A DNA stretch of 64,000 bases from Chloroflexota bacterium. Its GTDB lineage: Bacteria > Chloroflexota > Dehalococcoidia > Lucifugimonadales > UBA3495. This document shows positions 1 to 64,000 of this stretch, piece after piece. Location of the stretch: the NCBI GenBank assembly GCA_009840165.1, contig VXOG01000067.1, forward strand, positions 62,406-126,405, given 5' to 3'. The translations under genes and the position numbers were made by a program. The notes under the pieces are model-generated. The model had not been told where the DNA came from and did not search any database. It worked only from the letters and a program-made list of their open reading frames with translations. Every line of letters begins with the position of its first letter. Position 1 is the first letter of the stretch.

Positions 1-17
1 GTGAGACTCCATCACCG

Positions 18-578
18 TTGTCTCTACCCCCGCAGCCAACCGAGATTATCCTCGGCTCCGGCAACCGGCCCGGCCCCAGCCTGCTCAATCAGGCCACCGA
101 GGGACGGGTGCCCGGCGTTATCACTACGACCACGGATCAGCTATTTGCCATGGCGCGCAAATCATCCCTGTGGACGTTGAGCTTCGGGCTGGCATGCTGC
201 GCCATCGAGATGATCTCCACCTACATGGCGCACCATGATTTTGACCGCTTTGGCGTCGTTACCTGGCCATCGCCCCGCCAGGCGGACGTGATGATCGTCG
301 CCGGCACCGTGGTCAAGAAGATGGCCGAGCCCATTCGCCTGCTCTACGAACAAATGCCGGATCCAAAATGGGTAATTGCAATGGGCAGTTGCGCCACCAA
401 CGGCGGCCCTTATTACCGTTCCTACTCGGTGGTGATGGGCGTTGACCACATAATTCCGGTGGACGTGTACGTGCCGGGTTGCCCGCCGCGCCCCGAGGCG
501 TTGCTGTACGGCATCCTCAAACTCCAGGAAAAGATCATGGCCGACGCAGGAGACCATAGTGCCTCGACCGAGACGTAA
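18..578 (+). CDS. nuoB: NADH-quinone oxidoreductase subunit B (complex I)
   Basis: This is the peripheral-arm subunit that carries iron-sulfur cluster N2 and hands electrons to quinone. The N2 ligands are visible as Cys60-Cys61 in GLACCAIEM, Cys125 in GSCATNGG and Cys155 in VPGCPPRP. At 186 residues from the TTG at 18 the length is normal for NuoB. The same frame stays open to the left edge of the window, so the true start may lie outside. The stop falls after the start of nuoC, which indicates translational coupling. It is the first visible gene of a nuo operon; nuoA would be expected just upstream. Confidence 0.95.
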
Positions 579-1089
579 CGCTCCTGACACCGACGCGGAA
601 CCACCTCCTGATCCTGTCGAACTCTTGTCGGCGGGCCGGCGTGCTACTCTCGATCACGCCATGCGCGTTTTGGACGCTTGGGCCCCCGCTCCCGGCGCTC
701 TCAGCGATCTGCCCCAGGTAACCGTTCCTGCTGATTCTATAGAGTCTGTTTGTCAGGCTTGTCGAGAAGATCCTGAACTGGACTCCCGGATGCTCCTTTG
801 CCTGGCGTGCGTGGATTATGAGGAACGGTTTGAGTTGGTGTACTTCCTGCAATCTCTAGCACGAGAGCGTTCGTTGGTTATCAAAACCTCGGTGCCGTAT
901 GATGCTCCCGCGTTACCTTCAGTCTGCGCCGTCTGGCCTGCCGCAGATTGGTACGAACGGGAAGCACACGACCTGTTCGGAGTTTCCTTCGTAGGAAATC
1001 CCGATCTCTCTCCGTTGCTGCTCTACCCGGAGTTTGAAGGTTTCCCAGGCCGGAAGGAGTACGACTTTTACGACTACCGGGAGTTTTAG
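559..1089 (+). CDS. nuoC: NADH-quinone oxidoreductase subunit C (complex I)
   Basis: This is the 30-kDa hydrophilic subunit of complex I, which packs against NuoD and NuoB near the quinone site. The family signature is seen at residues 131-141 ([11 protein letters not shown]), followed by an [15 protein letters not shown]-type C-terminus. Its 176 residues match a stand-alone NuoC; there is no NuoCD fusion. The GTG start overlaps the nuoB end by 20 bases and has an AGGAG six bases upstream. Unusually, two small unrelated genes separate it from nuoD. Confidence 0.93.
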
Positions 1090-1090
1090 T

Positions 1091-1393
1091 TTGACCGGGA
1101 CCCGCGAAAATAACTCCGAGCAGGCGGATGTACCTGTACAGTTGACGGCCCATGTATCGCCCGACGGCCATCGTTTTATCGCCACTGTAGATGGCCTCGA
1201 CTTGGAAGGCAAGGGCAACACCCCTGATGCCGCCCAGGAATCCTTGGTGCAGACAATGCGCAGTTGGCTCGAGCGACTCGACACCACCGGTAAGTTAGGG
1301 GATGCCCTCGGGGTTGACGGTTTGAGCGAAGATACCGAAATCGTCTTGCACTTTGTAGCCGGTAACGAAGAGAATGGGGCGGCTTCCCAATAG
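1091..1393 (+). CDS. HicB-like small protein inside the nuo operon
   Basis: A protein of about 100 residues starting at TTG 1091, with GGGAG seven bases upstream. The body reads as beta-beta-beta-alpha, with an 'xxSPDGHRFIATVDGLDLEGKG' strand region, then a helix (TPDAAQESLVQTMRSWLERL). This resembles the partial RNase H fold of HicB/UPF0150 proteins. No HicA-like mRNA interferase is encoded next to it, and I see no DNA-binding extension. It sits one base after the nuoC stop and three bases before the next HicB-like gene, so it is co-transcribed with complex I. The function is unknown; the HicB assignment rests on pattern only. Confidence 0.6.
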   Translation: MTGTRENNSEQADVPVQLTAHVSPDGHRFIATVDGLDLEGKGNTPDAAQESLVQTMRSWLERLDTTGKLGDALGVDGLSEDTEIVLHFVAGNEENGAASQ

Positions 1394-1396
1394 GTC

Positions 1397-1687
1397 ATGG
1401 ATCGCATCGTGTACCAAATTGAAGAGTCGCGGGCCGGGTCGGGCTGGTCGGCCCATTGTCCTGAACTTGAAGTGTCCGCTTTCGGGGACAGCCGCGACGA
1501 AGCCCGAATCGCGTTGCGCCGTCAGGTGGGCGATTATTTGGAAGACTGCGAAGAATTGGGGATTCTGGAAGATACGTTGATTGAGGCCGGGTTTTACGAT
1601 AATGGAGAGGTGTGGATGAGCAGTCTGGTGGAACCGCCCGATCCCAGCATTAGGTTCATAGGCTCTCCTTTCCCCACCGGCAAATAA
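1397..1687 (+). CDS. HicB-like (UPF0150-type) small protein inside the nuo operon
   Basis: A 96-residue protein. Its early region (HCPELEVSAFGDSRDEAR, then a helix carrying RRQVGDYLEDCEEL) closely follows the HicB/UPF0150 pattern, in which a strand pair reads 'CPEL.. .G.T..EA...' and is followed by a helix. The ATG at 1397 lies three bases after the preceding stop. It has neither a HicA partner nor an obvious DNA-binding tail, so a classical toxin-antitoxin role is not supported. With the preceding gene it forms a tandem pair between nuoC and nuoD, possibly an ancient duplication that has diverged. Confidence 0.72.
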   Translation: MDRIVYQIEESRAGSGWSAHCPELEVSAFGDSRDEARIALRRQVGDYLEDCEELGILEDTLIEAGFYDNGEVWMSSLVEPPDPSIRFIGSPFPTGK

Positions 1688-1721
1688 CATATTCTTGGGC
1701 TCTGCTCGGTTACCTGTTCGC

Positions 1722-2867
1722 ATGCTTGAACCAACTAATGCACAAGGAGCGCTTGCTGAACGCGTTGATGCGCAGCCGGTGGAGATGCTGCTCAACATGG
1801 GGCCGCAGCATCCCTCGACCCACGGCGTATTCCGTATGGTCCTCTGGGTTGACGGCGAAAAGGTCGTGGATGTGGAACCCCACATCGGGTACTTGCACCG
1901 GGGCTCCGAGAAACTCTGCGAGGGCGAACAGTACCACCAGATCGTGACGCTGTTTGACCGGATGGATTACATCGGCAACTTCAACAACGAGTTGGCTTAT
2001 TGCATGGCCGTAGAGAAGTTGATGGGTTTGGAAATCCCCGAACGCGCCGAGTACATCCGCGTCATTCTGTGTGAACTGAACCGCGTCGCCAGCCACCTGC
2101 TCTACGTTGGCACCATGGGCCTCGACGCCGGCGCCATGACCCCGGTCATGTTTTCCTTCCGGGGGCGGGAGCGGGTCCAGGCTTTATTTGAAGCGGTGTC
2201 CGGCGCCCGCATGATGCACAACTACTTCCGCATCGGCGGCTTGAAGGAAGACGTGCCCGACAATTTCGTCGAGTTGATGAATGAGCTGATGCCAATTCTC
2301 CGGGACGACGTTGAACAGAGCGATCGCATTCTCACCTTCAATGAAATTTTCCTGTCTCGGCTCAAGGATGTAAGCCCGATTACCGCCGACGAGGCCATCG
2401 CCCTCGGTTTGACCGGCCCAATGCTGCGCGCTTGCGGCTACGAGTATGACGTGCGCAAGGCCCAACCGTATTCCGTCTATGACCGCTTCGATTTCGAGGT
2501 TCCGGTGGGGCTGGACGGCGACTGCTGGGACCGCCATTGGGTGCGCGTCCAGGAGATGTACCAATCTCTGCGGATAGTGGAACAGGCCATGGCGCAGTTG
2601 CCGGATGGTCCCGTCGCGTCGCCTCTGGGCCGCCGGCTCATCCGCCCGCCGGCCGGGGAAGCATACATCCGCGCCGAGAATCCCCGGGGCGAAATCGGCG
2701 TCTATCTGGTGAGCGACGGAACCGACAAACCCTACCGCCTCAAGGTGCGACCCCCGTCTTTCTGCAACCTGTCCGCCCTGCGCCGCCTGCTGGCGGATAC
2801 CTGGCTGGCCGACAGCGTAGTTGTGTTGGGCTCGCTGGACATTGTGCTGGGTGAGGTTGACCGGTGA
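1722..2867 (+). CDS. nuoD: NADH-quinone oxidoreductase subunit D (complex I)
   Basis: This is the 49-kDa quinone-site subunit, related to [NiFe] hydrogenase large subunits. Signature motifs are GPQHPSTHG (residues 27-35), HIGYLHRGSEK (54-64), RAENPRGEIG, the PPSFCNLSAL stretch and a C-terminal LGSLDIVLGEVDR that ends at Arg as is typical. I chose the ATG at 1722 (381 residues). A TTG at 1695 is possible, and neither has a strong SD. The stop overlaps the GTG of nuoH by four bases. Confidence 0.95.
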   Translation: MLEPTNAQGALAERVDAQPVEMLLNMGPQHPSTHGVFRMVLWVDGEKVVDVEPHIGYLHRGSEKLCEGEQYHQIVTLFDRMDYIGNFNNELAYCMAVEKLMGLEIPERAEYIRVILCELNRVASHLLYVGTMGLDAGAMTPVMFSFRGRERVQALFEAVSGARMMHNYFRIGGLKEDVPDNFVELMNELMPILRDDVEQSDRILTFNEIFLSRLKDVSPITADEAIALGLTGPMLRACGYEYDVRKAQPYSVYDRFDFEVPVGLDGDCWDRHWVRVQEMYQSLRIVEQAMAQLPDGPVASPLGRRLIRPPAGEAYIRAENPRGEIGVYLVSDGTDKPYRLKVRPPSFCNLSALRRLLADTWLADSVVVLGSLDIVLGEVDR

Positions 2868-3976
2868 GTTTCCTGATCAGCATCGGCTGGAGCGCCCTCG
2901 GCCTGGCGGTTATGTTCGCCGTGCTGTCGGTGGTGGTGCTTTCGATGGTATGGCTGGAGAGAAAGGCGCTGGGCCGGCTCCAACTACGCTACGGCCCGAC
3001 CCGCACCGGGAAGTTTGGCTTGCTGCAGCCCATCGCCGATGCCATCAAGCTGATCGTTAAAGAGGACATAATCCCCAACGATTCCGAAAAGGCCATTTTC
3101 TGGGTCGCGCCGATCATCGTGGTGGTGTCCGCTTTTGTCATTTGGGTGACCATACCCGGCGGCGACGGGGTGGTCATCAAGAATTTGCCATTAGGTCTGT
3201 TTTACATCATCGCGTTTGCGGTGATCGGCATCTTGGGGCTGGTATTGGCGGGTTGGGGGTCGGCCAATAAATACGGGATTATGGGCGGATTGCGATCTGC
3301 TGCTCAGTTGATTTCCTACGAGATTCCGGTAGTCCTGGTGGCGGCCGCGGTTGCCATCCTGGCTCAATCGCTGGATATGCGGGAAATCGTTGCTGCTCAA
3401 TCCGCTTACCCGTACCTTGTGGTGTTGCCCCTGGGCCTGGTGATCTTTTTCATCGCCGGCTTGGCGGAGGTCGGGCGGACGCCGTTCGACATCTATCACG
3501 CTGAGAGCGAGGTGGTGGGCGGCCCGTTCGTGGAGTATAGTGGCGCGCACTGGTCGGTATTTTTCCTGGCCGAATACATCAACACCTTTGCCATTGCCGC
3601 ACTGACGGCGCTGCTGTTCCTGGGCGGTTGGGGTGGCCCGGCTCTCCCTGACGTGGTGTGGTTCCTGTTCAAGACTTATGCGGTGGTACTGGTCGTATTC
3701 TGGGTGCGCGGTACGTTCCCGCGCCTCCGCATCGACCAGTTGATGGCTTTCGCCTGGAAAGTGATGGTACCTCTGTCCTTCTACACCGTTATCATTGCCG
3801 CTGTGTACCGGTTCTATGGTTTGCCCTGGTGGAGCCTGACCCTCCTGTCGCTCCTTGGCCTCTCGGCAGCCGGGTGGATCATTTACCGCCGTATGACCGC
3901 GCCTGCCCGCCGGGTAATTCAGATACAGGAACGCCTGGCGGCTCAGCAGCGCGCTGCGCGGTCGTCAAGCACTTAA
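2864..3976 (+). CDS. nuoH: NADH-quinone oxidoreductase subunit H (complex I)
   Basis: This membrane subunit forms the quinone-entry chamber and the link to the antiporter-like arm. It has about eight hydrophobic helices, with the conserved WLERKALGRLQLRYGP loop at residues 30-45, a KEDIIP segment, the GGLRSAAQLISYEIP segment and AGLAEVGRTPFDIYHAESEVVGG. Length is 370 residues with a basic Gln/Arg-rich C-terminal tail. The GTG start overlaps nuoD by four bases and follows a GAGG seven bases upstream. Confidence 0.95.
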   Translation: MSFLISIGWSALGLAVMFAVLSVVVLSMVWLERKALGRLQLRYGPTRTGKFGLLQPIADAIKLIVKEDIIPNDSEKAIFWVAPIIVVVSAFVIWVTIPGGDGVVIKNLPLGLFYIIAFAVIGILGLVLAGWGSANKYGIMGGLRSAAQLISYEIPVVLVAAAVAILAQSLDMREIVAAQSAYPYLVVLPLGLVIFFIAGLAEVGRTPFDIYHAESEVVGGPFVEYSGAHWSVFFLAEYINTFAIAALTALLFLGGWGGPALPDVVWFLFKTYAVVLVVFWVRGTFPRLRIDQLMAFAWKVMVPLSFYTVIIAAVYRFYGLPWWSLTLLSLLGLSAAGWIIYRRMTAPARRVIQIQERLAAQQRAARSSST

Positions 3977-3986
3977 CCGACGATAC

Positions 3987-3995
3987 TGGTATGAT
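3987..3995 (+). promoter_or_regulatory. Extended -10 promoter-like element (TGgTATGAT)
   Basis: TGGTATGAT lies in the 46-base gap after nuoH, 28 bases before the Uma2-like gene. It fits an extended -10 (TGnTATAAT) with one mismatch, and no good -35 is visible. It suggests that the Uma2-like gene and downstream nuo genes may have an internal start. Confidence 0.35.
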
Positions 3996-4022
3996 ATTGG
4001 CAGACTGTTGAGACGCCGAACC

Positions 4023-4610
4023 ATGACCACCCAAACGCGCAAAATAACCGTGGACGAGTTCTGGGAGATGGCCGCTGATCCCGGCCACCGCTACGAACTG
4101 GTCGATGGAGAGTTGTTTGACATGGATGGCGCGTCCAGACACGGCAGAGTAACCGTTTGGATTGGCTCCATATTAAGCGGATGCATCCAAGACAATGATT
4201 TGCCATTTGACGTGGGTGTATGCACTGGTTTCCAGATGAGCCCCTATACCTTGCGCTTCCCTGATGTTCATGTCACCCGGTGGGACCGGATGGCGGAATA
4301 TGATGAGGATGCTGGCGGCTGGCCCCGTTTCGCGCCTGACGTGGCGATTGAGGTAGTGTCCCCCAGCAACACGCCGGCTGAGTTAGCCCGTAAAACCGAA
4401 GAGTATTTCGCTAACGGAGCGCAGGCCGTTTGGATTGCAGACCCGGTTCCCCGCACTGTGGCGATCCGTCGTCCAGGGGTTGCCGAGCAGGTTTTTGGCG
4501 TGGGGGAGACTTTGTACGGTGAACCGGAAATACCCGGATTTACTTGCGCAGTCGCCGAAATTTTCGCCGTCCTGGACCGGATGCCCAAGCCCGGCGCCGA
4601 AGGTAGCTGA
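4023..4610 (+). CDS. Uma2-family PD-(D/E)XK nuclease-fold protein
   Basis: A 195-residue protein of the Uma2 (DUF820) family, which has a restriction-endonuclease-like fold and is widespread in cyanobacteria and Chloroflexi, mostly without a known substrate. Family features are YELVDGEL (24-31), PDVHV (80-84), PDVAIEVVSPS (105-115) and a Lys at 124 in RKTEEYF, which supply the likely Asp106/Glu110/Lys124 catalytic set. The catalytic residues look intact. ATG 4023 is preferred over TTG 4008 because the family usually begins just before this point. It is inserted between nuoH and nuoI in the same orientation. Confidence 0.88.
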   Translation: MTTQTRKITVDEFWEMAADPGHRYELVDGELFDMDGASRHGRVTVWIGSILSGCIQDNDLPFDVGVCTGFQMSPYTLRFPDVHVTRWDRMAEYDEDAGGWPRFAPDVAIEVVSPSNTPAELARKTEEYFANGAQAVWIADPVPRTVAIRRPGVAEQVFGVGETLYGEPEIPGFTCAVAEIFAVLDRMPKPGAEGS

Positions 4611-4612
4611 AC

Positions 4613-5152
4613 ATGCTGGAAAGCCTGAAAGGAATGATGCTCACGTTGGCGTCCACGGTCTCCGGTCTCCGGCGGCCCGTGACCCAGCAGTACCCCAAGC
4701 AGGCCACGCCAGTCAAACCGCGCTTCATGGGTTTTCCGGCGCTGACGTGGGACGGCGAGATAAGCGAACCCTACTGCACCGGCTGCATGGTTTGCATCCG
4801 CAACTGCCCCACCCAGTGCATGTCGGCCAGCATGATGGACAACCCCAAACACGCCGACGGAGACAGCAGCCGCCGGAAGATCGTCGATTACTTTGAAATC
4901 AACCTGAACCGTTGTATATTGTGCGGAATTTGTGTCGAGTACTGCAATTTCGACGCCATCGTTATGAGCCATGAGCACGAAATGAGCACCTACGCTCGCA
5001 ACGGGGATCGGGTGGATCTGCCGGCGTTGCTTGAAATCGGTAAGAAATACCAGGACGCTACCGACTGGATTCCTCCCACCGTGTTGGCCAAACAGAAAGC
5101 CGACGCCGCGAAGGCCGCTTCGGGAGAACCCACTGAGGAGTCCGACGGCTGA
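4613..5152 (+). CDS. nuoI: NADH-quinone oxidoreductase subunit I (complex I)
   Basis: This is the ferredoxin-like subunit carrying clusters N6a and N6b. Two 4Fe-4S motifs are complete: Cys55/58/61/65 (CTGCMVCIRNC) and Cys101/104/107/111 (CILCGICVEYC). Length is 179 residues, with an Ala/Lys/Glu-rich tail after the usual C-terminal helix. GAAGG lies upstream of the ATG, two bases after the Uma2-like stop, so translation continues through the inserted gene. Confidence 0.95.
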   Translation: MLESLKGMMLTLASTVSGLRRPVTQQYPKQATPVKPRFMGFPALTWDGEISEPYCTGCMVCIRNCPTQCMSASMMDNPKHADGDSSRRKIVDYFEINLNRCILCGICVEYCNFDAIVMSHEHEMSTYARNGDRVDLPALLEIGKKYQDATDWIPPTVLAKQKADAAKAASGEPTEESDG

Positions 5153-5184
5153 GCCGTCGTCGATCCCGTCCACCGAGGATCAAA

Positions 5185-5490
5185 GTGCCCAGAGAAGACG
5201 AACGATTCCGCAACCTGTCCCCCCGGCACCCGCAGTACTGCACCTGCGTCGAGTGCGTGGAGAAGAGGCTACAGAGCAAGGACGATGGCCCCGTGGCTCG
5301 CGTCGGTGGATTGGTCGGTAAAATCGCCGGCAAGGCTGCCAAAGCCGGCAAGATTGGCAAGGGCAAGAAGCGCGGCAAATCCGGCGGGTCCGGCAAGGCC
5401 AAGGGCCGCTCGCGCGCCGTGGGCGAACCGGTCCGCAAGCACAAGGCCGATTGCGAATGCGCGACCTGTACGCTCTTGAAGTCCATCTAA
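5185..5490 (+). CDS. Small basic protein with CxCxxC motifs at both ends
   Basis: A 101-residue protein starting at GTG 5185 with GAGG six bases upstream. The N-terminus holds Cys19-x-Cys21-xx-Cys24 (CTCVEC) and the C-terminus mirrors it with Cys90-x-Cys92-xx-Cys95 (CECATC). The middle (about 40-85) is a Lys/Gly/Ala-rich low-complexity linker, including KIGKGKKRGKSGGSGKAKG. Six Cys in two matching motifs suggest one composite or two separate metal sites, and the linker could bind nucleic acid or acidic surfaces. I do not recognise a family. Its position between nuoI and nuoJ suggests a link to iron-sulfur or complex I assembly, but this is inference. Confidence 0.72.
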   Translation: MPREDERFRNLSPRHPQYCTCVECVEKRLQSKDDGPVARVGGLVGKIAGKAAKAGKIGKGKKRGKSGGSGKAKGRSRAVGEPVRKHKADCECATCTLLKSI

Positions 5491-5649
5491 AAGATTGAAC
5501 CGCGATCTTGTTCCGGTCTCCTCGCCCATCCAGCAATGCCGCAACCGCAGTCAACAACACATTTCAGGGGCCGCCGACCGGGCGGCTCATACTTTGCCAC
5601 CTCCACCGGATTCATTCGCCGGCCCGGCCGGCCGTAAGGACCTCTGGTC

Positions 5650-6168
5650 GTGCAACTTGCCCTGTTCATCATCGTGGCGATCTTCACCCTCGGCGGGGCG
5701 TTGGGCGTAGTGGCCACTCGCAACGTAGTTCACGCAGCCCTGTTCCTGCTGCTTTCCTTGTTGGGAGCCGCCGGCGCCTACCTGCTGCTGTTCGCCGAAT
5801 TTCTGGCGTTGGTACAAGTTTTGATCTACGGGGGCGCGATCATCATCGTCGTCCTGTTTGCCGTGATGTTGACCCGTTCGTCGGAGTACCCACGCATCAC
5901 TGACAACCGGCAGTGGCCCCTGGCCCTGCTCACGGCGGCGGCGCTGTCCGGGGTGCTGGGAGCAGCGTTCTGGCTGGCCCCGGAAGTTGTTGCTGAACCC
6001 CAGGCTCCCGCCTTCACCGACTTGGCGGCATCGTTGTTCACCAAGTGGGCCTTGCCCTTTGAGATAGCCTCGCTGGTGCTGCTGGTGGCGTTAATTGGGG
6101 CCATCATCATTGCCCGCGCCCAGAACGTTGACGCTCCCACCGATGCGTCGTCGGATGGCGAAGGGTAG
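5650..6168 (+). CDS. nuoJ: NADH-quinone oxidoreductase subunit J (complex I)
   Basis: A membrane subunit of 172 residues with about five hydrophobic helices. The NuoJ pattern is seen in RNVVHAALFLLLSLLGAAG (24-42) and the LALVQVLIYGGAIIIVVLFAVML helix that holds the pi-bulge in known structures. The GTG start at 5650 has AAGGA upstream. It precedes nuoK by seven bases. A 159-base spacer separates it from the preceding CxCxxC gene and contains no evident gene. Confidence 0.9.
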   Translation: MQLALFIIVAIFTLGGALGVVATRNVVHAALFLLLSLLGAAGAYLLLFAEFLALVQVLIYGGAIIIVVLFAVMLTRSSEYPRITDNRQWPLALLTAAALSGVLGAAFWLAPEVVAEPQAPAFTDLAASLFTKWALPFEIASLVLLVALIGAIIIARAQNVDAPTDASSDGEG

Positions 6169-6175
6169 CCGCGCT

Positions 6176-6496
6176 ATGGTTCCGTTGCTGTATTTCCAGC
6201 TTTTGGGAGCGGCTCTCTTCGGCATCGGCCTTTACGGAGTGCTGGCGCGGCGCAGTGCCGTCCTGATTGTCCTGTCCATCGAGTTGATGCTGAACGCGGT
6301 CAACATCAACCTGATTGCCGCTGCCTCCTACCTAAACGGCATCGGCAGGTTCGATGCGTTTGACGGCCAGATAATCGCAATCTTCGTCATCACCGTGGCG
6401 GCTGCCGAGGTCGGCCTGGCCTTTGCCATCATCTTGCGGATGTACCGGAACCGCGGCACCGTCAACGTTGACGAAATCAACATCCTGAAGTGGTGA
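6176..6496 (+). CDS. nuoK: NADH-quinone oxidoreductase subunit K (complex I)
   Basis: A small three-helix membrane subunit of 106 residues. Family marks are the SIELMLNAVNINLIAAA helix with its conserved membrane Glu and the IFVITVAAAEVGLAFAIILRMYR helix with the second Glu, both part of the proton route. ATG 6176 is chosen; upstream in-frame codons overlap nuoJ and would add a non-conserved tail. nuoL follows after one base. Confidence 0.93.
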   Translation: MVPLLYFQLLGAALFGIGLYGVLARRSAVLIVLSIELMLNAVNINLIAAASYLNGIGRFDAFDGQIIAIFVITVAAAEVGLAFAIILRMYRNRGTVNVDEINILKW

Positions 6497-6497
6497 T

Positions 6498-8429
6498 ATG
6501 CCGCTGGCTTTTCTGATTCCCGTATTTTCGTTCGTCGCCTGCCCGCTGATTATCCTGTTCCAGCGCTGGTTGCCCGGACGCGGCGCGCCTTTGGCCATCC
6601 TGGCAATCGGCGGCGGGTTCGTGGTGTGGGCGCTGACCACTATCGGATTCCTGGGCGCGTCGCCGGATAACCCCGCCTGCGACGTGAGCCATATCACTGG
6701 CGCTTTGACTTGTCATTTCAGCACCGCCTGGTTCACGGCAGGTGTGCCCGGCAACGAAATCACCGACGTGATCCGCCTTGATTGGGGAATCCTGATTGAC
6801 CCGCTGACCATCGTGTTGCTGGGCCTGATTACCTTCGTTGCCCTGGGAGTGCAACTCTATTCGCTGGAGTACATGAAGGGCGATCCTCGATTCGGCTGGT
6901 ACTATGCTTGGCAGGCGCTGTTCGTAGCCGCGATGTTGACGCTGGCGCTGGCCGACAATTTCCTGCTGTTGTACATCGCCTGGGAGCTGGTGGGCCTGTG
7001 CTCCTACCTGCTCATCGGGTTCTGGTTTGAGCAGCCGGGACCGCGAGAGGCAGCGAAAAAAGCCTTCGTGGTCACGCGCATCGGCGACGTAGGTTTGCTG
7101 GTGGGCATACTGCTGCTGTGGCTGAACGTGGGCAGTTTCAGCATGACCGAGGCTTTTGCGGCGGTGGAGTCCGGCGCAATAGGCGCGGGCACTACCACGG
7201 CGGTCGCCATCCTGCTGCTGTTGGGCGCGATGGGCAAATCGGCGCAATTCCCCTTCCACGTGTGGTTGCCAGACGCCATGGAAGGCCCCACACCGGTCAG
7301 CGCGCTGATCCACGCCGCCACCATGGTTATCGCCGGCGTATATCTGGTAGCGCGCGCGTATCCCATATTCGCCGCCTCCCCCGAAGCACTGTTGGTTATC
7401 GCGATCATCGGAATCATCACCGCTCTGGGCGCGGCCACCATTGCCCTGGTGTCCACCGACCTGAAGCGTATCCTGGCGTACTCTACCGTGTCCCATCTCG
7501 GCTTGATGATGCTGTCGTTGGGCGCGTTGGGCTGGACGGCGGCGGTGTTCCATCTGATGGCTCACGGTTTCGCCAAGGCTCTGCTGTTCCTGGGCGCCGG
7601 CAGCGTGATGCACGGCGTGGGCGCGCATGGCGACGTGGACATCCGCAGGGTTGGCGGATTGCGCCGCGCCATGCCGTTGACGGCGACGGTGTTCTGCATC
7701 GGCGCGCTGTCGCTGGGCGGCATTCCGATACTGTCCGGTTTCTGGAGCAAGGACGAAATCCTGCTGTCCGTCTCTCACCACCTGCCGGCCATCTTCATCG
7801 TGCTGGCGTTTTTGACGGCGTTCCTGAGCGCCCTGTACATGGCGCGCGCCATGTTCGTCGTGTTCTTCGGGCCGGAAGGAGAGGACAGCCAGCATGCCCA
7901 CGAGTCGCCGATTTTGATGACTGGCGTGCTGTCCGCGCTGGCGGTTCTGGCCGTGGGGTTCGGCTGGATTGCCTTCAACTGGCCGGGAGCATTTGGCGGG
8001 TTCGGCAGCTTTGTCTTCTACGACCATGCCGAAGGATTCCACTTCAATTTCTTGATCGCCGGGTTGTCCATCGTGCTCGCCGTCGCCGCGTTTGCGTTGG
8101 CCTGGCTGGTGTACGTGCGGCGCGGCTGGTCCCACGAACCGCTGCGCGCCAGGTTCGCCCCGGTTTTGCGCATCGTGGAAAACCGCTACTACGTTGATGA
8201 GACGTACCAGTGGGTCATTGACCGGGTAGTCCTGACGGTGTCGGCGGCGTTGGCGTTTTTCGACCGTGCAGTGGTCAACGACGTGGGAATCAACGGCCCG
8301 GGCGACGTGGTGCGCCGAGTCGGGGTAGCCCTGCGGCTGCACGTAACCGGCCATGTGTATTCGTATGCGCTGGTGGTGGCCCTCGGCGTCATCGCGCTGG
8401 CGATTTTCTGGTGGCTGCGGTCAGCATAG
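6498..8429 (+). CDS. nuoL: NADH-quinone oxidoreductase subunit L (complex I)
   Basis: This is the distal antiporter-like pump subunit and carries the long lateral helix. At 643 residues it is normal in size. Key residues are present: a Glu in YIAWELVGLCSYLLIGFW, Lys247 in GKSAQFPFHVWLPDAMEGPTP (246-266) and the HAATMV segment. The C-terminal part has the expected YVDETYQWVID region leading to the lateral helix and a final anchor. It is tightly packed behind nuoK. A long open frame on the opposite strand is a compositional shadow. Confidence 0.95.
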   Translation: MPLAFLIPVFSFVACPLIILFQRWLPGRGAPLAILAIGGGFVVWALTTIGFLGASPDNPACDVSHITGALTCHFSTAWFTAGVPGNEITDVIRLDWGILIDPLTIVLLGLITFVALGVQLYSLEYMKGDPRFGWYYAWQALFVAAMLTLALADNFLLLYIAWELVGLCSYLLIGFWFEQPGPREAAKKAFVVTRIGDVGLLVGILLLWLNVGSFSMTEAFAAVESGAIGAGTTTAVAILLLLGAMGKSAQFPFHVWLPDAMEGPTPVSALIHAATMVIAGVYLVARAYPIFAASPEALLVIAIIGIITALGAATIALVSTDLKRILAYSTVSHLGLMMLSLGALGWTAAVFHLMAHGFAKALLFLGAGSVMHGVGAHGDVDIRRVGGLRRAMPLTATVFCIGALSLGGIPILSGFWSKDEILLSVSHHLPAIFIVLAFLTAFLSALYMARAMFVVFFGPEGEDSQHAHESPILMTGVLSALAVLAVGFGWIAFNWPGAFGGFGSFVFYDHAEGFHFNFLIAGLSIVLAVAAFALAWLVYVRRGWSHEPLRARFAPVLRIVENRYYVDETYQWVIDRVVLTVSAALAFFDRAVVNDVGINGPGDVVRRVGVALRLHVTGHVYSYALVVALGVIALAIFWWLRSA

Positions 8430-8447
8430 GCCAGGGCGCTGCTGAGT

Positions 8448-9965
8448 ATGTGGAATAACTTCGACCAGGTATCGCTGCTGCTGCTCGTCCTCGTGCCGCT
8501 GGCCGGGGCCGTGCTGGCGATGTTCCTGCCGAAAGGCCGACCACGGGACGCCTGGCAGTTCGCCATCTTCGTCGCCGCAATATCCTTCGTACTGTCCGTC
8601 ATCGTATTTGTCCGGTATGACTATGCCATCGGCGATGTCCAGTTCGCCCGCGAATATGCCTGGATCGGGCCTCCCCTAAACATAAGCCTGGATCTCGGGC
8701 TGAACGGAATCGGCGCGCCGCTGGTGCTGCTCAACGGCATTGTGCTGCTGGGCGCGGTACTGATCAGCCAGACCATCACCCGACGAACGCGAGATTTCTT
8801 TGTGCTGCTGCTGGCGTTGGGATCCGGCGTTTTCGGCGTGTTTATCGTCCGCGACCTCTTTTTCCTGTTCTTTTTCTACGAGTTGGCCGTGCTGCCCATG
8901 TACCTGCTCATCGGCGTTTGGGGCAGCAGCACCGATTTCGGCACGTTCCTGCGCACGAAAGAGTACGGCGCGATGAAGCTGATGCTGGTGCTGGTGGCCG
9001 GCAGCGTCCTTATCTGGATTGGCATCCTCGCGCTCTACGTGGCATCATCCCAGGCTGGGAACCCCACGTTCAACATCGACACGCTGGCGGAGCTGCGAGC
9101 CGACGGCGCGTTTTCGCGTACCCTGGAGCTGTGGGTGTTCCCGCTGTTCGCCGTGGGGTTCGGTATCCTGGCCGGCTTGTGGCCCTTCCACACCTGGTCT
9201 CCCGACGGCCACGTCGCTGCCCCCACCGGGGTCAGTATGCTCCATGCCGGGGTACTGATGAAGCTGGGCGCGTTCGGCATCATACAGGTCGGCATGATCC
9301 TGACGCCCACGGGCGCGGAAGTTTGGATGCCGGTACTCATCGGGCTGGGCACCGTCAACGTAATCTACGGCGCGATTTCCGCGCTGTCTCAGAACGACCT
9401 GAAATACGTCATCGGCTATTCCAGCGTCAGCCACATGGGTTACGTACTGATGGGAATCGCGACGCTACACCCGGTGGGTCTGGCCGGCGCCGTGTTGCAG
9501 ATGTTCTCCCACGGAATCATGACGGCCCTCATGTTCGCCATGGTGGGCGCGATTTACGAGCGGGCGCACATCCGCGATTCGTTCATCCTCAACGGCCTGA
9601 TCAAGCGCATGGGGGTAACCACGTTCTTCTTTGCCATCGCCGGCCTGGCGTCGCTGGGCCTGCCCGGACTCAGCGGCTTCATCGCCGAGTTTATGGTGTT
9701 CACCGGGGCGTTCCGCACCTATCTGCCTCTGGCCGTGCTGGGCGTCATCGGCGCGGCCATCACGGCCGTGTACATCCTGCGCCTGCTGGCCCGTTCGTTC
9801 TTCGGGGAGGCGGATCCGCAGTGGGATCACCTCACCGATGCCAGCCCGGTTGAGAAGGGAGTCGGCGCGGCCTTCGTACTGCTTCTGATTGCCGTGGGAG
9901 TCTGGCCGGCCCCGCTGCTCAACGTCATCAACACCGGCGTGGAAAGCACATTGGCTGTGTTCTAA
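8448..9965 (+). CDS. nuoM: NADH-quinone oxidoreductase subunit M (complex I), variant pump site
   Basis: An antiporter-like pump subunit of 505 residues. The helix-5 Glu is present (Glu145 in FFYELAVLPMYLLIG) and the helix-8 Lys is present (Lys272 in AGVLMKLGAFG). The helix-7 Lys that precedes the PFHTW motif in model complex I is Leu241 here (GILAGLWPFHTWSPDGH). The sister subunits NuoL and NuoN in this operon keep that Lys. The variant HTWSPDGH form is otherwise well conserved, so this looks like a lineage feature and not decay. It is followed by nuoN after five bases. Confidence 0.93.
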   Translation: MWNNFDQVSLLLLVLVPLAGAVLAMFLPKGRPRDAWQFAIFVAAISFVLSVIVFVRYDYAIGDVQFAREYAWIGPPLNISLDLGLNGIGAPLVLLNGIVLLGAVLISQTITRRTRDFFVLLLALGSGVFGVFIVRDLFFLFFFYELAVLPMYLLIGVWGSSTDFGTFLRTKEYGAMKLMLVLVAGSVLIWIGILALYVASSQAGNPTFNIDTLAELRADGAFSRTLELWVFPLFAVGFGILAGLWPFHTWSPDGHVAAPTGVSMLHAGVLMKLGAFGIIQVGMILTPTGAEVWMPVLIGLGTVNVIYGAISALSQNDLKYVIGYSSVSHMGYVLMGIATLHPVGLAGAVLQMFSHGIMTALMFAMVGAIYERAHIRDSFILNGLIKRMGVTTFFFAIAGLASLGLPGLSGFIAEFMVFTGAFRTYLPLAVLGVIGAAITAVYILRLLARSFFGEADPQWDHLTDASPVEKGVGAAFVLLLIAVGVWPAPLLNVINTGVESTLAVF

Positions 9966-9970
9966 TCGTT

Positions 9971-11542
9971 ATGCCCACCGAACTGACTTCAAACCTCCAC
10001 CTGCTGACGCCGGAGTTTGCGCTGACGGCGCTGGCCTTCCTTGTGTTCACGGTGGACCTGTTCCTGCCTGAGCGCAGCAAGGAGTGGTTGGCCGGCCTGT
10101 CCGTGGTCAGTCTGGTTGCAGTCATGGTGATCGCCCTGCTAATGCGTCCGGCCGGCAGCGTGGAGCTATACGGCGGGCTGATTGTGGTGGACGACTTCGG
10201 TCTGTTCTTCAAGATTTTCTTCCTGGGAATCGGCGTCGGCATCATCGCCCTGTCGTGGGAGTACGCGCGGGACCGGTTGCAGCACCGGGGCGAGTTCTAC
10301 GGGCTGTTGCTGTTCAGTATCCTCGGCATGAACCTGCTGGCGATGTCCCGGGAGTTGCTGACTGCGTACATCTCGCTGGAGCTGTTGTCGTTCAGCCTGT
10401 ACGTCATGGTTGCCTATGGACTGCGGGAGGCGCGCTCGAACGAGGCCGGCATCAAGTACATCATCATCGGCGCGCTATCGTCGGCGATCATGCTGTACGG
10501 GTTGAGCAACATCTACGCGGCCCTGGGGACGACTTATTTCGCCGGTATCGCCGAGGAACTGGCGTCGCCGGCATTGACTGGTACGGGTTCGGGCAGCCCC
10601 GTACTCTGGATTGGGGTCGCGCTGCTGGTGGTGGGGTTGGGATTCAAGCTGTCCGCCGTGCCTTTCCACATGTGGGCGCCCGACGCCTACGAGGGCGCTC
10701 CCCTTCCCGTCACTGCATATCTCGCCATCGGCTCCAAAGCGGCGGCGTTTGCACTGACGTTACGCCTGTTTGCCGAGGCCATCGTTCCGGCGGTCAACCT
10801 GTGGGGTGAGTGGCAGTTGGTAATCGCTGTGCTGGCGGCCATCACCATGCTGCTGGGCAACCTGGTGGCGTTGGCCCAGCGCAACCTGAAACGGCTGATG
10901 GCGTACAGCAGTATCGGACACGTGGGCTACGCGCTGGCCGGCGTCGCCGTGTTAGGCAGCGACTTTGCGCTGGCGGCCAAGGGCGTGATTTTCTACCTGG
11001 TGGTGTACGCGGTGACCAACCTGCTGGTGTTCGCAGGCGTCACGGCCTACTACAACCGAGAGGGCAAGGACGACATCGCCGACCTGGCCGGACTGGCCGA
11101 CCGGCAGCCCTTCACCGCCGCGGCCATCGCCATCGGGCTGTTCTCGCTGGCCGGATTGCCTATCTTCGCCGGGTTCACTGCCAAGTTCTACCTGTTCGCC
11201 GCCGTCGCCGATGGCGGGATGCTGTGGCTGGCTGGGGTCGCTATTTTCACCAGCCTGGTATCGCTGTACTACTACCTGCAAGTCATGCGCCAGATGTACA
11301 TCGAGTCGCCCGCGCACGTTGACCACGACGATGCGGCGGACCAAGCCCACGACGATCACGATGACATCCACCAGCACGCCGCCCACGACGAGCCGCCCGT
11401 TCCGCCAATGCCGCGCCCGTCATGGCTGCTGGCCGGAACCATGGGTGTTGGGCTGCTGGTGGTGACGTGGCTCGGCGTCTATCCTGCACCACTGCTGGGT
11501 CTGATAGAAGCGGCTAGCGCGGCGATAGTGCCGCTGGGATAA
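9971..11542 (+). CDS. nuoN: NADH-quinone oxidoreductase subunit N (complex I) with His/Asp-rich loop
   Basis: An antiporter-like pump subunit of 523 residues. The helix-5 Glu (TAYISLELLSFSLYV), helix-7 Lys (GLGFKLSAVPFHMWAPDAYEGAP) and helix-8 Lys (AIGSKAAAF) are all present. Between the last two hydrophobic segments lies a loop at about 449-473 very rich in His and Asp (HVDHDD...HDDHDDIHQHAAHDE). I do not associate that loop with NuoN, and it could bind metal ions. This is the last nuo gene; no nuoE, F or G follows. Confidence 0.93.
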   Translation: MPTELTSNLHLLTPEFALTALAFLVFTVDLFLPERSKEWLAGLSVVSLVAVMVIALLMRPAGSVELYGGLIVVDDFGLFFKIFFLGIGVGIIALSWEYARDRLQHRGEFYGLLLFSILGMNLLAMSRELLTAYISLELLSFSLYVMVAYGLREARSNEAGIKYIIIGALSSAIMLYGLSNIYAALGTTYFAGIAEELASPALTGTGSGSPVLWIGVALLVVGLGFKLSAVPFHMWAPDAYEGAPLPVTAYLAIGSKAAAFALTLRLFAEAIVPAVNLWGEWQLVIAVLAAITMLLGNLVALAQRNLKRLMAYSSIGHVGYALAGVAVLGSDFALAAKGVIFYLVVYAVTNLLVFAGVTAYYNREGKDDIADLAGLADRQPFTAAAIAIGLFSLAGLPIFAGFTAKFYLFAAVADGGMLWLAGVAIFTSLVSLYYYLQVMRQMYIESPAHVDHDDAADQAHDDHDDIHQHAAHDEPPVPPMPRPSWLLAGTMGVGLLVVTWLGVYPAPLLGLIEAASAAIVPLG

Positions 11543-11575
11543 ACTGTCTCAGTAATTCCAAGCAATGAAGATATG

Positions 11576-11601
11576 TAGGGGCGAATAACCATTCGCCCCT
11601 A
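11576..11601. repeat. Short perfect palindrome of the GGGGCGAA repeat family
   Basis: TAGGGGCGAAT and its exact complement ATTCGCCCCTA flank an AACC loop, giving an 11-bp stem between nuoN and the next gene. Degenerate relatives occur at about 22815-22840 and 38675-38707. It could also act as a terminator for the nuo operon. Confidence 0.75.
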
Positions 11602-11630
11602 TGCGGTAAAAAACCGGAGGTATAACCCCT

Positions 11631-12161
11631 ATGATCATCGCAGTAATCGGCAATTTCGACCCTCCTCCCAACGTGTACGCCCTAGCCGAAGAGGTTGGAA
11701 GGGAGCTGGCGCGGCGAGGGATGACGGTGGTTTGCGGGGGCTTGACCGGCGTTATGGAGGCGGTTTGCAAGGGGGCGAAGTCGGAGGGCGGGACCACTAT
11801 CGGGATTCTGCCCAGCGGTTCGCCGCACACCGCCAATGAGTACGTGGACATTCCCGTCGCCACCAACATGGGCTACGCCCGAAACGTGGCGGTGGTCAGC
11901 ACGGGGCGCGCGGCCATCGCCGTGGGCGGCGCGTTTGGCACACTGTCGGAAATCGCTTACGCGCTGAGCTACGGCATTCCGGTGGTGTCGCTGAACAGCT
12001 GGCCTCTCACCGTGCGGGGCGATGGCCTGCCCGTGGGCGACGGCTACATCACTGCCGACAACCCGGTGGATGCCGTGGACAAGGCCATCGCCGCCGCCAA
12101 AGCCCGCACCGAACCCACCGGCACCGTTCAGTTCTCGAACCCCATCAGCGGAGAAGCCTGA
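11631..12161 (+). CDS. LOG/TIGR00725-type Rossmann-fold protein
   Basis: A 176-residue protein of the lysine-decarboxylase-like (LOG / SLOG) superfamily, TIGR00725-like. Marks are an N-terminal AVIGN strand-loop, [17 protein letters not shown] (about 35-51) and the [15 protein letters not shown] motif in place of the PGGxGTxxE of cytokinin-activating LOG enzymes. The Glu is retained but Pro-Gly is replaced, so nucleotide or molybdopterin-type binding is as likely as phosphoribohydrolase activity. GGAGG lies ten bases before the ATG. The stop overlaps the enolase start by one base. Confidence 0.85.
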
Positions 12162-13459
12162 TGCCTGAAACCACCATCGCCTTCATCATCGCCCGCGAGG
12201 CTCTGGACTCTCGCGGCAATCCCACTGTCGAGGCTGAAGTCGCGCTCAGCGATGGCAGCGTCGGCCTGGCCCTGGTCCCATCCGGCGCCAGCACCGGCAG
12301 CTACGAAGCCCTGGAACTCCGCGACGGCAACGCGGCCCGGTTCGGCGGCAGCGGGACGCTTGCCGCAGTCGCCAACGTGAATGACCGCATCGCGCCGGCG
12401 CTGGCCGGCGTGTCGCCGATGGATCAGGCCGACGTGGACCGCCGCCTCAACGAGCTGGACGGTACGGACGACAAGAGTGGCCTTGGAGCCAACGCGGTGC
12501 TGGCGGTGTCCATGGCTGTGGCGCGAGCCGCGTCGGTGTCCGGACACGGCGGCTCGCTATGGCGGCATCTGTCGGGCAGCGGGGAAGTGAGCCTGCCCGT
12601 GCCACTGCTCAACATCCTCAACGGCGGACGCCACGCTTCCAACTCTGCCGACGTGCAGGAATTCATGGTCGCGCCCGCCGGTTTCGGCCGTTTCGCCGAC
12701 GCGCTGCGGGCCGGCGTGGAGATATACCAGTCGTTGAAATCTATACTGCGCCAGGGCGGGCACAACCTGAACGTGGGCGACGAGGGCGGGTTCGCTCCGT
12801 CCCTGCCGTCCAACCGCGACGCCATCGAGGTTGTCTTGCAAGCCATCGAGACCGCCGGCTATCGGCCCGGCGAGCAGGTGCATATCGCGCTGGATGTGGC
12901 GGCGTCCGAGCTATGGAACTCTGATACGTCCCATTACGATCTTGAACGGGAAGGCGTGTCGCTGACGGCCGGCGAGTTGGTTGACCTGTACGCCGGGTGG
13001 CGTCGCGAATATCCCATCATCAGCATTGAGGACGGGCTGGACGAGGACGACTGGGACGGCTGGGCTACCATGACCCAACGGCTGGGCAGCTCCGCGCAAC
13101 TGGTGGGCGACGACCTGCTGGTGACCAACATCGGGCGTTTGCAAAGGGGCATCGCGGAGTCCGCCGGCAACGCGATCTTGCTCAAGCCCAACCAAATCGG
13201 CACACTGTCCGAAACCCGCGCGGCCCTGGATACGGCCCGCAACGCCGGCTGGACCGCCGTGATGAGCCACCGCTCGGGTGAAACCGAGGACACCACCATC
13301 GCCGACCTGGCCGTGGCGTGGAACGTGGGACAGATCAAGACGGGGGCGCCGGCACGCTCGGAGCGCGTCGCCAAGTACAACCGTCTGCTGCGGATAGAAG
13401 CGGAACTGGGCAGCGCGGCACGTTATGCTGGGCCGGAGATGTACGCCGGGTTAGGGTGA
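12161..13459 (+). CDS. eno: Enolase (phosphopyruvate hydratase)
   Basis: A glycolytic enzyme converting 2-phosphoglycerate to phosphoenolpyruvate; 432 residues. All catalytic elements are visible: the GASTG loop (43-47), Glu208 in VGDEGGF, Mg2+ ligands Asp245 (LDVAASE), Glu290 ([14 protein letters not shown]) and Asp317 (GDDLL), catalytic Lys342 ([13 protein letters not shown]) and Lys393 ([17 protein letters not shown]). Its ATG overlaps the upstream stop by one base. GAPDH follows but has its own promoter. Confidence 0.97.
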
Positions 13460-13508
13460 CACCAGCGGATAGACTACATTGCCAAACCGTCCCGCCCTGC
13501 TGTTGCGG

Positions 13509-13517
13509 TGGTATAAT
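13509..13517 (+). promoter_or_regulatory. Extended -10 promoter for gap (TGgTATAAT)
   Basis: A perfect TGnTATAAT extended -10 in the 135-base eno-gap spacer, about 78 bases before the gap start codon. No good -35 is seen at 17 bases, as is common for extended -10 promoters. Confidence 0.6.
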
Positions 13518-13594
13518 CGCCACCGCCAGGCGCGCTGCGTCTCGCCTGCCAACTACCAATTGGCCACTACTGAACTGACGGGAGGCACACCGAG

Positions 13595-14605
13595 ATGGCG
13601 ACGCGCATCGGTATCAATGGCTTTGGCCGTATTGGGCGGCTGGTGGCACGCGCAGCCCTTTCCGACACTTACCAGGACCGGCTGGACCTGGTGGCGGTCA
13701 ACGGCACGGGCGACACCGATACCGCCGCGCACCTGTTCAAGTACGACAGTACCTACGGCCCCTATGCTGGAACCGTCGGGACCGACAACGGCAATCTCGT
13801 CTTCGACGGCAAGACCATCCGAAAATTTCAGGAACCCGACCCGAGCAACATCCCCTGGTCGGAGATGGATGTTGACATTGTAGTGGAATGCACGGGAGTC
13901 TTCACCGACGCCGCCAAAGCCGCCGCGCACATTGACAGTGGCGGCGCCAAAAAAGTCATTATTTCGGCCCCAGCTCGTGGCGCTGATGCCACCATAGTCC
14001 TGGGCGTTAACGACGAGGTGTACCAGGGCGACGAGCATCGCATCATCTCCAACGCTTCCTGCACTACCAACTGCTTCGCGCCCATGGTGAAAGTGCTGCA
14101 CGACGCATTCGGCATCGAGCGAGGATTGATGTCCACCATCCACGCCTACACCAACGACCAGAGCATCCTGGACCGCAACCACCGGGACCTGCGACGCGCC
14201 CGCGCCGCCGCCCAGAACATCGTACCCACCAGCACCGGGGCGGCTCGCTCCGTGGGCGTCGTCCTTCCTGAGTTGGAAGGCAAATTGCACGGCATTGCCT
14301 ACCGGATACCGACCTCCGTAGGTTCCGTCACCGATTTCGTGGCCGACCTGAAGCAGAATGTCACCAAGGATGACATCAACGCAGTGTTCAAGACGGCGGC
14401 GGAAGGCTCGCTGAAAGGCATCCTGGAGTACACGGAAGACCCCATCGTCAGTTCCGACATTCGGGGCAATACCCACAGTTGCATCTTCGACGGCCTGAGC
14501 ACCATGGTGCTGGATGACAACATGGTCAAGGTGATGGGCTGGTACGACAACGAGTGGGGTTATTCCTGCCGCACCGCCGATCTCTGCTGCATGGTGGGCG
14601 GATAG
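13595..14605 (+). CDS. gap: Glyceraldehyde-3-phosphate dehydrogenase, type I
   Basis: A glycolytic/gluconeogenic dehydrogenase of 336 residues. Catalytic Cys156 (SNASCTTNC) and His183 (TIHAYT) are present, with the GFGRIGR dinucleotide loop at 10-16. The residue that normally binds the adenosine ribose of NAD (Asp32 of the Bacillus enzyme) is Gly37 here (AVNGTGD), and the Leu187-Pro188 pair is Arg194-Asn195 (ILDRNHRD). These are the positions that set NAD against NADP preference, so dual or NADP use is possible. GGGAGG precedes the ATG. Confidence 0.95.
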   Translation: MATRIGINGFGRIGRLVARAALSDTYQDRLDLVAVNGTGDTDTAAHLFKYDSTYGPYAGTVGTDNGNLVFDGKTIRKFQEPDPSNIPWSEMDVDIVVECTGVFTDAAKAAAHIDSGGAKKVIISAPARGADATIVLGVNDEVYQGDEHRIISNASCTTNCFAPMVKVLHDAFGIERGLMSTIHAYTNDQSILDRNHRDLRRARAAAQNIVPTSTGAARSVGVVLPELEGKLHGIAYRIPTSVGSVTDFVADLKQNVTKDDINAVFKTAAEGSLKGILEYTEDPIVSSDIRGNTHSCIFDGLSTMVLDDNMVKVMGWYDNEWGYSCRTADLCCMVGG

Positions 14606-14629
14606 GTCACACAGCCCGGGCTAAACGTA

Positions 14630-17600
14630 TTGAACGCGCTCCGGTTCCGCATACCAGGCCCCCTGCGTCATTTGTGGGGGGCCAATTTTTTGCTGGTGGC
14701 GCTGCTGGCGGTTGCGCTGGCGTTGCGCCTTTACGGGATCAACTGGGATGACGGCCACGGCTTCCATCCCGATGAGCGGTCGTTCTACCTGCGCGCCGGG
14801 GACATGCTGTGCCTGCTCACCGCCGGTCCTGATGCCGACGGCCCCTATTGCTCGGCGGCGCACCTCCGATCTCTGTTGGCCGGCGACCAATTCCAGGGGA
14901 TAGAGCCGGGGCTGCCCGACTTGGGAACCGCACTGTCTGCCGAGCGCAGCCCGCTGAATCCCCGCTGGTTCCCCCTGGGCAGTGCGCTGATCTACGCTCT
15001 GGTCCTGCTGCGTACCTTGCTGGAACCGTTCGTAGATTGGGGCGTAATGGAGCTCAGGTTCGCGGGGCGCACGCTGGCCGGCCTGGCCGACGTGGGTTCG
15101 GTGTGGTTGCTCTACCTCATCGGGCGGCGCATGTACGGGCGGTGGACGGGTATCCTGGCCGCTGCTTTGACCACCTTCGCCGTCATTCACATCCAGCACG
15201 CTCATTTTTACCGACCGGAGCCGTTCACCGTGCTGGCGTCCCTGGGCGCGTTGTGGGCAATGCTGCGGTTCATAGAATCTGGCCGCGGCCGTGACGCCGC
15301 GTTGCTGGGTGCATTGGTGGGTCTGGCTATGGCGCCCAAGATCTCAGTCGCCCCGATTTTGGCGCCACTTGTTTTAACGTTCCTCTGGGTAGCAAAAGAC
15401 CGATCCGGACGGGATTGGCCTCAGTTGAGGCCCTGGGACATTGCACGAATCGTTCCATTCGCTGTGCTTGCCGGTCTGGCCGCGCTGGCGGCATTTTTCA
15501 TCACCACACCCTACGCATTCCTTGACCTTACCAACTTCATCGCGGACATACGCGAGCAGGCCGGCATGGCCGGGGATGCCGGCCGCTTTCCCTTCACTTG
15601 GCAATACGCCGACACCCCCGCGTTCCTGTACCAGATTCGACAAACGGCGGTTTGGGGACTTGGGTTGCCGTTGGGCATTGTCGCGTGGGTGGCGGCTCCG
15701 GTAACGGCGTGGTTCGCCTGGCGCGGCGGAATCACCCAACGCTCCGACCTGCTGCTGTTGGCGTGGGCGGTTCCCGCTTTGGTATTCCTGGAACTGTTCG
15801 AGGTCAAGTTCCTGCGCTACGTGTTTCCGCTGATGCCGTTCTACATCCTGATGGCGGCGGGGATGTTGGTGGCTTTTGTCATCTGGGCCCGGAACCGGCG
15901 GCGGGTGGTCGCCGGGAGTGCTGAATCGCCACCGGACGACGCGCCGTTCTCGGAAGAGTGGCACGCCACGCCGCCTACCGTGGGCGACGATCTGATCTTC
16001 GACGAGCCGCTGTTTGGAGACGAGCCGTTCCCCGACGCCCCCTTTTCGGAGGAATGGCACGCTACCCCGCCGCTGGCTGGCGCAACCGTCTTAACAAACT
16101 CACCACAGCAATCCTACTCACCTGTCATTGCGAGTGCAGTGTGGCAATCCCGTTGGAATGCGGTAGGCTCTCTCATCAACCGCTATGCCTATCCCGTTAG
16201 CATCGCTACCGTCGCCATTGTCTTAGTTGCAACCGTCCTCTACGCCATCGCGTTCGTCGAGGTCTATGGCCGCACTCACACCGCCATTGCCGCCTCGGAC
16301 TGGATTAACGGCAACGTTCCCCGCAGTGCCTCCATCATCAACGGCGGTTCCTACTGGGATGAGCAGTTACCCAACCTGCGCGGTTACGACGTCTGGACGT
16401 TCCCCGCCTATCATACCGACCGTGATCTCGACAAAATTCCCGAGCTGATTGAACGGTTGGCCGACGCCGGCTACGTGGTCTTCTATTCCAACCGCGCCTA
16501 CGGTTCGGTGGCGCGCCTGCCCGATGAGTTCCCGCAGAGTTCCACGTTCTACCGCCTGTTGTTCTCGGGCGACCTGGGCTATCAACTGGAACGGGCATTT
16601 ACGTCATACCCTACGCTGGCCGGCGTCCATCTGCGGGACGATCCATACGGGCGGGCCGGGCTGGCAACGCCGCCCATCGCGCCGGGCGGCAATGTCGGTC
16701 AGCCGGACGGCGTCGTAATCAACCTGGGGTACGCCGACGAAAATGTCATCGGCTACGATCATCCCCAAGCGCTCATTTTCCACAACGTCGAGCAACTGAC
16801 GGAGCGGCAGATACGGGAAAGGATCGATAAAGCAGCGGAGTCTGCCGCATCAACCGAGGCTCCACTGATGCTATCGCCCTCCGCGCTGAAGGCACAGCGC
16901 TCGGGCGGCACCTGGTCGGAAGTGTCCAACCGGGACGGTTGGGCCAATCGCGTGCCGTGGCTGTCGTGGCTGTTGGTGATCGAGTTGATCTGCCTGGTTG
17001 CTTTTCCGTTCACCTGGTGGTTGATGCGACGATTGCCCGACCGGGGCATCTTGTTTGCCCGCACGCTGGGTTTGCTGCTGGTGGCGTGGGTAGCCTGGTG
17101 GCTGGTCAACGCCGGCGTCATGCGCTTTTCGGTGGGCACCGTGTGGGTGGCGATGTTCGTGGTTGCCATACCGTCCGCCGTTGTCCTCTGGCGACACTGG
17201 CGGCTGATGCTTGATTGGCTGCGTGAAAAATGGCGGTTGGTACTCACTGCGGAGGCGCTGTTCCTGCTGGCCTATCTCGCGTTCGTAATGGTACGCGCCG
17301 CCAATCCTGACCTTTGGCACCCGTGGCGCGGCGGTGAAAAGCCCATGGAACTGGCCTACTTCACCGCGGTTGCCCGTTCTTCAGTGCTGCCACCATATGA
17401 TCCCTGGCTCAGCGGCGGTTACCTGAACTACTACTACTGGGGCTATTTCATCCTCTCGGTTCCCGTGCGGCTCACGGGCATCCCGCCGGCTACCGCGTTC
17501 AACGTTGCTGTGCCTCTGCTGTTTGCGTTGACGGCAACTGGCGCCGGCTCACTGGTGTACAACCTGGTAGCGGTCTCGTCATTCCGGCGAAAGGCGAAAT

Positions 17601-19429
17601 CTGGAACGCCTCTGTCGCGAGGGATTCTGGATTCCCGCTTTCGCGGGAATGACGTCCTGAAGGTGGGCCGATGGGTTCCCGGCGGGGCAGCCGTCGCCGG
17701 CATGGCCGCTGCCGTCATGGCTACCGTGTCGAGCAATCTCGACGGTGTTGTCCAACTGGCGGGGATGGCCCAAAGCAAGATGCAGGGCATGGCTGCTCCG
17801 CTCTCAAACTTTGATTTTTGGCGCAGCAGCCGCGCGATTCCCGAATCCCCAGAATTTGAGCCATCCAGACTGACCCCGTGGCTGGAATCGGATAATTTCG
17901 TTGAAACGGCGTTTCACATTACCGAGTTCCCGTTCTTCACCTTCCTCTTTGCCGACCTCCATGCTCACATGATGACCATGCCCTTCGCCGTCCTGGCGTT
18001 GGCGTTGGGCTTCGCACTGCTGGTAGGCTTGAGCCGGGTGTCGTTGCGCGCCCCATGGCCTTGGGTCGTAGTCTTCGTGCTCGCCCTGGCGGTGGGCAGT
18101 CTGTGGGCGATCAATTCGTGGGAGTACCCGGCCTACGTTCTGCTGATGCTCGGATGTGTCGCCGGGGGCGCATGGATGATGCCGGGCCGTATCAAGACAC
18201 GCCTCGCCGTTGCAGCCGTGTTGAGCCTGCTGGCGCTGGCGGTGAGTTATCTCGCTTTTCAACCGTTCCATGCCTTCAACGAGACCTTCGGAACCGGCAT
18301 CGAACCCACTCGTTGGCGCACGCCCTTATCCAACTATCTGCTGATTCACGCGTTGCCCATGCTCGCCGCCGCGTGTCTGCTGTCTGCCACGCTAACCCGA
18401 GCCATCGTTCCGGTCCTGGCGCGCGTAAAAGGGCGACAACCCATAGAGGTTCGGGACCAATGGCTGTTGATGGGAGTGAGCTTGGGTCTGGTCCTGGCCT
18501 GCTATTTCTGGGCGGCCGGTTTCGTTACCGTAGGCTTCCTTACTGTCGCCCTCACCTTGACGGCATGGGCATTAGCTGCCTGCATCGCTTCGGGAGAATA
18601 TCCCGAGGGCCGTGCCGATTTGATGGCTCTGGCGATGCTGGCAATGGCGTTCGCTATCGGCATTGGCGTCGATCTTATCCGAATTGAGGGCGACATCGCC
18701 CGGATGAACACGCTGTTCAAGTATTACTTAGTGGCGTGGCTGTTGTTCGCAGCGTCGGGGGCTTACGGGCTTTGGCGAGGCTGGACGGCCGCCGCGACAA
18801 GCGGTGGATTCCTGCGCAACACGCTCAGGTGGATAGGAGCCGGCGTCATTCTCACCGTCTTTGCCGGAACTTTGGTCTATCCTGCGCTGGCTACCCCGGT
18901 TCGCATCGCTGACCGATTCAACCCCCTGCCGCTGACGCTGGACGGAACCGCGTGGATGCCGGCAGCCGTGTATCATCCCCCGGACTGGTGCGCCGAACAG
19001 CCCCTGAAACCCATCGAACTTAAATGGGATTACGAGGCGATTCGTTGGCTCCAAGACAACGTTTCAGGGACGCCCGTCGTGCTGGAAGGACACGGCAGTC
19101 AGTATTGCTGGAATACCCGCATATCCCAGTACACAGGTCTGCCTACCGTGCTGGGTTGGCCCTGGCACCAGCAGCAGCAACGCGGCGACGGCGAAATCGT
19201 CCGCCGACGCGCCCGGGACGTGGCGACCATGTACAGTACGCCTAGCCACGACCGAGCGCTGGAGTTGCTGGAACAATATCGCGTCAGCTACATCGTCGTC
19301 GGGGCGCTGGAGCGCGGTTATTACGATAGTCGCGGAATCGCCAAATTTGATGCCATGAGCGACAAGGGACTGCTAACTCTGGCCTATGCCAATGACGGAA
19401 CCCGAATCTACCAGGTTCCGGGCAATTAG
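14630..19429 (+). CDS. Giant YYY-family (DUF2298-type) membrane protein with N-terminal glycosyltransferase-like half
   Basis: A 1599-residue polytopic membrane protein. The first half (to about 740) resembles PMT/ArnT-like lipid-linked sugar transferases, with an acidic HPDERSFYLR site after helix 1 and HIQHAHFYRPEPF. Residues about 430-510 form a soluble acidic linker with two copies of DAPFSEEWHATPP (437-449, 469-481). The second half is the YYY domain known from Chloroflexi and archaea: YLNYYYWGYF near 934, and a C-terminal TGLPTVLGWPWHQQQQRG region with YIVVGALERGYY. Two dispersed genomic repeats are translated in frame (about 498-507 and 983-1008). It is probably a cell-surface glycosylation enzyme. 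The TTG start is uncertain. Confidence 0.85.
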   Translation: MNALRFRIPGPLRHLWGANFLLVALLAVALALRLYGINWDDGHGFHPDERSFYLRAGDMLCLLTAGPDADGPYCSAAHLRSLLAGDQFQGIEPGLPDLGTALSAERSPLNPRWFPLGSALIYALVLLRTLLEPFVDWGVMELRFAGRTLAGLADVGSVWLLYLIGRRMYGRWTGILAAALTTFAVIHIQHAHFYRPEPFTVLASLGALWAMLRFIESGRGRDAALLGALVGLAMAPKISVAPILAPLVLTFLWVAKDRSGRDWPQLRPWDIARIVPFAVLAGLAALAAFFITTPYAFLDLTNFIADIREQAGMAGDAGRFPFTWQYADTPAFLYQIRQTAVWGLGLPLGIVAWVAAPVTAWFAWRGGITQRSDLLLLAWAVPALVFLELFEVKFLRYVFPLMPFYILMAAGMLVAFVIWARNRRRVVAGSAESPPDDAPFSEEWHATPPTVGDDLIFDEPLFGDEPFPDAPFSEEWHATPPLAGATVLTNSPQQSYSPVIASAVWQSRWNAVGSLINRYAYPVSIATVAIVLVATVLYAIAFVEVYGRTHTAIAASDWINGNVPRSASIINGGSYWDEQLPNLRGYDVWTFPAYHTDRDLDKIPELIERLADAGYVVFYSNRAYGSVARLPDEFPQSSTFYRLLFSGDLGYQLERAFTSYPTLAGVHLRDDPYGRAGLATPPIAPGGNVGQPDGVVINLGYADENVIGYDHPQALIFHNVEQLTERQIRERIDKAAESAASTEAPLMLSPSALKAQRSGGTWSEVSNRDGWANRVPWLSWLLVIELICLVAFPFTWWLMRRLPDRGILFARTLGLLLVAWVAWWLVNAGVMRFSVGTVWVAMFVVAIPSAVVLWRHWRLMLDWLREKWRLVLTAEALFLLAYLAFVMVRAANPDLWHPWRGGEKPMELAYFTAVARSSVLPPYDPWLSGGYLNYYYWGYFILSVPVRLTGIPPATAFNVAVPLLFALTATGAGSLVYNLVAVSSFRRKAKSGTPLSRGILDSRFRGNDVLKVGRWVPGGAAVAGMAAAVMATVSSNLDGVVQLAGMAQSKMQGMAAPLSNFDFWRSSRAIPESPEFEPSRLTPWLESDNFVETAFHITEFPFFTFLFADLHAHMMTMPFAVLALALGFALLVGLSRVSLRAPWPWVVVFVLALAVGSLWAINSWEYPAYVLLMLGCVAGGAWMMPGRIKTRLAVAAVLSLLALAVSYLAFQPFHAFNETFGTGIEPTRWRTPLSNYLLIHALPMLAAACLLSATLTRAIVPVLARVKGRQPIEVRDQWLLMGVSLGLVLACYFWAAGFVTVGFLTVALTLTAWALAACIASGEYPEGRADLMALAMLAMAFAIGIGVDLIRIEGDIARMNTLFKYYLVAWLLFAASGAYGLWRGWTAAATSGGFLRNTLRWIGAGVILTVFAGTLVYPALATPVRIADRFNPLPLTLDGTAWMPAAVYHPPDWCAEQPLKPIELKWDYEAIRWLQDNVSGTPVVLEGHGSQYCWNTRISQYTGLPTVLGWPWHQQQQRGDGEIVRRRARDVATMYSTPSHDRALELLEQYRVSYIVVGALERGYYDSRGIAKFDAMSDKGLLTLAYANDGTRIYQVPGN
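16123..16150. repeat. TGTCATTGCGAG...GTGGCAATCC repeat inside the YYY gene
   Basis: The segment TGTCATTGCGAG followed by GTGGCAATCC is a recognisable dispersed bacterial repeat (known from Dehalococcoides-type genomes). It lies in the linker of the membrane protein and is read through in frame as part of PVIASAVWQSR. Confidence 0.55.
17577..17654. repeat. 78-bp palindromic repeat (CGTCATTCC...GGAATGACG) inside the YYY gene
   Basis: The element starts CGTCATTCC and ends with the exact complement GGAATGACG, and has an inner hairpin TTCCCGC-TTTC-GCGGGAA. This is the common 'attcccgctttcgcgggaatgacg' repeat type. Its length is 78 bases (26 codons), so the host frame is kept; it is translated as a basic segment containing LDSRFRGND. 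A degenerate relative is at 36838-36880. Confidence 0.85.
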
Positions 19430-19435
19430 GCGCTT

Positions 19436-19464
19436 TTGACCCTCCTGAACCCGTACCCTATAAT
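19436..19464 (+). promoter_or_regulatory. Sigma-70-type promoter (TTGACC-N17-TATAAT)
   Basis: TTGACC at 19436-19441 and a perfect TATAAT at 19459-19464 are separated by exactly 17 bases. The start codon of the Gfo/Idh gene lies 72 bases further on. This is the best consensus promoter in the window. Confidence 0.85.
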
Positions 19465-19535
19465 CCCTATCGCTGCGCCGCCGCCCTATACTTGCTTCCG
19501 GCGGTGACCTGAGGTATCGCCAAGGAGGTACAACT

Positions 19536-20570
19536 GTGGCAATCGAATCCGTCCGCGTCGGCTTGATCGGCGCCGGCCGCAACACCCGAGACCGGCATAT
19601 TCCCGGCTTCAACGATACTCCCGGCGTTGAGATCGGCGCCGTTGCCAACCGCTCCCGCGAGTCCGGTCAGCGGGTCGCCGACGCCTTCAACATCCCAACC
19701 GTGTACGACAGCTGGGAAGAACTGCTGGAAGACGAAAGCCTGGACGCGGTTTGTATCGGCACCTGGCCGTATATGCACCGTACATTGACCACGGCGGCGC
19801 TGGCCGCCGGCAAGCACGTCCTTTGCGAAGCCCGCATGGCCATGAACGCGGCAGAGGCTCACGAGATGCTGGCGGTATCTCAGCAGACCCCCGGATTGGT
19901 GGCCCAGATTGTGCCGTCTCCCATGAGCTTCGGCATTGACGACCTGCTGATCCGCCTCATATCCGAGGGATTCCTGGGCGAGTTGGTGTCCGTTGACGTG
20001 CAGTCCCAAACCGGGTTCGCCGACCGCGATTCGACCATGCACTGGCGGCAGGACCGGGACCTCAGCGGTTTCAACATCCTGAACATGGGCATCTGGTACG
20101 AGGCGATGATCCGCTGGGTGGGTCGCGCCACCCAGGTCATGGCGATGAGCAAAATTTCGGTGCCGCACCGCAGGGACGACGATGGCAACTGGCGTTCCGT
20201 CACCATCCCCGACACGGTGGACATTCTCTGCCGGCTCGCCAACGGGGCCAACGCTCACCTGCGCTTCAGCGCCTGCGCCGGCCTTTCGCCAGGCAACTCG
20301 GTGTGGTTGTACGGCACCGAGGGCACCATCCACGTTGACAACCGGTTGCGGGTCTTCGGCGGCAAGCGCGGCGATTCCGAGTTGCAGGAAATCGCCAACC
20401 CGCCGGAAAGCCGCTATGGGTGGGCCGTCGAGCAGGAGTTCATAGCGTCCATCCGCGACGGCGCCCCCGTGATGCGCACCCCGTTCAACATCGGCGTCCA
20501 CTACATGGAATGGACCGAAGCGGTAACCGTAAGCGCGCAAACCGGGGAGGCGGTGCATTTGCCGTTGTGA
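19536..20570 (+). CDS. Gfo/Idh/MocA-family oxidoreductase, catalytic Lys replaced
   Basis: A predicted NAD(P)-dependent dehydrogenase of 344 residues with an N-terminal Rossmann fold (VGLIGAGRNTRDRHIPGF). In most of the family the second domain boundary carries EKP with the catalytic Lys. Here it reads CEARMAMN (about 96-103), so the Lys is Ala and the Pro is Arg. A GTG start is preceded by AAGGAGG. The protein is not degraded elsewhere, so it may catalyse a different reaction or act through another residue. The substrate is unknown. It is monocistronic with its own promoter, and convergent with the next gene. Confidence 0.85.
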   Translation: MAIESVRVGLIGAGRNTRDRHIPGFNDTPGVEIGAVANRSRESGQRVADAFNIPTVYDSWEELLEDESLDAVCIGTWPYMHRTLTTAALAAGKHVLCEARMAMNAAEAHEMLAVSQQTPGLVAQIVPSPMSFGIDDLLIRLISEGFLGELVSVDVQSQTGFADRDSTMHWRQDRDLSGFNILNMGIWYEAMIRWVGRATQVMAMSKISVPHRRDDDGNWRSVTIPDTVDILCRLANGANAHLRFSACAGLSPGNSVWLYGTEGTIHVDNRLRVFGGKRGDSELQEIANPPESRYGWAVEQEFIASIRDGAPVMRTPFNIGVHYMEWTEAVTVSAQTGEAVHLPL

Positions 20571-20597
20571 TCCCCACGCTTATCACAATGGTAAAGT

Positions 20598-20622
20598 CGG
20601 GGCAGCTACGAAGGCTGCCCCG
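20598..20622. terminator. Bidirectional terminator-like hairpin
   Basis: CGGGGCAGC and GCTGCCCCG form a 9-bp stem with a 7-base loop between two convergent genes. There is no strong T tract on either side. Confidence 0.55.
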
Positions 20623-20629
20623 CGGTGTG

Positions 20630-21028
20630 TCACTCAGCGTCCTCCGTCTCGCCGCGGAGAAATTCAGCAAGTTCGTCGGAGACTTGAAAACGTTGTAACG
20701 CTTCGTCAACGCGGCTGTTGTACTTTTGCCGTTCTTCACGACGTGCCTCGGCACGTGCTTTCGCCAGAACTTTGGCCCTGGCCGCTCTTCTGATTTCCAT
20801 CTTGGTTTCAAACATCTTGCGCGCCTCGTCAAACAAGCCGGCCATTGGTATCACAAAGGCCCAGTACAACTTTGTTACCGTGGTTTCAAACCACTGATAG
20901 GCCCAAAACTCCGAACCAGAGAAGACTTCCAGAATCGTCAGACAGCCGCCACCGACCACGGTAAAGCCTATAATCTGCCACCAGATGCCCCGGTCAGATA
21001 TTTGTCCGGAACGTTCCGGTTGCCTCAT
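20630..21028 (-). CDS. Small membrane protein with charged C-terminal helix
   Basis: A 132-residue protein of unknown family. Two hydrophobic segments are seen (about 15-37, WWQIIGFTVVGGGCLTILEV, and 54-66, LYWAFVIPMAGLF), followed by a long highly charged helix rich in Arg/Ala/Glu (68-105) that could form a coiled coil. I chose the inner ATG at 21028, because the upstream in-frame start would overlap the preceding gene by eleven bases. It lies 31 bases downstream of the UGSC-type gene on the same strand, so the two are probably co-transcribed. Confidence 0.65.
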   Translation of the reverse strand: MRQPERSGQISDRGIWWQIIGFTVVGGGCLTILEVFSGSEFWAYQWFETTVTKLYWAFVIPMAGLFDEARKMFETKMEIRRAARAKVLAKARAEARREERQKYNSRVDEALQRFQVSDELAEFLRGETEDAE

Positions 21029-21059
21029 TGTAGCATCCTTCGCGACAGCGCTGCGAGTT

Positions 21060-21602
21060 CTACCTGTCAACCAGGCACGCGATCACTTGCGGCGCTGCCG
21101 TTGCAGCACGCTCCGTCAACTCGGCGTCGTTGAGGGTGACGATGGGGTGCTCGATGATGGCGAGACCGTACTCCGGGTCGCCGCGCATTCGGGACATGGC
21201 GTGGGCCTGGCTGATGAAAGGTCGGGTGGTCAGCACGGTTGAGGGGATGCCGAGCAGTTCGGTTTCCATTGCGTCGTGCACACTGCACGCGGTGCAGGAC
21301 CCTCATTCAGCAGTGGCGTGTATTGCCACGTCGATGCTCTTGGCCGTGCGTTGCAAGTCCTCGATGCGGGCCGGCCACTGCCAGCCGCCCTTGTTGTGCT
21401 CAACCGTGCCGGCGATGTCGTACCGCTCGCCGATGATGGCGGCGATGCGTCGCAGCAGGTCTTCCGAGTGGGGCTTGTTGTTGGCGAAGAGGCCAATCAC
21501 CTTGCCGTCCAGCGTCGCCGGGCGTTGCGCCAACCGCGCGGGAGCTTCCGGCCCGTCGTCGCGGGGATCCATGGTGATTATTGAGCCGCCGTTTGTGGTC
21601 AT
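21060..21602 (-). CDS. UGSC-family selenoprotein (in-frame UGA = Sec100)
   Basis: Translated from ATG 21602 (AGGAGG seven bases upstream), the frame meets TGA at codon 100 (21305-21303) and then continues without break for 80 codons to a stop at 21060. The residues at the interruption read A-E-[UGA]-G-S-C-T-A-C, which matches the UGSC motif of a known bacterial (seleno)protein family. Both sides look like one protein: before it KVIGLFANNKPHSEDLL and a Rossmann-like IDVAIHATAE strand, after it GIPSTVLTTRPF and a C-terminal helix. A hairpin at 21272-21291 fits a bacterial SECIS. Sec100 and Cys103 would form a UxxC redox pair. Without Sec insertion the product stops at 99 residues. Confidence 0.85.
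21272..21291 (-). promoter_or_regulatory. Candidate bacterial SECIS hairpin
   Basis: Downstream of the UGA, nucleotides +12 to +31 fold into an 8-bp stem with one bulged A and a GTG loop; the arms are CGCGTGCA and TGCACGACG. The loop starts 20 nucleotides after the UGA and its first base is G. Both fit the published bacterial SECIS rule (apical loop about 16-37 nt from the UGA, G among the first loop bases). A competing CTGCAC/GTGCAG hairpin slightly closer to the UGA is also possible. Confidence 0.6.
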
Positions 21603-21703
21603 AACGTAACCTCCTATTATTTTCTTCCTGTTCAAAATCCGGCTAAGAAGGTGTCTAATAGGCCAGACGTGAGTTTCAGGCGAGAGGCGAGATTGAAGGA
21701 ACT

Positions 21704-21742
21704 CCCCCTCACCCCAACCCTCTCCCACCAGGGGAGAGGGAG
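21704..21742. repeat. CCCTCTCCC/GGGAGAGGG palindromic repeat
   Basis: CCCTCACCCCAACCCTCTCCC followed by GGGGAGAGGGAG forms a 9-bp hairpin in the gap between the UGSC gene and its upstream partner. It belongs to a dispersed repeat type, with a relative at 38633-38660. Confidence 0.65.
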
Positions 21743-21756
21743 ATTTTAGACACGTA

Positions 21757-22755
21757 CTAAGGGATTTGCACTTGGCGCGTTACCGAGCGGCTGCTGCCCC
21801 AAGTGCTGATGAGGCTGACGAACCCGCCGGCCATGCCGCCGCCGGGTAGAACAGTGATGCGGTCCGCGTCGGCTACTACCGGAACCATGCGGTCGTGGTC
21901 CAGCTCGTGGCCCATGCGATGCCAACGCATCCATTCGGCTACCGGGAGCTGGGCTTTTTCGTGCAGAAACTCCGCCACTTGCCGCCTGGACCATCCGGCC
22001 TCGCCGATGTGCAGCATGGCCTCCGGGCTGATTACGCAGATTATCTCCGGCATTCCGGGGCCAAAGGCCAGCATCGAATGGGCCACGGTGGTCAAAAAGT
22101 CCGCGGGATCCCGGTCGCCGTGCAGGGTCACCTGCAACGGCCCCAGCGTAGCGTAAGCGGTGACTATCGTCGCGTCGCCGCCGTAGCCCAGTTCCGAGGC
22201 CAGCGACGGCCACGGGCTGATCGCCAGGTTCTCCGGGAAGCAGAAGGTGATTTTGCCCGGATGCCCGAAGGTGCTGTTGTCCATCACCACCGGAACGGAA
22301 CCGTAGAAGTTGGCCTTAAACAGGTTGACCGCCCGGCCGATGGCGGCGTTGGCCCGGCTGCCGTTGCCCATCATCTCCACGCCGGCGTTCATGCCGATGG
22401 AGTCGGAGTAAGGGCCGCTGACCACCGTCAGCACGGTTACCCCGTTAGTGGACGTGCTGCTGGCGTGCAGGTTGAACGAGCGGTCGGCGATGGCGGACAG
22501 AGATGCCAGCACCACCGGAAAATGCTCGGGGAGGCAGCCGGCCATCACTGCGTTGACCGCCGCCTTGCCGGCCATGAACCGCTTTTGCCGGATAACCTCG
22601 GTGCCCAGATCGTGATCGGCAGATACGCCGGCGTAGTCCAGCATCGCCTGCACCCGCTCCGTCGTAGGCGGCACGATGGGCAGGCCGTCGGTGAGGCCGT
22701 TGTCAAAGTAGTAGTCCTGGGCGGCGCTCCAGTCGTCGAAACTATGTGTGGTCAT
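21757..22755 (-). CDS. Conserved protein of unknown function, likely partner of the UGSC gene
   Basis: A 332-residue soluble protein from ATG 22755; a GTG at 22812 would add 19 residues. The N-terminal region contains DNGLTDGLPIVPPTTERVQAML. The centre is rich in Gly and short hydrophobic strands, for example MNAGVEMMGNGSRANAAIGRAVNLFK and MDNSTFGHPGKITFCFPEN, and the C-terminus has ADRITVLPGGGMAGG. I recognise no catalytic motif. It lies directly upstream of the selenoprotein gene on the same strand (154 bases, including a repeat). My recollection that DGLPIVPPT-type proteins co-occur with UGSC proteins is not verified. Confidence 0.7.
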   Translation of the reverse strand: MTTHSFDDWSAAQDYYFDNGLTDGLPIVPPTTERVQAMLDYAGVSADHDLGTEVIRQKRFMAGKAAVNAVMAGCLPEHFPVVLASLSAIADRSFNLHASSTSTNGVTVLTVVSGPYSDSIGMNAGVEMMGNGSRANAAIGRAVNLFKANFYGSVPVVMDNSTFGHPGKITFCFPENLAISPWPSLASELGYGGDATIVTAYATLGPLQVTLHGDRDPADFLTTVAHSMLAFGPGMPEIICVISPEAMLHIGEAGWSRRQVAEFLHEKAQLPVAEWMRWHRMGHELDHDRMVPVVADADRITVLPGGGMAGGFVSLISTWGSSRSVTRQVQIP

Positions 22756-23307
22756 GTTGGTCAAGCACTCACTGGTTGTGGAATGGTAGTTGGGATTATG
22801 CCATTGTTTCACCGTGGGGGCGAATAATCATTCGGGTTTGGGGTTCTCCTTTGCCTGCCAGAGGTGAGGGTTTCTGATGATCGGTCGTTGTCAGCCCACG
22901 GCCGGGGTTTTACGCATGGTTTTTGACGCTGTCGTTCGCGCCCGACACGGCCTTGCGGCGATGTCGGATGCCAGCGCTGCGCCAGGCGCTGTGCTGTTGG
23001 GACCCCGCCGGTTAAGCATTGGCCGGACGCGGGTCTTGCCGAGCGTTTGCGATTTTTACTGACTGGCCGTTACGACCGGTTTGGGTTGGTTTCACCTCTG
23101 GCAGGCGTTGGGATTTGATAAGCCGGGACCGGCTGGTCATTCACGTGATGAGACCATGATAGAACGGGTGTGCCGGTAGGGTCAACAGGCGGGTGTCATC
23201 GTTTGGGGAATCGTGAGAATCAGGATTACCCGGATTGAAGGATTGACAGGATTGGCCTGTTCCCCCTTGGTGATTTGGATCGGCTGTGACAAAGGGGTGG
23301 TAGTCCC
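22756..23307. other. Intergenic region, about 550 bases, repeat-containing
   Basis: No convincing gene is seen. The region begins with a degenerate GGGGGCGAAT-AATC-ATTCG palindrome (about 22815-22840). At 23217-23254 it holds a GAATCAGGATTACCCGG / ATTGAAGGATTGACAGGATT segment of the dispersed GGATT-type repeat. The middle part has no evident promoter or hairpin. Confidence 0.55.
23217..23254. repeat. GGATT-iterated dispersed repeat
   Basis: Four near-repeats of the AGGATT/GGATT type (cAGGATTa, cGGATTg, AGGATTg, AGGATTg) occur in 38 bases. This is a pattern seen as a scattered intergenic repeat in several bacterial genomes. Confidence 0.5.
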
Positions 23308-24714
23308 CTACCGCCGCGCTCCACCCTGCCGGTAATCGGGTGCATCGATGAGGAGCTCACTCACTACCAATCGATCTTGGAGACGCGATGCTATCTCGGG
23401 CCGCGTTTCCGCTATTTCTTCTACCATATAGGCACTAGTGATGATGGTAGGCAAGCGTTCTTCGTAGCGATGATTTATGATTTGGAACAACTTCTCGTCG
23501 GCACTTGGACCGCCAGAACGCTGCTTCATCTCATCAAGAATCATCATGTCGACCGCTTTCAACCGTTCCAACAAATCAAACTGGCGCACCCAATTATCCC
23601 TATCAGATGATGCTCGCAACTGGTCGAGAAGGTCGGGGATTGTGCAAAAAAATACCTCATCACCGAGGTTTTCTCGCTCAATGCCGGCAGCAACCGCCAA
23701 ATGCGTTTTGCCCACGCCATAAGTACCGTACAATCCCAACCAACCAGATGGGTTTTGCGCCCAGAGCTGCACGTAGGCTTTGGCTGTTGCAAGATTTCGT
23801 TGCTGGTGTTCTGTCAATCGCGTATTGCCGTGTGGGTCGAAAGTAGCGAAAGTCATCCGCTGACGCATGCTCGACGGGATGGTACCAAGATCCATTCGGG
23901 CCGGTACTAAGTTCCTCCCTAGGCTGTATAGCGTTCCTGTTCCGTCTGATGACTGCAAACGGGTGCGCAAGAACGCGATTAGATTGCTAGGCTCACCTCT
24001 CAGAGTAACAACAGTCGGGAGCCGTTCTTGATGCCTGCGCGATAGCAATTGCAATAAGCGTTCATGGCTCCAGGTAGTGATGACGTTGGTGGGTAAGTCA
24101 TCGAGTACTAGCATCGGTGCATCTCGCACTTGCTCGTACAGATCAACTAGACTTAGCTCTTGTCGATCATCGAAGCCACTCCGCAGGTAATCAAGGAGGT
24201 CCGCGACTGTGATGTAAAGTACAGGCTCGCCTCGTTCTATTCTGCGGTTGGCGATAGCCGCACCCAAAAAGGTTTTTCCGCTACCACTCGGACCTGCAAA
24301 TGAAATCCAACCGTTTGGAGCGTTAGCATATTCCTCGGCGGCAGTGTACGCGGCGTTGAATGCTTGCTGGCTGGTAATGTCCGTAGTAAGCCCGTTGGGG
24401 TTGGCATTCTCAAATGTCGAGTAACGCAAAGCACCTAAATTGCTATAACGTTCTAGGATTTTGATGCGTTGCCGCCTATCTTGCCCTGATTTTTGGCAAC
24501 TGCAAGGCAGCACTTGGCCAAAATCAGGGTGTCCGACCGGCACCCGTGGAGTTAGCCAGCCAGAGCCTTTGCACACAAGACAATCATTCGTTTTGATTTC
24601 GGTCGATTGTATTGTCGAATTCCCAAGGTAATCTCCCATGGCGTCGTCGGTAACTGTCCAAGAATTTCGCGCGCCGATTCGCCTCAGGATCGTTCCCAGA
24701 CTCTCCATGCTCAT
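23308..24714 (-). CDS. Helicase-loader-like protein with two tandem DnaC/IstB-type AAA+ domains
   Basis: A 468-residue protein. Cys45-xx-Cys48 and Cys71-x-Cys73 near the N-terminus suggest a zinc site. Domain 1 has Walker A GPSGSGKT (141-148) and Walker B MLVLDD (201-206). Domain 2 has Walker A GTYGVGKT (330-337), Walker B MMILDE (390-395) and an arginine-finger-like SRLQDR (443-448). DnaC and DnaI loaders normally have one AAA+ domain, so this is a duplicated form. It overlaps the DnaD-like gene and lies in a run with dnaB, which supports a role in loading the replicative helicase. Confidence 0.85.
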   Translation of the reverse strand: MSMESLGTILRRIGARNSWTVTDDAMGDYLGNSTIQSTEIKTNDCLVCKGSGWLTPRVPVGHPDFGQVLPCSCQKSGQDRRQRIKILERYSNLGALRYSTFENANPNGLTTDITSQQAFNAAYTAAEEYANAPNGWISFAGPSGSGKTFLGAAIANRRIERGEPVLYITVADLLDYLRSGFDDRQELSLVDLYEQVRDAPMLVLDDLPTNVITTWSHERLLQLLSRRHQERLPTVVTLRGEPSNLIAFLRTRLQSSDGTGTLYSLGRNLVPARMDLGTIPSSMRQRMTFATFDPHGNTRLTEHQQRNLATAKAYVQLWAQNPSGWLGLYGTYGVGKTHLAVAAGIERENLGDEVFFCTIPDLLDQLRASSDRDNWVRQFDLLERLKAVDMMILDEMKQRSGGPSADEKLFQIINHRYEERLPTIITSAYMVEEIAETRPEIASRLQDRLVVSELLIDAPDYRQGGARR

Positions 24715-25384
24715 TTGAATTCACCATCCGGTCGGGCAAGCCTTCACGCACCAAGCGACGCAAGATCGTTTCCACGTAACTCCAACTTCGTGCCTTGTGC
24801 TCTGCTGCAATAGAAAATGCGTACTCAATCCAAGCCGCTGGGTAGTCATTATCCGCTTCCCGCAACTGTTCAGCCATGCTGTGGCCAAAGGTGCCAATGT
24901 GCTGCTCGTATAGCGCAATTATGTTAGAACGCAACGGTGTGGCTGACATCGCGCCTAGTGGCGCTGGCGCCTGATCTGCTCCAAGCCCGGTAATATCCGA
25001 CGGTTCCAGCGGCGTCAAACCAGCCTTCTCCAAGTACTCCCGCGCCCGCTCGTCATTGATCCATATCCGGTATTCGCCGCCGGTGCGGATGGCGAGCAAC
25101 GTTTCCCTGCTCAAAGCCGCCGCCAACGCCCGGCGGATGGTGCCATCATTGCCCAGTTCGGTGGCCCGCCGCAGCGCTCCGTCATCCAGCAAGTCGTCCA
25201 ATGATAGCGACGGTGGCGTTCCGCCCCTGGTAGGTTCCACCGCCAGCATTACCACTACTCGCAGCGTGACTTTCAATTCCCCCGGATCATCGATTTCCGC
25301 CAGCCATTGTTCCAGCGCGGCGGCCGGCACCGGTATCCGCCGGGCGTCTTTCGGCAGGGGTGGCCTGCGCCCGGGCTGCGCCAT
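24584..25384 (-). CDS. DnaD-like replication initiation protein
   Basis: A 266-residue protein. The N-terminal half is a winged-helix-like region (about 20-120). Residues 153-215 match the DnaD/DnaB_2 domain: NIIALYEQHIGTFGHSMAEQL, an AAWIEYAF helix, and SYVETILRRL with the YxxxIL motif (203-208). In Firmicutes DnaD bridges DnaA at the origin to the helicase loader. The gene overlaps the downstream loader gene by 131 bases and abuts dnaB, so the three are one transcription unit. Confidence 0.85.
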   Translation of the reverse strand: MAQPGRRPPLPKDARRIPVPAAALEQWLAEIDDPGELKVTLRVVVMLAVEPTRGGTPPSLSLDDLLDDGALRRATELGNDGTIRRALAAALSRETLLAIRTGGEYRIWINDERAREYLEKAGLTPLEPSDITGLGADQAPAPLGAMSATPLRSNIIALYEQHIGTFGHSMAEQLREADNDYPAAWIEYAFSIAAEHKARSWSYVETILRRLVREGLPDRMVNSNEHGESGNDPEANRRAKFLDSYRRRHGRLPWEFDNTIDRNQNE

Positions 25385-26770
25385 TTACGCCACCGATTCT
25401 TCGTAGCGCATCAACTCGTCAAATCGCATTAGCGTGTCCCGGAAGTACAGATGCAGGCTGCCCGTTGGCCCGTGCCGGTGCTTGGCTACGATCAGTTCCG
25501 CGATGTTGCGGGGGTACGGACGGCCCGGAGCGTGCTGCTCCCATTCGTCTTCCGTGAAATTACGGTCCTCGCGGTAGATGAACATAACCACGTCGGCGTC
25601 CTGCTCGATGCTTCCGCTGTCGCGCAGGTCGGACAACTGCGGCCGATGTCCCGGCCGGTTTTCCACCACGCGGCTCAGCTGGGAGCAGGTAAAAACCGGA
25701 ACTTCCAGGTCCCTGGCCACGGCCTTCAGTGACCGGGAAATCTCGCTGATTTCCTGGACCCGGTTCTCGCCATAGCCTCTGCGGCTGCCCTGTCCCTGGA
25801 CTAGTTGCAGGTAGTCCACCACCAGGAAGTCTAGCCCGTGCTCCAGTTTCAGCCTTTGCGCCTTGCTCCGCATTTCCATGGCAGTCTGGAATGGGGTGTC
25901 GTCAATGAAGATAGGCAGTCCGGAAAGCACGCCTACTGCGTTGGCGATGACGCTCTCTTCTTGTTCTGACAACAAGCCCAGACGGAGGCGGTGGGAATCG
26001 ACGCCCGACTCGGCCACCAGTATGCGCATCGCCACCTGTTCCCGGCTCATCTCCAGGCTGAAAATGCCGCACACCTGGCCGCTCTTGGCGGCGTTGACGC
26101 AGATGTTCAGCGCCAGGCTGCTCTTGCCGAGGCCGGGCCTCGCGCCGACGATCAGCAGATCCGATCGTTGCATCCCGCCGAGCAGGCTGTCCAAGTCGCC
26201 GTAGCCGGATTGCAATGGCGGCATGTCAGTCAGCGACACGTCGCCGATATCCCCTTGCAGGTACACGTCCAGGACCGAGCTGAGTGGAACGAAGCCCCGC
26301 TCCGCGTTCGCAGGCTGCACGCTGAACAGCACATCAACGGCCTGACGCATGGCGTCTTCCGCGTCGTCAGAGTCCTCGAACCCGATCTCGGCGATACGGT
26401 TGCCGGCCGCGATGATTCTCCGTTTGGCCGCGGTGTCGGCGACGATGCCGGCGTAGTACTCCACGTTCACCGACGTAGGAGTATCGGCGATCAACTGGCC
26501 CAAGTAGGGCAGGCCGCCCACCTCCTCCAGCCGGTTGCGCTGCTGCAACTCCCGCGCGACCGTGATCTGGTCGATGGCTTCGCCTCTTTGGGACACCGAG
26601 ACGCAGGCATCAAAGCAGAACTGGTTGCGCGCCCGGTGGAAGTCCTCCGCCTTGATCAAGGGCAACACACGGTGCAGCGCGTCGCCGTCAATCAGCAACC
26701 CGCCCAGCACCGCCGCCTCAGCGTCGAGGTCTTGCGGTGGTTGTCGCTCTATGTACTGGGCGACGACCAT
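25385..26770 (-). CDS. dnaB: Replicative DNA helicase
   Basis: A hexameric 5'-3' helicase of the replication fork; 461 residues. The N-terminal domain begins with PPQDLDAEAAVLGGLLID (about 11-28). The RecA-like domain has Walker A GARPGLGKSSLA (209-220), GIFSLEMSREQ, the DYLQLVQGQG Walker B region and the KAVARDLEVPVFTCSQLSR segment. It lies between rplI and the DnaD-like gene. rplI-dnaB adjacency is a common bacterial arrangement. Confidence 0.96.
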   Translation of the reverse strand: MVVAQYIERQPPQDLDAEAAVLGGLLIDGDALHRVLPLIKAEDFHRARNQFCFDACVSVSQRGEAIDQITVARELQQRNRLEEVGGLPYLGQLIADTPTSVNVEYYAGIVADTAAKRRIIAAGNRIAEIGFEDSDDAEDAMRQAVDVLFSVQPANAERGFVPLSSVLDVYLQGDIGDVSLTDMPPLQSGYGDLDSLLGGMQRSDLLIVGARPGLGKSSLALNICVNAAKSGQVCGIFSLEMSREQVAMRILVAESGVDSHRLRLGLLSEQEESVIANAVGVLSGLPIFIDDTPFQTAMEMRSKAQRLKLEHGLDFLVVDYLQLVQGQGSRRGYGENRVQEISEISRSLKAVARDLEVPVFTCSQLSRVVENRPGHRPQLSDLRDSGSIEQDADVVMFIYREDRNFTEDEWEQHAPGRPYPRNIAELIVAKHRHGPTGSLHLYFRDTLMRFDELMRYEESVA

Positions 26771-26776
26771 GGATGT

Positions 26777-27232
26777 TTACTCCTCAATGGCCGCGATCAC
26801 GTTCACTGTGGCCCTGATTTCGCTGGACAGGTTCAGCACAACCTCGTATTCGCCGGGCTCGCGGATCGGCTCCACCGCGTTGGTGATGCGGCGGTCGATC
26901 TCCCGTTCCAGCAACTCGCCAAGCGCGTCGGCGATGCGAATGCCGCTGATCGCGCCGTAGTACCGGCCGGTGGGCGTAACCCGGCCCTCGATGGTCACGG
27001 TAAGGTTATCCAGAGCCTCCGCCAGTTCTTCAACCACCTGGGTCTCCCGGGCCCGTTCCGCGTCCCCGGCTGCCTTTACCTTGTCCAGGCGTTTGAGGGT
27101 TTCGTCGGTGGCGATTTCGGCTAGCCCCTTGGGCAGCAGGTAGTTGCGGGCGTACCCTCGGGAAACCCGTCGCACTTCGCCGGCGCGCGCCTTGTCGGGA
27201 ACGTCCCGCAAAAACAACATCATCATAGTCAT
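26777..27232 (-). CDS. rplI: 50S ribosomal protein L9
   Basis: A large-subunit ribosomal protein of 151 residues. The N-terminal domain shows the L9 signature (MMLFLRDVPDKARAGEVRRVSRGYARNYLLPKGLA), followed by a charged helix and the C-terminal rRNA-binding domain (TPTGRYYGAISGIRIADAL). ATG 27232 has AGAGG six bases upstream. A GTG/ATG extension further up would not be L9-like. It is followed by dnaB after six bases. Confidence 0.95.
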   Translation of the reverse strand: MTMMMLFLRDVPDKARAGEVRRVSRGYARNYLLPKGLAEIATDETLKRLDKVKAAGDAERARETQVVEELAEALDNLTVTIEGRVTPTGRYYGAISGIRIADALGELLEREIDRRITNAVEPIREPGEYEVVLNLSSEIRATVNVIAAIEE

Positions 27233-27384
27233 CTGGAGCCTCTCGTTGCATCCGGCCTGGAGTTGCCAACTGCCGGACATTCTAATTTGTCGGTATCTAT
27301 CATGCTCACGACGGCTTCGTGAGGTTAGTCGTAAAATGACCGGCGGCAGGTCCGCCGATCATATAATAGCACATAGGGTCTATG

Positions 27385-28314
27385 TTAGACCATGAACACC
27401 GGCGCGTCGTCCCGGTTAATGCGCTGTTCGCCGGCGATGCCCTCGCGTATGTGTCGTGGCAGTGTGAACATGGCGGCGTGGCTTTCGCCGTCGTAGTGTA
27501 TAAGCCGCTTCTGTACCCGTTCCGCTGCGCGCCGGTCTATTTCTTCAAGTGTCAGTTGGGGCAGCGGCGAGTCGGACGCGACCGTGAAGCCCCACAGGGT
27601 TATGAATGACGGTACGTGCGTTTGATACGTCAGAGCATGGGCGAAGATGCTGTCCAACGTGTTGAAGATCGTGGTGAAGCACTCGTGCAGGCTGAGGTAT
27701 CCGGCCGGCCCCGATTGTGTGACCAATATGCCGCCCGGTTTCAAACGGGCCCGGGCGATGTTGTAATACTCCTCGGTGTACAGGAGATACGCCGGGCCGC
27801 CCTCCAGCGGGTCCACCAGATCCATGATCATCACGTCGTATTGGTTGCTGTCGGTTTCCAGATACTTGCGGGCGTCGTCGTGAACCAGCGTGGTGCGGGC
27901 GTCGTCGAAGGCTCCCTGGTGATGCTGAGGCAGGTGCTCGCGGCAAAGCTCCACTACCTGCCGGTCAAGGTCAACCATCACCACGCTTTCCACCGTGCGA
28001 TGAGCCAGGGTTTCCCGCAGCGTTCCGCCTTCTCCGCCGCCGCCAATAAAAACTGTGCGCGGGTCGGGGTGCATCAGCATCGCCGGATGCACCAGCGACT
28101 CGTGGTAAATGTGCTCGTCCCGCTCCGTCGATTGTGTTTTGCCGTCGAGAAGCAGGCTGCGGCCATACACCTCCGAGTGAACCACTTCTACCCGTTGGTA
28201 GCCGGTGTGCCCGGAGAAGAGAACATCATCGACCTTGAGCATGATCGCCAGGTCGGGCATGACGGTCTCGATCACCCACTTTCCTGTGATTTCTTCCATT
28301 GGATAGCTGGCCAC
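27385..28314 (-). CDS. speE: ACL5-like aminopropyltransferase (spermidine/thermospermine synthase)
   Basis: Transfers an aminopropyl group from decarboxylated S-adenosylmethionine to a polyamine. From GTG 28314 (AGGGA seven bases upstream; ATG 28299 is an alternative) it has 309 residues. Visible are DGKTQSTERDEHIYHE (58-72), GGGGEGGTLRE (91-101) and the catalytic Asp165/Asp168 in MDLVDP. The DLxDPxEGGPxYxLYT segment (165-180) and HVPSFxxxWG (233-242) resemble plant thermospermine synthase ACL5 more than classical SpeE (DxTDP). The product may therefore be a tetraamine. It lies ten bases after the decarboxylase gene. Confidence 0.88.
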   Translation of the reverse strand: MASYPMEEITGKWVIETVMPDLAIMLKVDDVLFSGHTGYQRVEVVHSEVYGRSLLLDGKTQSTERDEHIYHESLVHPAMLMHPDPRTVFIGGGGEGGTLRETLAHRTVESVVMVDLDRQVVELCREHLPQHHQGAFDDARTTLVHDDARKYLETDSNQYDVMIMDLVDPLEGGPAYLLYTEEYYNIARARLKPGGILVTQSGPAGYLSLHECFTTIFNTLDSIFAHALTYQTHVPSFITLWGFTVASDSPLPQLTLEEIDRRAAERVQKRLIHYDGESHAAMFTLPRHIREGIAGEQRINRDDAPVFMV

Positions 28315-28324
28315 GAGTAAATCC

Positions 28325-28705
28325 CTAATGAGTGGCCTGCAATTCAGCGACGCGGGTACCGCTGAGTCCGCGCCTAATCTGCGTAATCTGCGGATCACGG
28401 CACCGGAGCGCTGCGACTATCGATTCCGTCGCTCGGTCCGGCATGGTCTGGTCGCCGCAGGTGAATACATCCGCCGCCGCGTAGCCCAGTTCCGGCCAAG
28501 TGTGTATGGAGATGTGGGATTCGGCGATGGACAAAATGCCAGTCACTCCCTGGGGGGCGAACTGGTGAAACGATTCCCCGACTACCTGCGCGCCCACCTG
28601 GGCGGCTGCGTTCAGCAATTCCTCCCGGATGTACTCCAGATCGTCAAGTAGTTCGGGGTCGCAGTCTCTGAGTTCCAACAGCACGTGCGTACCTAGTACA
28701 TTCAA
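28325..28705 (-). CDS. speH: S-adenosylmethionine decarboxylase proenzyme (pyruvoyl type)
   Basis: Makes decarboxylated SAM, the aminopropyl donor for the next gene. It has 126 residues, typical of the class 1b enzyme. The self-cleavage and pyruvoyl site is Glu62-Ser63-His64 (AESHISIHTWPE), with His68 and Cys83 (VFTCGD) as catalytic residues. It starts with TTG at 28705 behind a GGAGG about nine bases upstream. The leader contains a possible SD-sequestering switch and a good promoter. Confidence 0.93.
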   Translation of the reverse strand: MNVLGTHVLLELRDCDPELLDDLEYIREELLNAAAQVGAQVVGESFHQFAPQGVTGILSIAESHISIHTWPELGYAAADVFTCGDQTMPDRATESIVAALRCRDPQITQIRRGLSGTRVAELQATH

Positions 28706-28777
28706 TCACCCTTTCCTCCGTCTGAATTGGCCATTCCTAAGGAGGCTGATGCAGGTTCCTCCTGAACTAAATGGCAG
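28706..28777 (-). promoter_or_regulatory. Candidate translational switch in the speH leader
   Basis: Reading toward the gene, the leader carries AGGAGG (28763-28758), CCTCCT (28745-28740) and the SD GGAGG (28719-28715). CCTCC can pair either with the upstream AGGAGG or with the SD, so two exclusive hairpins would open or mask the ribosome site. No riboswitch class is recognised. Confidence 0.4.
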
Positions 28778-28783
28778 GCAAAG

Positions 28784-28812
28784 ATTGTACTCAAACCTGC
28801 GCTCTGATTCAA
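28784..28812 (-). promoter_or_regulatory. Promoter of speH-speE (TTGAAT-N17-TACAAT)
   Basis: On the minus strand TTGAAT (28812-28807) and TACAAT (28789-28784) are 17 bases apart, about 80 bases before the speH start. It directly abuts the left end of the insertion sequence without being cut. Confidence 0.7.
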
Positions 28813-28832
28813 GCGGGACTTCCCATAACGCC

Positions 28833-30030
28833 CAGGGTCTTTTCAAAGTCTTAGAAAAAGATGAAGATGGGGTTGTGGAGGTGGTTGGGTATGACGAATG
28901 CTACGTCGTTCCCTGAAGAGTTTGCCCTACTGCAGCAGGAACTGAGCCGGTTGACCGACCGGCGTCATGCCCGGGGCAAGGTGTTTCCTTTGGCTGGGGT
29001 ATTGTGTCTTGCCGAGCTATCGCTGATGTGTGGTTACCGTTCGTTGAGCGCCATCCACCGGTTTGGGGATACCCATCCGGAGTTGTGGCCGCATTTGAAA
29101 CTGTCGCGCAGTCCGTCGGTGCCCACGTTGTCCCGGTTGCTGCGCATGGTATCGGTGGGGGAGTTGCGCCAGGCGCTGATGCGGTTTGCCCTGGAGTTGG
29201 CGCTCCGGCGGAACTGCGGGATGGGAGTGGTAGCCATGGACGGGAAAACCATGGGCGGGGTATGGGAAGGTGGCGAGCAACTGCGGGTACTGCATCTGTT
29301 CAGCCAGGCCAGCGCAGTGGCACTGGATCAGGTGGCGGTGAAGGGGCATCTGGACGAACCCCGAGCGGCCCAGGCCTGGATCGAGCAGGTGGCAGGACGG
29401 ATTGAGGGTTTGAAGGTGCTGACCGGAGACGCGCTGTACGCTGATGCTGACTTGTGCCAGGCCATTGTGGATCAGGGCAAGGACTATCTGGTGAAACTCA
29501 AAAAACTGGCCTCAACTGTACCGGGACGTAGAGTTGCTATTCTCCGACCCGGGGCCCCCGGAGCACAGCACGGTGTGTCAGGGCCACGGTCGGCGAGAGC
29601 GGCGGGGGGTGTGGGTGTCGGAGGAACTGGCAACCTATACCGGCTTCCCCGGCCTGGCTAGCGTGATCAGAGTGTATCAAGTGGTACGGAACAACCTGAC
29701 TGGTCAGGAAAGAGACAGCGTGCAGTACGGGGTGAGCAGCCTGTCCGACTTGGCGCCAGACCGCGCCCTGGCTTTGCTGCGGGGACATTGGGAAATCGAA
29801 AACCGGCTGTTTTACGTCAAGGATGACGGGTTCGGCGAAGACCGGCAGGTGCTCCAATACCATCATAGCGGCCTGGGTGATGAGCCTCCTCTGCGGGGCC
29901 GGGCTGACCCTGTTGCGAGGCAACTGCCCCCTCTGGTCAGACCACGAACCCCTCATCGGCCGCGCACAACGCCTGGCAGCTGATCCCTCGGCTACGTTCT
30001 CATCCCGCACCCGACTTTGAAAAGGCCCTG
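28833..30030 (+). mobile_element. ISAs1-family insertion sequence, decayed
   Basis: Terminal inverted repeats are visible. The left end CAGGGTCTTTTCAAAGTC (28833-28850) and the complement of the right end, CAGGGCCTTTTCAAAGTC (30013-30030), match at 17 of 18 positions. The 1198-base length suits ISAs1 elements. The internal transposase frame is broken twice. The flanking bases (CATAACGCC left, CAGCTGAAG right) do not show a target duplication, so the insertion is old or the target copy has mutated. It landed between speH and the tRNA-Leu region. Confidence 0.85.
28861..30020 (+). pseudogene. ISAs1-type DDE transposase, two frameshifts
   Basis: The first frame (28861 to about 29505) has an N-terminal LxDxRHxRGKxxPL-type region, VVAMDGKTMGG with the first catalytic Asp, and VLTGDALYAD with the second. 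Near 29500-29506 an A6 run carries one extra base; the +1 frame then reads QLYRDVELLFSDPG and continues through GHWEIENRLFYVKDDGFGEDR, including the catalytic Glu region. A second +1 shift at about 29860-29885 is needed for VMSLLCGAGLTLLRG. Both shifts are +1, unlike the -1 programmed type of many IS elements, so inactivation is most likely. Confidence 0.85.
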
Positions 30031-30431
30031 CAGCTGAAGCCTTGAAATCTCGTCGGCGGCACATCTGGAGAAGATTGGCGTAGAAGTTCAAGATCCGGAA
30101 CAGCGAGCAGTTCACCTCTGTAGCGCTCTCCAGGTTCAGTCTTGGCGCAAATTTGCCGTTCCCGGAACCCTAGGGGCGGGTCAAAGTTAAGAGCCCAACG
30201 CGATTTCTGGGATTACAGGCGCCCGGAGTGGTGATTTAGCCACCTACGCGGCCGGAGAAGAAACATAATCGCGCCCGGTTTGTCCGGGCGCGATCAGGGT
30301 GCCTTTTAGTGCGGTGTAGGGTCCGTTGCCGTGAATAGCTGGGAATTTGTCCAGCAAATCGGTCCTAATCCTTTCGATATGATTTTTACTGATACCTTCT
30401 CTGGGTTTGTGACCTGCCCTTATTGAGAAAA
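30031..30431. other. Intergenic region, about 400 bases
   Basis: No gene is supported. The first 200 bases after the insertion sequence are featureless. A strong hairpin lies at 30268-30294, and the remainder leads to the 3' end of tRNA-Leu. Confidence 0.5.
30268..30294 (-). terminator. Hairpin downstream of tRNA-Leu
   Basis: ATCGCGCCCGG and its exact complement CCGGGCGCGAT form an 11-bp stem around TTTGT. On the minus strand the stem is followed by TATGTTTCTTCT, a moderately T-rich tail, so it could end the tRNA transcript. Confidence 0.6.
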
Positions 30432-30518
30432 TGGTGCCGAAGGTCAGACTCGAACTGACACGGGATATTATCCCACCGGTTTTTGAGACCGGCGCGTCTA
30501 CCATTCCGCCACTTCGGC
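30432..30518 (-). tRNA. tRNA-Leu (anticodon CAA)
   Basis: 87 nucleotides including an encoded CCA end. The acceptor stem GCCGAAG pairs with CTTCGGC, the anticodon stem CCGGT/ACCGG encloses CTCAAAA with anticodon CAA, and a long variable arm (GGGATAATATCCC) marks a class II tRNA. The T arm has GTTCGAGTC. It reads UUG codons. Confidence 0.95.
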
Positions 30519-30528
30519 TTCCAATGAA

Positions 30529-30537
30529 AGTATAGCA
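30529..30537 (-). promoter_or_regulatory. Extended -10 of tRNA-Leu (TGCTATACT)
   Basis: TGC-TATACT ends 11 bases before the tRNA 5' end on the minus strand, as expected for direct initiation near the mature end. The -35 is weak. Confidence 0.55.
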
Positions 30538-30635
30538 CGCTTGCGCGCGCGGTCGGCCCCGTTGTAGCATTGACCCTAGCAGCTCCAAAGACCCCTGGTT
30601 TGGTAAGGATTGAAGCGATTCTTGGATGGCATCTG

Positions 30636-31091
30636 ATGGCGAGCATTAAGGACCGATTGGAAGAAGACATCCGCAACACCATGCGTGCGCGTAATCGGGA
30701 ACGCCTGGACACCTTGCGTTTTTTGAAGAGTCAGATTCAGCTGGCCGAGAAAAACGCCCTCAAAGACCTGGACGACGGCGGCGTAACGGACGTAATCGCG
30801 AAGCAGGCGAAAGACCGGCGAGAGAGCATCGAAATGTTCGGTCAGGGCGGGCGGACGGACCTGGTGGAGAAGGAGCAGGCTGCACTCGCTGTGTTGCAGG
30901 AGTACATGCCGGAACAGATGGACGCCGAAGCGATTGAAGCTCTGGCCCGCCAGGTTATCGCCGACGTGGGCGCAAACGGACCGGGTGATCGCGGCAAGGT
31001 GATGGGACGCATCATGCCGCAGGTGCGAGGCAAGGCCGACGGCAGCGAAGTCAACGCTACGGTGTCTCGACTGTTGGACTCCCTGGGCTAA
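30636..31091 (+). CDS. yqeY: GatB/YqeY-domain protein
   Basis: A 151-residue protein of the YqeY family, related to the C-terminal tRNA-binding domain of the GatB amidotransferase subunit. Typical features are the N-terminal helix (LKxRLxEDIRxxMRAR.. ERLxTLRxLxSxI), the QAKDRRESIEMFGQGGRTDLVEKE segment (about 57-80), the LPEQM-like YMPEQMDAEA and a C-terminal GKVMGRIMPQVRGKADGSEVN. ATG 30636 is chosen. purQ follows after seven bases. The precise role is not established in the family. Confidence 0.9.
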   Translation: MASIKDRLEEDIRNTMRARNRERLDTLRFLKSQIQLAEKNALKDLDDGGVTDVIAKQAKDRRESIEMFGQGGRTDLVEKEQAALAVLQEYMPEQMDAEAIEALARQVIADVGANGPGDRGKVMGRIMPQVRGKADGSEVNATVSRLLDSLG

Positions 31092-31098
31092 AGGCGTT

Positions 31099-31818
31099 AT
31101 GCGCTTCGGAATTCTGGTATTCCCCGGCACTTGGAGCGATACTGATTGCCATCATGCCGTTAACGGCGTGCTTGGGCAGCCAGCCGGCTACGTTTGGCAT
31201 AAAGACAGCGACCTCACGGGATACGACGCGATTATCGTCCCGGGCGGTTTCTCCTATGGCGACTATCTGCGCGCCGGCGCGATTGCCAAATTCTCGCCGG
31301 TGATGAGCGCGGTTCGCGAATTTGCGCTATCGGGCGGCCCGGTGATCGGAATCTGCAACGGTTTTCAGATTCTCTGTGAGGCCGGGCTGTTACCGGGCGC
31401 TCTGCGACGCAACGAGCACCTGGAATATCGTTGTCAGTGGACCCACCTGCGGGCCGAACGGACCGACACTGTATTCAGCAGCCGATGCCGTTCTCAACAG
31501 CCGCTGGCGATTCCGGTGTCGCATGGGGAAGGCAGCTATTTCGCAGAGCCGGATACCATTGCCAAACTCGAAGACGACGGAAGAATCCTGTTTCGCTACT
31601 GCGAGCCTGACGGGCGCGTAACCGATGCGGCCAATCCCAACGGCTCCGTAGCCAACATCGCCGGCATCATCAACGACTCCGGCAATGTGCTCGGCATGAT
31701 GCCTCATCCCGAACGGAGCTGTGAATTGCTGCTCGGTTCGGATGACGGGAACCTGATTTTCGGTTCAATGGTGGACGCGCTTGCTACCGACGAGCTCCAC
31801 AAGGGCGCCATTCGGTAA
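31099..31818 (+). CDS. purQ: Phosphoribosylformylglycinamidine synthase, glutaminase subunit
   Basis: Releases ammonia from glutamine for step 4 of purine synthesis. It has 239 residues with the class I amidotransferase triad: Cys86 (GICNGFQ), His203 and Glu205 (MMPHPERS). PGGFSYGDYLRAGAIA is the usual oxyanion-hole region. It works with the small-type PurL at 32776. The PurS subunit normally needed by this form is not encoded nearby, and a transporter gene separates the two subunits. Confidence 0.95.
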   Translation: MRFGILVFPGTWSDTDCHHAVNGVLGQPAGYVWHKDSDLTGYDAIIVPGGFSYGDYLRAGAIAKFSPVMSAVREFALSGGPVIGICNGFQILCEAGLLPGALRRNEHLEYRCQWTHLRAERTDTVFSSRCRSQQPLAIPVSHGEGSYFAEPDTIAKLEDDGRILFRYCEPDGRVTDAANPNGSVANIAGIINDSGNVLGMMPHPERSCELLLGSDDGNLIFGSMVDALATDELHKGAIR

Positions 31819-31820
31819 CG

Positions 31821-32744
31821 ATGCTGATTTCCATCGGGCTCGCGTGCATCGCGGTGTTGGGGTTTGGGAGTTCGGCAGTTCTGGCGCGACTGGGGATGTC
31901 CGCTCAGGGCGGGATACGCCCCATGCCGGGAGCTTTGATTTCACTGGTCGCCTCGACTCTTCTGGCCGGAACGCTGGCACTGGTCTTTGAATTTCGCGCC
32001 GTGATCACTCTGCCGGCAATTGCGATGGTGTGGTTATTCGCCAACGGCATTCTCACCTATCTGGGGGGCCGTTCCCAACAGTACATCGCAATCAACCTGA
32101 TCGGCGCCTCCAGGGTTACCCCAATAGTGGGGAGCGCGGCCCTGTTTTCGGCGTTGTATGCCGTGACCCTTACTCGCATGGGGGTCTCGGGATTCAATGA
32201 GGAGCTGAACCTGCTGCTGGGATTGGGAACGGTGACAGTGGTGGTCGGCCTGGCGTTGACGGGAGGCAATTTCCTCAGGCAGAGTTGGGGAAGTGATTGG
32301 AAGTCCGTGGCCGGTTACGGACTGGCGATATTGGCCGCGGCTTGCTACGGCGCATCAACCCTCAGCGGTCGAGTATTGAGTATCCAGTTCGGATCACCTT
32401 TGATTATGGCGGCGGGCAGCATGTTTTTCGCAACGGTGCTGTTGTCGCCGGTGTTCGGACGCGAGGCGGCTCAGAGGGCGGTTGGTTCCGGATGGGCGGC
32501 CTGCTACGTTTTCCTCGCCGGGTTTGCGGCCGCTTGCGCGGTGATGTCCCTCTACTTCGCCGTTACCCGCGAGGGTTCCAACATTCTGGTCCTCGCGCCC
32601 ATCGTGTCGTGCAACCCGCTGGTAACCCTCATTCTGGCGCGTATTTTCCTGCGTGATACTGAATCGATCACAGTGGAGCTGGTAATGGGGACGTTGATGG
32701 CGGTAGGTGGCGTTGCGCTGGTGGTAGCGGGGGGCTTGATCTGA
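31821..32744 (+). CDS. EamA/DMT-family transporter
   Basis: A 307-residue protein with about ten hydrophobic helices in two five-helix repeats, the drug/metabolite transporter pattern. A motif like GASRVTPIVGSAALFSALYA (about 94-113) ends the first half, and EGSNILVLAPIVSCNPLVTLILARIFLRDTE the second. It starts two bases after purQ and ends 31 bases before purL, so it is co-expressed with purine synthesis. A purine-related or amino-acid cargo is possible but not shown. Confidence 0.82.
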   Translation: MLISIGLACIAVLGFGSSAVLARLGMSAQGGIRPMPGALISLVASTLLAGTLALVFEFRAVITLPAIAMVWLFANGILTYLGGRSQQYIAINLIGASRVTPIVGSAALFSALYAVTLTRMGVSGFNEELNLLLGLGTVTVVVGLALTGGNFLRQSWGSDWKSVAGYGLAILAAACYGASTLSGRVLSIQFGSPLIMAAGSMFFATVLLSPVFGREAAQRAVGSGWAACYVFLAGFAAACAVMSLYFAVTREGSNILVLAPIVSCNPLVTLILARIFLRDTESITVELVMGTLMAVGGVALVVAGGLI

Positions 32745-32775
32745 ATGAATACAACACAAAGGCAAGTGGTGAACG

Positions 32776-35034
32776 ATGCCGGTTAGCAAGGAAATCCTCG
32801 ACGAAATAGCTCTGTCGGCCGTCGAATACCAGATGATCGTGGACCGACTGGACCGGGAGCCGAATCCGGTTGAGCTGGGCATGTTCGGCGCGTTGTGGAG
32901 CGAGCATTGCGGCTACAAGCATTCCCGGCCATTGCTAGGAATGCTGCCGTCCACCTCTTCTAGGACGCTGTCTCAGGCTGGTGCGGAGAACGCCGGCGCG
33001 ATTGACATCGGCGACGGGCTCGCCGTGGTGTTCAAGGTGGAGTCCCATAACCATCCATCTGCGGTGGAACCATTGCAAGGCGCGGCCACCGGCGTGGGCG
33101 GCATAGTCCGGGACATTCTGGCAATGGGCGCTCGTCCCATTGCCCTGCTAAACTCCCTGCGCTTTGGGCCGCCGGACCTGTTGACCAATCGCAGACTGCT
33201 GCGCGGAGTGGTGGACGGCATAGGCTGGTACGGCAATTGCATTGGAGTTCCCGACGTGGCGGGGGAAATCTATTTCGACGAATCCTACTCGCAGAATCCG
33301 CTGGTCAACGCCATGTGTGTCGGCATCGCGCGGATCGAAGACTTGGCCAGCGCCGCTGCGACGACACCGGGCGACGTCTTGCTGCTCGTTGGCGCCGGCA
33401 CGGGTCGGGACGGCATCCACGGGGCGTCGGGTTTGGCATCGCGCACCTTCGAGGAGGAGCAGGAACTCCGACCCACCGTGCAGGTGGGCAATCCGTTCCT
33501 GGAAAAGGTGCTGATCGAGGCCTGCCTGGAAGCGTTGAGTACGGGCAAGGTGCGTGCTTTGCAGGATCTGGGAGCGGCCGGCCTGACCAGCGCCGCCGTG
33601 GAATCGGTGGCAAGAGGCCAGCGAGGGTTTGCGCTGGACATTACTCAAGTGCATCGTCGTGAGGATGGCATGACCGCTTATGAGGTCATGCTGTCGGAAT
33701 CCCAGGAACGTATGCTGTTAGTGGCTGCGCCGGAGCACGTTCAGGACGTGAGCGCGGTATTCGAGAAGTGGGATGTGACGTGTCGAGCCGTCGGCGTGGT
33801 CACGGAAGAACAAGTGGCGCGGGTGTCCGAGGGTTCTAATTCCCTGGCTGCCGCGCCCGTGCCGCATCTGGCGGACGCTCCGCGTTATCGGCTTACCGGA
33901 AAACCATCCGCGGAAGATGAAGCGCGTCGGCATCTGCAATTGTCGGACGTTCCGTTACCGTCGGATGTTGATTTGGGGGATGCGGGAGAAATCCTGCTGC
34001 GACTATTGGCGTCGCCGAACGTCGCCAGCAAACGGCACGTTTACCGACAATACGACCACCAGGTGCAGACCAACACCGTGGTTGAGCCGGGCTCAGGGGA
34101 TGCCGCAGTGTTGCGCATCAAGGAAACCGGCAAAGCAATCGCGGTCGCCATTGATGGCAATGGTCGCCACTGTTTCCTCGATCCTTATCGCGGGGGACAG
34201 CGGGTCGTGGCGGAGGTCGCGCGCAACTTGACCTGCGTGGGAGCGGAACCCATCGCGCTGACCGACTGCCTCAATTTCGGCAACCCGGAGCGGCCCGACA
34301 TCTATTATCAGTTGGAACGGTGCATCGAGGGGATGGCCGACGCCTGCCGCGAGCTCGGGCTGCCGGTCGTAAGCGGCAACGTGAGCCTATACAACGAGAG
34401 CCAGGGCGCGGCCATATTCCCCACGCCCATCGTTGGTGGGCTGGGTTTGTTGGAAGACGCGCGGAAACACTGCGGAGCCGGTTTTCCGGCCGGCGGGTTG
34501 GTCGTGGTATTGCTCGGTGCAAATGAATTGACCACAGCCTCGAACGATTTGGCCGGCAGCGAGTACTTGTCCACCATTCACGGTATGATTCGGGGCCGGC
34601 CCGAAATTAACTTGTCCCTGGAGCGGCGAGTTCAGGATCTGTGCCGGCGTTTGATAGCCGATGGCGTCGCGCTCTCAGCCCATGATTGTTCGGACGGTGG
34701 ATTCGCGGTTGCCCTGGCTGAATCGTGTATTTTGGGGGATACCCGGGTTGGCGTGGGCGGTTCCGTGGGATTCACTGCCTCCATGCCGTTCGCCGAAAGC
34801 ATACCGGCAAGATGGGACGCCGCCCTATTCGGCGAGGCGCCTTCTCGCATCCTAGTATCGGTGGCTCCGGAGGCTGCTTCGGCTGTCCTGGACGCCGCAC
34901 TAGAGGCAGGCGTTCCGGCTTGTGTAGTGGGAGAGAGCGGTGGTTCACGACTCAGCATCGGCCCACTCATTGACGTGGACTTGATGGAGTTGAGCGATGC
35001 CTGGTACGGTGGCTTGAGCCCGGTGTGGAGCTGA
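32776..35034 (+). CDS. purL: Phosphoribosylformylglycinamidine synthase, synthetase subunit (small type)
   Basis: The ATP-dependent amidation step of purine synthesis; 752 residues, the length of stand-alone PurL. Early motifs are EHCGYKHSRPLL (about 37-48), VFKVESHNHPSAVEPLQGAATGVGGIVRDILAMGARP with the catalytic His, and DLGAAGLTSAAVE. The second half repeats the fold (GGQRVVAEVARNLTCVGAEPIALTDCLNFGNPE and SAHDCSDGGFAVALAES). It depends on PurQ and on PurS, which must be elsewhere. Confidence 0.96.
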   Translation: MPVSKEILDEIALSAVEYQMIVDRLDREPNPVELGMFGALWSEHCGYKHSRPLLGMLPSTSSRTLSQAGAENAGAIDIGDGLAVVFKVESHNHPSAVEPLQGAATGVGGIVRDILAMGARPIALLNSLRFGPPDLLTNRRLLRGVVDGIGWYGNCIGVPDVAGEIYFDESYSQNPLVNAMCVGIARIEDLASAAATTPGDVLLLVGAGTGRDGIHGASGLASRTFEEEQELRPTVQVGNPFLEKVLIEACLEALSTGKVRALQDLGAAGLTSAAVESVARGQRGFALDITQVHRREDGMTAYEVMLSESQERMLLVAAPEHVQDVSAVFEKWDVTCRAVGVVTEEQVARVSEGSNSLAAAPVPHLADAPRYRLTGKPSAEDEARRHLQLSDVPLPSDVDLGDAGEILLRLLASPNVASKRHVYRQYDHQVQTNTVVEPGSGDAAVLRIKETGKAIAVAIDGNGRHCFLDPYRGGQRVVAEVARNLTCVGAEPIALTDCLNFGNPERPDIYYQLERCIEGMADACRELGLPVVSGNVSLYNESQGAAIFPTPIVGGLGLLEDARKHCGAGFPAGGLVVVLLGANELTTASNDLAGSEYLSTIHGMIRGRPEINLSLERRVQDLCRRLIADGVALSAHDCSDGGFAVALAESCILGDTRVGVGGSVGFTASMPFAESIPARWDAALFGEAPSRILVSVAPEAASAVLDAALEAGVPACVVGESGGSRLSIGPLIDVDLMELSDAWYGGLSPVWS

Positions 35035-35053
35035 TGATCGCTTGGGGTGCGGT

Positions 35054-36715
35054 TTAATCGGCGCCGGCAAAAAGGACCGCCGCCTCAGCGTCTTCAGCCG
35101 ATTCGGCGTGTGCGGCCTCTGCGGAACCGTGCTCATCCAGCGCCGGAGTCGCCAGTGCGTCGTTCAAGCCCACGCCGTTCACCTGCGGCGGCTCATAAGG
35201 CAACCCCAAACGCACTGCCAGCGCAATTCCGATCAGGGGGTGTTCCCGGTTCAAGCCAAACACCCTGCGCCGGCGCGCTCGGTTGGTTTCGGGGTCGCGC
35301 ACGCTGACGTTGCGGTACTTGAATACCTGGTTGGACGCCAAGGCACGGATGAGGCTGATGATAAAAGATCGGGAATTGTTTTCACCCCAGTAGGTCAAAA
35401 TGTGTGGGTTTTCAGCTTCGATTCCCGCAGCCAAGTTCTCGCTGATTTCGCCGCACAATGCATTGAACATCACATTGTCGGAACCGTCGCGTTCCTCCAG
35501 CATGTGCCCCGCCGTAATCAGGTCGGCGATGCGATTGGCGTCGCCGGTACGGTCGTCCGATTCAGGGAGGTCGAGTTGAGCTACCGCATCGGTCAAGAGG
35601 GGAGCGTAGGAGTGCGCCGGGTCGGGGCGGCTGGCTACCGGCTGCGCGGGTTCCCGTGGGGGTGTCGCATCGTCGGGAACATCCTCATCATCCAATTCTT
35701 CGGCGGGGTAATCGCTTGCCGATTCAGCGGCTTGATCTTGTTCGTCGCCAGCAGACTGGATCGCAGCTTCGGCTTTTTCGTCGCCGTCGAATTCCTCCGG
35801 CTCGTCGTGCTCGTCTCTGATCTGCGGCACCGGGTCCGGCTCGTCGGCCATCAGAATCCAGTCCACCAAATCGACGCTGCGAATCTTGATGTTCCCTTCT
35901 TCAGCCACGCGGAGCATCAGCTTCTTGAATCCGGAGAATCCCAGCTTGCGCTCGTCAAACCCGGCGATGCGGCGGACCAACCGCTGCTTGAGCGAGGTCA
36001 GCAGCAAGGTGTGACCGGCGGCCCGCTCTGATCGGATCACATCTTCTATCGCTCGGATTACCTCCGGCAGTTGGTGTCGTCCGGGGTTGCTCAGTTGGGC
36101 CGGCGCCGGCTGGCGGTGCCGCTGGTAGGAACCGCGGTGTACTACCGGCTCTGCATCGATGGGATCAACGTCGGCATCGTAGAAAATCAGCCCGTCAACG
36201 TGGTCGGCCATGCGGCGCGACGTAGCCCAAGACACACCAACGACCAGCACACGCTTTCCGACGGCGCGGAGGGAGTTGATGACGTGGATGAAATCCGAGT
36301 CGCCGGACACCAGTACGAAGGTGTTGATATTGGGAAAGTTATGGGCGGTGTCTATGCAGTCCGCCGTCATCTTCACGTCAACGCTGTTTTTGACGGCGAT
36401 GGTCCGACCGGAGCCGTAGGAGCCGCCGGGCGGCAGGCGAGTGGGGACGTAAACCGGCTCGATGCCAGCGGCGTATAGGGATGGGGGGTCCTGGATGAAC
36501 TGGCTGGCGCCTTTGAGTTCGGGCGCGCGCGTCACCCAGTCGGCATAGGCTTTTCCGACTACCACCCGGCCATGGTTGGAGACTTCTTCCTTCAGGGCGG
36601 ATACGTTGGGTGTTCTCCCTCGCGCCGCCAGGCTTATCTTGAAGTTCTCCCAATCTATGAATAATGCTACGTCTTCACTGAATGCCGGGTTGCCATTGGG
36701 CTGTTGAATAGCGAT
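35054..36715 (-). CDS. NYN-domain (LabA/DUF88-type) protein with atypical start
   Basis: A PIN-like NYN domain at the N-terminus: the frame encodes VALFIDWENFKISLAARG at about 36670-36614, including the first catalytic Asp (codon 36655-36653), then VSGDSDFIHVINSLRAVGKRVLVVGV. The centre (about residues 200-260) resembles an OST-HTH/LOTUS-like winged helix (SLKQRLVRRIAGFDERKLGFSGFKKLM). An acidic linker and a further C-terminal domain follow. The first canonical start, GTG 36565, lies downstream of the catalytic strand. The frame is open only to 36724, without ATG, GTG or TTG. An ATC at 36715 has TTGAGG seven bases upstream. Likely an RNA-processing nuclease. Confidence 0.8.
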   Translation of the reverse strand: MAIQQPNGNPAFSEDVALFIDWENFKISLAARGRTPNVSALKEEVSNHGRVVVGKAYADWVTRAPELKGASQFIQDPPSLYAAGIEPVYVPTRLPPGGSYGSGRTIAVKNSVDVKMTADCIDTAHNFPNINTFVLVSGDSDFIHVINSLRAVGKRVLVVGVSWATSRRMADHVDGLIFYDADVDPIDAEPVVHRGSYQRHRQPAPAQLSNPGRHQLPEVIRAIEDVIRSERAAGHTLLLTSLKQRLVRRIAGFDERKLGFSGFKKLMLRVAEEGNIKIRSVDLVDWILMADEPDPVPQIRDEHDEPEEFDGDEKAEAAIQSAGDEQDQAAESASDYPAEELDDEDVPDDATPPREPAQPVASRPDPAHSYAPLLTDAVAQLDLPESDDRTGDANRIADLITAGHMLEERDGSDNVMFNALCGEISENLAAGIEAENPHILTYWGENNSRSFIISLIRALASNQVFKYRNVSVRDPETNRARRRRVFGLNREHPLIGIALAVRLGLPYEPPQVNGVGLNDALATPALDEHGSAEAAHAESAEDAEAAVLFAGAD

Positions 36716-36759
36716 GATTGAACCTCAACTTGCTCACGGTTGGAGCGTTTGTGTCGTAA

Positions 36760-36788
36760 AGTGTATTCTGGCGCACCAATAGCGTCAA
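36760..36788 (-). promoter_or_regulatory. Promoter of the NYN gene (TTGACG-N17-TACACT)
   Basis: On the minus strand TTGACG (36788-36783) and TACACT (36765-36760) have 17-base spacing. Initiation near 36753 would give a leader of about 38 bases to the proposed start at 36715, which supports a start upstream of GTG 36565. Confidence 0.7.
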
Positions 36789-36837
36789 GTTAGCGTAAAT
36801 GCCTTTAGTGTTTAGACTTAGTGAATATGCATTATAG

Positions 36838-36880
36838 AATCGGCATTCCTGCGCGAGTGGGAATCCAGTGCCCATCTAGT
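36838..36880. repeat. Degenerate ATTCC...GGAATCC repeat copy
   Basis: GAATCGGCATTCCTGCGCGAG followed by TGGGAATCCAGTGCCCAT is a decayed member of the GTCATTCCCGC...GCGGGAAT repeat family also found inside the YYY gene. Confidence 0.5.
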
Positions 36881-36904
36881 ATCTCCCTCACCCGCGTGTC
36901 TCTG

Positions 36905-37858
36905 TCATATCGGCACTGGTTGCTGCTCCAGCAGATCTCCGATGACCGACTCCTGGGTGCGTTCTCGCAAACGGGCCATGCTTTTCAGGATGACGCGATG
37001 GGCGAGTGCCGGACGCGCCAGCGCTTTGATGTCGTCCGGCGTAACGTAATCCTGTCCTTTAATCGCCGCCAGGGCCTGTGAGCAACGATAAAGGCCAAGG
37101 GTTGCCCTTGGGCTCGCCCCCAATTCAACGTCGGGGTGGTTGCGCGTCGCCCGGACCAGTTGCACGACGTAAGTCCTCAGCGCTGCGCTGATGTACACCT
37201 GCCGTACCATGGCCTGTATCCTCAGCACCTCCTCTGCCGAGGCTACCGGTTTGAGCGCCGACAGCGGGTCCGCGTCTTCAAATCGCTCTACCATTGCCTC
37301 TTCATCGCTTTCCGATGGATAGCCCAGGCTCAGCCTCAGCAAAAAGCGATCAATCTGCGCTTCCGGCAATGGGAACGTGCCTTCCAGTTCAATCGGGTTC
37401 TGCGTTGCCAGAACCAGGAACGGCGCCGGCAATGGCACTGTATCCTGGTCAACCGTCACCTGCCGCTCCGCCATAGCTTCCAGCAACGCCGACTGTGTCC
37501 GGGGGGTCGCGCGATTGATCTCGTCAGCCAGCACCACTTGGGAAATTACCGGACCCGGGCGAAACTCGAACTGGCCGCTTCGCTGGTTATAGTAGTTGAT
37601 CCCGGTGATGTCCGAGGGCATCAGGTCGGGCGTGAACTGTATCCGCCGAAATTCGCAGTCAAGCGAATAGGCCAGCGAGCGCGCCAGCGTCGTCTTCCCG
37701 ATGCCCGGAACGTCCTCAACGAGGATGTGACCGGCGCTGAACAGCGCGGCCAGAGTGAATTCGATCACGTCATCCTTGCCGATGATCGCCAGTTGGATGT
37801 TTTCCCGGATGGCCTTGGCCGTGTCCGCGATCTGCTGGGTTCTTTGAGAGCTGGTCAC
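36905..37858 (-). CDS. MoxR-family AAA+ ATPase
   Basis: A 317-residue MoxR-type ATPase, a family that activates or matures protein complexes, often via VWA-domain partners. Walker A DVPGIGKTT (49-57), Walker B VVLADEINRA (108-117), LLEAMAERQVTVD and the FLVLATQNPIELEGTFPLPEAQIDRF sensor region are all intact. Its usual DUF58/VWA partners are not next to it; instead it overlaps the nucleotidyltransferase gene by four bases, which points to shared translation. Confidence 0.93.
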   Translation of the reverse strand: MTSSQRTQQIADTAKAIRENIQLAIIGKDDVIEFTLAALFSAGHILVEDVPGIGKTTLARSLAYSLDCEFRRIQFTPDLMPSDITGINYYNQRSGQFEFRPGPVISQVVLADEINRATPRTQSALLEAMAERQVTVDQDTVPLPAPFLVLATQNPIELEGTFPLPEAQIDRFLLRLSLGYPSESDEEAMVERFEDADPLSALKPVASAEEVLRIQAMVRQVYISAALRTYVVQLVRATRNHPDVELGASPRATLGLYRCSQALAAIKGQDYVTPDDIKALARPALAHRVILKSMARLRERTQESVIGDLLEQQPVPI

Positions 37859-38586
37859 AAATCCGTCCCGTCTGTCTCCGGCGTTAATTCCCCGACCAGG
37901 CGCTCTTCAACCTCACGGAGGTCCTTGAGCGAATCCACGCTGCGCCAAAAGGATGTCGTCTGCACTGCCGACATTCTTCCCGCTGCGGCCAGCTCAGGAA
38001 AGGTGGTCGTCTCGTGGTCACCCCTATCCGGCAGCAATTCCCGGATTCCAGGATCCAGCGCGTACATTCCCCCGTTAATCCAGAGTGGCAGCGTGATTTT
38101 TTCGCGAAATTGGCGCACCACTCCGCTGGCATCCGAGTCAACGATTCCATACGGGCTTGCCATTGGCACGGCGAGGATGCTGGCGGCATGGGCCGGATTC
38201 GCGCTCAGTCGCCGCCGATAATCCTTGATCAACAGGCCCGCATCTGCGTCGGTGATCACGTCTCCGTTGGTAGCGATCACCGGCCCCACAACATCCTGAA
38301 TCAGGTTGAGGCCCATTTTCAAGGCGCCGCCCCGGCCCAACGGGCAGTCTTCGCGGCTGTAATGGGCGCGGATCCCAAAGTCTTTTCCATCGCCGAAGTA
38401 CTCCTCCACCGCTTCGCCCAAGTATCCGACCAGGAACACTACGTCGGTTATCCCCGCAGCCGTCAGACGCCGCACCTGGTGCCATAGGATGGGCCGTCCA
38501 CCTACTTGCACCATTGGTTTCGGAACTTTGTCCGTCAGAGGTCGCAGCCGCTCCCCTTGGCCGCCGGCGAGAATCAGAGCGAACAT
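37855..38586 (-). CDS. Sugar-phosphate nucleotidyltransferase
   Basis: A 243-residue NTP-transferase domain protein from ATG 38586. The N-terminal LILAGGQGERLRPLTDKVPKPM (4-25) binds the nucleotide, GGRPILWHQ follows, and NGDVITDAD provides the metal-binding Asp. There is no C-terminal left-handed helix or acyltransferase repeat, so it is the short form (RfbA/ManC-like). The sugar substrate cannot be told from sequence alone; activation of a hexose-1-phosphate for cell-surface glycans is likely. Confidence 0.88.
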   Translation of the reverse strand: MFALILAGGQGERLRPLTDKVPKPMVQVGGRPILWHQVRRLTAAGITDVVFLVGYLGEAVEEYFGDGKDFGIRAHYSREDCPLGRGGALKMGLNLIQDVVGPVIATNGDVITDADAGLLIKDYRRRLSANPAHAASILAVPMASPYGIVDSDASGVVRQFREKITLPLWINGGMYALDPGIRELLPDRGDHETTTFPELAAAGRMSAVQTTSFWRSVDSLKDLREVEERLVGELTPETDGTDL

Positions 38587-38632
38587 GATAGCCGGTATCC
38601 TAACGCCCGCCCGTTGGCAGGTCAACAAAAAT

Positions 38633-38660
38633 CCCTCTCCCTTAACGCGAGAGGGTTGGG
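38633..38660. repeat. CCCTCTCCC...GAGAGGG palindromic repeat copy
   Basis: CCCTCTC pairs with GAGAGGG around a CCTTAACGC loop. It is related to the repeat at 21704-21742, and lies between dctM and the nucleotidyltransferase gene. Confidence 0.55.
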
Positions 38661-38674
38661 TTGAACTTGCAAGA

Positions 38675-38707
38675 GTGGGGGCGAACTCACGGTCGCCAAT
38701 CCCCCTA
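38675..38707. repeat. Degenerate GGGGGCGAA palindrome copy
   Basis: GTGGGGGCGAACTCACGG followed by TCGCCAATCCCCCTAC is an imperfect member of the family seen perfect at 11576-11601. It reaches the dctM stop codon and may serve as its terminator. Confidence 0.5.
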
Positions 38708-40387
38708 CTGATAGGCTCTTGGTCTGAACTCGGAGGAGCAGTACCGGATGTTTTCCCAGAACCCGGCAGCATCCCGTTCCACGTTCACCGTTTGCAGGAA
38801 GTCCCGGCTCGGGTCATCGTAGATGATGCACGGCGCCCACAGCGCGATATCGGGAAATACGAACAATAGTGCAATCACCATGGCCATGCAGGCCATAAAC
38901 GGTAAGACCCCTATGTACACGTCCGTAATCGTGCTTTCTCGTAAGGCCTCCTGCGCTGCCGCCGTTTGTTCCGCCATTTGCGCGTCAACGTCCTGACGTA
39001 CCCCATGCAGGATATACAGGTTGATCCCCTCGGGCGGGCTGATCAGGGCCGCCTCTACCAGGATTACCATGATGATTCCGAACCACACCAGGTCCACGCC
39101 CACTGCTTCCAGCGACGGCGTGAGGATCGGAATTGTAGTCACCAGCATGGCGAAGCTTTCCATAAAGGTTCCCAGCAGCAGGTAGAAGAACACGAGGATG
39201 ACTACGAACTGCAATGCGTTGAGATTCAGGCCGGTAATCCACTCGGAGATGTCCTGAGAGATGCCCAGCCGGGCGAACGCGAAGCTCAGCGTGAATGCCG
39301 CCATGACGATGAGCATAATCATGGATGACGTGCGAACCGTGGAGATAATCGCGTCCAGCAGCATTATCCTGATGCCCCGCATCGAGTCTCCCCAGTTGGC
39401 GTAGATGCCTTGCGACCGCTTGTACAGTTCGTTGGCAATGGCGACTACCAAAGCGCCGACCACGCCCAGCGCCGCGGCCTCCGTAGGCGTTGCCCACCCG
39501 GTGTAGATGGAACCTAGTACGACAACGATGATAATCAGCACCGGGATGATGGCGACCAGCCCCACCGCCGCTTCTTTGATGATCCGCAGCCATTCCGCCG
39601 TGGCTTCGCCGTAGGACAGCGTTGAACGCCCCCGGCGATAAGCGGCGCGCTCCACTGGATCAGTTAGCCCGCTTTCCGTAGCCTGTTCACGTTGCAGTTC
39701 GGCCCGCTGCTCGTCCGTGTACTTGCGGATTCCAACGCCGTTGAACCATGCGCGATAGAGCCGGCGTACTTCCTCGTCCATCGGCGCTGTGCGCGGGAAT
39801 ATCACCGACGTTATCACCATCATCAGAATCATCGTGAACGCCAGCAGGAACCCGGGCAGGAACCCGCCCATGTACAGCCGGCCGATTGATTCCTCAACCA
39901 GCACCCCGTAAATGATTAATCCAATGCTGGGTGGTATCAGGATCCCCAGCGTGCCGCCCGCCGCCAGCGATCCGATCACCAGCCGTTCGCTGTACCCGCG
40001 CTGCCGGAACGACGGCAAAGACACCCGGCTGATGGTGGCCGAGGTCGCGACACTGGAACCGGAGCAGGCCGCGAACACGGCGCAGGAAGCGATGTTGGTG
40101 TGCAGCAGGCCACCGGGCAGGAACACCAGCCACCGGGACAGCGCTCCGTACATCCGCTCGCCCATGCCGGAACGCAACATCAACTCGCCCATCAGCAAGA
40201 ACAGCGGAACCGCTACCAGGATGAAGTTGGTGTTGCTCTCCCAGGCCTTGTTGCCCAGGATGTTCCACAGCGGCGCGTCGGAAAACACCTGCATCATCAC
40301 CAGCGAAAGTACCCCCAGGGCGCCGGCGACGTATAGGCCAATCAGGAAGAAAACTCCCATCATGCTGAACGCGGTGATGATTGCCAT
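38705..40387 (-). CDS. dctM: TRAP transporter large permease with extra cytoplasmic insert
   Basis: The ion-coupled transport subunit of a TRAP system; 560 residues against about 425-450 for typical DctM. Family marks are the VPLFLLMGELMLRSGMG region, CSGSSVATSATI and GGTLGILIPPSIGLIIYG (144-161). The extra length is mostly a hydrophilic insert at about 200-265 (RTAPMDEEVRRLYRAW to YGEATAEWLRIIKEA) between membrane segments. It follows dctQ after 81 bases. Confidence 0.92.
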   Translation of the reverse strand: MAIITAFSMMGVFFLIGLYVAGALGVLSLVMMQVFSDAPLWNILGNKAWESNTNFILVAVPLFLLMGELMLRSGMGERMYGALSRWLVFLPGGLLHTNIASCAVFAACSGSSVATSATISRVSLPSFRQRGYSERLVIGSLAAGGTLGILIPPSIGLIIYGVLVEESIGRLYMGGFLPGFLLAFTMILMMVITSVIFPRTAPMDEEVRRLYRAWFNGVGIRKYTDEQRAELQREQATESGLTDPVERAAYRRGRSTLSYGEATAEWLRIIKEAAVGLVAIIPVLIIIVVVLGSIYTGWATPTEAAALGVVGALVVAIANELYKRSQGIYANWGDSMRGIRIMLLDAIISTVRTSSMIMLIVMAAFTLSFAFARLGISQDISEWITGLNLNALQFVVILVFFYLLLGTFMESFAMLVTTIPILTPSLEAVGVDLVWFGIIMVILVEAALISPPEGINLYILHGVRQDVDAQMAEQTAAAQEALRESTITDVYIGVLPFMACMAMVIALLFVFPDIALWAPCIIYDDPSRDFLQTVNVERDAAGFWENIRYCSSEFRPRAYQ

Positions 40388-40468
40388 ATTCCAGGTCCTC
40401 CAGGTATTTGTCGCCGTTAGAAAATGGATTCCGTCAGCGTGGTGTTGCGCCGTTGACGAGGCGGGGCG

Positions 40469-41140
40469 CTATACGGCGCTGCCTCCTTCCTGCGCAATCT
40501 CCGACACCGGCGCCAGCTCGGCCACATCGCCGCCACTGCTCTTGTGCCAGATCTCCAGCAGGCCCCGTACTATCATGCTCAGCATCCACTGGAATGACGT
40601 GAACGCCAGCATCGTGAACCCGATGGCCACAATCAACTGGAACATCCACAGTTCGGGCAGGAAGTTGCCGATCAAGTAAGTGTTTGCCAGCGCCGGTTCG
40701 CATTCCCCGGCTTGGTTGGTTCGGATGCAGCGAGATTCTGCCACCTCTTCCCAGGTCTTGATCGCGGTGATCAGCCCGAAAAACCCAACGGAACCCAGCG
40801 CCAGCCAGTCCGCGGCAGAACGCATATAGGGGTGTATCCGGGAAAACAGCGGCAGCAACACGTCGATCCGCACGTGCGAGCCGGTGCGTAACGAGTACGA
40901 GAACGCCCATGTGCCCGCGAAGGCCAGAATATAACCGCCGATGAGCTCTTGATTGCCCAGCACCGGCCCGCCCAGTTTGCGCATGATCACCTGATAGGTG
41001 ATATAGATCCCCAGCAGCAGCAGCAACGTCCCGCAGATGTACCCAAATATGCGATAAATGTAATCCAGCCCGTGGTCAATCTTGTGAACGAGCTGCATTA
41101 TCGCAACGGCTGGCGTGGATGGAGTGGTTTGGGTAGTCAA
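40469..41140 (-). CDS. dctQ: TRAP transporter small permease
   Basis: A 223-residue four-helix subunit that scaffolds the large permease. Helix 1 is IFGYICGTLLLLLGIYITYQVIMRK, then GGPVLGNQELIGGYILAFAGTWAFSYSLRTGSHVRIDVL with the typical G-x-H-x-R-x-D motif of DctQ. The N-terminal 35 residues are soluble. It lies 381 bases downstream of the second binding-protein gene, from which a hairpin separates it. Confidence 0.9.
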   Translation of the reverse strand: MTTQTTPSTPAVAIMQLVHKIDHGLDYIYRIFGYICGTLLLLLGIYITYQVIMRKLGGPVLGNQELIGGYILAFAGTWAFSYSLRTGSHVRIDVLLPLFSRIHPYMRSAADWLALGSVGFFGLITAIKTWEEVAESRCIRTNQAGECEPALANTYLIGNFLPELWMFQLIVAIGFTMLAFTSFQWMLSMIVRGLLEIWHKSSGGDVAELAPVSEIAQEGGSAV

Positions 41141-41521
41141 CTGGCGCCTCCGGGAACCTGTGGAGTGGGCGATTGCGGACTATATTTGCCGGATGGATAA
41201 ATGTCAAACAGCCTTAGTTGCCGTGGATGACGGCCGCTTCATCCCGGGGCGGGAGATAATTCTTTGCATTCGGATGAACATATCCCCTGCCCACGATTGT
41301 AATTATCGAATCAAATAGCCAATCGTTTCGCAACACTTCGCGCTTATGCGATTGCCGGCAGAGTCTATGAAATTCATTAATCATTGTCAATCGGAACTTT
41401 CCGGCATCAAATGTCACACACTATAGTTGTATATCGTAATCGCATTGCCCCCGTTCGTAACAAATTAGGGGGCGGGTTACTGACCCGCCCCCTTACATGG
41501 GCAAAAACATCGGCAGCCCGG
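41141..41521. other. Intergenic region in the TRAP cluster, about 380 bases
   Basis: No gene is supported. It holds the hairpin at 41467-41493 next to the binding-protein stop codon. The rest is AT-richer than its surroundings and presumably contains the dctQ leader. Confidence 0.5.
41467..41493 (-). terminator. Terminator-like hairpin after the second binding-protein gene
   Basis: GGGGGCGGGT and ACCCGCCCCC are exact complements (10 bp, plus one A-T pair) around a TACTG loop, about 30 bases downstream of the stop. There is no long T tract, so it may instead protect the upstream mRNA and let binding protein exceed permease, as in many transporters. Confidence 0.6.
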
Positions 41522-42502
41522 TTATTCGGTCGCGGACGCCGTGCCGTCCGGGTTGATCTGCACCTTGACGATGGGCGCAACCACGTCATTGAAAATGACC
41601 GCAGCTTCAGAGGGTGGACCGCCTACGCGCTCCACCCAGCCCGGCACCACGTTCTCGATCGCCGATTGGCGCTGGGCCGCCTTCATTTCATCGGTGAACG
41701 GCACTTCGGTCATGCCCTGCTCCACGTTTTGCGCGATCGCGTTTGGTGCGAAGTGCTCGAAGAGCAATTGACGATTCAAATAGGCATGGCGCGCGCCTTC
41801 TTCCAGTACGATGTTCTGTAGGTCCGGGGGCATCGCATTCCAGCGGTCTGCGTTGACCGCGAACCAACTGTGCCCCACGGAGACTATTGGGCCCACCAGG
41901 TAGTCGGACACCTCGTACCAGCGCAGTCCGTGTCCGCAGGAACCGCAGGAAATCGCGCCGTCGATGACGCCGCGCTCAAGGGCGGTGTACACGTCTGCAA
42001 AGGCGATGAACTGCGGGTCGGTGCCCATGCCTGACAACAAGTCGCTGAGCACGGTGCTGTGGCTGCGAACTTTGAGGCCCTGAAGGTCGTCCAGGCCGTC
42101 AACCTGGGGCTTGGCGAATGTGTAGTTGTGCGCCGTCATCATGTAGGCAATCTGGACGCCCCCGTTCTCCAGGGTTACCTCCGCCATCTTGGGCTGGATG
42201 GCGTCAATCATGTCCAGCTGGTCTTGTTGGGTTGCGAACAGGCCCCACGGGTTGCTCATGTCCATAATGGGGAAGTCGCCGCCCACGTAGCCGGAATAAA
42301 TCTGCGCCGAGTCCAGCGTCCCGTCCTCAATCAATCGCAGCGAGTCAAGTCCGGCGATGCCAAGTTTGGGGAAGGACGAAATCTCAAAGACAACTTGTCC
42401 GTTGGTCCGACGCTTTACCCGTTCGACGAAGCCGATGTCTTCCGTCTCGGCGTAGGTGCCGATAGCGAGCCCGCAGTTCACCCCTCCGGACGCCATCATC
42501 AT
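41522..42502 (-). CDS. TRAP substrate-binding protein paralogue without signal peptide
   Basis: A 326-residue DctP-type protein. It shares the motifs IYSGYVGGDFPIMDM, SHSTVLSDLLSGMG, AFADVYTALERGVIDGAI and the C-terminal INPDGTAS with the gene just upstream. Translation from ATG 42502 overlaps that gene by four bases and begins inside the mature fold; no signal peptide or lipobox is encoded. It keeps Trp in the VNADRWNAM segment. If made alone it would stay in the cytoplasm. It may be a truncated tandem duplicate, or a second domain if a readthrough fusion forms. Confidence 0.8.
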   Translation of the reverse strand: MMMASGGVNCGLAIGTYAETEDIGFVERVKRRTNGQVVFEISSFPKLGIAGLDSLRLIEDGTLDSAQIYSGYVGGDFPIMDMSNPWGLFATQQDQLDMIDAIQPKMAEVTLENGGVQIAYMMTAHNYTFAKPQVDGLDDLQGLKVRSHSTVLSDLLSGMGTDPQFIAFADVYTALERGVIDGAISCGSCGHGLRWYEVSDYLVGPIVSVGHSWFAVNADRWNAMPPDLQNIVLEEGARHAYLNRQLLFEHFAPNAIAQNVEQGMTEVPFTDEMKAAQRQSAIENVVPGWVERVGGPPSEAAVIFNDVVAPIVKVQINPDGTASATE

Positions 42503-43689
42503 GGCCCGGTTTCGCTGGCGGTGCCGTCAGGGTTGATGGTCACGCCCACGATGGGGCCGACCTTGTCGTTGAAGATCTGGACGCCTTCGGAACTCGGGCC
42601 ACCGGCGCGACCCACCCAGTTGGGAATGATGGTCTCCAGAGCGGTTACCCGCATCTGAGCCTTCACGTCGTCCGGGAAGTCATGGTACTCCATTCCTTCC
42701 TCAACGTTCAGGTTGATTCCGTCCGGGTCCCACTCGGCTTTCAGCAGCCGGCGGTTCTCGGCGTCGAACTCCGCGCCAACTTCCTTCAGGATCGCCTGGT
42801 TGGCCGGGGAGATTTCGGCTCACTTTTCACCGTTGACCGTGACGTAGGTAACGCCAACGGAGCCGACGATAGGCCCGTACAGGTACTCGGTAACTTCGTA
42901 CCAGCGCTGGCCGTAGCCCGGGGTGCCGCCGGTGATTCCGGCGTCCAGAACGCCGCGCTCCAAAGCCGTGTACACGTCTGCAAAGGCGACGAACTGTCCC
43001 GCGGCACCGAGGCCGGCCAAGAGGTCGCCGAGGATGGTGCTGTGCTGCCGGATGTTCTTGCCTTCGTATGACGCCAGATCGGGCAGGGGCTCACGGCTGA
43101 AAACGTACTGGTTCGGATAGTAAGCCCGGAAGATCGGTTCGCCGCCCGTGGCGTCCCGCAGAATCCGGATCATGTCGTCTTCAATGGCGTCGGTCAGCGC
43201 CAGGTGGGCGTCGTTGCTGGGAGAAAGGCCCCACAGGTTGCCCACGTCGATTATTGGCAGGTCGCCGCCAACGTAACCGGAGTAGATCTCAGCGAATTCC
43301 AGCGTATTGTCGTTGACCAACCGTATAGTGTCGGGGCCGGCAAGTCCCAGCTCGGGGTAAGAGGAAATCTCGATAGTCACTTCACCGTTGGTGCGCTCGG
43401 CAACCCGGGGCGCGTAGAAGCTGTCGATCAATTCACAGGGCCGCAGGGTCCGGTTAATGCAAACCACCTGGAGCGTAATCGGTTCCTGGGTTGTTGCGGC
43501 TGGCGCCGCTGCGGTTGCCTGTTCGGTGGTAGTTTGCTCGGTAGTCTGGGGCGCTGCGGGTTCGGGTTCGCTGCCGCCTCCGCACGCGGCCAGGCCAACC
43601 ACCAGCATGGCCATGGCCGCAACCGCAACGACCAGGCGCCATGACCAAGCCCCGTGTCCCGCCGCCCGCAATTTGTTCACGTTCAACAT
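42499..43689 (-). pseudogene. dctP: TRAP substrate-binding lipoprotein interrupted by UGA at codon 290
   Basis: From ATG 43689 (GGAGGG upstream) the protein has a signal peptide with lipobox LAAC (Cys36), a Thr/Ala/Glu linker and the DctP fold (TNGEVTIEISSYPELGLAG, IYSGYVGGDLPIIDV, AFADVYTALERGVLDAG). A TGA at 42822-42820 stops it after VTVNGEK, but the same frame continues as AEISPANQAILKEVG to a normal C-terminus (INPDGTASETGP). The neighbouring paralogue has Trp at this point (VNADRW), so TGG to TGA is the simplest explanation. The truncated product would lack about 105 residues. Confidence 0.8.
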
Positions 43690-43841
43690 AAACCCTCCCT
43701 CAAGAGTGAATGTTTGCCCCCACAGGCCGGGAGAGGTTCTCTCCGAGGATCCCGCGACAGGGCGATTCGATTGGCGGCATACGCTAACAGCCGCCCCGCG
43801 CAGTGTCAACGATTTCGGCGGCGCTTACCGCCCGCGCCCTG

Positions 43842-43850
43842 TGCTATAAT
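43842..43850 (+). promoter_or_regulatory. Extended -10 promoter (TGcTATAAT)
   Basis: A perfect TGnTATAAT lies 88 bases before the TTG start of the CMD gene, in the divergent spacer opposite dctP. No good -35 is seen. Confidence 0.6.
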
Positions 43851-43938
43851 CGGCCTAGCCCGGCAGTCCACTTAACTGCCCCCATGGTTTACGCTGCAAC
43901 ACTCTGAAACGTCGGTCTTTCTGAGGAGGAACACTGCC

Positions 43939-44733
43939 TTGACTACTCTTAATGATCGCCTGCGCGCCGGTCAGGAAATGCGTGGGATGATGGCCGCAGG
44001 GGACAGCTCGCATTACGCGCTCCCCGGCGTTGATCAGTTGGCCCCAGACCTGAAGCGCATTATCGATGAAGCGTTGTTCGGGACCATTTGGACACGGCCG
44101 GGGCTTGACCTGAAGCAGCGTTGCGTCGCCACCATCTCGGCGTTGATGACCCAGGGTGAGCTCAACCTCCTTCGCCGGCACATTGTGCGGGCACTCAACG
44201 TTGGTTTGACTCCCAACCAGGTCGTTGAAATCTTTTTTCAGTCAACCTTTTATATCGGCGTGCCAGCCGTAGAGTCCGGCTTGCGGCTGACCAAGGACAT
44301 ATTCGAGGAACTCGGCATCGAATTCGAGCCGGCTCTGGAATACGACCCGAACCTGCACACCGACGAGCTGTTCGCTCTGGGCCAGGAAATGCACCGCCGG
44401 CACATGGGTTCCTTCACGGAGACCGGCATGGACTCCGACAGCCCTGAAGCTCAGTTGGAACGCATCATCGACGAGTACAACTGGGGAGCCATCTACAGCC
44501 GCTCATTGCTCGACGACAAGGAAAGGGCGATCATATCCCTCGCTGCCCTTACCAGCATGGGAGTCTATGACGCCCAGATGCGGAGACGGATCCGCGGAGC
44601 CGTCGGCGTAGGACTCACGTCCACGGAAATAATGGAGATTTTCATTCATCTATCAATGTATGGCGGGTACGTGAACGCGCGCACCTCCATGCGCATTGCC
44701 CGTTCCGTTTTCAATGAACTTGGCATCGACTAG
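43939..44733 (+). CDS. Carboxymuconolactone decarboxylase-family protein, two-domain
   Basis: A 264-residue protein with two CMD-like helical repeats (about 40-115 and 165-245); for example LKQRCVATISALMTQG and DKERAIISLAALTSMG, followed by NVGLTPNQVVEIFFQ and GVGLTSTEIMEIFIH. Neither repeat has the CxxC of AhpD peroxidases, so a decarboxylase-type or unknown activity is more likely. The TTG start follows GAGGAGG. It begins a five-gene operon. Confidence 0.88.
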   Translation: MTTLNDRLRAGQEMRGMMAAGDSSHYALPGVDQLAPDLKRIIDEALFGTIWTRPGLDLKQRCVATISALMTQGELNLLRRHIVRALNVGLTPNQVVEIFFQSTFYIGVPAVESGLRLTKDIFEELGIEFEPALEYDPNLHTDELFALGQEMHRRHMGSFTETGMDSDSPEAQLERIIDEYNWGAIYSRSLLDDKERAIISLAALTSMGVYDAQMRRRIRGAVGVGLTSTEIMEIFIHLSMYGGYVNARTSMRIARSVFNELGID

Positions 44734-44754
44734 CCCAGGACTTCGGTGGAACCC

Positions 44755-45549
44755 ATGAAACTGCGCCTCGACGACGGCTGCGAGCTGTTCTACACCATCG
44801 ACGACTTTACTGACCCGTGGACCCAGTCGGAAACCGTTGTCATGCAGCATGGCATGGCGAAAAACCACAAAATGTGGTTCGGCTGGGTGCCCATTATTGC
44901 CCGCCACTATCGTGTCATCCGGCTGGATATGCGTGGGATGGGCCAATCATCGGTCCCTGAACCTGGATACCCGTGGTCGGTTGACAACTTTGCCAAGGAT
45001 CTGGCCGAGTTTACTGGGAAATTAGGATTGGAGCGATTTCACCTCATCGGGGAGACGGTGGGGGGCAGCATAGCCATGCGCTATGCGACGGAGCATCAGG
45101 ACCGTTTGTTATCCCTCACAGCATGCACTTCTCCGACCAGCTTCAACGATGCGCATCATGCGGAGTCGGCGGTACAAATCCAGGAAGAAGGAATTGGCGC
45201 CTGGGTGGAAAGCAGCATCGGCCGCCGGTTGGACCCTCAAATAGTTGATCCGGCCTACACCCGCTGGTACGCAGAGCAGATGAAGGCTACCACGCCGCAC
45301 GTAGTAGCCGGCTTTCAGGCTCAGGCATCAGGTGACCTGCGTCCCCTCCTTAGAGAAGTTCAAACGCCGACGCTGATCATCGCCGCCGCTTCCCTGCGGG
45401 AAGAAGTGCTTGGAGACTTTCGCGGCGCTGCCGATGTTTTTCCCAACGGGCGGGCCGTTGTGTTCCCCGGCGTTTCAGGGTTTGTCCAGCATATCCTCCC
45501 AGTTCCGTGCGCGCGGGTCTGGCTGGACTTTGCCCACAGTCTTGCCTAG
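44755..45549 (+). CDS. Alpha/beta-hydrolase-fold protein with altered catalytic residues
   Basis: A 264-residue alpha/beta hydrolase related to enol-lactonases (PcaD-like): QHGMAKNHKMW oxyanion region (31-41), RLDMRGMGQSS (56-66). The nucleophile elbow reads G99-E-T101-V-G103, so the usual Ser is Thr. The strand that normally ends in the catalytic Asp reads PTLIIAAAS with no acid. His246 remains. CMD plus enol-lactonase is the order in beta-ketoadipate pathways, which suggests descent from such a pair. GTG 44746 is an alternative start. Confidence 0.82.
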   Translation: MKLRLDDGCELFYTIDDFTDPWTQSETVVMQHGMAKNHKMWFGWVPIIARHYRVIRLDMRGMGQSSVPEPGYPWSVDNFAKDLAEFTGKLGLERFHLIGETVGGSIAMRYATEHQDRLLSLTACTSPTSFNDAHHAESAVQIQEEGIGAWVESSIGRRLDPQIVDPAYTRWYAEQMKATTPHVVAGFQAQASGDLRPLLREVQTPTLIIAAASLREEVLGDFRGAADVFPNGRAVVFPGVSGFVQHILPVPCARVWLDFAHSLA

Positions 45550-45563
45550 GTGTCCTACTCCCA

Positions 45564-46277
45564 ATGGCCGATCGTGCCGGCGCCGAATCCGGCGACATCG
45601 CGGGTGGGGAACCTACGGAGGATCAACAGACGACACGCACTCATCACAACGTCGGGGTTCATACCCGGCTGGGTCCCGGCGTCAACGGTTTTCTGAACCG
45701 GCTCCTGTCCCGGGGCGAGCTTCAGGTGCTGCCCCGACGATTGAGTCGAAAGTATCACCTTCCGCTATTCTTCTCCGTTTACAACGTTCAGTTCTTCCGC
45801 CTGCGCGGCAGGTATCTCCTGCAAGCCGCTTTGGCTGCGTTGGTCATGCTGGGCGTCCTGCTCCTGGTAGATTCTATCGCCGATGCAGTGTTGGCCGCTG
45901 GTTTGGGTTCCAGTGTCGTGATCGTCTTCGTACACCCCAATTCCAGTAGCGCCGCCATTCGCCATCTGGTTGGCGGGCATGTTCTCGGACTGGCCGTCGG
46001 TGCCCTGGCATCGTTTATACTATTCCACGCCGGTTGGGTGCCTGTCACTGATGGCACGTACCATTGGGTTGCTATGGTGGCCGCGGCAATCACGCTGGGG
46101 GTGGTTATCCTGCTGATGTCAGCGACTGACACCGAACACCCGCCGGCCGCCGCTACCGGTCTTGGGTTTGCCCTTCAGAGTCTCGAATATACGCTTGTGT
46201 TGCTGTTTGTCGCCGCCGTATTGATGCTAGCCGCCAGTAAAGTGATCTTCCGTCGCGCCCTGCGCGATCTCGACTGA
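45564..46277 (+). CDS. HPP-family integral membrane protein
   Basis: A 237-residue protein. After a soluble N-terminus of about 80 residues come four to five membrane helices with two hallmark segments, GSSVVIVFVHPNSSSA (115-130, His-Pro) and DTEHPPAAATGLGFAL (189-204, His-Pro-Pro). HPP proteins have been linked to nitrite transport in plastids and are otherwise undefined in bacteria. The family normally has no long N-terminus, and this one holds a His/Arg-rich stretch. ATG 45564 is preferred because an earlier GTG overlaps the previous gene. Confidence 0.85.
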   Translation: MADRAGAESGDIAGGEPTEDQQTTRTHHNVGVHTRLGPGVNGFLNRLLSRGELQVLPRRLSRKYHLPLFFSVYNVQFFRLRGRYLLQAALAALVMLGVLLLVDSIADAVLAAGLGSSVVIVFVHPNSSSAAIRHLVGGHVLGLAVGALASFILFHAGWVPVTDGTYHWVAMVAAAITLGVVILLMSATDTEHPPAAATGLGFALQSLEYTLVLLFVAAVLMLAASKVIFRRALRDLD

Positions 46278-46300
46278 CCATATAGATTAGGAGCGCCGCA

Positions 46301-47713
46301 ATGCCTGATTCGCTGTCGCGCCAGTTGGCCCGCTGGGTCGTCAACCTGGCTCCGCGAGACGTCCCTCCAGTAGTGATTGACAAGATGCAGACGTCGCTTC
46401 TGCACGCAACAGTGGTTGCCATCATCGGCGCAAAGACCCATCACGGGAAAGCGGCGGTGGATCTGGCGTTGAGCGAAGAATCTTCGACGGAGGGGGCGAC
46501 GATACTGGTCAACGGCGGCGGCGCCACGCGGTGCGGCGCCGCGTTTGCCAACAGCAAGTTGATGCACGCCACCAATCAGGCGGACTCCTACCGAATGCTT
46601 ACTCATCCCGGTCCCTGCGTGATCCCGGCGTCCCTGGCCTCGGCCCAGTTGGGAGGCGCCACCGGGGCGGAGCTGATTACCGCCATGGCCGCCGGCTATG
46701 AAGTGGAATCGCGAATTGCCGGAGATTTTATCGCATCCACCCAGGCCAGAGGTTTCAGATCCAGTCCGATTTTCGGCACACTCGGGGCGGCGGTCGCTAC
46801 CGGCAAGCTGCTGGGGTTGAACGAAGACCAGATGGTGACTGCGATTGCGTTGGCTTGCACCTTCACCGCTGGAACCAACGAGGGCCCAAGATCCGGCGGG
46901 CGCGAGATGATGTTCCATGAGCCTCAATCCACCCGCAGCGGAATCATGGCGGCTCTCCTGGCCCGTGAAGACGTACGCGGCTCAGAAGAGGCGCTTGAAG
47001 GGCCTGCCGGGTTCTATAACGCTTTCACCGGAAATAATCGCGGCGAGCTGTCGTACGTTTTCACCGGACCGAATCAAGTTTCCTTTGAACCCATTACCGA
47101 AGGGCTGGGCAGCCGCTGGGAACTGTTGCATACCGTGCTGAAAATGTATCCGACTGCCGGATACAATTGTCCCGTCATCGACCTGATGTCCGACATGCGC
47201 CGCGCCCACGATTTCAAGATTGATGACATCGACAAGATCACAGTGGACATGAACTGGTTGGAGACCCTGTACCCGTCGCCGGAATTTCCTAACCCCTCGC
47301 GCGGTCAGGCCATTGTGGGCAGCACCCACTATTTCACGGCTTATGTCGCTGTCAACGGTTCGTATCCTCCGTTGCGCACCCGCATTGATCCTGGCGAAGA
47401 CGAGCAGACTGCCACCGCCGAGAACCATGATGCGGTGTTGCGCCTCATGCACAAGGTGGAAACAGTCGGCCACCAGGATCGCCGGGCCTTTGCCCCCCGC
47501 ATCACTATCGAAATGGCGGGAGGAACCGCTTATCAGGGAGAATATCTTGGCACCGAGTTGGAATGGGACCTGAAAGAGGAAATCAACCGCCTGATCCCTC
47601 TGTTCCCACAAATCGACTGGCCGTATGCCAAGCTACAGGAAGTGGTTCGAGCCACCGGAAGTATCTGGGACGCCGCCGACGTTGGCGAATTGCTCGCTGC
47701 CGCTACTCCCTGA
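46301..47713 (+). CDS. MmgE/PrpD-family protein
   Basis: A 470-residue protein of the 2-methylcitrate dehydratase / iminodisuccinate epimerase / cis-aconitate decarboxylase superfamily. The all-helical domain contains ANSKLMHATNQADSYRMLTHPGPCVIPASLA, the typical histidine-rich active-site region, and GTLGAAVATGKLLGLNEDQMVTAIALA. The smaller C-terminal domain starts after KMYPTAGYNCPVIDL. The normal HA-x-DxDD motif is changed to HATNQADSY, so the substrate may differ. AGGAG precedes the ATG. Confidence 0.88.
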   Translation: MPDSLSRQLARWVVNLAPRDVPPVVIDKMQTSLLHATVVAIIGAKTHHGKAAVDLALSEESSTEGATILVNGGGATRCGAAFANSKLMHATNQADSYRMLTHPGPCVIPASLASAQLGGATGAELITAMAAGYEVESRIAGDFIASTQARGFRSSPIFGTLGAAVATGKLLGLNEDQMVTAIALACTFTAGTNEGPRSGGREMMFHEPQSTRSGIMAALLAREDVRGSEEALEGPAGFYNAFTGNNRGELSYVFTGPNQVSFEPITEGLGSRWELLHTVLKMYPTAGYNCPVIDLMSDMRRAHDFKIDDIDKITVDMNWLETLYPSPEFPNPSRGQAIVGSTHYFTAYVAVNGSYPPLRTRIDPGEDEQTATAENHDAVLRLMHKVETVGHQDRRAFAPRITIEMAGGTAYQGEYLGTELEWDLKEEINRLIPLFPQIDWPYAKLQEVVRATGSIWDAADVGELLAAATP

Positions 47714-47778
47714 CAGGCCCCTGTTCAGAGTTGTCTCTTAAGCGCATACAATATCCCACTAACCTCAGGAGTTAAGAA

Positions 47779-48573
47779 ATGCTTCCAGGATTGGAGGGCA
47801 AAGCCGCGTTGATCACGGGAGGGAGCAAGGGCATCGGCAAAGCGATCGCCTATGCTCTGGCCAGAGAGGGGTGCTCCGTCGCCATATGCGCTCGCGGCGA
47901 GGCAGATCTACGGGCCGCCGCGGCTGAAATTGCCGACGCCACCGGCGCTCAAGTAATCCCCATACGGGCTGATATGACGGTTCCGGAGGATATAGTCAAC
48001 CTCGTCCAAGAGACAGTTTCCGGTTTGGGCAAATTGGAAATACTGGTGAACAATGCGGTAAACAGCACCAGTGATCGAGCCAGCACCATCCCCGACGACG
48101 TGATTCTGAATCACATCACAACCAAAGTCATGGGGTATATCCGCTGTGCCCGGGAATCTGTGCCGCACATGATCGAAGCGGGTGGCGGACGCATCATCAA
48201 CATTGGTGGCATGGCAGCGCGAAACTCCAGCCCCACCAATCCAGGCTCAGGGGTCACCAATTCCGCCATGTCCAACTACTCGAAAGCTTTGTCGGACGAT
48301 GTGGCTGCCGATGGTATCCTGGTCAACTGCATCCACCCAGGCAGCACTCGTACCGAACGTTACATGGGGCTGGTCGAAGAACGCGCGGCGCGTAGCAACA
48401 TCACTCCCGAAGATGAGCTGGCCCAATCCGTCGCCGACATCCCCATTGGCAGGATGATCGAGCCCGAGGACGTCGCCAATCTGACGGCATTCCTGTGTTC
48501 GGACCTGGCCTCAGCCATAACGGGCCAAACCATCGCGGTCGATGGCGGAGGCGGCCGGGGAGTTCATTTCTAA
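47779..48573 (+). CDS. Short-chain dehydrogenase/reductase-fold protein lacking the Tyr/Lys pair
   Basis: A 264-residue SDR with an intact cofactor fold: TGGSKGIG (13-20), NNA (91-93), IHPGST (185-190) and a C-terminal GQTIAVDGGGGRGVHF. At the catalytic YxxxK site the sequence is SGVTNSAMSNYSKAL: aligned on the following helix, Lys becomes Asn161 and Tyr becomes Ser157. It may bind NAD(P) without classical dehydrogenase chemistry, or use other residues. It is the last gene of the CMD operon; AGGAG lies before the ATG. Confidence 0.88.
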   Translation: MLPGLEGKAALITGGSKGIGKAIAYALAREGCSVAICARGEADLRAAAAEIADATGAQVIPIRADMTVPEDIVNLVQETVSGLGKLEILVNNAVNSTSDRASTIPDDVILNHITTKVMGYIRCARESVPHMIEAGGGRIINIGGMAARNSSPTNPGSGVTNSAMSNYSKALSDDVAADGILVNCIHPGSTRTERYMGLVEERAARSNITPEDELAQSVADIPIGRMIEPEDVANLTAFLCSDLASAITGQTIAVDGGGGRGVHF

Positions 48574-48605
48574 AGGGTGTCCAAGAACTCCCTCTCTGCC
48601 GCTCG

Positions 48606-49142
48606 CTAGCCCAGCCCGGTTTCTCTCAACGCCTGGGCAAAATTCGGGTCGAGAACGTAGGCGTCGCTCACCTTGTCATAAGTCAAAGGCCGAGGCAAGT
48701 CCACGTCGCCACGCCTCCGCTTCAATCGGTTCAAGCTGTGGCCTTGGCTGGACAACGATCCCGAGAGCTCTCTCTGGGACAGTTGAAGCGTATGCATCAA
48801 TTGGGCGCGTTTCTGAGTGTGATTTGGAGACCGCGACACTCGGATCATCGCTTGTCTTGCGGTGTCGGAAAGGTTGCGCCAGAAGGTATGCACGTAGCTG
48901 GCGTTCCAAATCGGCCCCTGGGATTCTGCGTCAGATTCGGCGACGGCTTCCGCTGGATCTTCGGTTTCGTAGTGGGCCACAGCTTCCGGCCGGACATCAT
49001 CCAGCGCGGCTGTCTCCGAGGCAGGTTGCTCCAGGTCGCCGCGGCCGGCCATGCCCCGCAGAGTCCCGATCACCTCGTCAATATCGCCTTCTATGGTAAC
49101 CGTTACTTTAGTCAAAGTGGTACTCCGGTGCCTGGGCTTCAT
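48606..49142 (-). CDS. Hypothetical protein with C-terminal helix-turn-helix-like domain
   Basis: A 178-residue protein of unknown family. The N-terminus (VTVTIEGDIDEVIGTLRGM) looks like a short beta-alpha unit; residues 40-75 are an acidic linker. The C-terminal part (85-170) holds FWRNLSDTARQAMIRVSR, then LMHTLQLSQRELSGSLSSQGHSLNRLKRR (115-143), which fits a winged helix, ending in PRPLTYDKVSDAYVLDP. The arrangement suggests a DNA-binding regulator. It is convergent with the SDR gene. Confidence 0.65.
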   Translation of the reverse strand: MKPRHRSTTLTKVTVTIEGDIDEVIGTLRGMAGRGDLEQPASETAALDDVRPEAVAHYETEDPAEAVAESDAESQGPIWNASYVHTFWRNLSDTARQAMIRVSRSPNHTQKRAQLMHTLQLSQRELSGSLSSQGHSLNRLKRRRGDVDLPRPLTYDKVSDAYVLDPNFAQALRETGLG

Positions 49143-49210
49143 TGATTACTGGCTTATGCGTATCTCCATCACAGATAGAGCGCGTAAACACGATAACATA
49201 AATTCGTCAT

Positions 49211-50167
49211 TTACGGATGCAGGGCTGACAGCAGAGCCGGTTCCAGAACTGAGGGAGGGACATATTGCTCGAAACGCGCATCAATTGTTCCGTCGCTCCC
49301 CACCACAAAAGTCCAAGGCTCCGAGACCAGTCCCCATTCCCCCACCGCCGGCGCCAGTTGGCGCGCCGGGTTCGCCGGCTCAATAAGATGCGGATCCAGG
49401 TAAACTTCCACATGCACAAAATTGACCCGCCCCTGATATTCCCGGGCCAATTCCGAGATGTCGGAAATTTGAGGCCCGCAAGTTGCGGATACGCAGAACG
49501 CGGGCGTGGCGAAAGAAATCACGGTGGGCTTTCCCGATGCGACTGCTTCCGAGATTGACATTTGGTATAGCGCGGGGTCCGGTTCTGGACTGCTGCTGAT
49601 GGTGCGGAGATCCTTAACTGTGTCCGCAGTGGGGGTTTCCGAGGGAGGCGCGGGGTCGCCGATGAATGGCACACTATGCACGGGGGCTACCGACACTGCG
49701 GTCCCAATGGTCAAGGCTTTCTCCTCCAAATGGTCAAACGTGGCGTGAAGTTCCCAAATTCCGGGGCTTTCTCCTGTAGCAGTGCCGGCTTGGTCGAATT
49801 TCACCTGTGCTATGAAGACCCCCCGTCTGCCATCAGGCGGCCATCCCAAAAATTCCGCCGCTGTGCTGTGTCTAACCTGGCCGGTTGGAGCGTCCGGTTC
49901 GTAATAGACGGCACGCACTTCTACTGTCTCCGGGCGCACCGGCATGTAGTCCCGGTCCACCAGCCCAAATGACACGCGATTCTCTCCCACCGCCAGATCG
50001 CTGTTGGCCACCACCAGGCTGACCGGTGGCCCCCCTTGTGGTTGGGCCAGCGGGTCATCCGGCGAAACCGTCGCAGCGCATGACAGCGCTCCGAGACAAG
50101 CCACAATTCCCAGCAGTAGAGGCGCTGCCGGGTAGATCCGCCCGAACGATTTGATCAACTGTGACAT
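49211..50167 (-). CDS. Thioredoxin-fold lipoprotein with CX4C site
   Basis: A 318-residue exported protein. The signal peptide ends near Cys30 (LGALSC, an imperfect lipobox). Residues 45-160 form an Ig-like beta domain. The C-terminal domain (205-315) is thioredoxin-like: PTVISFATPAFCVSATCGPQISDIS, with Cys225 and Cys230 separated by four residues where thioredoxins have CxxC, and SEPWTFVVGSDGTIDARFE supplying the cis-Pro region. It could be a redox or copper-delivery protein of the cell surface. Confidence 0.8.
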   Translation of the reverse strand: MSQLIKSFGRIYPAAPLLLGIVACLGALSCAATVSPDDPLAQPQGGPPVSLVVANSDLAVGENRVSFGLVDRDYMPVRPETVEVRAVYYEPDAPTGQVRHSTAAEFLGWPPDGRRGVFIAQVKFDQAGTATGESPGIWELHATFDHLEEKALTIGTAVSVAPVHSVPFIGDPAPPSETPTADTVKDLRTISSSPEPDPALYQMSISEAVASGKPTVISFATPAFCVSATCGPQISDISELAREYQGRVNFVHVEVYLDPHLIEPANPARQLAPAVGEWGLVSEPWTFVVGSDGTIDARFEQYVPPSVLEPALLSALHP

Positions 50168-50272
50168 ATAGCGCAGCCCTCGGCGCGTTGGCTCGACGAG
50201 CGTGAGTATCCCCGCAGCCTATGGTCTATAATCATCATACACTCCCCACACAGAATTTCATGTGAGGCCAAA

Positions 50273-51313
50273 ATGCGATTCGGTTCTTTTGTTTTTCCAG
50301 TCAGCCATGATCCTGAGCGAGATTCGGAGGTCATCGACAGCACTATGGATGAAATGGTGCTGGCTGAGGAAATCGGTATGCACTCGGTCTGGCTGACCGA
50401 ACACCACTTTGACGGGGCTGCCGCTCATGCGGATCCCCTGGTCTTGGGAGCGGCGCTGGCTGCCCGCACCAGCCGGATCAAAATCGGTTTTGCCGTAGTG
50501 GAGTTGGCGTTCCATCATCCTGTGCGATTGGCGGTTCAGACTTCGCTGCTCGACAACCTGAGCCACGGTCGGCTCATAATGGGAACCGGACGCGGTTCGG
50601 CCTACAATCATTACGAATACCTGGGTTTCGGAATAACCATGGAAGACGGCATCGCCCGTCTAGCGGAAGCCGAACAGCTTTTGGTGGAGGCTTGGACGGG
50701 CCAACCTCTCCAACACAGCGGAGAGTTCTGGGACGTGAAGTTTCCCGAATTGCGGCCCCGCCCGTTTCAAAAGCCACATCCGCCGCTGATCCGCGCTTGC
50801 ATAAGCGAAGCTTCGACCGTCGCCATGGCGGAAATCGGTCGGCCGGTCATGATAGGCATTCAAACCCTCGATACGTTGCGCAGCCGCCTGGAGCGTTATC
50901 AAGCGACCATGCTGGACGCCGGGTTTACCGAAGCGGAAACCGAAGCCACTTTCGATCAGTGTTGGGCGTCCCGCGATCTTTTCGTCGCCGATAGCCACAG
51001 CGAGGCGTTGGAAATCGCGGCAGAGGGCTTTGAACGCGAGCGCACCCACTTCCGGCAGGCGCGGGAGTTGTACAATCCCGGCGGATTCCCACCGCCGGAT
51101 CCGAACCGCCCGCTACCCGCCGGCGAGGTGTTGGAGCATGCCTTTATCCTGGGCACTCCGTCACAGGTTGCCGAGCAGGTTGCGGAAATGCGCGAGATCG
51201 GCGTGCGGAACCTCATGCTCAAACTCAACGTGGGCGAGATGGACACCCAAAAGGTCCAAAAATCCATGAAGATGTTTGGCGAGCAGGTAATGCCCAAGTT
51301 TGCCCAAGACTAA
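50273..51313 (+). CDS. LLM-class flavin-dependent oxidoreductase (luciferase-like)
   Basis: A 346-residue bacterial-luciferase-family protein. It has the N-terminal beta strand MRFGSFVFP, LAEEIGMHSVWLTEHHFDG with the EHH motif, KIGFAVVELAFHHPVRLA, LIMGTGRGSA and a C-terminal GTPSQVAEQVAEMREIGVRNLMLKLN. It is likely an FMNH2-dependent monooxygenase; its substrate is unknown. GAGG five bases before the ATG supports the start. SAR202-type bacteria carry many such paralogues, and a second LLM gene lies at 60466. Confidence 0.9.
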   Translation: MRFGSFVFPVSHDPERDSEVIDSTMDEMVLAEEIGMHSVWLTEHHFDGAAAHADPLVLGAALAARTSRIKIGFAVVELAFHHPVRLAVQTSLLDNLSHGRLIMGTGRGSAYNHYEYLGFGITMEDGIARLAEAEQLLVEAWTGQPLQHSGEFWDVKFPELRPRPFQKPHPPLIRACISEASTVAMAEIGRPVMIGIQTLDTLRSRLERYQATMLDAGFTEAETEATFDQCWASRDLFVADSHSEALEIAAEGFERERTHFRQARELYNPGGFPPPDPNRPLPAGEVLEHAFILGTPSQVAEQVAEMREIGVRNLMLKLNVGEMDTQKVQKSMKMFGEQVMPKFAQD

Positions 51314-51344
51314 CCCGGCAGCCTCCCCGCTGACTGCGAACCCG

Positions 51345-52511
51345 CTACAGCGCACGCACCATCGTGTCCAGGCTTTCCAGAGCTTTGCTGATGTTTTCCT
51401 GGCTGTTGGCGTAAGACAGCCGGACGTAACCTTCGCCGAATTCGCCAAAGGCGGAACCAGACAATAGTGCTACGCCAGCGTCCTGCATGGCCCGCTCCTC
51501 GAACTCGGCGCTGGTTAGCCCGGTCTCCTTGATGCTTGGGAAAGCGTAGAATGCCCCCTCTGGCTCCGGGCAATTGATTCCGGGTATAGATTGCAGCCCG
51601 TCCGCGATCAGCCGCCGCCGGCGCGAAAATTCCGCGGCCATTTCCTGCACTGCGTCCTGCGGCCCGTCCAGCGCGGCAACCCCCGCGATCTGGCTGAAAG
51701 AGGCGGCGCAGGAAACGCTATTAGTGGCCAGGCGGGAAATGTGCGGCACCAACTCCTCAGGCATTATGCCGTATCCCAAGCGCCATCCCGTCATGGCGTA
51801 GCTCTTGGAAAAGCCATCAAGGATAATCGTGCGGTGGGCCATATCCGGCAGCGCGGCGATGCTGTGATGTTCGCCCGAATACAGTATGTCCTTGTAAATC
51901 TCGTCTGACATCACGTACATGTCCGGGTGGCTGCGCACCACGTCTGCGATGGTCTCCAGTTCTTCCCGCGTCAGAGCGGAACCGCACGGATTCTCGGGAG
52001 AATTGATGATAAGCAACCGGGTGCGTTCATTGACCAATTCAGGGAGCTTGGTCAGATCCGGATGATAAGCTTCCTCTTCCAGCAACTGCATGGGCACTGC
52101 TTTCGCGCCGCTGAATTCAATCATCGACTCGTAGATCGGAAAGCCGGGATTCGGATATACAACCTCGGAGCCCGCTTCCGCAAGCGCGAGAAGCACGTAG
52201 AACATAATGGGTTTGGCGCCGGGAGTAACCACCACCTGCTCCCAGTCCGTGTCGATTCCCCGAACCTCGCGGCTGTTGCGCGCCACCGCTTGGCGGAGTT
52301 CGGGCAAACCCGGAGTTGGGCCGTAGTGAGTATATCCGTCCCGCAGCGCCTGCATCCCGGCCTGCACGATGTGATCCGGCGTTTCAAAGTCCGGTTCTCC
52401 GATTTCCAGATGGATTATTTCCCGTCCCTGGGCTTCAAGGGCGCGGGCCTTGGCGAGTACCTCAAAAGCGGATTCGGTTCCCAGGCGGCTCATTCGGGTG
52501 GCGATAGTCAT
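51345..52511 (-). CDS. Class I/II pyridoxal-phosphate aminotransferase
   Basis: A 388-residue AspC/AlaT-like aminotransferase from ATG 52511. It has IHLEIGEPDFETPDHI, GYTHYGPTPGLPELRQAVA, NSPENPCGSALT and the PLP-Lys motif DGFSKSYAMTGWRLGY. The final domain reads EGAFYAFPSI. The substrate is not certain: aspartate, alanine or an aromatic amino acid. It is convergent with the LLM gene (31-base gap) and divergent from the nitroreductase. Confidence 0.92.
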   Translation of the reverse strand: MTIATRMSRLGTESAFEVLAKARALEAQGREIIHLEIGEPDFETPDHIVQAGMQALRDGYTHYGPTPGLPELRQAVARNSREVRGIDTDWEQVVVTPGAKPIMFYVLLALAEAGSEVVYPNPGFPIYESMIEFSGAKAVPMQLLEEEAYHPDLTKLPELVNERTRLLIINSPENPCGSALTREELETIADVVRSHPDMYVMSDEIYKDILYSGEHHSIAALPDMAHRTIILDGFSKSYAMTGWRLGYGIMPEELVPHISRLATNSVSCAASFSQIAGVAALDGPQDAVQEMAAEFSRRRRLIADGLQSIPGINCPEPEGAFYAFPSIKETGLTSAEFEERAMQDAGVALLSGSAFGEFGEGYVRLSYANSQENISKALESLDTMVRAL

Positions 52512-52656
52512 GATTTGGCAATCCTCAAAAACATGGGCTGGTTGAGGCTGTGGCCTCACGGGAAGGTTACCACTTTTTCACTATTGCGAGCAGGATTTTG
52601 GGCCCGACGGTGGTGTTATGATTATTGACATTCCTGGTACGAGGAGCTGACTTGCC

Positions 52657-53313
52657 ATGCCAGTCGTTCACAACCTTTCTCCGGACGAATTGCTCACCAC
52701 TACCCGTGCCGTGCGCAAACGTCTGGATTTCGACCGTCTGGTACCTGACGACGTTATTCGCGAGTGCCTGGCGGTCGCGCAACAGGCCCCGACAGCCAGC
52801 AACCGCCAAAACTGGCACTTCATGGTGGTCACTGATGCTGATAAACGTATGGCGTTGGCGGAGTTGTATCGAAAAGGCTGGCGGCAGTACACGCAATCGT
52901 CCACGGCCGCAACCAACCTGCAATACGACGACCCGGTTCGCGCCGCCGTTCAGGAGCGCGTTGGCGATTCTGCGCAATTCCTGGCTGATAACATGCACCG
53001 GGCTCCTGTGCTGGTGATCCCCTGCATCGTGGGTCGTACCGACAACGCCCCTGCTCTGGCCCAGAGCGCGCAGTGGGGTACGGTAATCCCTGCCGCGTGG
53101 AGTTTGATGTTGGCGGCTCGCGCTCGTGGCATAGGCTCCGTCTTCACTTGCATCCATCTGATGCACGAAGAGGCTGCGGCAGATGTGTTGGGCATCCCCT
53201 ACCGCAGGGTGATGCAAGCGGGCTTGATACCAATGGCTTATACCATCGGCGACCGGTTCAGGCCGGCGCACCGGGAATCATTGGATGACATAATCCATTG
53301 GAATGGCTGGTAG
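52657..53313 (+). CDS. Nitroreductase-family protein
   Basis: A 218-residue FMN-dependent nitroreductase-type protein. TRAVRKRLDFDRLVPDDVIRECLAVAQQAPTASNRQNWHFMVV is the FMN-binding N-terminus, with RxxR and the SNRQNW motif, and WSLMLAARARGIGSVFTCIHLM forms the dimer helix. It acts on an unknown nitro- or quinone-like substrate with NAD(P)H. AGGAG is ten bases upstream of the ATG. Confidence 0.9.
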   Translation: MPVVHNLSPDELLTTTRAVRKRLDFDRLVPDDVIRECLAVAQQAPTASNRQNWHFMVVTDADKRMALAELYRKGWRQYTQSSTAATNLQYDDPVRAAVQERVGDSAQFLADNMHRAPVLVIPCIVGRTDNAPALAQSAQWGTVIPAAWSLMLAARARGIGSVFTCIHLMHEEAAADVLGIPYRRVMQAGLIPMAYTIGDRFRPAHRESLDDIIHWNGW

Positions 53314-53326
53314 CGTGGCGATATGC

Positions 53327-53335
53327 TGGTAGAAT
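53327..53335 (+). promoter_or_regulatory. Extended -10 promoter-like element (TGgTAGAAT)
   Basis: TGG-TAGAAT lies 58 bases before the next start codon, in the spacer after the nitroreductase gene. No clear -35 is seen. Confidence 0.4.
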
Positions 53336-53392
53336 ACTAGGGCACAAGCGGAAACAGTGTGCGGACGACTTTTCCGCGCGGCAGGAGGGGAC

Positions 53393-54088
53393 ATGATTAG
53401 CATCTTCAGGCGTCGTAGAAAAACACCTGACGACGCCGGTTCCCCGGACGGCGTCGCCGGGAAGAAGGGCGCTCCTCAGAAATTCAGTCCCATTCCCTGC
53501 CTGGACGGTTTCGTTTGGATCGAAGACGGCTGTGTGCATAAGTCGGGTATCGACACCCAGCAATCCTTTCGCCTGCCGCTGAACGATGTGTCGGACATTA
53601 TCGCGGATTGGGATTTCTACAAAGAAAATCCTCAACGAGCGGAAACCAAAGTCATGGTGCAGGGACCCATGGGGTTGATACGCGCCAGTTTCGGTGCTTT
53701 GCAATACACGGGCATGATCAACCTGATTACCCACCTGCACCACGTCTATACTGATGAAGAGACGAGCGAGTTGGGTGAAACGACACAGGATACGCCTGAA
53801 ATAGTGGGCCCGTTCCAATGTCGTCGAGGCATGATGTGGGCAGACCGCGATTTTGTTTATCTGGGTAAATCGGTGTCTGCTGACTCGGCGCGCGTGCCCA
53901 TGGATACAATCGACTCCGTCAAGGCGCACTGGGATCGGTCCATAATGAATAACGGCCGGCGCATCCGGCTGGATGTGTTCAGCCGCCTCGGTGGGTTGAT
54001 GGGGTCCGAATTCTCGGTCAAGCAGGCGTCGGGCGTATTCGCGCTGGTCAACTACATCAACCAACTTCGCACCGGTCCTAATCTCTAA
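53393..54088 (+). CDS. Hypothetical protein with two tandem PH-like repeats
   Basis: A 231-residue soluble protein of unknown family starting at ATG 53393 behind AGGAGG. Two segments align: FVWIEDGCVHKSGI...RLPLNDVSDIIADWDF and MMWADRDFVYLGKS...RVPMDTIDSVKAHWDR. Each is followed by about 40 residues of strands and a C-terminal helix (GMINLITHLHHV, GVFALVNYINQL). This is the shape of a duplicated PH/GRAM-like fold. The basic N-terminus (FRRRRK) may bind membrane or nucleic acid. It precedes argG by 23 bases. Confidence 0.7.
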   Translation: MISIFRRRRKTPDDAGSPDGVAGKKGAPQKFSPIPCLDGFVWIEDGCVHKSGIDTQQSFRLPLNDVSDIIADWDFYKENPQRAETKVMVQGPMGLIRASFGALQYTGMINLITHLHHVYTDEETSELGETTQDTPEIVGPFQCRRGMMWADRDFVYLGKSVSADSARVPMDTIDSVKAHWDRSIMNNGRRIRLDVFSRLGGLMGSEFSVKQASGVFALVNYINQLRTGPNL

Positions 54089-54111
54089 TCTGTCAGGAGC
54101 AGAAGAAATTC

Positions 54112-55308
54112 ATGGCAACCCCTCGCAAGAAAATCGTCCTCGCCTACAGTGGCGGATTGGATACTTCCGTGGCCGTACCTTGGCTTCAGGAAAACTATGA
54201 CGCTGACGTAATCACCTGCACCATCGATCTGGGAATGGTTGATTTAGAGACCATACGCCAACGGGCGTATGCCGTAGGCGCATTGGATGCGGTAACGGTG
54301 GATGGCAGGGAGACTCTGGTCGAGGAATTTCTTTGGCCGGCCCTGCGCGCGGGCGCGATCTACGAAGGCCAATATCCGCTGGCGACGGCCTTGGGGCGGC
54401 CATTGATAGCCCGATACCTGGCAGATGTGGCCCGTCAGCATGATGCTGACGCAGTGGCGCATGGCTGCACTGGCAAGGGCAACGACCAGGTGCGCATTGA
54501 AGTGGGAGTTTCCGCGCTCGCTCCCGGCGTTGAGCTTATAGCTCCCATCCGCGAATGGGGCATGAACCGCGAGGACGAGGTGTTGTACGCCCGCGAGCGC
54601 AACCTTCCCATCGCCCCGTCCAACAGCAAGTACAGCACGGACGAAAACCTGTGGGGCCGCAGCGCGGAAGCTGGCGAGTTGGAAGACCCGTGGGTGGAGC
54701 CGCCTGAGGACGCCTATGAATGGACGGTAAGTCCGGCCGCCGCGCCCGACGAGCCTGGCTACGTCGAGATCAGGTTCGACGAAGGAATACCCACCGCCGT
54801 TGATGGCGAAACCATGGCCGGAGTCGCCCTGATTGGTCACCTGAACGCGTTGGCCGGCGCCCACGGCATCGGGCGCATTGACCACGTTGAGAACCGGCTG
54901 GTGGGCATCAAGAGCCGCGAGGTTTATGAATCGCCATCCGCCGTACTGCTGCACGCGGCGCACCGGGCGCTGGAAACGATGACCCTGTCGAGAGAGCAGA
55001 GCCGTTTCAAGGAGCGCATCGCACAGGAATATGCGGAACTGGTTTACAACGGTTTGTGGTACACGGCGCACCGGAATGACCTTGACGCCTATGTGGACAG
55101 CACACAGCGCCACGTGTCCGGCGACGTCCGCGTTCGACTCCACAAGGGGTCCTGTGTTGTGGTGGGCCGCACGGCAGACCGGCCGCTCTACGACTACGGC
55201 CTGGCAACTTACGACCGCGCCGACGAATTCGACCACACGGCGGCCAAAGGATTCATAGACATCTACGGCCTGTCGGCCCGCACCCAACGCCGACAGCAGG
55301 GAGACTGA
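54112..55308 (+). CDS. argG: Argininosuccinate synthase
   Basis: Joins citrulline and aspartate using ATP in arginine synthesis; 398 residues. The N-terminal P-loop reads LAYSGGLDTSVAVPWL (10-25). The YPLATALGRPLIARYLADVA and AHGCTGKGNDQVRIEV segments bind citrulline and aspartate, followed by IAPSNSKYSTDENLWGRS. All key motifs are intact. AGGAG is 12 bases upstream of the ATG. argD lies convergent just downstream. Confidence 0.96.
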   Translation: MATPRKKIVLAYSGGLDTSVAVPWLQENYDADVITCTIDLGMVDLETIRQRAYAVGALDAVTVDGRETLVEEFLWPALRAGAIYEGQYPLATALGRPLIARYLADVARQHDADAVAHGCTGKGNDQVRIEVGVSALAPGVELIAPIREWGMNREDEVLYARERNLPIAPSNSKYSTDENLWGRSAEAGELEDPWVEPPEDAYEWTVSPAAAPDEPGYVEIRFDEGIPTAVDGETMAGVALIGHLNALAGAHGIGRIDHVENRLVGIKSREVYESPSAVLLHAAHRALETMTLSREQSRFKERIAQEYAELVYNGLWYTAHRNDLDAYVDSTQRHVSGDVRVRLHKGSCVVVGRTADRPLYDYGLATYDRADEFDHTAAKGFIDIYGLSARTQRRQQGD

Positions 55309-55343
55309 AAACGGGTGTTACTCTTCCTGCTGACGCATTAACC

Positions 55344-55379
55344 GGCAAGGGCGGTGTCCAACCGGACACCGCCCTTGCC
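55344..55379. terminator. Bidirectional terminator between argG and argD
   Basis: A 16-bp perfect stem, GGCAAGGGCGGTGTCC paired with GGACACCGCCCTTGCC around AACC, sits in the 92-base gap between the two convergent arginine genes. It is the strongest hairpin in the window. Confidence 0.8.
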
Positions 55380-55400
55380 ATTGCGATCCAGCGCACAGAC

Positions 55401-56591
55401 TTACACGTTTCTCAGCGCCGTGTCCAACCGACCGACGCCCTCGTCAATCTCCGCCTCGGTGATGTTCAGGGCTGGCATGATGCGCACCGCGTTGGGGCGC
55501 ACACCGTTGAGCAGAACACCGGCGGCCTCGGCGGCATCCATCACCTGGGGCATGATGTCGCTGTCGAATTGCACGGCGGCAAGCAGTCCCTTGCACCGGA
55601 TTTCTTCTACGAAACCGTGCCTGGCCTTCAGCCCGTTGAGCCGGTCGTTCAGCACTACCTCCATCCGCTTGACGTTGCCCAGGATGTCGTTGTCCAGCAT
55701 GTAGCGAGTGCCGGCGGCAGCGGCGGCCGTGGTCAGGGCGTTGCCGCCGAAGGTGCTGCCGTGGTCGCCGTAGGTCAGAGCCATCGCGTTTTCCTTGGAG
55801 AGGAACGCGCCGATGGGCACCCCAAACCCGAGGCCCTTGGCCAGGATCATCACGTCCGGTTCCACGTCGTATTCCTGGTGGCCGAACAAGCTCCCCAGCC
55901 GACCCATGCCGGTCTGAACCTCGTCCAGGATCAACAGGATGTCGTTCTGGTCGCACCAGGCGCGCAGACGCTGGAAATAGTCCTCGTCGGGGATGTTGAC
56001 ACCACCCTCACCCTGCACCGGCTCCACCATCACCGCGACCGTATTCTCGGTGGTGGCATTCATCACCGCTTCTACGTCGTTGAAATCAACGTAAGTGAAC
56101 CCCTCGGGAATGGGCTCAAAAAGCTCGTGGTAGTGGGGCTGTCCGGTGGCGGCCACGGCATTCATGGTGCGACCGTGGAAGGAGTTGAAGGCAGTGATCA
56201 CCTCGTAGGCGCCGTTCTTGTGGAGCTTACCGTACCGCCGGGCCAGTTTGAGAGCGCCTTCCACGGCCTCGGCGCCGCTGTTGCAGAAGAAAACCCGGTC
56301 CATGCAGGAGTTTTCAATCAGCATCTCGGCGATTTCCAGCTGCGGCAGTGTGTAGAACTGGTTGGAGGTTTGTATCAGGGTGGCGGCCTGTTGCGATATT
56401 GCGTCCACTACGACCTGGGGACAGTGGCCCAAGTTGTCCACGGCCCAGCCGGCCACGAAGTCGATGTATTCCTTGCCATCGGCGTCCCATACTCGGGAGC
56501 CTTCGCCCCGCACGATGACCACCGGCCGGCGGCGGACGGTCTGGGCGTAGTATTTCTGCTCGATGGCGATGTATTCAGCGTTGCTCGGCAT
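55401..56591 (-). CDS. argD: Acetylornithine/class III aminotransferase
   Basis: A 396-residue class III PLP aminotransferase. It has VWDADGKEYIDFVAGWAVDNLGH, FFCNSGAEAVEGALKLAR, FNSFHGRTMNAVAATGQPHYHELFEPIPEGF and LILDEVQTGMGRLG, with the PLP-Lys in ILAKGLGFGVPIGAFL. The FHGRTMxxxxATG stretch and the neighbouring argG favour acetylornithine aminotransferase over 4-aminobutyrate aminotransferase. Confidence 0.9.
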   Translation of the reverse strand: MPSNAEYIAIEQKYYAQTVRRRPVVIVRGEGSRVWDADGKEYIDFVAGWAVDNLGHCPQVVVDAISQQAATLIQTSNQFYTLPQLEIAEMLIENSCMDRVFFCNSGAEAVEGALKLARRYGKLHKNGAYEVITAFNSFHGRTMNAVAATGQPHYHELFEPIPEGFTYVDFNDVEAVMNATTENTVAVMVEPVQGEGGVNIPDEDYFQRLRAWCDQNDILLILDEVQTGMGRLGSLFGHQEYDVEPDVMILAKGLGFGVPIGAFLSKENAMALTYGDHGSTFGGNALTTAAAAAGTRYMLDNDILGNVKRMEVVLNDRLNGLKARHGFVEEIRCKGLLAAVQFDSDIMPQVMDAAEAAGVLLNGVRPNAVRIMPALNITEAEIDEGVGRLDTALRNV

Positions 56592-56671
56592 GAGTCGTTT
56601 GCTCCCTGTTGGCGTTTGCTCCCTCTAAGTTTGTGCCAGCCGGTTGGCGAGGTACTTCCGGCCCGGCGCCC

Positions 56672-56677
56672 ATTATA
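56672..56677 (-). promoter_or_regulatory. -10 element of argD (TATAAT)
   Basis: A perfect TATAAT on the minus strand, about 80 bases before the argD start. The -35 is weak. Confidence 0.45.
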
Positions 56678-56694
56678 CGCCTTTACGCCGCAAC

Positions 56695-56724
56695 TTGACC
56701 CTATTTCCGTGCCTGTGCTTTACT
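56695..56724 (+). promoter_or_regulatory. Promoter of the hydroxyacid dehydrogenase gene (TTGACC-N18-TTTACT)
   Basis: TTGACC (56695-56700) and TTTACT (56719-56724) are 18 bases apart and lie about 98 bases before the ATG. With the argD -10 it forms a divergent promoter region. Confidence 0.55.
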
Positions 56725-56822
56725 GGCCGAGCCGAACGCTTGGCACATGACTCCCACGAAAGAACGTTACGCCACGCTTGACGCGGGGCGAGAACCCAGA
56801 ACCTCCCGAGGTGTCTATCACG

Positions 56823-57815
56823 ATGAAAGTTGCCGTTCTTGACGACTACCAGAGCGTTGCCGCCGACATGGCGGATTGGAGCAGTTTGCCCGCCGGCATT
56901 GAAGTCACGTACTTCAGCGATCATCTATCTGACGAAGACGCGCTGGCCGAGCGGCTGGCGGATTTCGATATCGTGATGGGTATGCGGGAGAGAACGCCGT
57001 TCCCGCGCCCTCTGTTGGAACGACTGCCGGCGCTGCGGTGTCTCATCACTACCGGCGGTGGCAACGCCTCCTTTGACCTTGCAGCGGCTACGGATCTGGG
57101 TATCACGGTGTGCGCGACCCCGGGCGCCGGAGAGGGCCCGACCGAACTCACCTGGGGTTTGATCCTGGGGATACTTCGGCAGATTCCGCAGGAAGACCGG
57201 GCCACCCGGGAGGACGGCAAGTGGGGCATCCACGTCGGCGCCAGCCTCCAGAGCAAGACGCTGGCGCTGCTGGGCCTGGGGCACATAGGGTCGCTGGTAG
57301 CCCGGGTGGGCAACGCATTTGGGATGCGGATCATCGCGTGGAGCCAGAACCTCACCGCAGAACGAGCGGCGGAGTGCGGCGCGACGCTGGTGGACAAGGA
57401 AACCCTGTTCGCGGACGGCGACATAGTGTCGGTCCACGTGCGGTTGAGCGACCGGACGCGCGGGTTGGTGGGAGCGCATGAAATCGGATTGATGAAACCC
57501 TCGGCCATTCTGGTGAACATATCGCGTGGCCCAATCGTTGACGAGACTGCGCTTATCGACGCATTGCAGCGCCGGGCCATCGGCGGCGCGGCGCTGGACG
57601 TTTTCGACGTTGAGCCGTTGCCGGCCAATCACCCGTTCCTGACGTTGGACAACACATTGATCACACCGCACGTGGGTTACGTGACCGACGACGGGTATCG
57701 CGCCTTCTACTCCGGCGTGGTGGAAAACATACGGGCCTTCGCCTCCGGCGAGCCGGTGCGGGTGATTAATCCGGGAGTCCTGGAAGCGCCCAACCTGCGC
57801 GGGCCGGCGGTATGA
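56823..57815 (+). CDS. D-2-hydroxyacid dehydrogenase-family protein
   Basis: A 330-residue NAD-dependent dehydrogenase of the phosphoglycerate/glycerate dehydrogenase family. The Rossmann motif is LALLGLGHIGSLVARVGNAFGM. The catalytic Arg lies in VSVHVRLSDRTRGL, a Glu in DVFDVEPLP, and the His in LITPHVGYVT. The substrate is not clear; length and the single-domain C-terminus argue against serine-regulated SerA. ATG 56823 is chosen because upstream codons are not family-like. Confidence 0.9.
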   Translation: MKVAVLDDYQSVAADMADWSSLPAGIEVTYFSDHLSDEDALAERLADFDIVMGMRERTPFPRPLLERLPALRCLITTGGGNASFDLAAATDLGITVCATPGAGEGPTELTWGLILGILRQIPQEDRATREDGKWGIHVGASLQSKTLALLGLGHIGSLVARVGNAFGMRIIAWSQNLTAERAAECGATLVDKETLFADGDIVSVHVRLSDRTRGLVGAHEIGLMKPSAILVNISRGPIVDETALIDALQRRAIGGAALDVFDVEPLPANHPFLTLDNTLITPHVGYVTDDGYRAFYSGVVENIRAFASGEPVRVINPGVLEAPNLRGPAV

Positions 57816-57845
57816 CCCGAACCCTCAGGAAAGGGGCAAACCATC

Positions 57846-58190
57846 ATGTCAACACACCAAAAACCTGTTGCACTGACCCCAACCGCAAAACTGCTGGAAA
57901 AGGCTCTTCTGGCCAAAGAGCAAAGCCCCAAGATCGCGCCTCGGCTGTTGTTGGAAGCGTTGCAGCAGCGCATCCGTGAGGTTGTGCCGGACCATCACCC
58001 GGACCTCTGGGTTGCGGCGCGCAAATTGGCCAGGGACAAAGATGACATCGGTATCGAGGCAGCCTATTGGAGCCTGATGATGTTTGACAGGGACTTTGGT
58101 GAGCGGGGCAATTTCAATGAAGAGCAATGGGAAGATGGTTACGATGTCGCTGAAATTACCATCCGCCTTCTAGAGCAGGAACATGCCTGA
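57846..58190 (+). CDS. Small soluble protein of unknown function
   Basis: A 114-residue helical protein (LTPTAKLLEKALLAKE, PRLLLEALQQRIREVV, DLWVAARKLARDKDDIGIEAAYWSLMMFDRDF). No family is recognised. It overlaps the next gene by eight bases and the two are probably made together. The arrangement would suit a small two-component module (for example an antitoxin-like partner), but no such fold can be asserted. Confidence 0.65.
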   Translation: MSTHQKPVALTPTAKLLEKALLAKEQSPKIAPRLLLEALQQRIREVVPDHHPDLWVAARKLARDKDDIGIEAAYWSLMMFDRDFGERGNFNEEQWEDGYDVAEITIRLLEQEHA

Positions 58191-58632
58191 TCCGACAGCG
58201 GCGGATTACTGCCAATTCGCTGATTCCAGATTGGTTGATGCAGAGAGCCAATTTCAGATGGCTACTGCGCTTGACTACGAAAACAACATCGTTGGATATG
58301 CGAAAGTGGCTTCATTGATTTGGGACGCAGCCATAGATATTCTGTCAGCATTGGCCTTGCTGGATGGCGTGGAGGTTACCGGCGTATCCTCTGATATGCG
58401 TCGGTACGCTAGGTACAACGTGCCGGAGAGCGTATTCAGGCACTGGCGCGATTTGGCCCGCTTACATAACTTCCAGCACAAACCCAACCTGTCTCAGAAC
58501 GAGTTTCTCGTTGAGCTCTACTACACGGGCATTATGCTGGAACTGTTCAATCGGCGGCTGCCTCAGCCGTTACGATTGCCTGTGTCCAGTTTCGACTGGT
58601 TTTCTGCCAAAGTTCCACAACACGACTCCTAA
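58183..58632 (+). CDS. Small HEPN-like protein
   Basis: A 149-residue all-helical protein. The first helices (YCQFADSRLVDAESQFQMATAL, YAKVASLIWDAAIDILSALALL) resemble HEPN domains. A later HWRDLARLHNFQHKPN contains Arg89-Asp-x4-His95 and Arg93-x5-His99, either of which would fit the RX4-6H signature of HEPN ribonucleases. Without a structural comparison this is tentative. It overlaps the preceding small gene, and a quinone reductase follows after 15 bases. Confidence 0.55.
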   Translation: MPDPTAADYCQFADSRLVDAESQFQMATALDYENNIVGYAKVASLIWDAAIDILSALALLDGVEVTGVSSDMRRYARYNVPESVFRHWRDLARLHNFQHKPNLSQNEFLVELYYTGIMLELFNRRLPQPLRLPVSSFDWFSAKVPQHDS

Positions 58633-58647
58633 TGGAGAAACACGCCC

Positions 58648-59619
58648 ATGAAAGCATTGCGAATTGAAGAGTATGGCAGCGTCGATGTCTTGCAATGGAA
58701 AGACGCGCCTGAGCCGACGCCCAGCCCGCACCAGGTGTTGATCAAGGTGGACTCGGCCGGCGTCAATTATGCGGACATAATGCGACGCCAGGGCAACTAT
58801 CCCGGCCCCGACCTGCCGGCAACGCTGGGCCTGGAGGCCGCCGGCACCATCGCTGCGCTGGGGTCGGGCGTCACTGATGGTCGGCTGTCCGTGGGGCAGA
58901 AGGTGATGGCCATGGGGCCACAGGGCCAGGCGGAGTACGTGGCGGTCAACGCCAACTTCGTCTTCCCGTATCCCGACGGAATTGACCCGATCCACGCCGG
59001 CGGTATGCCCATCACCTTCCTCACGTCTTATCACTTGCTGAAGTCACGGGGCGCGATGCAGCCGGGCGACACGGTACTGATCCAGGCCGGCGCGTCCGGC
59101 GTGGGAACGGTGGCGATTCAACTGGCGAAAGAATTGGGCGCGCGGGTCGTGGCCACCGCCTCCACCCAGGACAAGCTGGACCTGTGCCGCTCGCTGGGAG
59201 CAGACATTACCATCAACTATACCGAAGCGGACTTTGAAGACGAGGTGAAGGCGCTCACTGACGGTCGCGGTGTGGCGCTGGTGCTGGAATGTGTGGGCGG
59301 GCCCGTTCTGGAGAAATCGGTGCGTTGCGTCGCGTCCTACGGGCGGCTGGTCAGCTACGGCAACGCCAGCGGGCAGCCAGCTAACCTTTCCGCCGCTGAC
59401 ATCACCACGTTGAACCGCACGGTTATCGGGTTCAGCATGGGTCGTTCTCCTTTTGGCTCGCTGGACCACCAGGGCGCGATGAATGACCTGATTCCGATGA
59501 TCACGGGTGGGAAACTGAAACTTATCGTTGACCGCATCTTGCCCATGTCGGAAGCCGGCGGCGCTCACCGGCACCTCGCCTCACGCGGCACGCGGGGCAA
59601 GGTGATCCTGACACCATGA
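58648..59619 (+). CDS. Zinc-independent quinone oxidoreductase (MDR family)
   Basis: A 323-residue NADPH:quinone reductase-like medium-chain dehydrogenase. The N-terminal domain has VDSAGVNYADIMRRQGNYP (34-52) and the cofactor domain AGASGVGTVAIQLAKELGARVVATAS (147-172). The structural and catalytic zinc-ligand Cys residues of alcohol dehydrogenases are missing, as usual in this subfamily. The stop overlaps the methyltransferase start by four bases. Confidence 0.92.
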   Translation: MKALRIEEYGSVDVLQWKDAPEPTPSPHQVLIKVDSAGVNYADIMRRQGNYPGPDLPATLGLEAAGTIAALGSGVTDGRLSVGQKVMAMGPQGQAEYVAVNANFVFPYPDGIDPIHAGGMPITFLTSYHLLKSRGAMQPGDTVLIQAGASGVGTVAIQLAKELGARVVATASTQDKLDLCRSLGADITINYTEADFEDEVKALTDGRGVALVLECVGGPVLEKSVRCVASYGRLVSYGNASGQPANLSAADITTLNRTVIGFSMGRSPFGSLDHQGAMNDLIPMITGGKLKLIVDRILPMSEAGGAHRHLASRGTRGKVILTP

Positions 59620-60464
59620 ACGCCGCAGCAAATTACGCCGCCGTCTATGACGCCGCGCTGGCGGCTGAAAGGTTCTCGGACCACCAAATGCCCGGAGATC
59701 ACTGGGCGGACCTGGCCGAAATGTTCCGGCTGGATCCCAAGCGGACCAAGGACGCCAACCTGTCGGCGTTGGCCGCCTGCCTGGAGTCTTCGGATGTCCT
59801 GCTGGACGTTGGCGGCGGCGCGGGGCGCGTTTCTTTAGCGCTGGCCGACTGCGTACACGAGGTTGTGCTGGTCGAACCCTCCGAGGGTATGCGCGAGCAG
59901 TTCGTGATCGCCCGCGACCAGGCTGGAATCACCAACACCCGCATCGCTACCGACTGGTGGATGGATTCCGACGAAACCGGAGATGTCATACACCTCTCCG
60001 ACGTTACTTATTTCGTCAGGGACATCGCGCCGTTTGTTGAAAAGCTGCACAATTCCGCGTCCCGGCGCGTGATGATAACCGTATGGCGGCCAACGCCCGG
60101 GGACATGGGATCCGTGCTGCGCAGTATTGTTTTGGGGGAACGGCCTCCCCATTGGCCGGGATTGCCGGAACTGGCCGCCGTACTGTGGGAAATGGGATTG
60201 TTGCCCGAGATTCGTCCATTGCCCGATGAACCGTGGTGGTTGACTGACGCGGAACGTAGACTTTCAGACGCGGAGGCGGTGGATTTGGCGATGAGATGGC
60301 TGGATGCTGAAGATGACCAAACACGCGCCGCGGTGTCGGATAAGCTGGACCAGATTTTTAACCGCGCGCCCGATGGATTGACACCGCGATGGCTGAACCA
60401 ACCCAGGACGGTGTTGCTTACTTGGGAAACCGGTGGAAAGCCGCTGAGCATGGCGGGAGGATGA
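59616..60464 (+). CDS. SAM-dependent methyltransferase
   Basis: A 282-residue class I methyltransferase. Motif I is LLDVGGGAGRVSLAL (62-76), with the acidic residue Glu87 in VVLVEPSEGM binding the SAM ribose, and a D-x-S-DVTYFV segment near 130. The C-terminal 100 residues are not family-typical and contain EPWWLTDAERRLS. The substrate is unknown. It sits between the quinone reductase and an LLM oxidoreductase in one operon. Confidence 0.85.
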   Translation: MNAAANYAAVYDAALAAERFSDHQMPGDHWADLAEMFRLDPKRTKDANLSALAACLESSDVLLDVGGGAGRVSLALADCVHEVVLVEPSEGMREQFVIARDQAGITNTRIATDWWMDSDETGDVIHLSDVTYFVRDIAPFVEKLHNSASRRVMITVWRPTPGDMGSVLRSIVLGERPPHWPGLPELAAVLWEMGLLPEIRPLPDEPWWLTDAERRLSDAEAVDLAMRWLDAEDDQTRAAVSDKLDQIFNRAPDGLTPRWLNQPRTVLLTWETGGKPLSMAGG

Positions 60465-60465
60465 T

Positions 60466-61458
60466 ATGGAACGCATCGGCGTAGCCTTCACCGGGGGCGG
60501 CATGTCTCCCCCCGAAGTTGTGCAGTGCGTACAGCTTGCCGAGGAACTGGGCTACGAATCGGCGTGGGTAGCGGAGGGCCATGGCGGTGACCAGTTTTCC
60601 ATCCTCACGGCCTGCGCGTTGGCGACTTCGCGGATACGGTTGGGCACCAGCATCAGCAGCGTGTACGTCCGCAGCGCGCCGACGATAGCGATGGCGGCGG
60701 CCTGCGTCGATCACTACTCGCAAGGCAGGTTCATCCTCGGCCTGGGCAGCAGCCACAAGGTGCAGGTGGGGCCGGAGCATGGCCTGGAGTTTGCCGCGCC
60801 GATCCCGCGAGTTCGGGATACCGTTGACGTGGTGCGCCGGCTGCTGAGGGACGGAAATCTCGTGGACTATCAGGGAGAAGTCACCAACATCCAGTCCTTC
60901 GACCTACACTTCCCCGTCTTCCGTGCGGAGTTGCCCATTTATCTGGCGGCCGTGTTCCCCAAGATGCTGGAAATCGCCGGCGAAATCAGTCAGGGAGTCC
61001 TGTTGACCTGGTGCACGCCGGAACACGCCCGTACCGCCGCGCATCACGTTGCCGCCGGAGCAGAGCGCTCCGGAGCCGATTCTTCGTCCGTGGAAGTGGC
61101 GACGCTTTTGTCGGTGTCCGCTAACGGCGGCGGGGATGGCGGGATGCGTCGAGTGGCCGCCACCTACGCCGGGCGATTCCCGCGTTACCGGCGATTGATG
61201 GCCGAGGCCGGCTTTGCCGACGAAGTGGAGGAGGTGCGGCGGGCGTGGCGAGAGGGCAACCTCGCCGAGGCTGAGCGGCTGGTGCCCCAGGGCCTGATCG
61301 ACCGTATGTCGCTACCCAGCGATCCGGTTGCCCGGAAAGAGCGGTTGGCTGAATATCGGGGGGCCGGCATCACGCTGCCCATCATTGCCCCCAGGGTATC
61401 CGGCGTAAACGCCGCCGCGTCAGCCCAGGAAATCATCCGTGCCAACGCGCCGGCGTAA
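60466..61458 (+). CDS. LLM-class oxidoreductase, F420-type
   Basis: A 330-residue luciferase-like protein closer to the F420-dependent methylene-tetrahydromethanopterin reductase-like group. It has IGVAFTGGGMSPPEVVQCVQLAEELGYESAWVAEGHGGDQF, LGTSISSVYVRSAPTIAMAAACVDHYSQGRFILGLGSSH and a terminal GAGITLPIIAPRV. It begins one base after the methyltransferase stop. The cofactor choice (F420 or FMN) and substrate are not determined. Confidence 0.88.
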   Translation: MERIGVAFTGGGMSPPEVVQCVQLAEELGYESAWVAEGHGGDQFSILTACALATSRIRLGTSISSVYVRSAPTIAMAAACVDHYSQGRFILGLGSSHKVQVGPEHGLEFAAPIPRVRDTVDVVRRLLRDGNLVDYQGEVTNIQSFDLHFPVFRAELPIYLAAVFPKMLEIAGEISQGVLLTWCTPEHARTAAHHVAAGAERSGADSSSVEVATLLSVSANGGGDGGMRRVAATYAGRFPRYRRLMAEAGFADEVEEVRRAWREGNLAEAERLVPQGLIDRMSLPSDPVARKERLAEYRGAGITLPIIAPRVSGVNAAASAQEIIRANAPA

Positions 61459-61476
61459 TAGTAGTGTCCGGTTCTG

Positions 61477-61851
61477 TTACTCCTCGTCGGCCGGCAGCCA
61501 CGGGGACCAAAGAGTGATGGGGATGGTGACCGAGACGCGCGGTTGATCGCCGACCACGGCGGTGGTGTGGCCTTGTCCGGTCAGGTCGTCGGCCATCAGG
61601 ACGTCGCCGGCCCCGAATCGTCGCTTGGTGCCGTCGCCGATGCCGATTTCCATCTCCCCTGCGAGCGTGATGACGTACTGCCGGCGCGGAGCGGTGTGCC
61701 AATCAGAGAAATAGCCCGGCTCGAAGCGGCGGAAGTTGACGCCGGGGGTTACCTGCATCCCGCTGTGTATCGCTCGATCAGAGGGCAAGTCCAAATCTTC
61801 AAAATGGGTCTGGCCATCGTCGCCTGTGTAAATGCGCACGAACTCGGTCAT
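61477..61851 (-). CDS. Small cupin-domain protein
   Basis: A 124-residue single cupin from ATG 61851 (AGGAGG five bases upstream). It has FEPGYFSDWHTAPRRQYVITLAGEMEIGIGDGTKRRFGAGDVLMADD, a one-cupin barrel with one clear His in motif 1 and LTGQGHTT in motif 2. Only part of the metal-ligand set is visible, so it may be a binding and not an enzymatic cupin. It is convergent with the LLM gene. Confidence 0.85.
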   Translation of the reverse strand: MTEFVRIYTGDDGQTHFEDLDLPSDRAIHSGMQVTPGVNFRRFEPGYFSDWHTAPRRQYVITLAGEMEIGIGDGTKRRFGAGDVLMADDLTGQGHTTAVVGDQPRVSVTIPITLWSPWLPADEE

Positions 61852-61958
61852 GGTGCCTCCTGTTGTCGGTGTGGTTTGGATCACGCCCAGATCCGCGCTG
61901 CGGCAAACTGGGGCGTCGCCGGCGGTATTTTAGCGCATTGCGTATCCGTGCGGGGAAG

Positions 61959-61988
61959 TTGAGAAACCGGAGGCGGCCGTCGTACAAT
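61959..61988 (+). promoter_or_regulatory. Promoter of tRNA-Thr (TTGAGA-N18-TACAAT)
   Basis: TTGAGA (61959-61964) and TACAAT (61983-61988) with 18-base spacing end ten bases before the tRNA, placing the start point next to its 5' end. Confidence 0.75.
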
Positions 61989-61997
61989 GTGACTGGC

Positions 61998-62073
61998 GCC
62001 GATGTAGCTCAGCCGGAAGAGCAGCGGTTTCGTAAACCGCAGGTCAAGGGTTCGAGTCCCTTCATCGGCTCCA
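61998..62073 (+). tRNA. tRNA-Thr (anticodon CGT)
   Basis: 76 nucleotides including encoded CCA. GCCGATG pairs with CATCGGC; the D arm is GCTCAGCCGGAAGAGC; anticodon stem GCGGT/ACCGC encloses TTCGTAA with anticodon CGT; the T arm contains GGTTCGAGTCC. It reads ACG codons. Confidence 0.95.
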
Positions 62074-62173
62074 GTTTTTCATTGTGGATGGGTACTGTAC
62101 TGGGAACGGTATCAGCGGCGACGCCGGCCTGGGCGGTCCATGGAGAAGCGGGTTCCGGTGCCAGGGAACGAAT

Positions 62174-63091
62174 CTATCTCCCCCGTAACTTCGGGTCCCA
62201 CGCGTCCCGCAGGGCATCGCCCAGGAGGTTGAACCCGAACACCACGACGAAGATGGCCAGTCCTGGGAACATGGCGACCCAGGGGGCCGTCCTCACATGC
62301 TCCTCTGCGGCCCGCTTCAGCATTCCGCCCCAACTGGGGACGTCCGGGGGAACGCCCACCCCCAGGAAGCTGAGGGATGCCTCGATGGTGATCGCCAGCC
62401 CCAGGTAGTAGGTGGCTACCACCAGGGCTATCGCCATGCAATTGGGCGTGATGTGCCGAAATACCAAGCGCAAGGGGGAAGCCCCGATGGCCCGGGCCGC
62501 CAGTATGTAGTCCAACTCCTTGGTGGTCAGCACCTGGGAGCGTACGGTTCGTATGACCGGCGCCAACATCCCAACTACGATGGCGATAATGACGTTTTGC
62601 AGAGATGATCCCAGCACCGCCACAATTGCCAGGGCGATTATGAGGCCCGGCAAGGCCATCAACGAGTCAACCAACCTCTGGAACGCAAGGTCTATAATGC
62701 CGCCCGCGTAGGTGGTGAGCACTGCCAGGATGAACCCCAGCGCAATCCCCACCACCACGCTGCCGAAGCCTACGTACAATGAAATGCGCGCCCCGTGGAT
62801 TACCCGGCTCAGCACGTCCCGGCCGGCGTGGTCGGTACCCATTATGTGACCTTGCTGCGGTGGCAGGTGGACGTTCTCCCGGCCCAGGCTCTCCTTGGGT
62901 TGATAGGGGGCTACGACGTTGGCCAGTATGGCCATTATGATGAGCAGAATGGTGATTATGCCCCCGGCAGCCCCCAGGGGCTTGCTCCGGCAGAAGCGCA
63001 CCAGTCCGGTTCTAACATCCTGACCCCAAGCTGCGACGCTGGCTCCCGCTCGGGTCGATGGTGACCCTTCGGATCTCTGTTGCTCTAACAT
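62174..63091 (-). CDS. Peptide/nickel-type ABC transporter permease (DppC-like)
   Basis: A 305-residue membrane permease from ATG 63091. It has the DppC N-terminus (VRFCRSKPLGAAGGIITILLIIMAILA), the PYQPKESL and GTDHAGRDVLSRVIHGARISL signatures, and the EAA loop near ELDYILAARAIGASPLRLVFRHITPN that contacts the ATPase. It ends with a GDALRDAWDPKLRGR tail, as is normal. It lies 83 bases downstream of the DppB-like gene; the binding protein and ATPases must be outside the window. Confidence 0.92.
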   Translation of the reverse strand: MLEQQRSEGSPSTRAGASVAAWGQDVRTGLVRFCRSKPLGAAGGIITILLIIMAILANVVAPYQPKESLGRENVHLPPQQGHIMGTDHAGRDVLSRVIHGARISLYVGFGSVVVGIALGFILAVLTTYAGGIIDLAFQRLVDSLMALPGLIIALAIVAVLGSSLQNVIIAIVVGMLAPVIRTVRSQVLTTKELDYILAARAIGASPLRLVFRHITPNCMAIALVVATYYLGLAITIEASLSFLGVGVPPDVPSWGGMLKRAAEEHVRTAPWVAMFPGLAIFVVVFGFNLLGDALRDAWDPKLRGR

Positions 63092-63174
63092 ATTCGTCCT
63101 GCTTTCAAGTTGTCGGGATGGCCCCGTGGCTCGAATCGCCGCGGGCAATTTGGCCGAGGTCCCCGGCTACGGCC

Positions 63175-64000
63175 TCACTGGTACCGTATCCTGGGATCCA
63201 GAATGCCGTAGATCAGGTCGATGATCAGGTTCAAGGTCAGCACCACTGCCGCAGTGAGCAGAACCACCGCCTGGATTACCACGAAGTCCCGGTGGATGAT
63301 GCTCTCGATCAGGAAAGCCCCCAGGCCCGGTACGGCAAATATGGTTTCAATGATGATGGTGCCGCCCAGCAGACGGGCGAACTGGTAACCCGACACCGTG
63401 ATGACGGGCAGGATGGCGTTCTTCAGTGCGTGTCTGCCCAGCACCCTGGTTTCGTGCAGCCCCTTGGACCGGGCAGTCCTCACGTAGTCTTCCCGCAGCA
63501 CTTCCAGCATGGAGGAACGGGTTACCCTGGCGGTGAAAGCCAGGTCGTGGATGGCGATGGCCAGAGCCGGGAAGAAAAGTTGCTTCAGGTTGAGGATCGG
63601 GTCCTCCCACAGGGTGGCGTAACCTAAGGGAGGCAACCAGTTGAAGACGTAGGCCAGGAAGTAGATTATGAGGATCGCCAACCAGAAAGTCGGCAGGGCT
63701 ATCCCAACGAGGGTGAATGACCGGCAGATGTAGTCGGGCCAGGTGTCCTGCCGCACGGCGGAAATCATGCCCATGGGCACGGCCACGACAAAAGCCATGA
63801 GGATGCCCATTATGGATAATTGCAGGGTAACGGCAAACTTGTCCCGGATTTCGTCGGTGACCGGCTCCCGGTACCAGATTGAGATTCCCAAATCACCGCG
63901 CAGGATATCCCACAGCCAGTCGAAGTACTGGATATGAATGGGACGGTCCAGGCCCAGTTCCCGGCGCAGCTTTTCCAGGTCCTCATCGGTAACCGCTCCC
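63175..64000 (-). CDS. Peptide/nickel-type ABC transporter permease (DppB-like), cut by window edge
   Basis: The partner permease, open to the right edge. Reading in, the fragment starts with a DEDLEKLRRELGLDRPIHIQYFDWL segment and ILRGDLGISIW, the usual DppB periplasmic start, then TLQLSIMGILMAFVVAVPMGM. It has the EAA loop in DYVRTARSKGLHETRVLGRHALKNAILPVI and ends with YGILDPRIRYQ. About 275 codons are visible; roughly 40-60 N-terminal residues with the first helix are missing. Confidence 0.92.
   Translation of the reverse strand, partial: GAVTDEDLEKLRRELGLDRPIHIQYFDWLWDILRGDLGISIWYREPVTDEIRDKFAVTLQLSIMGILMAFVVAVPMGMISAVRQDTWPDYICRSFTLVGIALPTFWLAILIIYFLAYVFNWLPPLGYATLWEDPILNLKQLFFPALAIAIHDLAFTARVTRSSMLEVLREDYVRTARSKGLHETRVLGRHALKNAILPVITVSGYQFARLLGGTIIIETIFAVPGLGAFLIESIIHRDFVVIQAVVLLTAAVVLTLNLIIDLIYGILDPRIRYQ

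Follow-up and report, generated by a model that had tools for sequence, protein, structure and literature searches.

A diverged UGSC-family selenoprotein gene of a Chloroflexota bacterium, its near-constant partner gene, and a probable distant kinship with the glycine and D-proline reductases

In glycine reductase and D-proline reductase a selenoprotein works together with a second subunit. In the proposed mechanism the second subunit holds the substrate and the selenolate attacks it, after which the selenium-carbon bond is broken, a selenenylsulfide is formed, and thioredoxin or another dithiol returns the enzyme to its starting state (PMC10298544). A related GrdB-type pair of Cloacibacillus has been implicated in the cleavage of the C-F bond of fluoroacetate (PMC10838667). 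A further selenoprotein family, the "UGSC-containing protein" (PF24696; NF041046), was described in 2008 from the GOS selenoproteome as one of the selenoprotein families most abundant in aquatic environments, and its selenocysteine (Sec) was mostly kept there, with 255 Sec against 21 Cys forms (PMC2398784). The same paper notes that UGSC can be fused to another conserved domain, Unknown_1. In a 2026 review UGSC is still placed among the uncharacterised selenoproteins (PMC13188914), in agreement with an earlier sequence-only reading of the DNA studied here, which had called the reaction undescribed. Here we analyse one member of this family, the gene found beside it, and the relation of both to the GrdB and PrdB systems.

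The gene lies in a stretch of 64,000 nucleotides from a Chloroflexota draft genome, and we refer to this whole stretch as the window. It is encoded on the minus strand between an ATG at 21602 and a TAG stop at 21060, and its codon 100 is TGA (21305..21303) in the context ATAE-U-GSCTACS, with 80 further codons open behind it, so that the interrupted frame described in the sequence-only reading was found as claimed. The plus strand of 21060-21602 was also read; it gives no sensible protein, contains a second stop, and was rejected. Mechanical ORF calling with the standard code breaks the gene at the UGA. The 3' half becomes a 73-aa ORF, exactly as foreseen, and the 5' half has 99 codons when counted from the ATG, also as foreseen, or 141 from an upstream GTG. 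That earlier reading did not mention the strand, the near-obligate partner gene or any relation to GrdB/PrdB.

Table 1. Positions of the features in the window.
Feature	Positions	Strand	Basis
UGSC selenoprotein gene, 180 aa, Sec at codon 100	21060..21602	minus	joined translation, PF24696/NF041046 matches, model
In-frame UGA, Sec100 of the A-E-U-G-S-C motif	21303..21305	minus	frame reading; Sec/Cys column in homologues
SECIS-like hairpin CGUGCA-GUG-UGCACG, apical loop starting 19 nt downstream of the UGA with G as its first base	21275..21289	minus	hairpin-specific test
Shine-Dalgarno AGGAGG	21610..21615	minus	7 nt upstream of the ATG at 21602
Partner gene, 351 aa, conserved neighbour or fusion partner of UGSC	21757..22812	minus	pairing, profile searches

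When translated through the UGA, the 180-aa protein matches the Pfam UGSC family PF24696 over residues 11-178 (E 1.1e-41, 143.3 bits against a gathering score of 25 bits), and the alignment with homologues extends to either side of the UGA. The NCBIfam UGSC equivalog NF041046 is matched over residues 32-177 with 110.6 bits, which is under its curated cut-off of 125 bits. As judged by these profile scores, the gene is a family member by Pfam and stands outside the NCBI equivalog threshold. It resembles other UGSC proteins over its full length and shares their motif (U100-G-S-C103, columns 100 and 103 being nearly invariant in the UGSC alignment), and differs from them in having AEUGSC in place of the common GDUGSC context. 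The family is thus already known, and the window gene is a new, somewhat diverged member of it. A distinct subfamily of fused UGSC proteins has GHUSTCAP in place of GDUGSC and retains Sec (L083-L085, L087-L094, L043, L065). Three divergent UGSC domains lack Sec at the active column and have DTRSG (L055:8391-8906), DMG (L056:427-933) or CWG (L057:5308-5808) there; despite the altered active site, a partner adjoins or is fused to each of them, and they are possibly offshoots with another function.

It is practically certain, in our view, that the window gene encodes a selenoprotein, and on this point the sequence-only reading is upheld by the family match across the UGA, by the hairpin behind it and by the decoding machinery. 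That reading had proposed a search for the Sec machinery, and all of it was found in the genome: a tRNA-Sec (66.4 bits) with the anticodon TCA (UCA in RNA), and the genes for SelA, SelB and SelD, the last with an in-frame UGA of its own. These genes sit on contigs other than that of the window, in a draft assembly with 5.7% estimated contamination; a mix-up of genomes is argued against because one contig (C7) holds both SelD and another UGSC pair. Among 400 Chloroflexota genomes searched, 42 contain UGSC, nearly always with a single in-frame UGA, and this UGA falls on the same column in the 66 non-redundant Chloroflexota UGSC domains, except in three divergent ones without Sec or Cys. In the genome scan based on the partner gene that is described below, the column corresponding to codon 100 was Sec in 73 cases and Cys in three, counted over all domains, and not Trp or Arg, as had been expected of a genuine Sec site. 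The three Cys forms, from Natrialba asiatica, Candidimonas nitroreducens and Luminiphilus syltensis, use TGC.

The bacterial SECIS element is a small apical loop with a guanosine, located right after the UGA (PMC1088965). The SECIS-like hairpin of the window gene has an energy of -6.3 kcal/mol. For the family we required a loop of 3-14 nt that has G as its first or second base and lies 14-37 nt past the UGA, and an energy of -4 kcal/mol or lower, where the length limits are those of the bSECISearch rules, slightly widened. Of 135 Sec homologues, 131 have such a hairpin, whereas three sham positions of the same genes show one in 35-45 of about 135 (about 30%), and the mean z relative to synonymous codon shuffles is -2.19 at the UGA and -0.03 to -0.28 at the sham sites, figures that come from related sequences and do not represent independent trials. 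A plain minimum-free-energy test of the region downstream of the UGA gives a weak signal for the window gene by itself (z -0.6) and a modest one over the family; unlike it, the hairpin-specific test is decisive. Because the Cys homologue of Natrialba also has a hairpin at the corresponding place, the hairpin alone is not diagnostic in one sequence; coincidence is excluded by the family-wide test together with the many UGA-bearing homologues. Standard-code calling yields two ORFs, which is what would be seen if an ordinary gene had suffered a nonsense mutation or if two unrelated ORFs adjoined, but these explanations are extremely improbable when nearly all homologues share the UGA column, when one single-domain family match runs across it, and when the machinery and the hairpin are both in place. 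It is just as improbable that the organism reads UGA as Trp, Cys or some other ordinary amino acid, since the homologues free of UGA have Cys there and not Trp, and since the genome has a tRNA-Sec with the anticodon UCA along with SelA, SelB and a SelD that itself carries the codon. Pseudogene, Trp recoding and two separate genes are in practice ruled out.

The partner gene (22812..21757) lies directly upstream of the UGSC gene on the same strand, and its product matched no Pfam family in the Pfam search. The genome of the window contains at least eight UGSC genes and eight partner copies in one-to-one pairs, adjacent to each other and in one case fused, where the UGSC count rests on the best eight candidates and the partner search scored all 13 candidates. 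Across Chloroflexota, the partner is adjacent or fused for 61 of the 66 UGSC domains and both gene orders are seen; 30 of these pairs are separate and 31 share one open frame, of which one or two may be coincidence and not fusion. Public genomes were also scanned with the partner alone as query, which is free of Sec and so cannot bias the outcome toward it. UGSC was present at 74 of the 80 loci found in this way, and the loci came from Chloroflexota, Pseudomonadota, Actinomycetota, Rokubacteria, Binatia, Acidobacteriota, Methylomirabilota and one haloarchaeon. The distances among UGSC proteins follow those among their partners, with a Mantel r of 0.92 over 59 pairs (0 of 2000 permutations) and an r of 0.68 among the eight paralogue pairs of the window's genome (155 of 40,320 permutations). 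UGSC and the partner are, very probably, functionally paired. The partner is probably the Unknown_1 of the 2008 paper (PMC2398784). A conserved cysteine of the partner (MAGC) is replaced by Ala in some fused proteins, and therefore it is not essential everywhere.

Two further features of the locus can be recorded. Between the partner and UGSC genes, at window positions 21702-21742, there is a palindromic repeat, CTCCCCCTCACCCCAACCCTCTCCCACCAGGGGAGAGGGAG, whose core occurs 55 times in the genome at no more than one mismatch and not at all in the reversed control; it is a REP-like dispersed element. A 146-aa ORF at 20630-21070, also on the minus strand, begins at the 3' terminus of the UGSC gene; its product combines a hydrophobic segment with a charged tail that resembles a coiled coil, and the search found no Pfam family in it.

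The structure of UGSC was modelled by AlphaFold2 with 54 homologues and with Cys standing for Sec. The model has a mean pLDDT of 93 and five strands alternating with helices, and places position 100 just past the third strand. The fold is thus predicted to be Rossmann-like, not thioredoxin-like as proposed in 2008 (PMC2398784). Its neighbours among solved structures are generic Rossmann, flavodoxin and CheY-like proteins with Z up to 10.8. The best 50 matches listed include no specific structural relative and no thioredoxin-fold entry, although absence from a library search cannot exclude a family. With a model of a fused UGSC-partner protein, the structure search gave matches through the UGSC half only, and sequence searches of the PDB with UGSC, the partner, both profiles and a GrdB found no relative. 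Weak matches of a methanogenesis-marker-like kind (DUF2112, 8s7v_H) were set aside as probable chance.

Profile comparison points to a distant homology between the active-site half of UGSC and the Sec domain of GrdB and PrdB. In HHalign, the C-terminal 100 residues of UGSC align with the GrdB Sec domain at 96.5% (score 69.6, E 7.8e-10) and with that of short PrdB-like proteins at 93.3%, in both cases Sec on Sec, while reversed or shuffled GrdB and PrdB profiles score no higher than 22.5 and 2.3%, and GrdE, as a control with a real family, reaches 13.6%. Five of the 18,950 NCBIfam models, those of the GrdB/GrdF/GrdH/PrdB type, are matched by 21, 13, 8, 7 and 6 of 54 UGSC members, and every other family besides UGSC itself by only one or two of the 54, though the matches to the five are far under their cut-offs. 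Within the family set PF07355, TIGR01917 and TIGR04483, PF07355 was not matched and TIGR01917 gave 11.7 bits against a cut-off of 602. The homology is remote and spans about the last 100 residues only, and shared ancestry does not fix the reaction. Selenoprotein B of glycine, sarcosine and betaine reductase (GrdB/GrdF/GrdH) and PrdB of D-proline reductase carry their UGxC at the equivalent position of the C-terminal domain, they share with UGSC an ExxGIP downstream of the Sec site, and like UGSC they are accompanied by a second, larger subunit. FarBE of Cloacibacillus, which is GrdB-like and acts in the fluoroacetate system, offers a precedent for a Sec protein and partner with a proposed non-amino-acid substrate (PMC10838667). 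A difference lies in the second subunit. FarE is GrdE-related and the UGSC partner is not; the partner scored 0.0% against the GrdE profile and had no profile kinship to GrdE or GrdB, the two families covered by this comparison. A search for a PF09338 GrdE gene in the window's genome found none. Despite this, the same genome has two PrdB-like matches (L108, at G000:C83:7033-7458, and G000:C67:2814-3029), and the former has an in-frame UGA inside its UxxC site.

The best explanation of these data, and one that we consider fairly probable, is that UGSC is the catalytic half of a two-component Sec enzyme with the 351-aa partner. For such a pair we infer complex formation, a chemistry, an electron donor and a class of substrates along the following lines. 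Codon 100 is almost certainly read as selenocysteine by SelB and tRNA-Sec with the aid of the hairpin just downstream. The partner would hold an organic substrate, and the selenolate of Sec100, just after a beta strand of the Rossmann-like domain, would attack it nucleophilically and displace a leaving group. Cys103 of the UxxC motif may then resolve the selenium adduct or form a selenenylsulfide, thioredoxin or another dithiol would reset the enzyme, and the several diverged pairs of one genome may represent different substrate specificities. From the kinship with GrdB/PrdB and the two-part make-up, a chemistry of the same reductive kind may be expected by analogy, and we lean towards it. Some further points count against such a chemistry. 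Known reductases of the GrdB/PrdB type are anaerobic, and several named UGSC carriers belong to groups that we take to be aerobic. The partner also differs, as noted, from GrdE, the substrate subunit of glycine reductase. Alternatively, UGSC might be a generic thiol oxidoreductase that reduces peroxide, disulfides or methionine sulfoxide through a selenenylsulfide. The UxxC motif, the likely thioredoxin-like fold assigned in PMC2398784 and the thioredoxin reductase gene near the Cys homologue of Candidimonas nitroreducens speak for this, but it appears unlikely against a predicted fold with five beta-alpha alternations and Rossmann-type neighbours and a profile kinship that points to GrdB/PrdB, and because a constant, large and diverse partner with eight diverged paralogue pairs better fits substrate-specific catalysis.

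Gene neighbourhoods give some hints. Likely operon neighbours in other genomes, listed with no background set for comparison, include ABC transporters, CoA transferases, short-chain dehydrogenases (SDRs), luciferase-like monooxygenases and amidohydrolases; the mixture does not point to one particular substrate, which weighs against the two-component reading. In Candidimonas nitroreducens (L204), the Cys-form UGSC pair is followed by genes for a CaiB-type CoA transferase and a thioredoxin reductase. Such neighbours hint at catabolism and at a dithiol donor.

Neither a near-obligate partner nor paired paralogues nor a relation to GrdB/PrdB came up in the open-access literature searched. Relative to that literature all three are new, and they sharpen the hypothesis for a family that was already known. 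More tentatively, UGSC and its partner could constitute an undescribed class of selenium-dependent reductive bond-cleaving enzymes, in which a Sec domain of the GrdB/PrdB type was recruited to work with an unrelated substrate subunit. Such pairs would have undergone duplication and specialisation inside single genomes and would now be common among mostly free-living bacteria, beyond the fermenting anaerobes in which this chemistry is known. Automatic annotation would break one of these two genes or leave them unnamed. The near-constant partner, the co-diverging pairs and the root apparently shared with glycine and D-proline reductase make the two genes a well-delimited candidate for a two-protein enzyme, with a specific hypothesis on its chemistry, and with the partner and the GrdB/PrdB kinship in hand, the reaction of UGSC should be easier to test.
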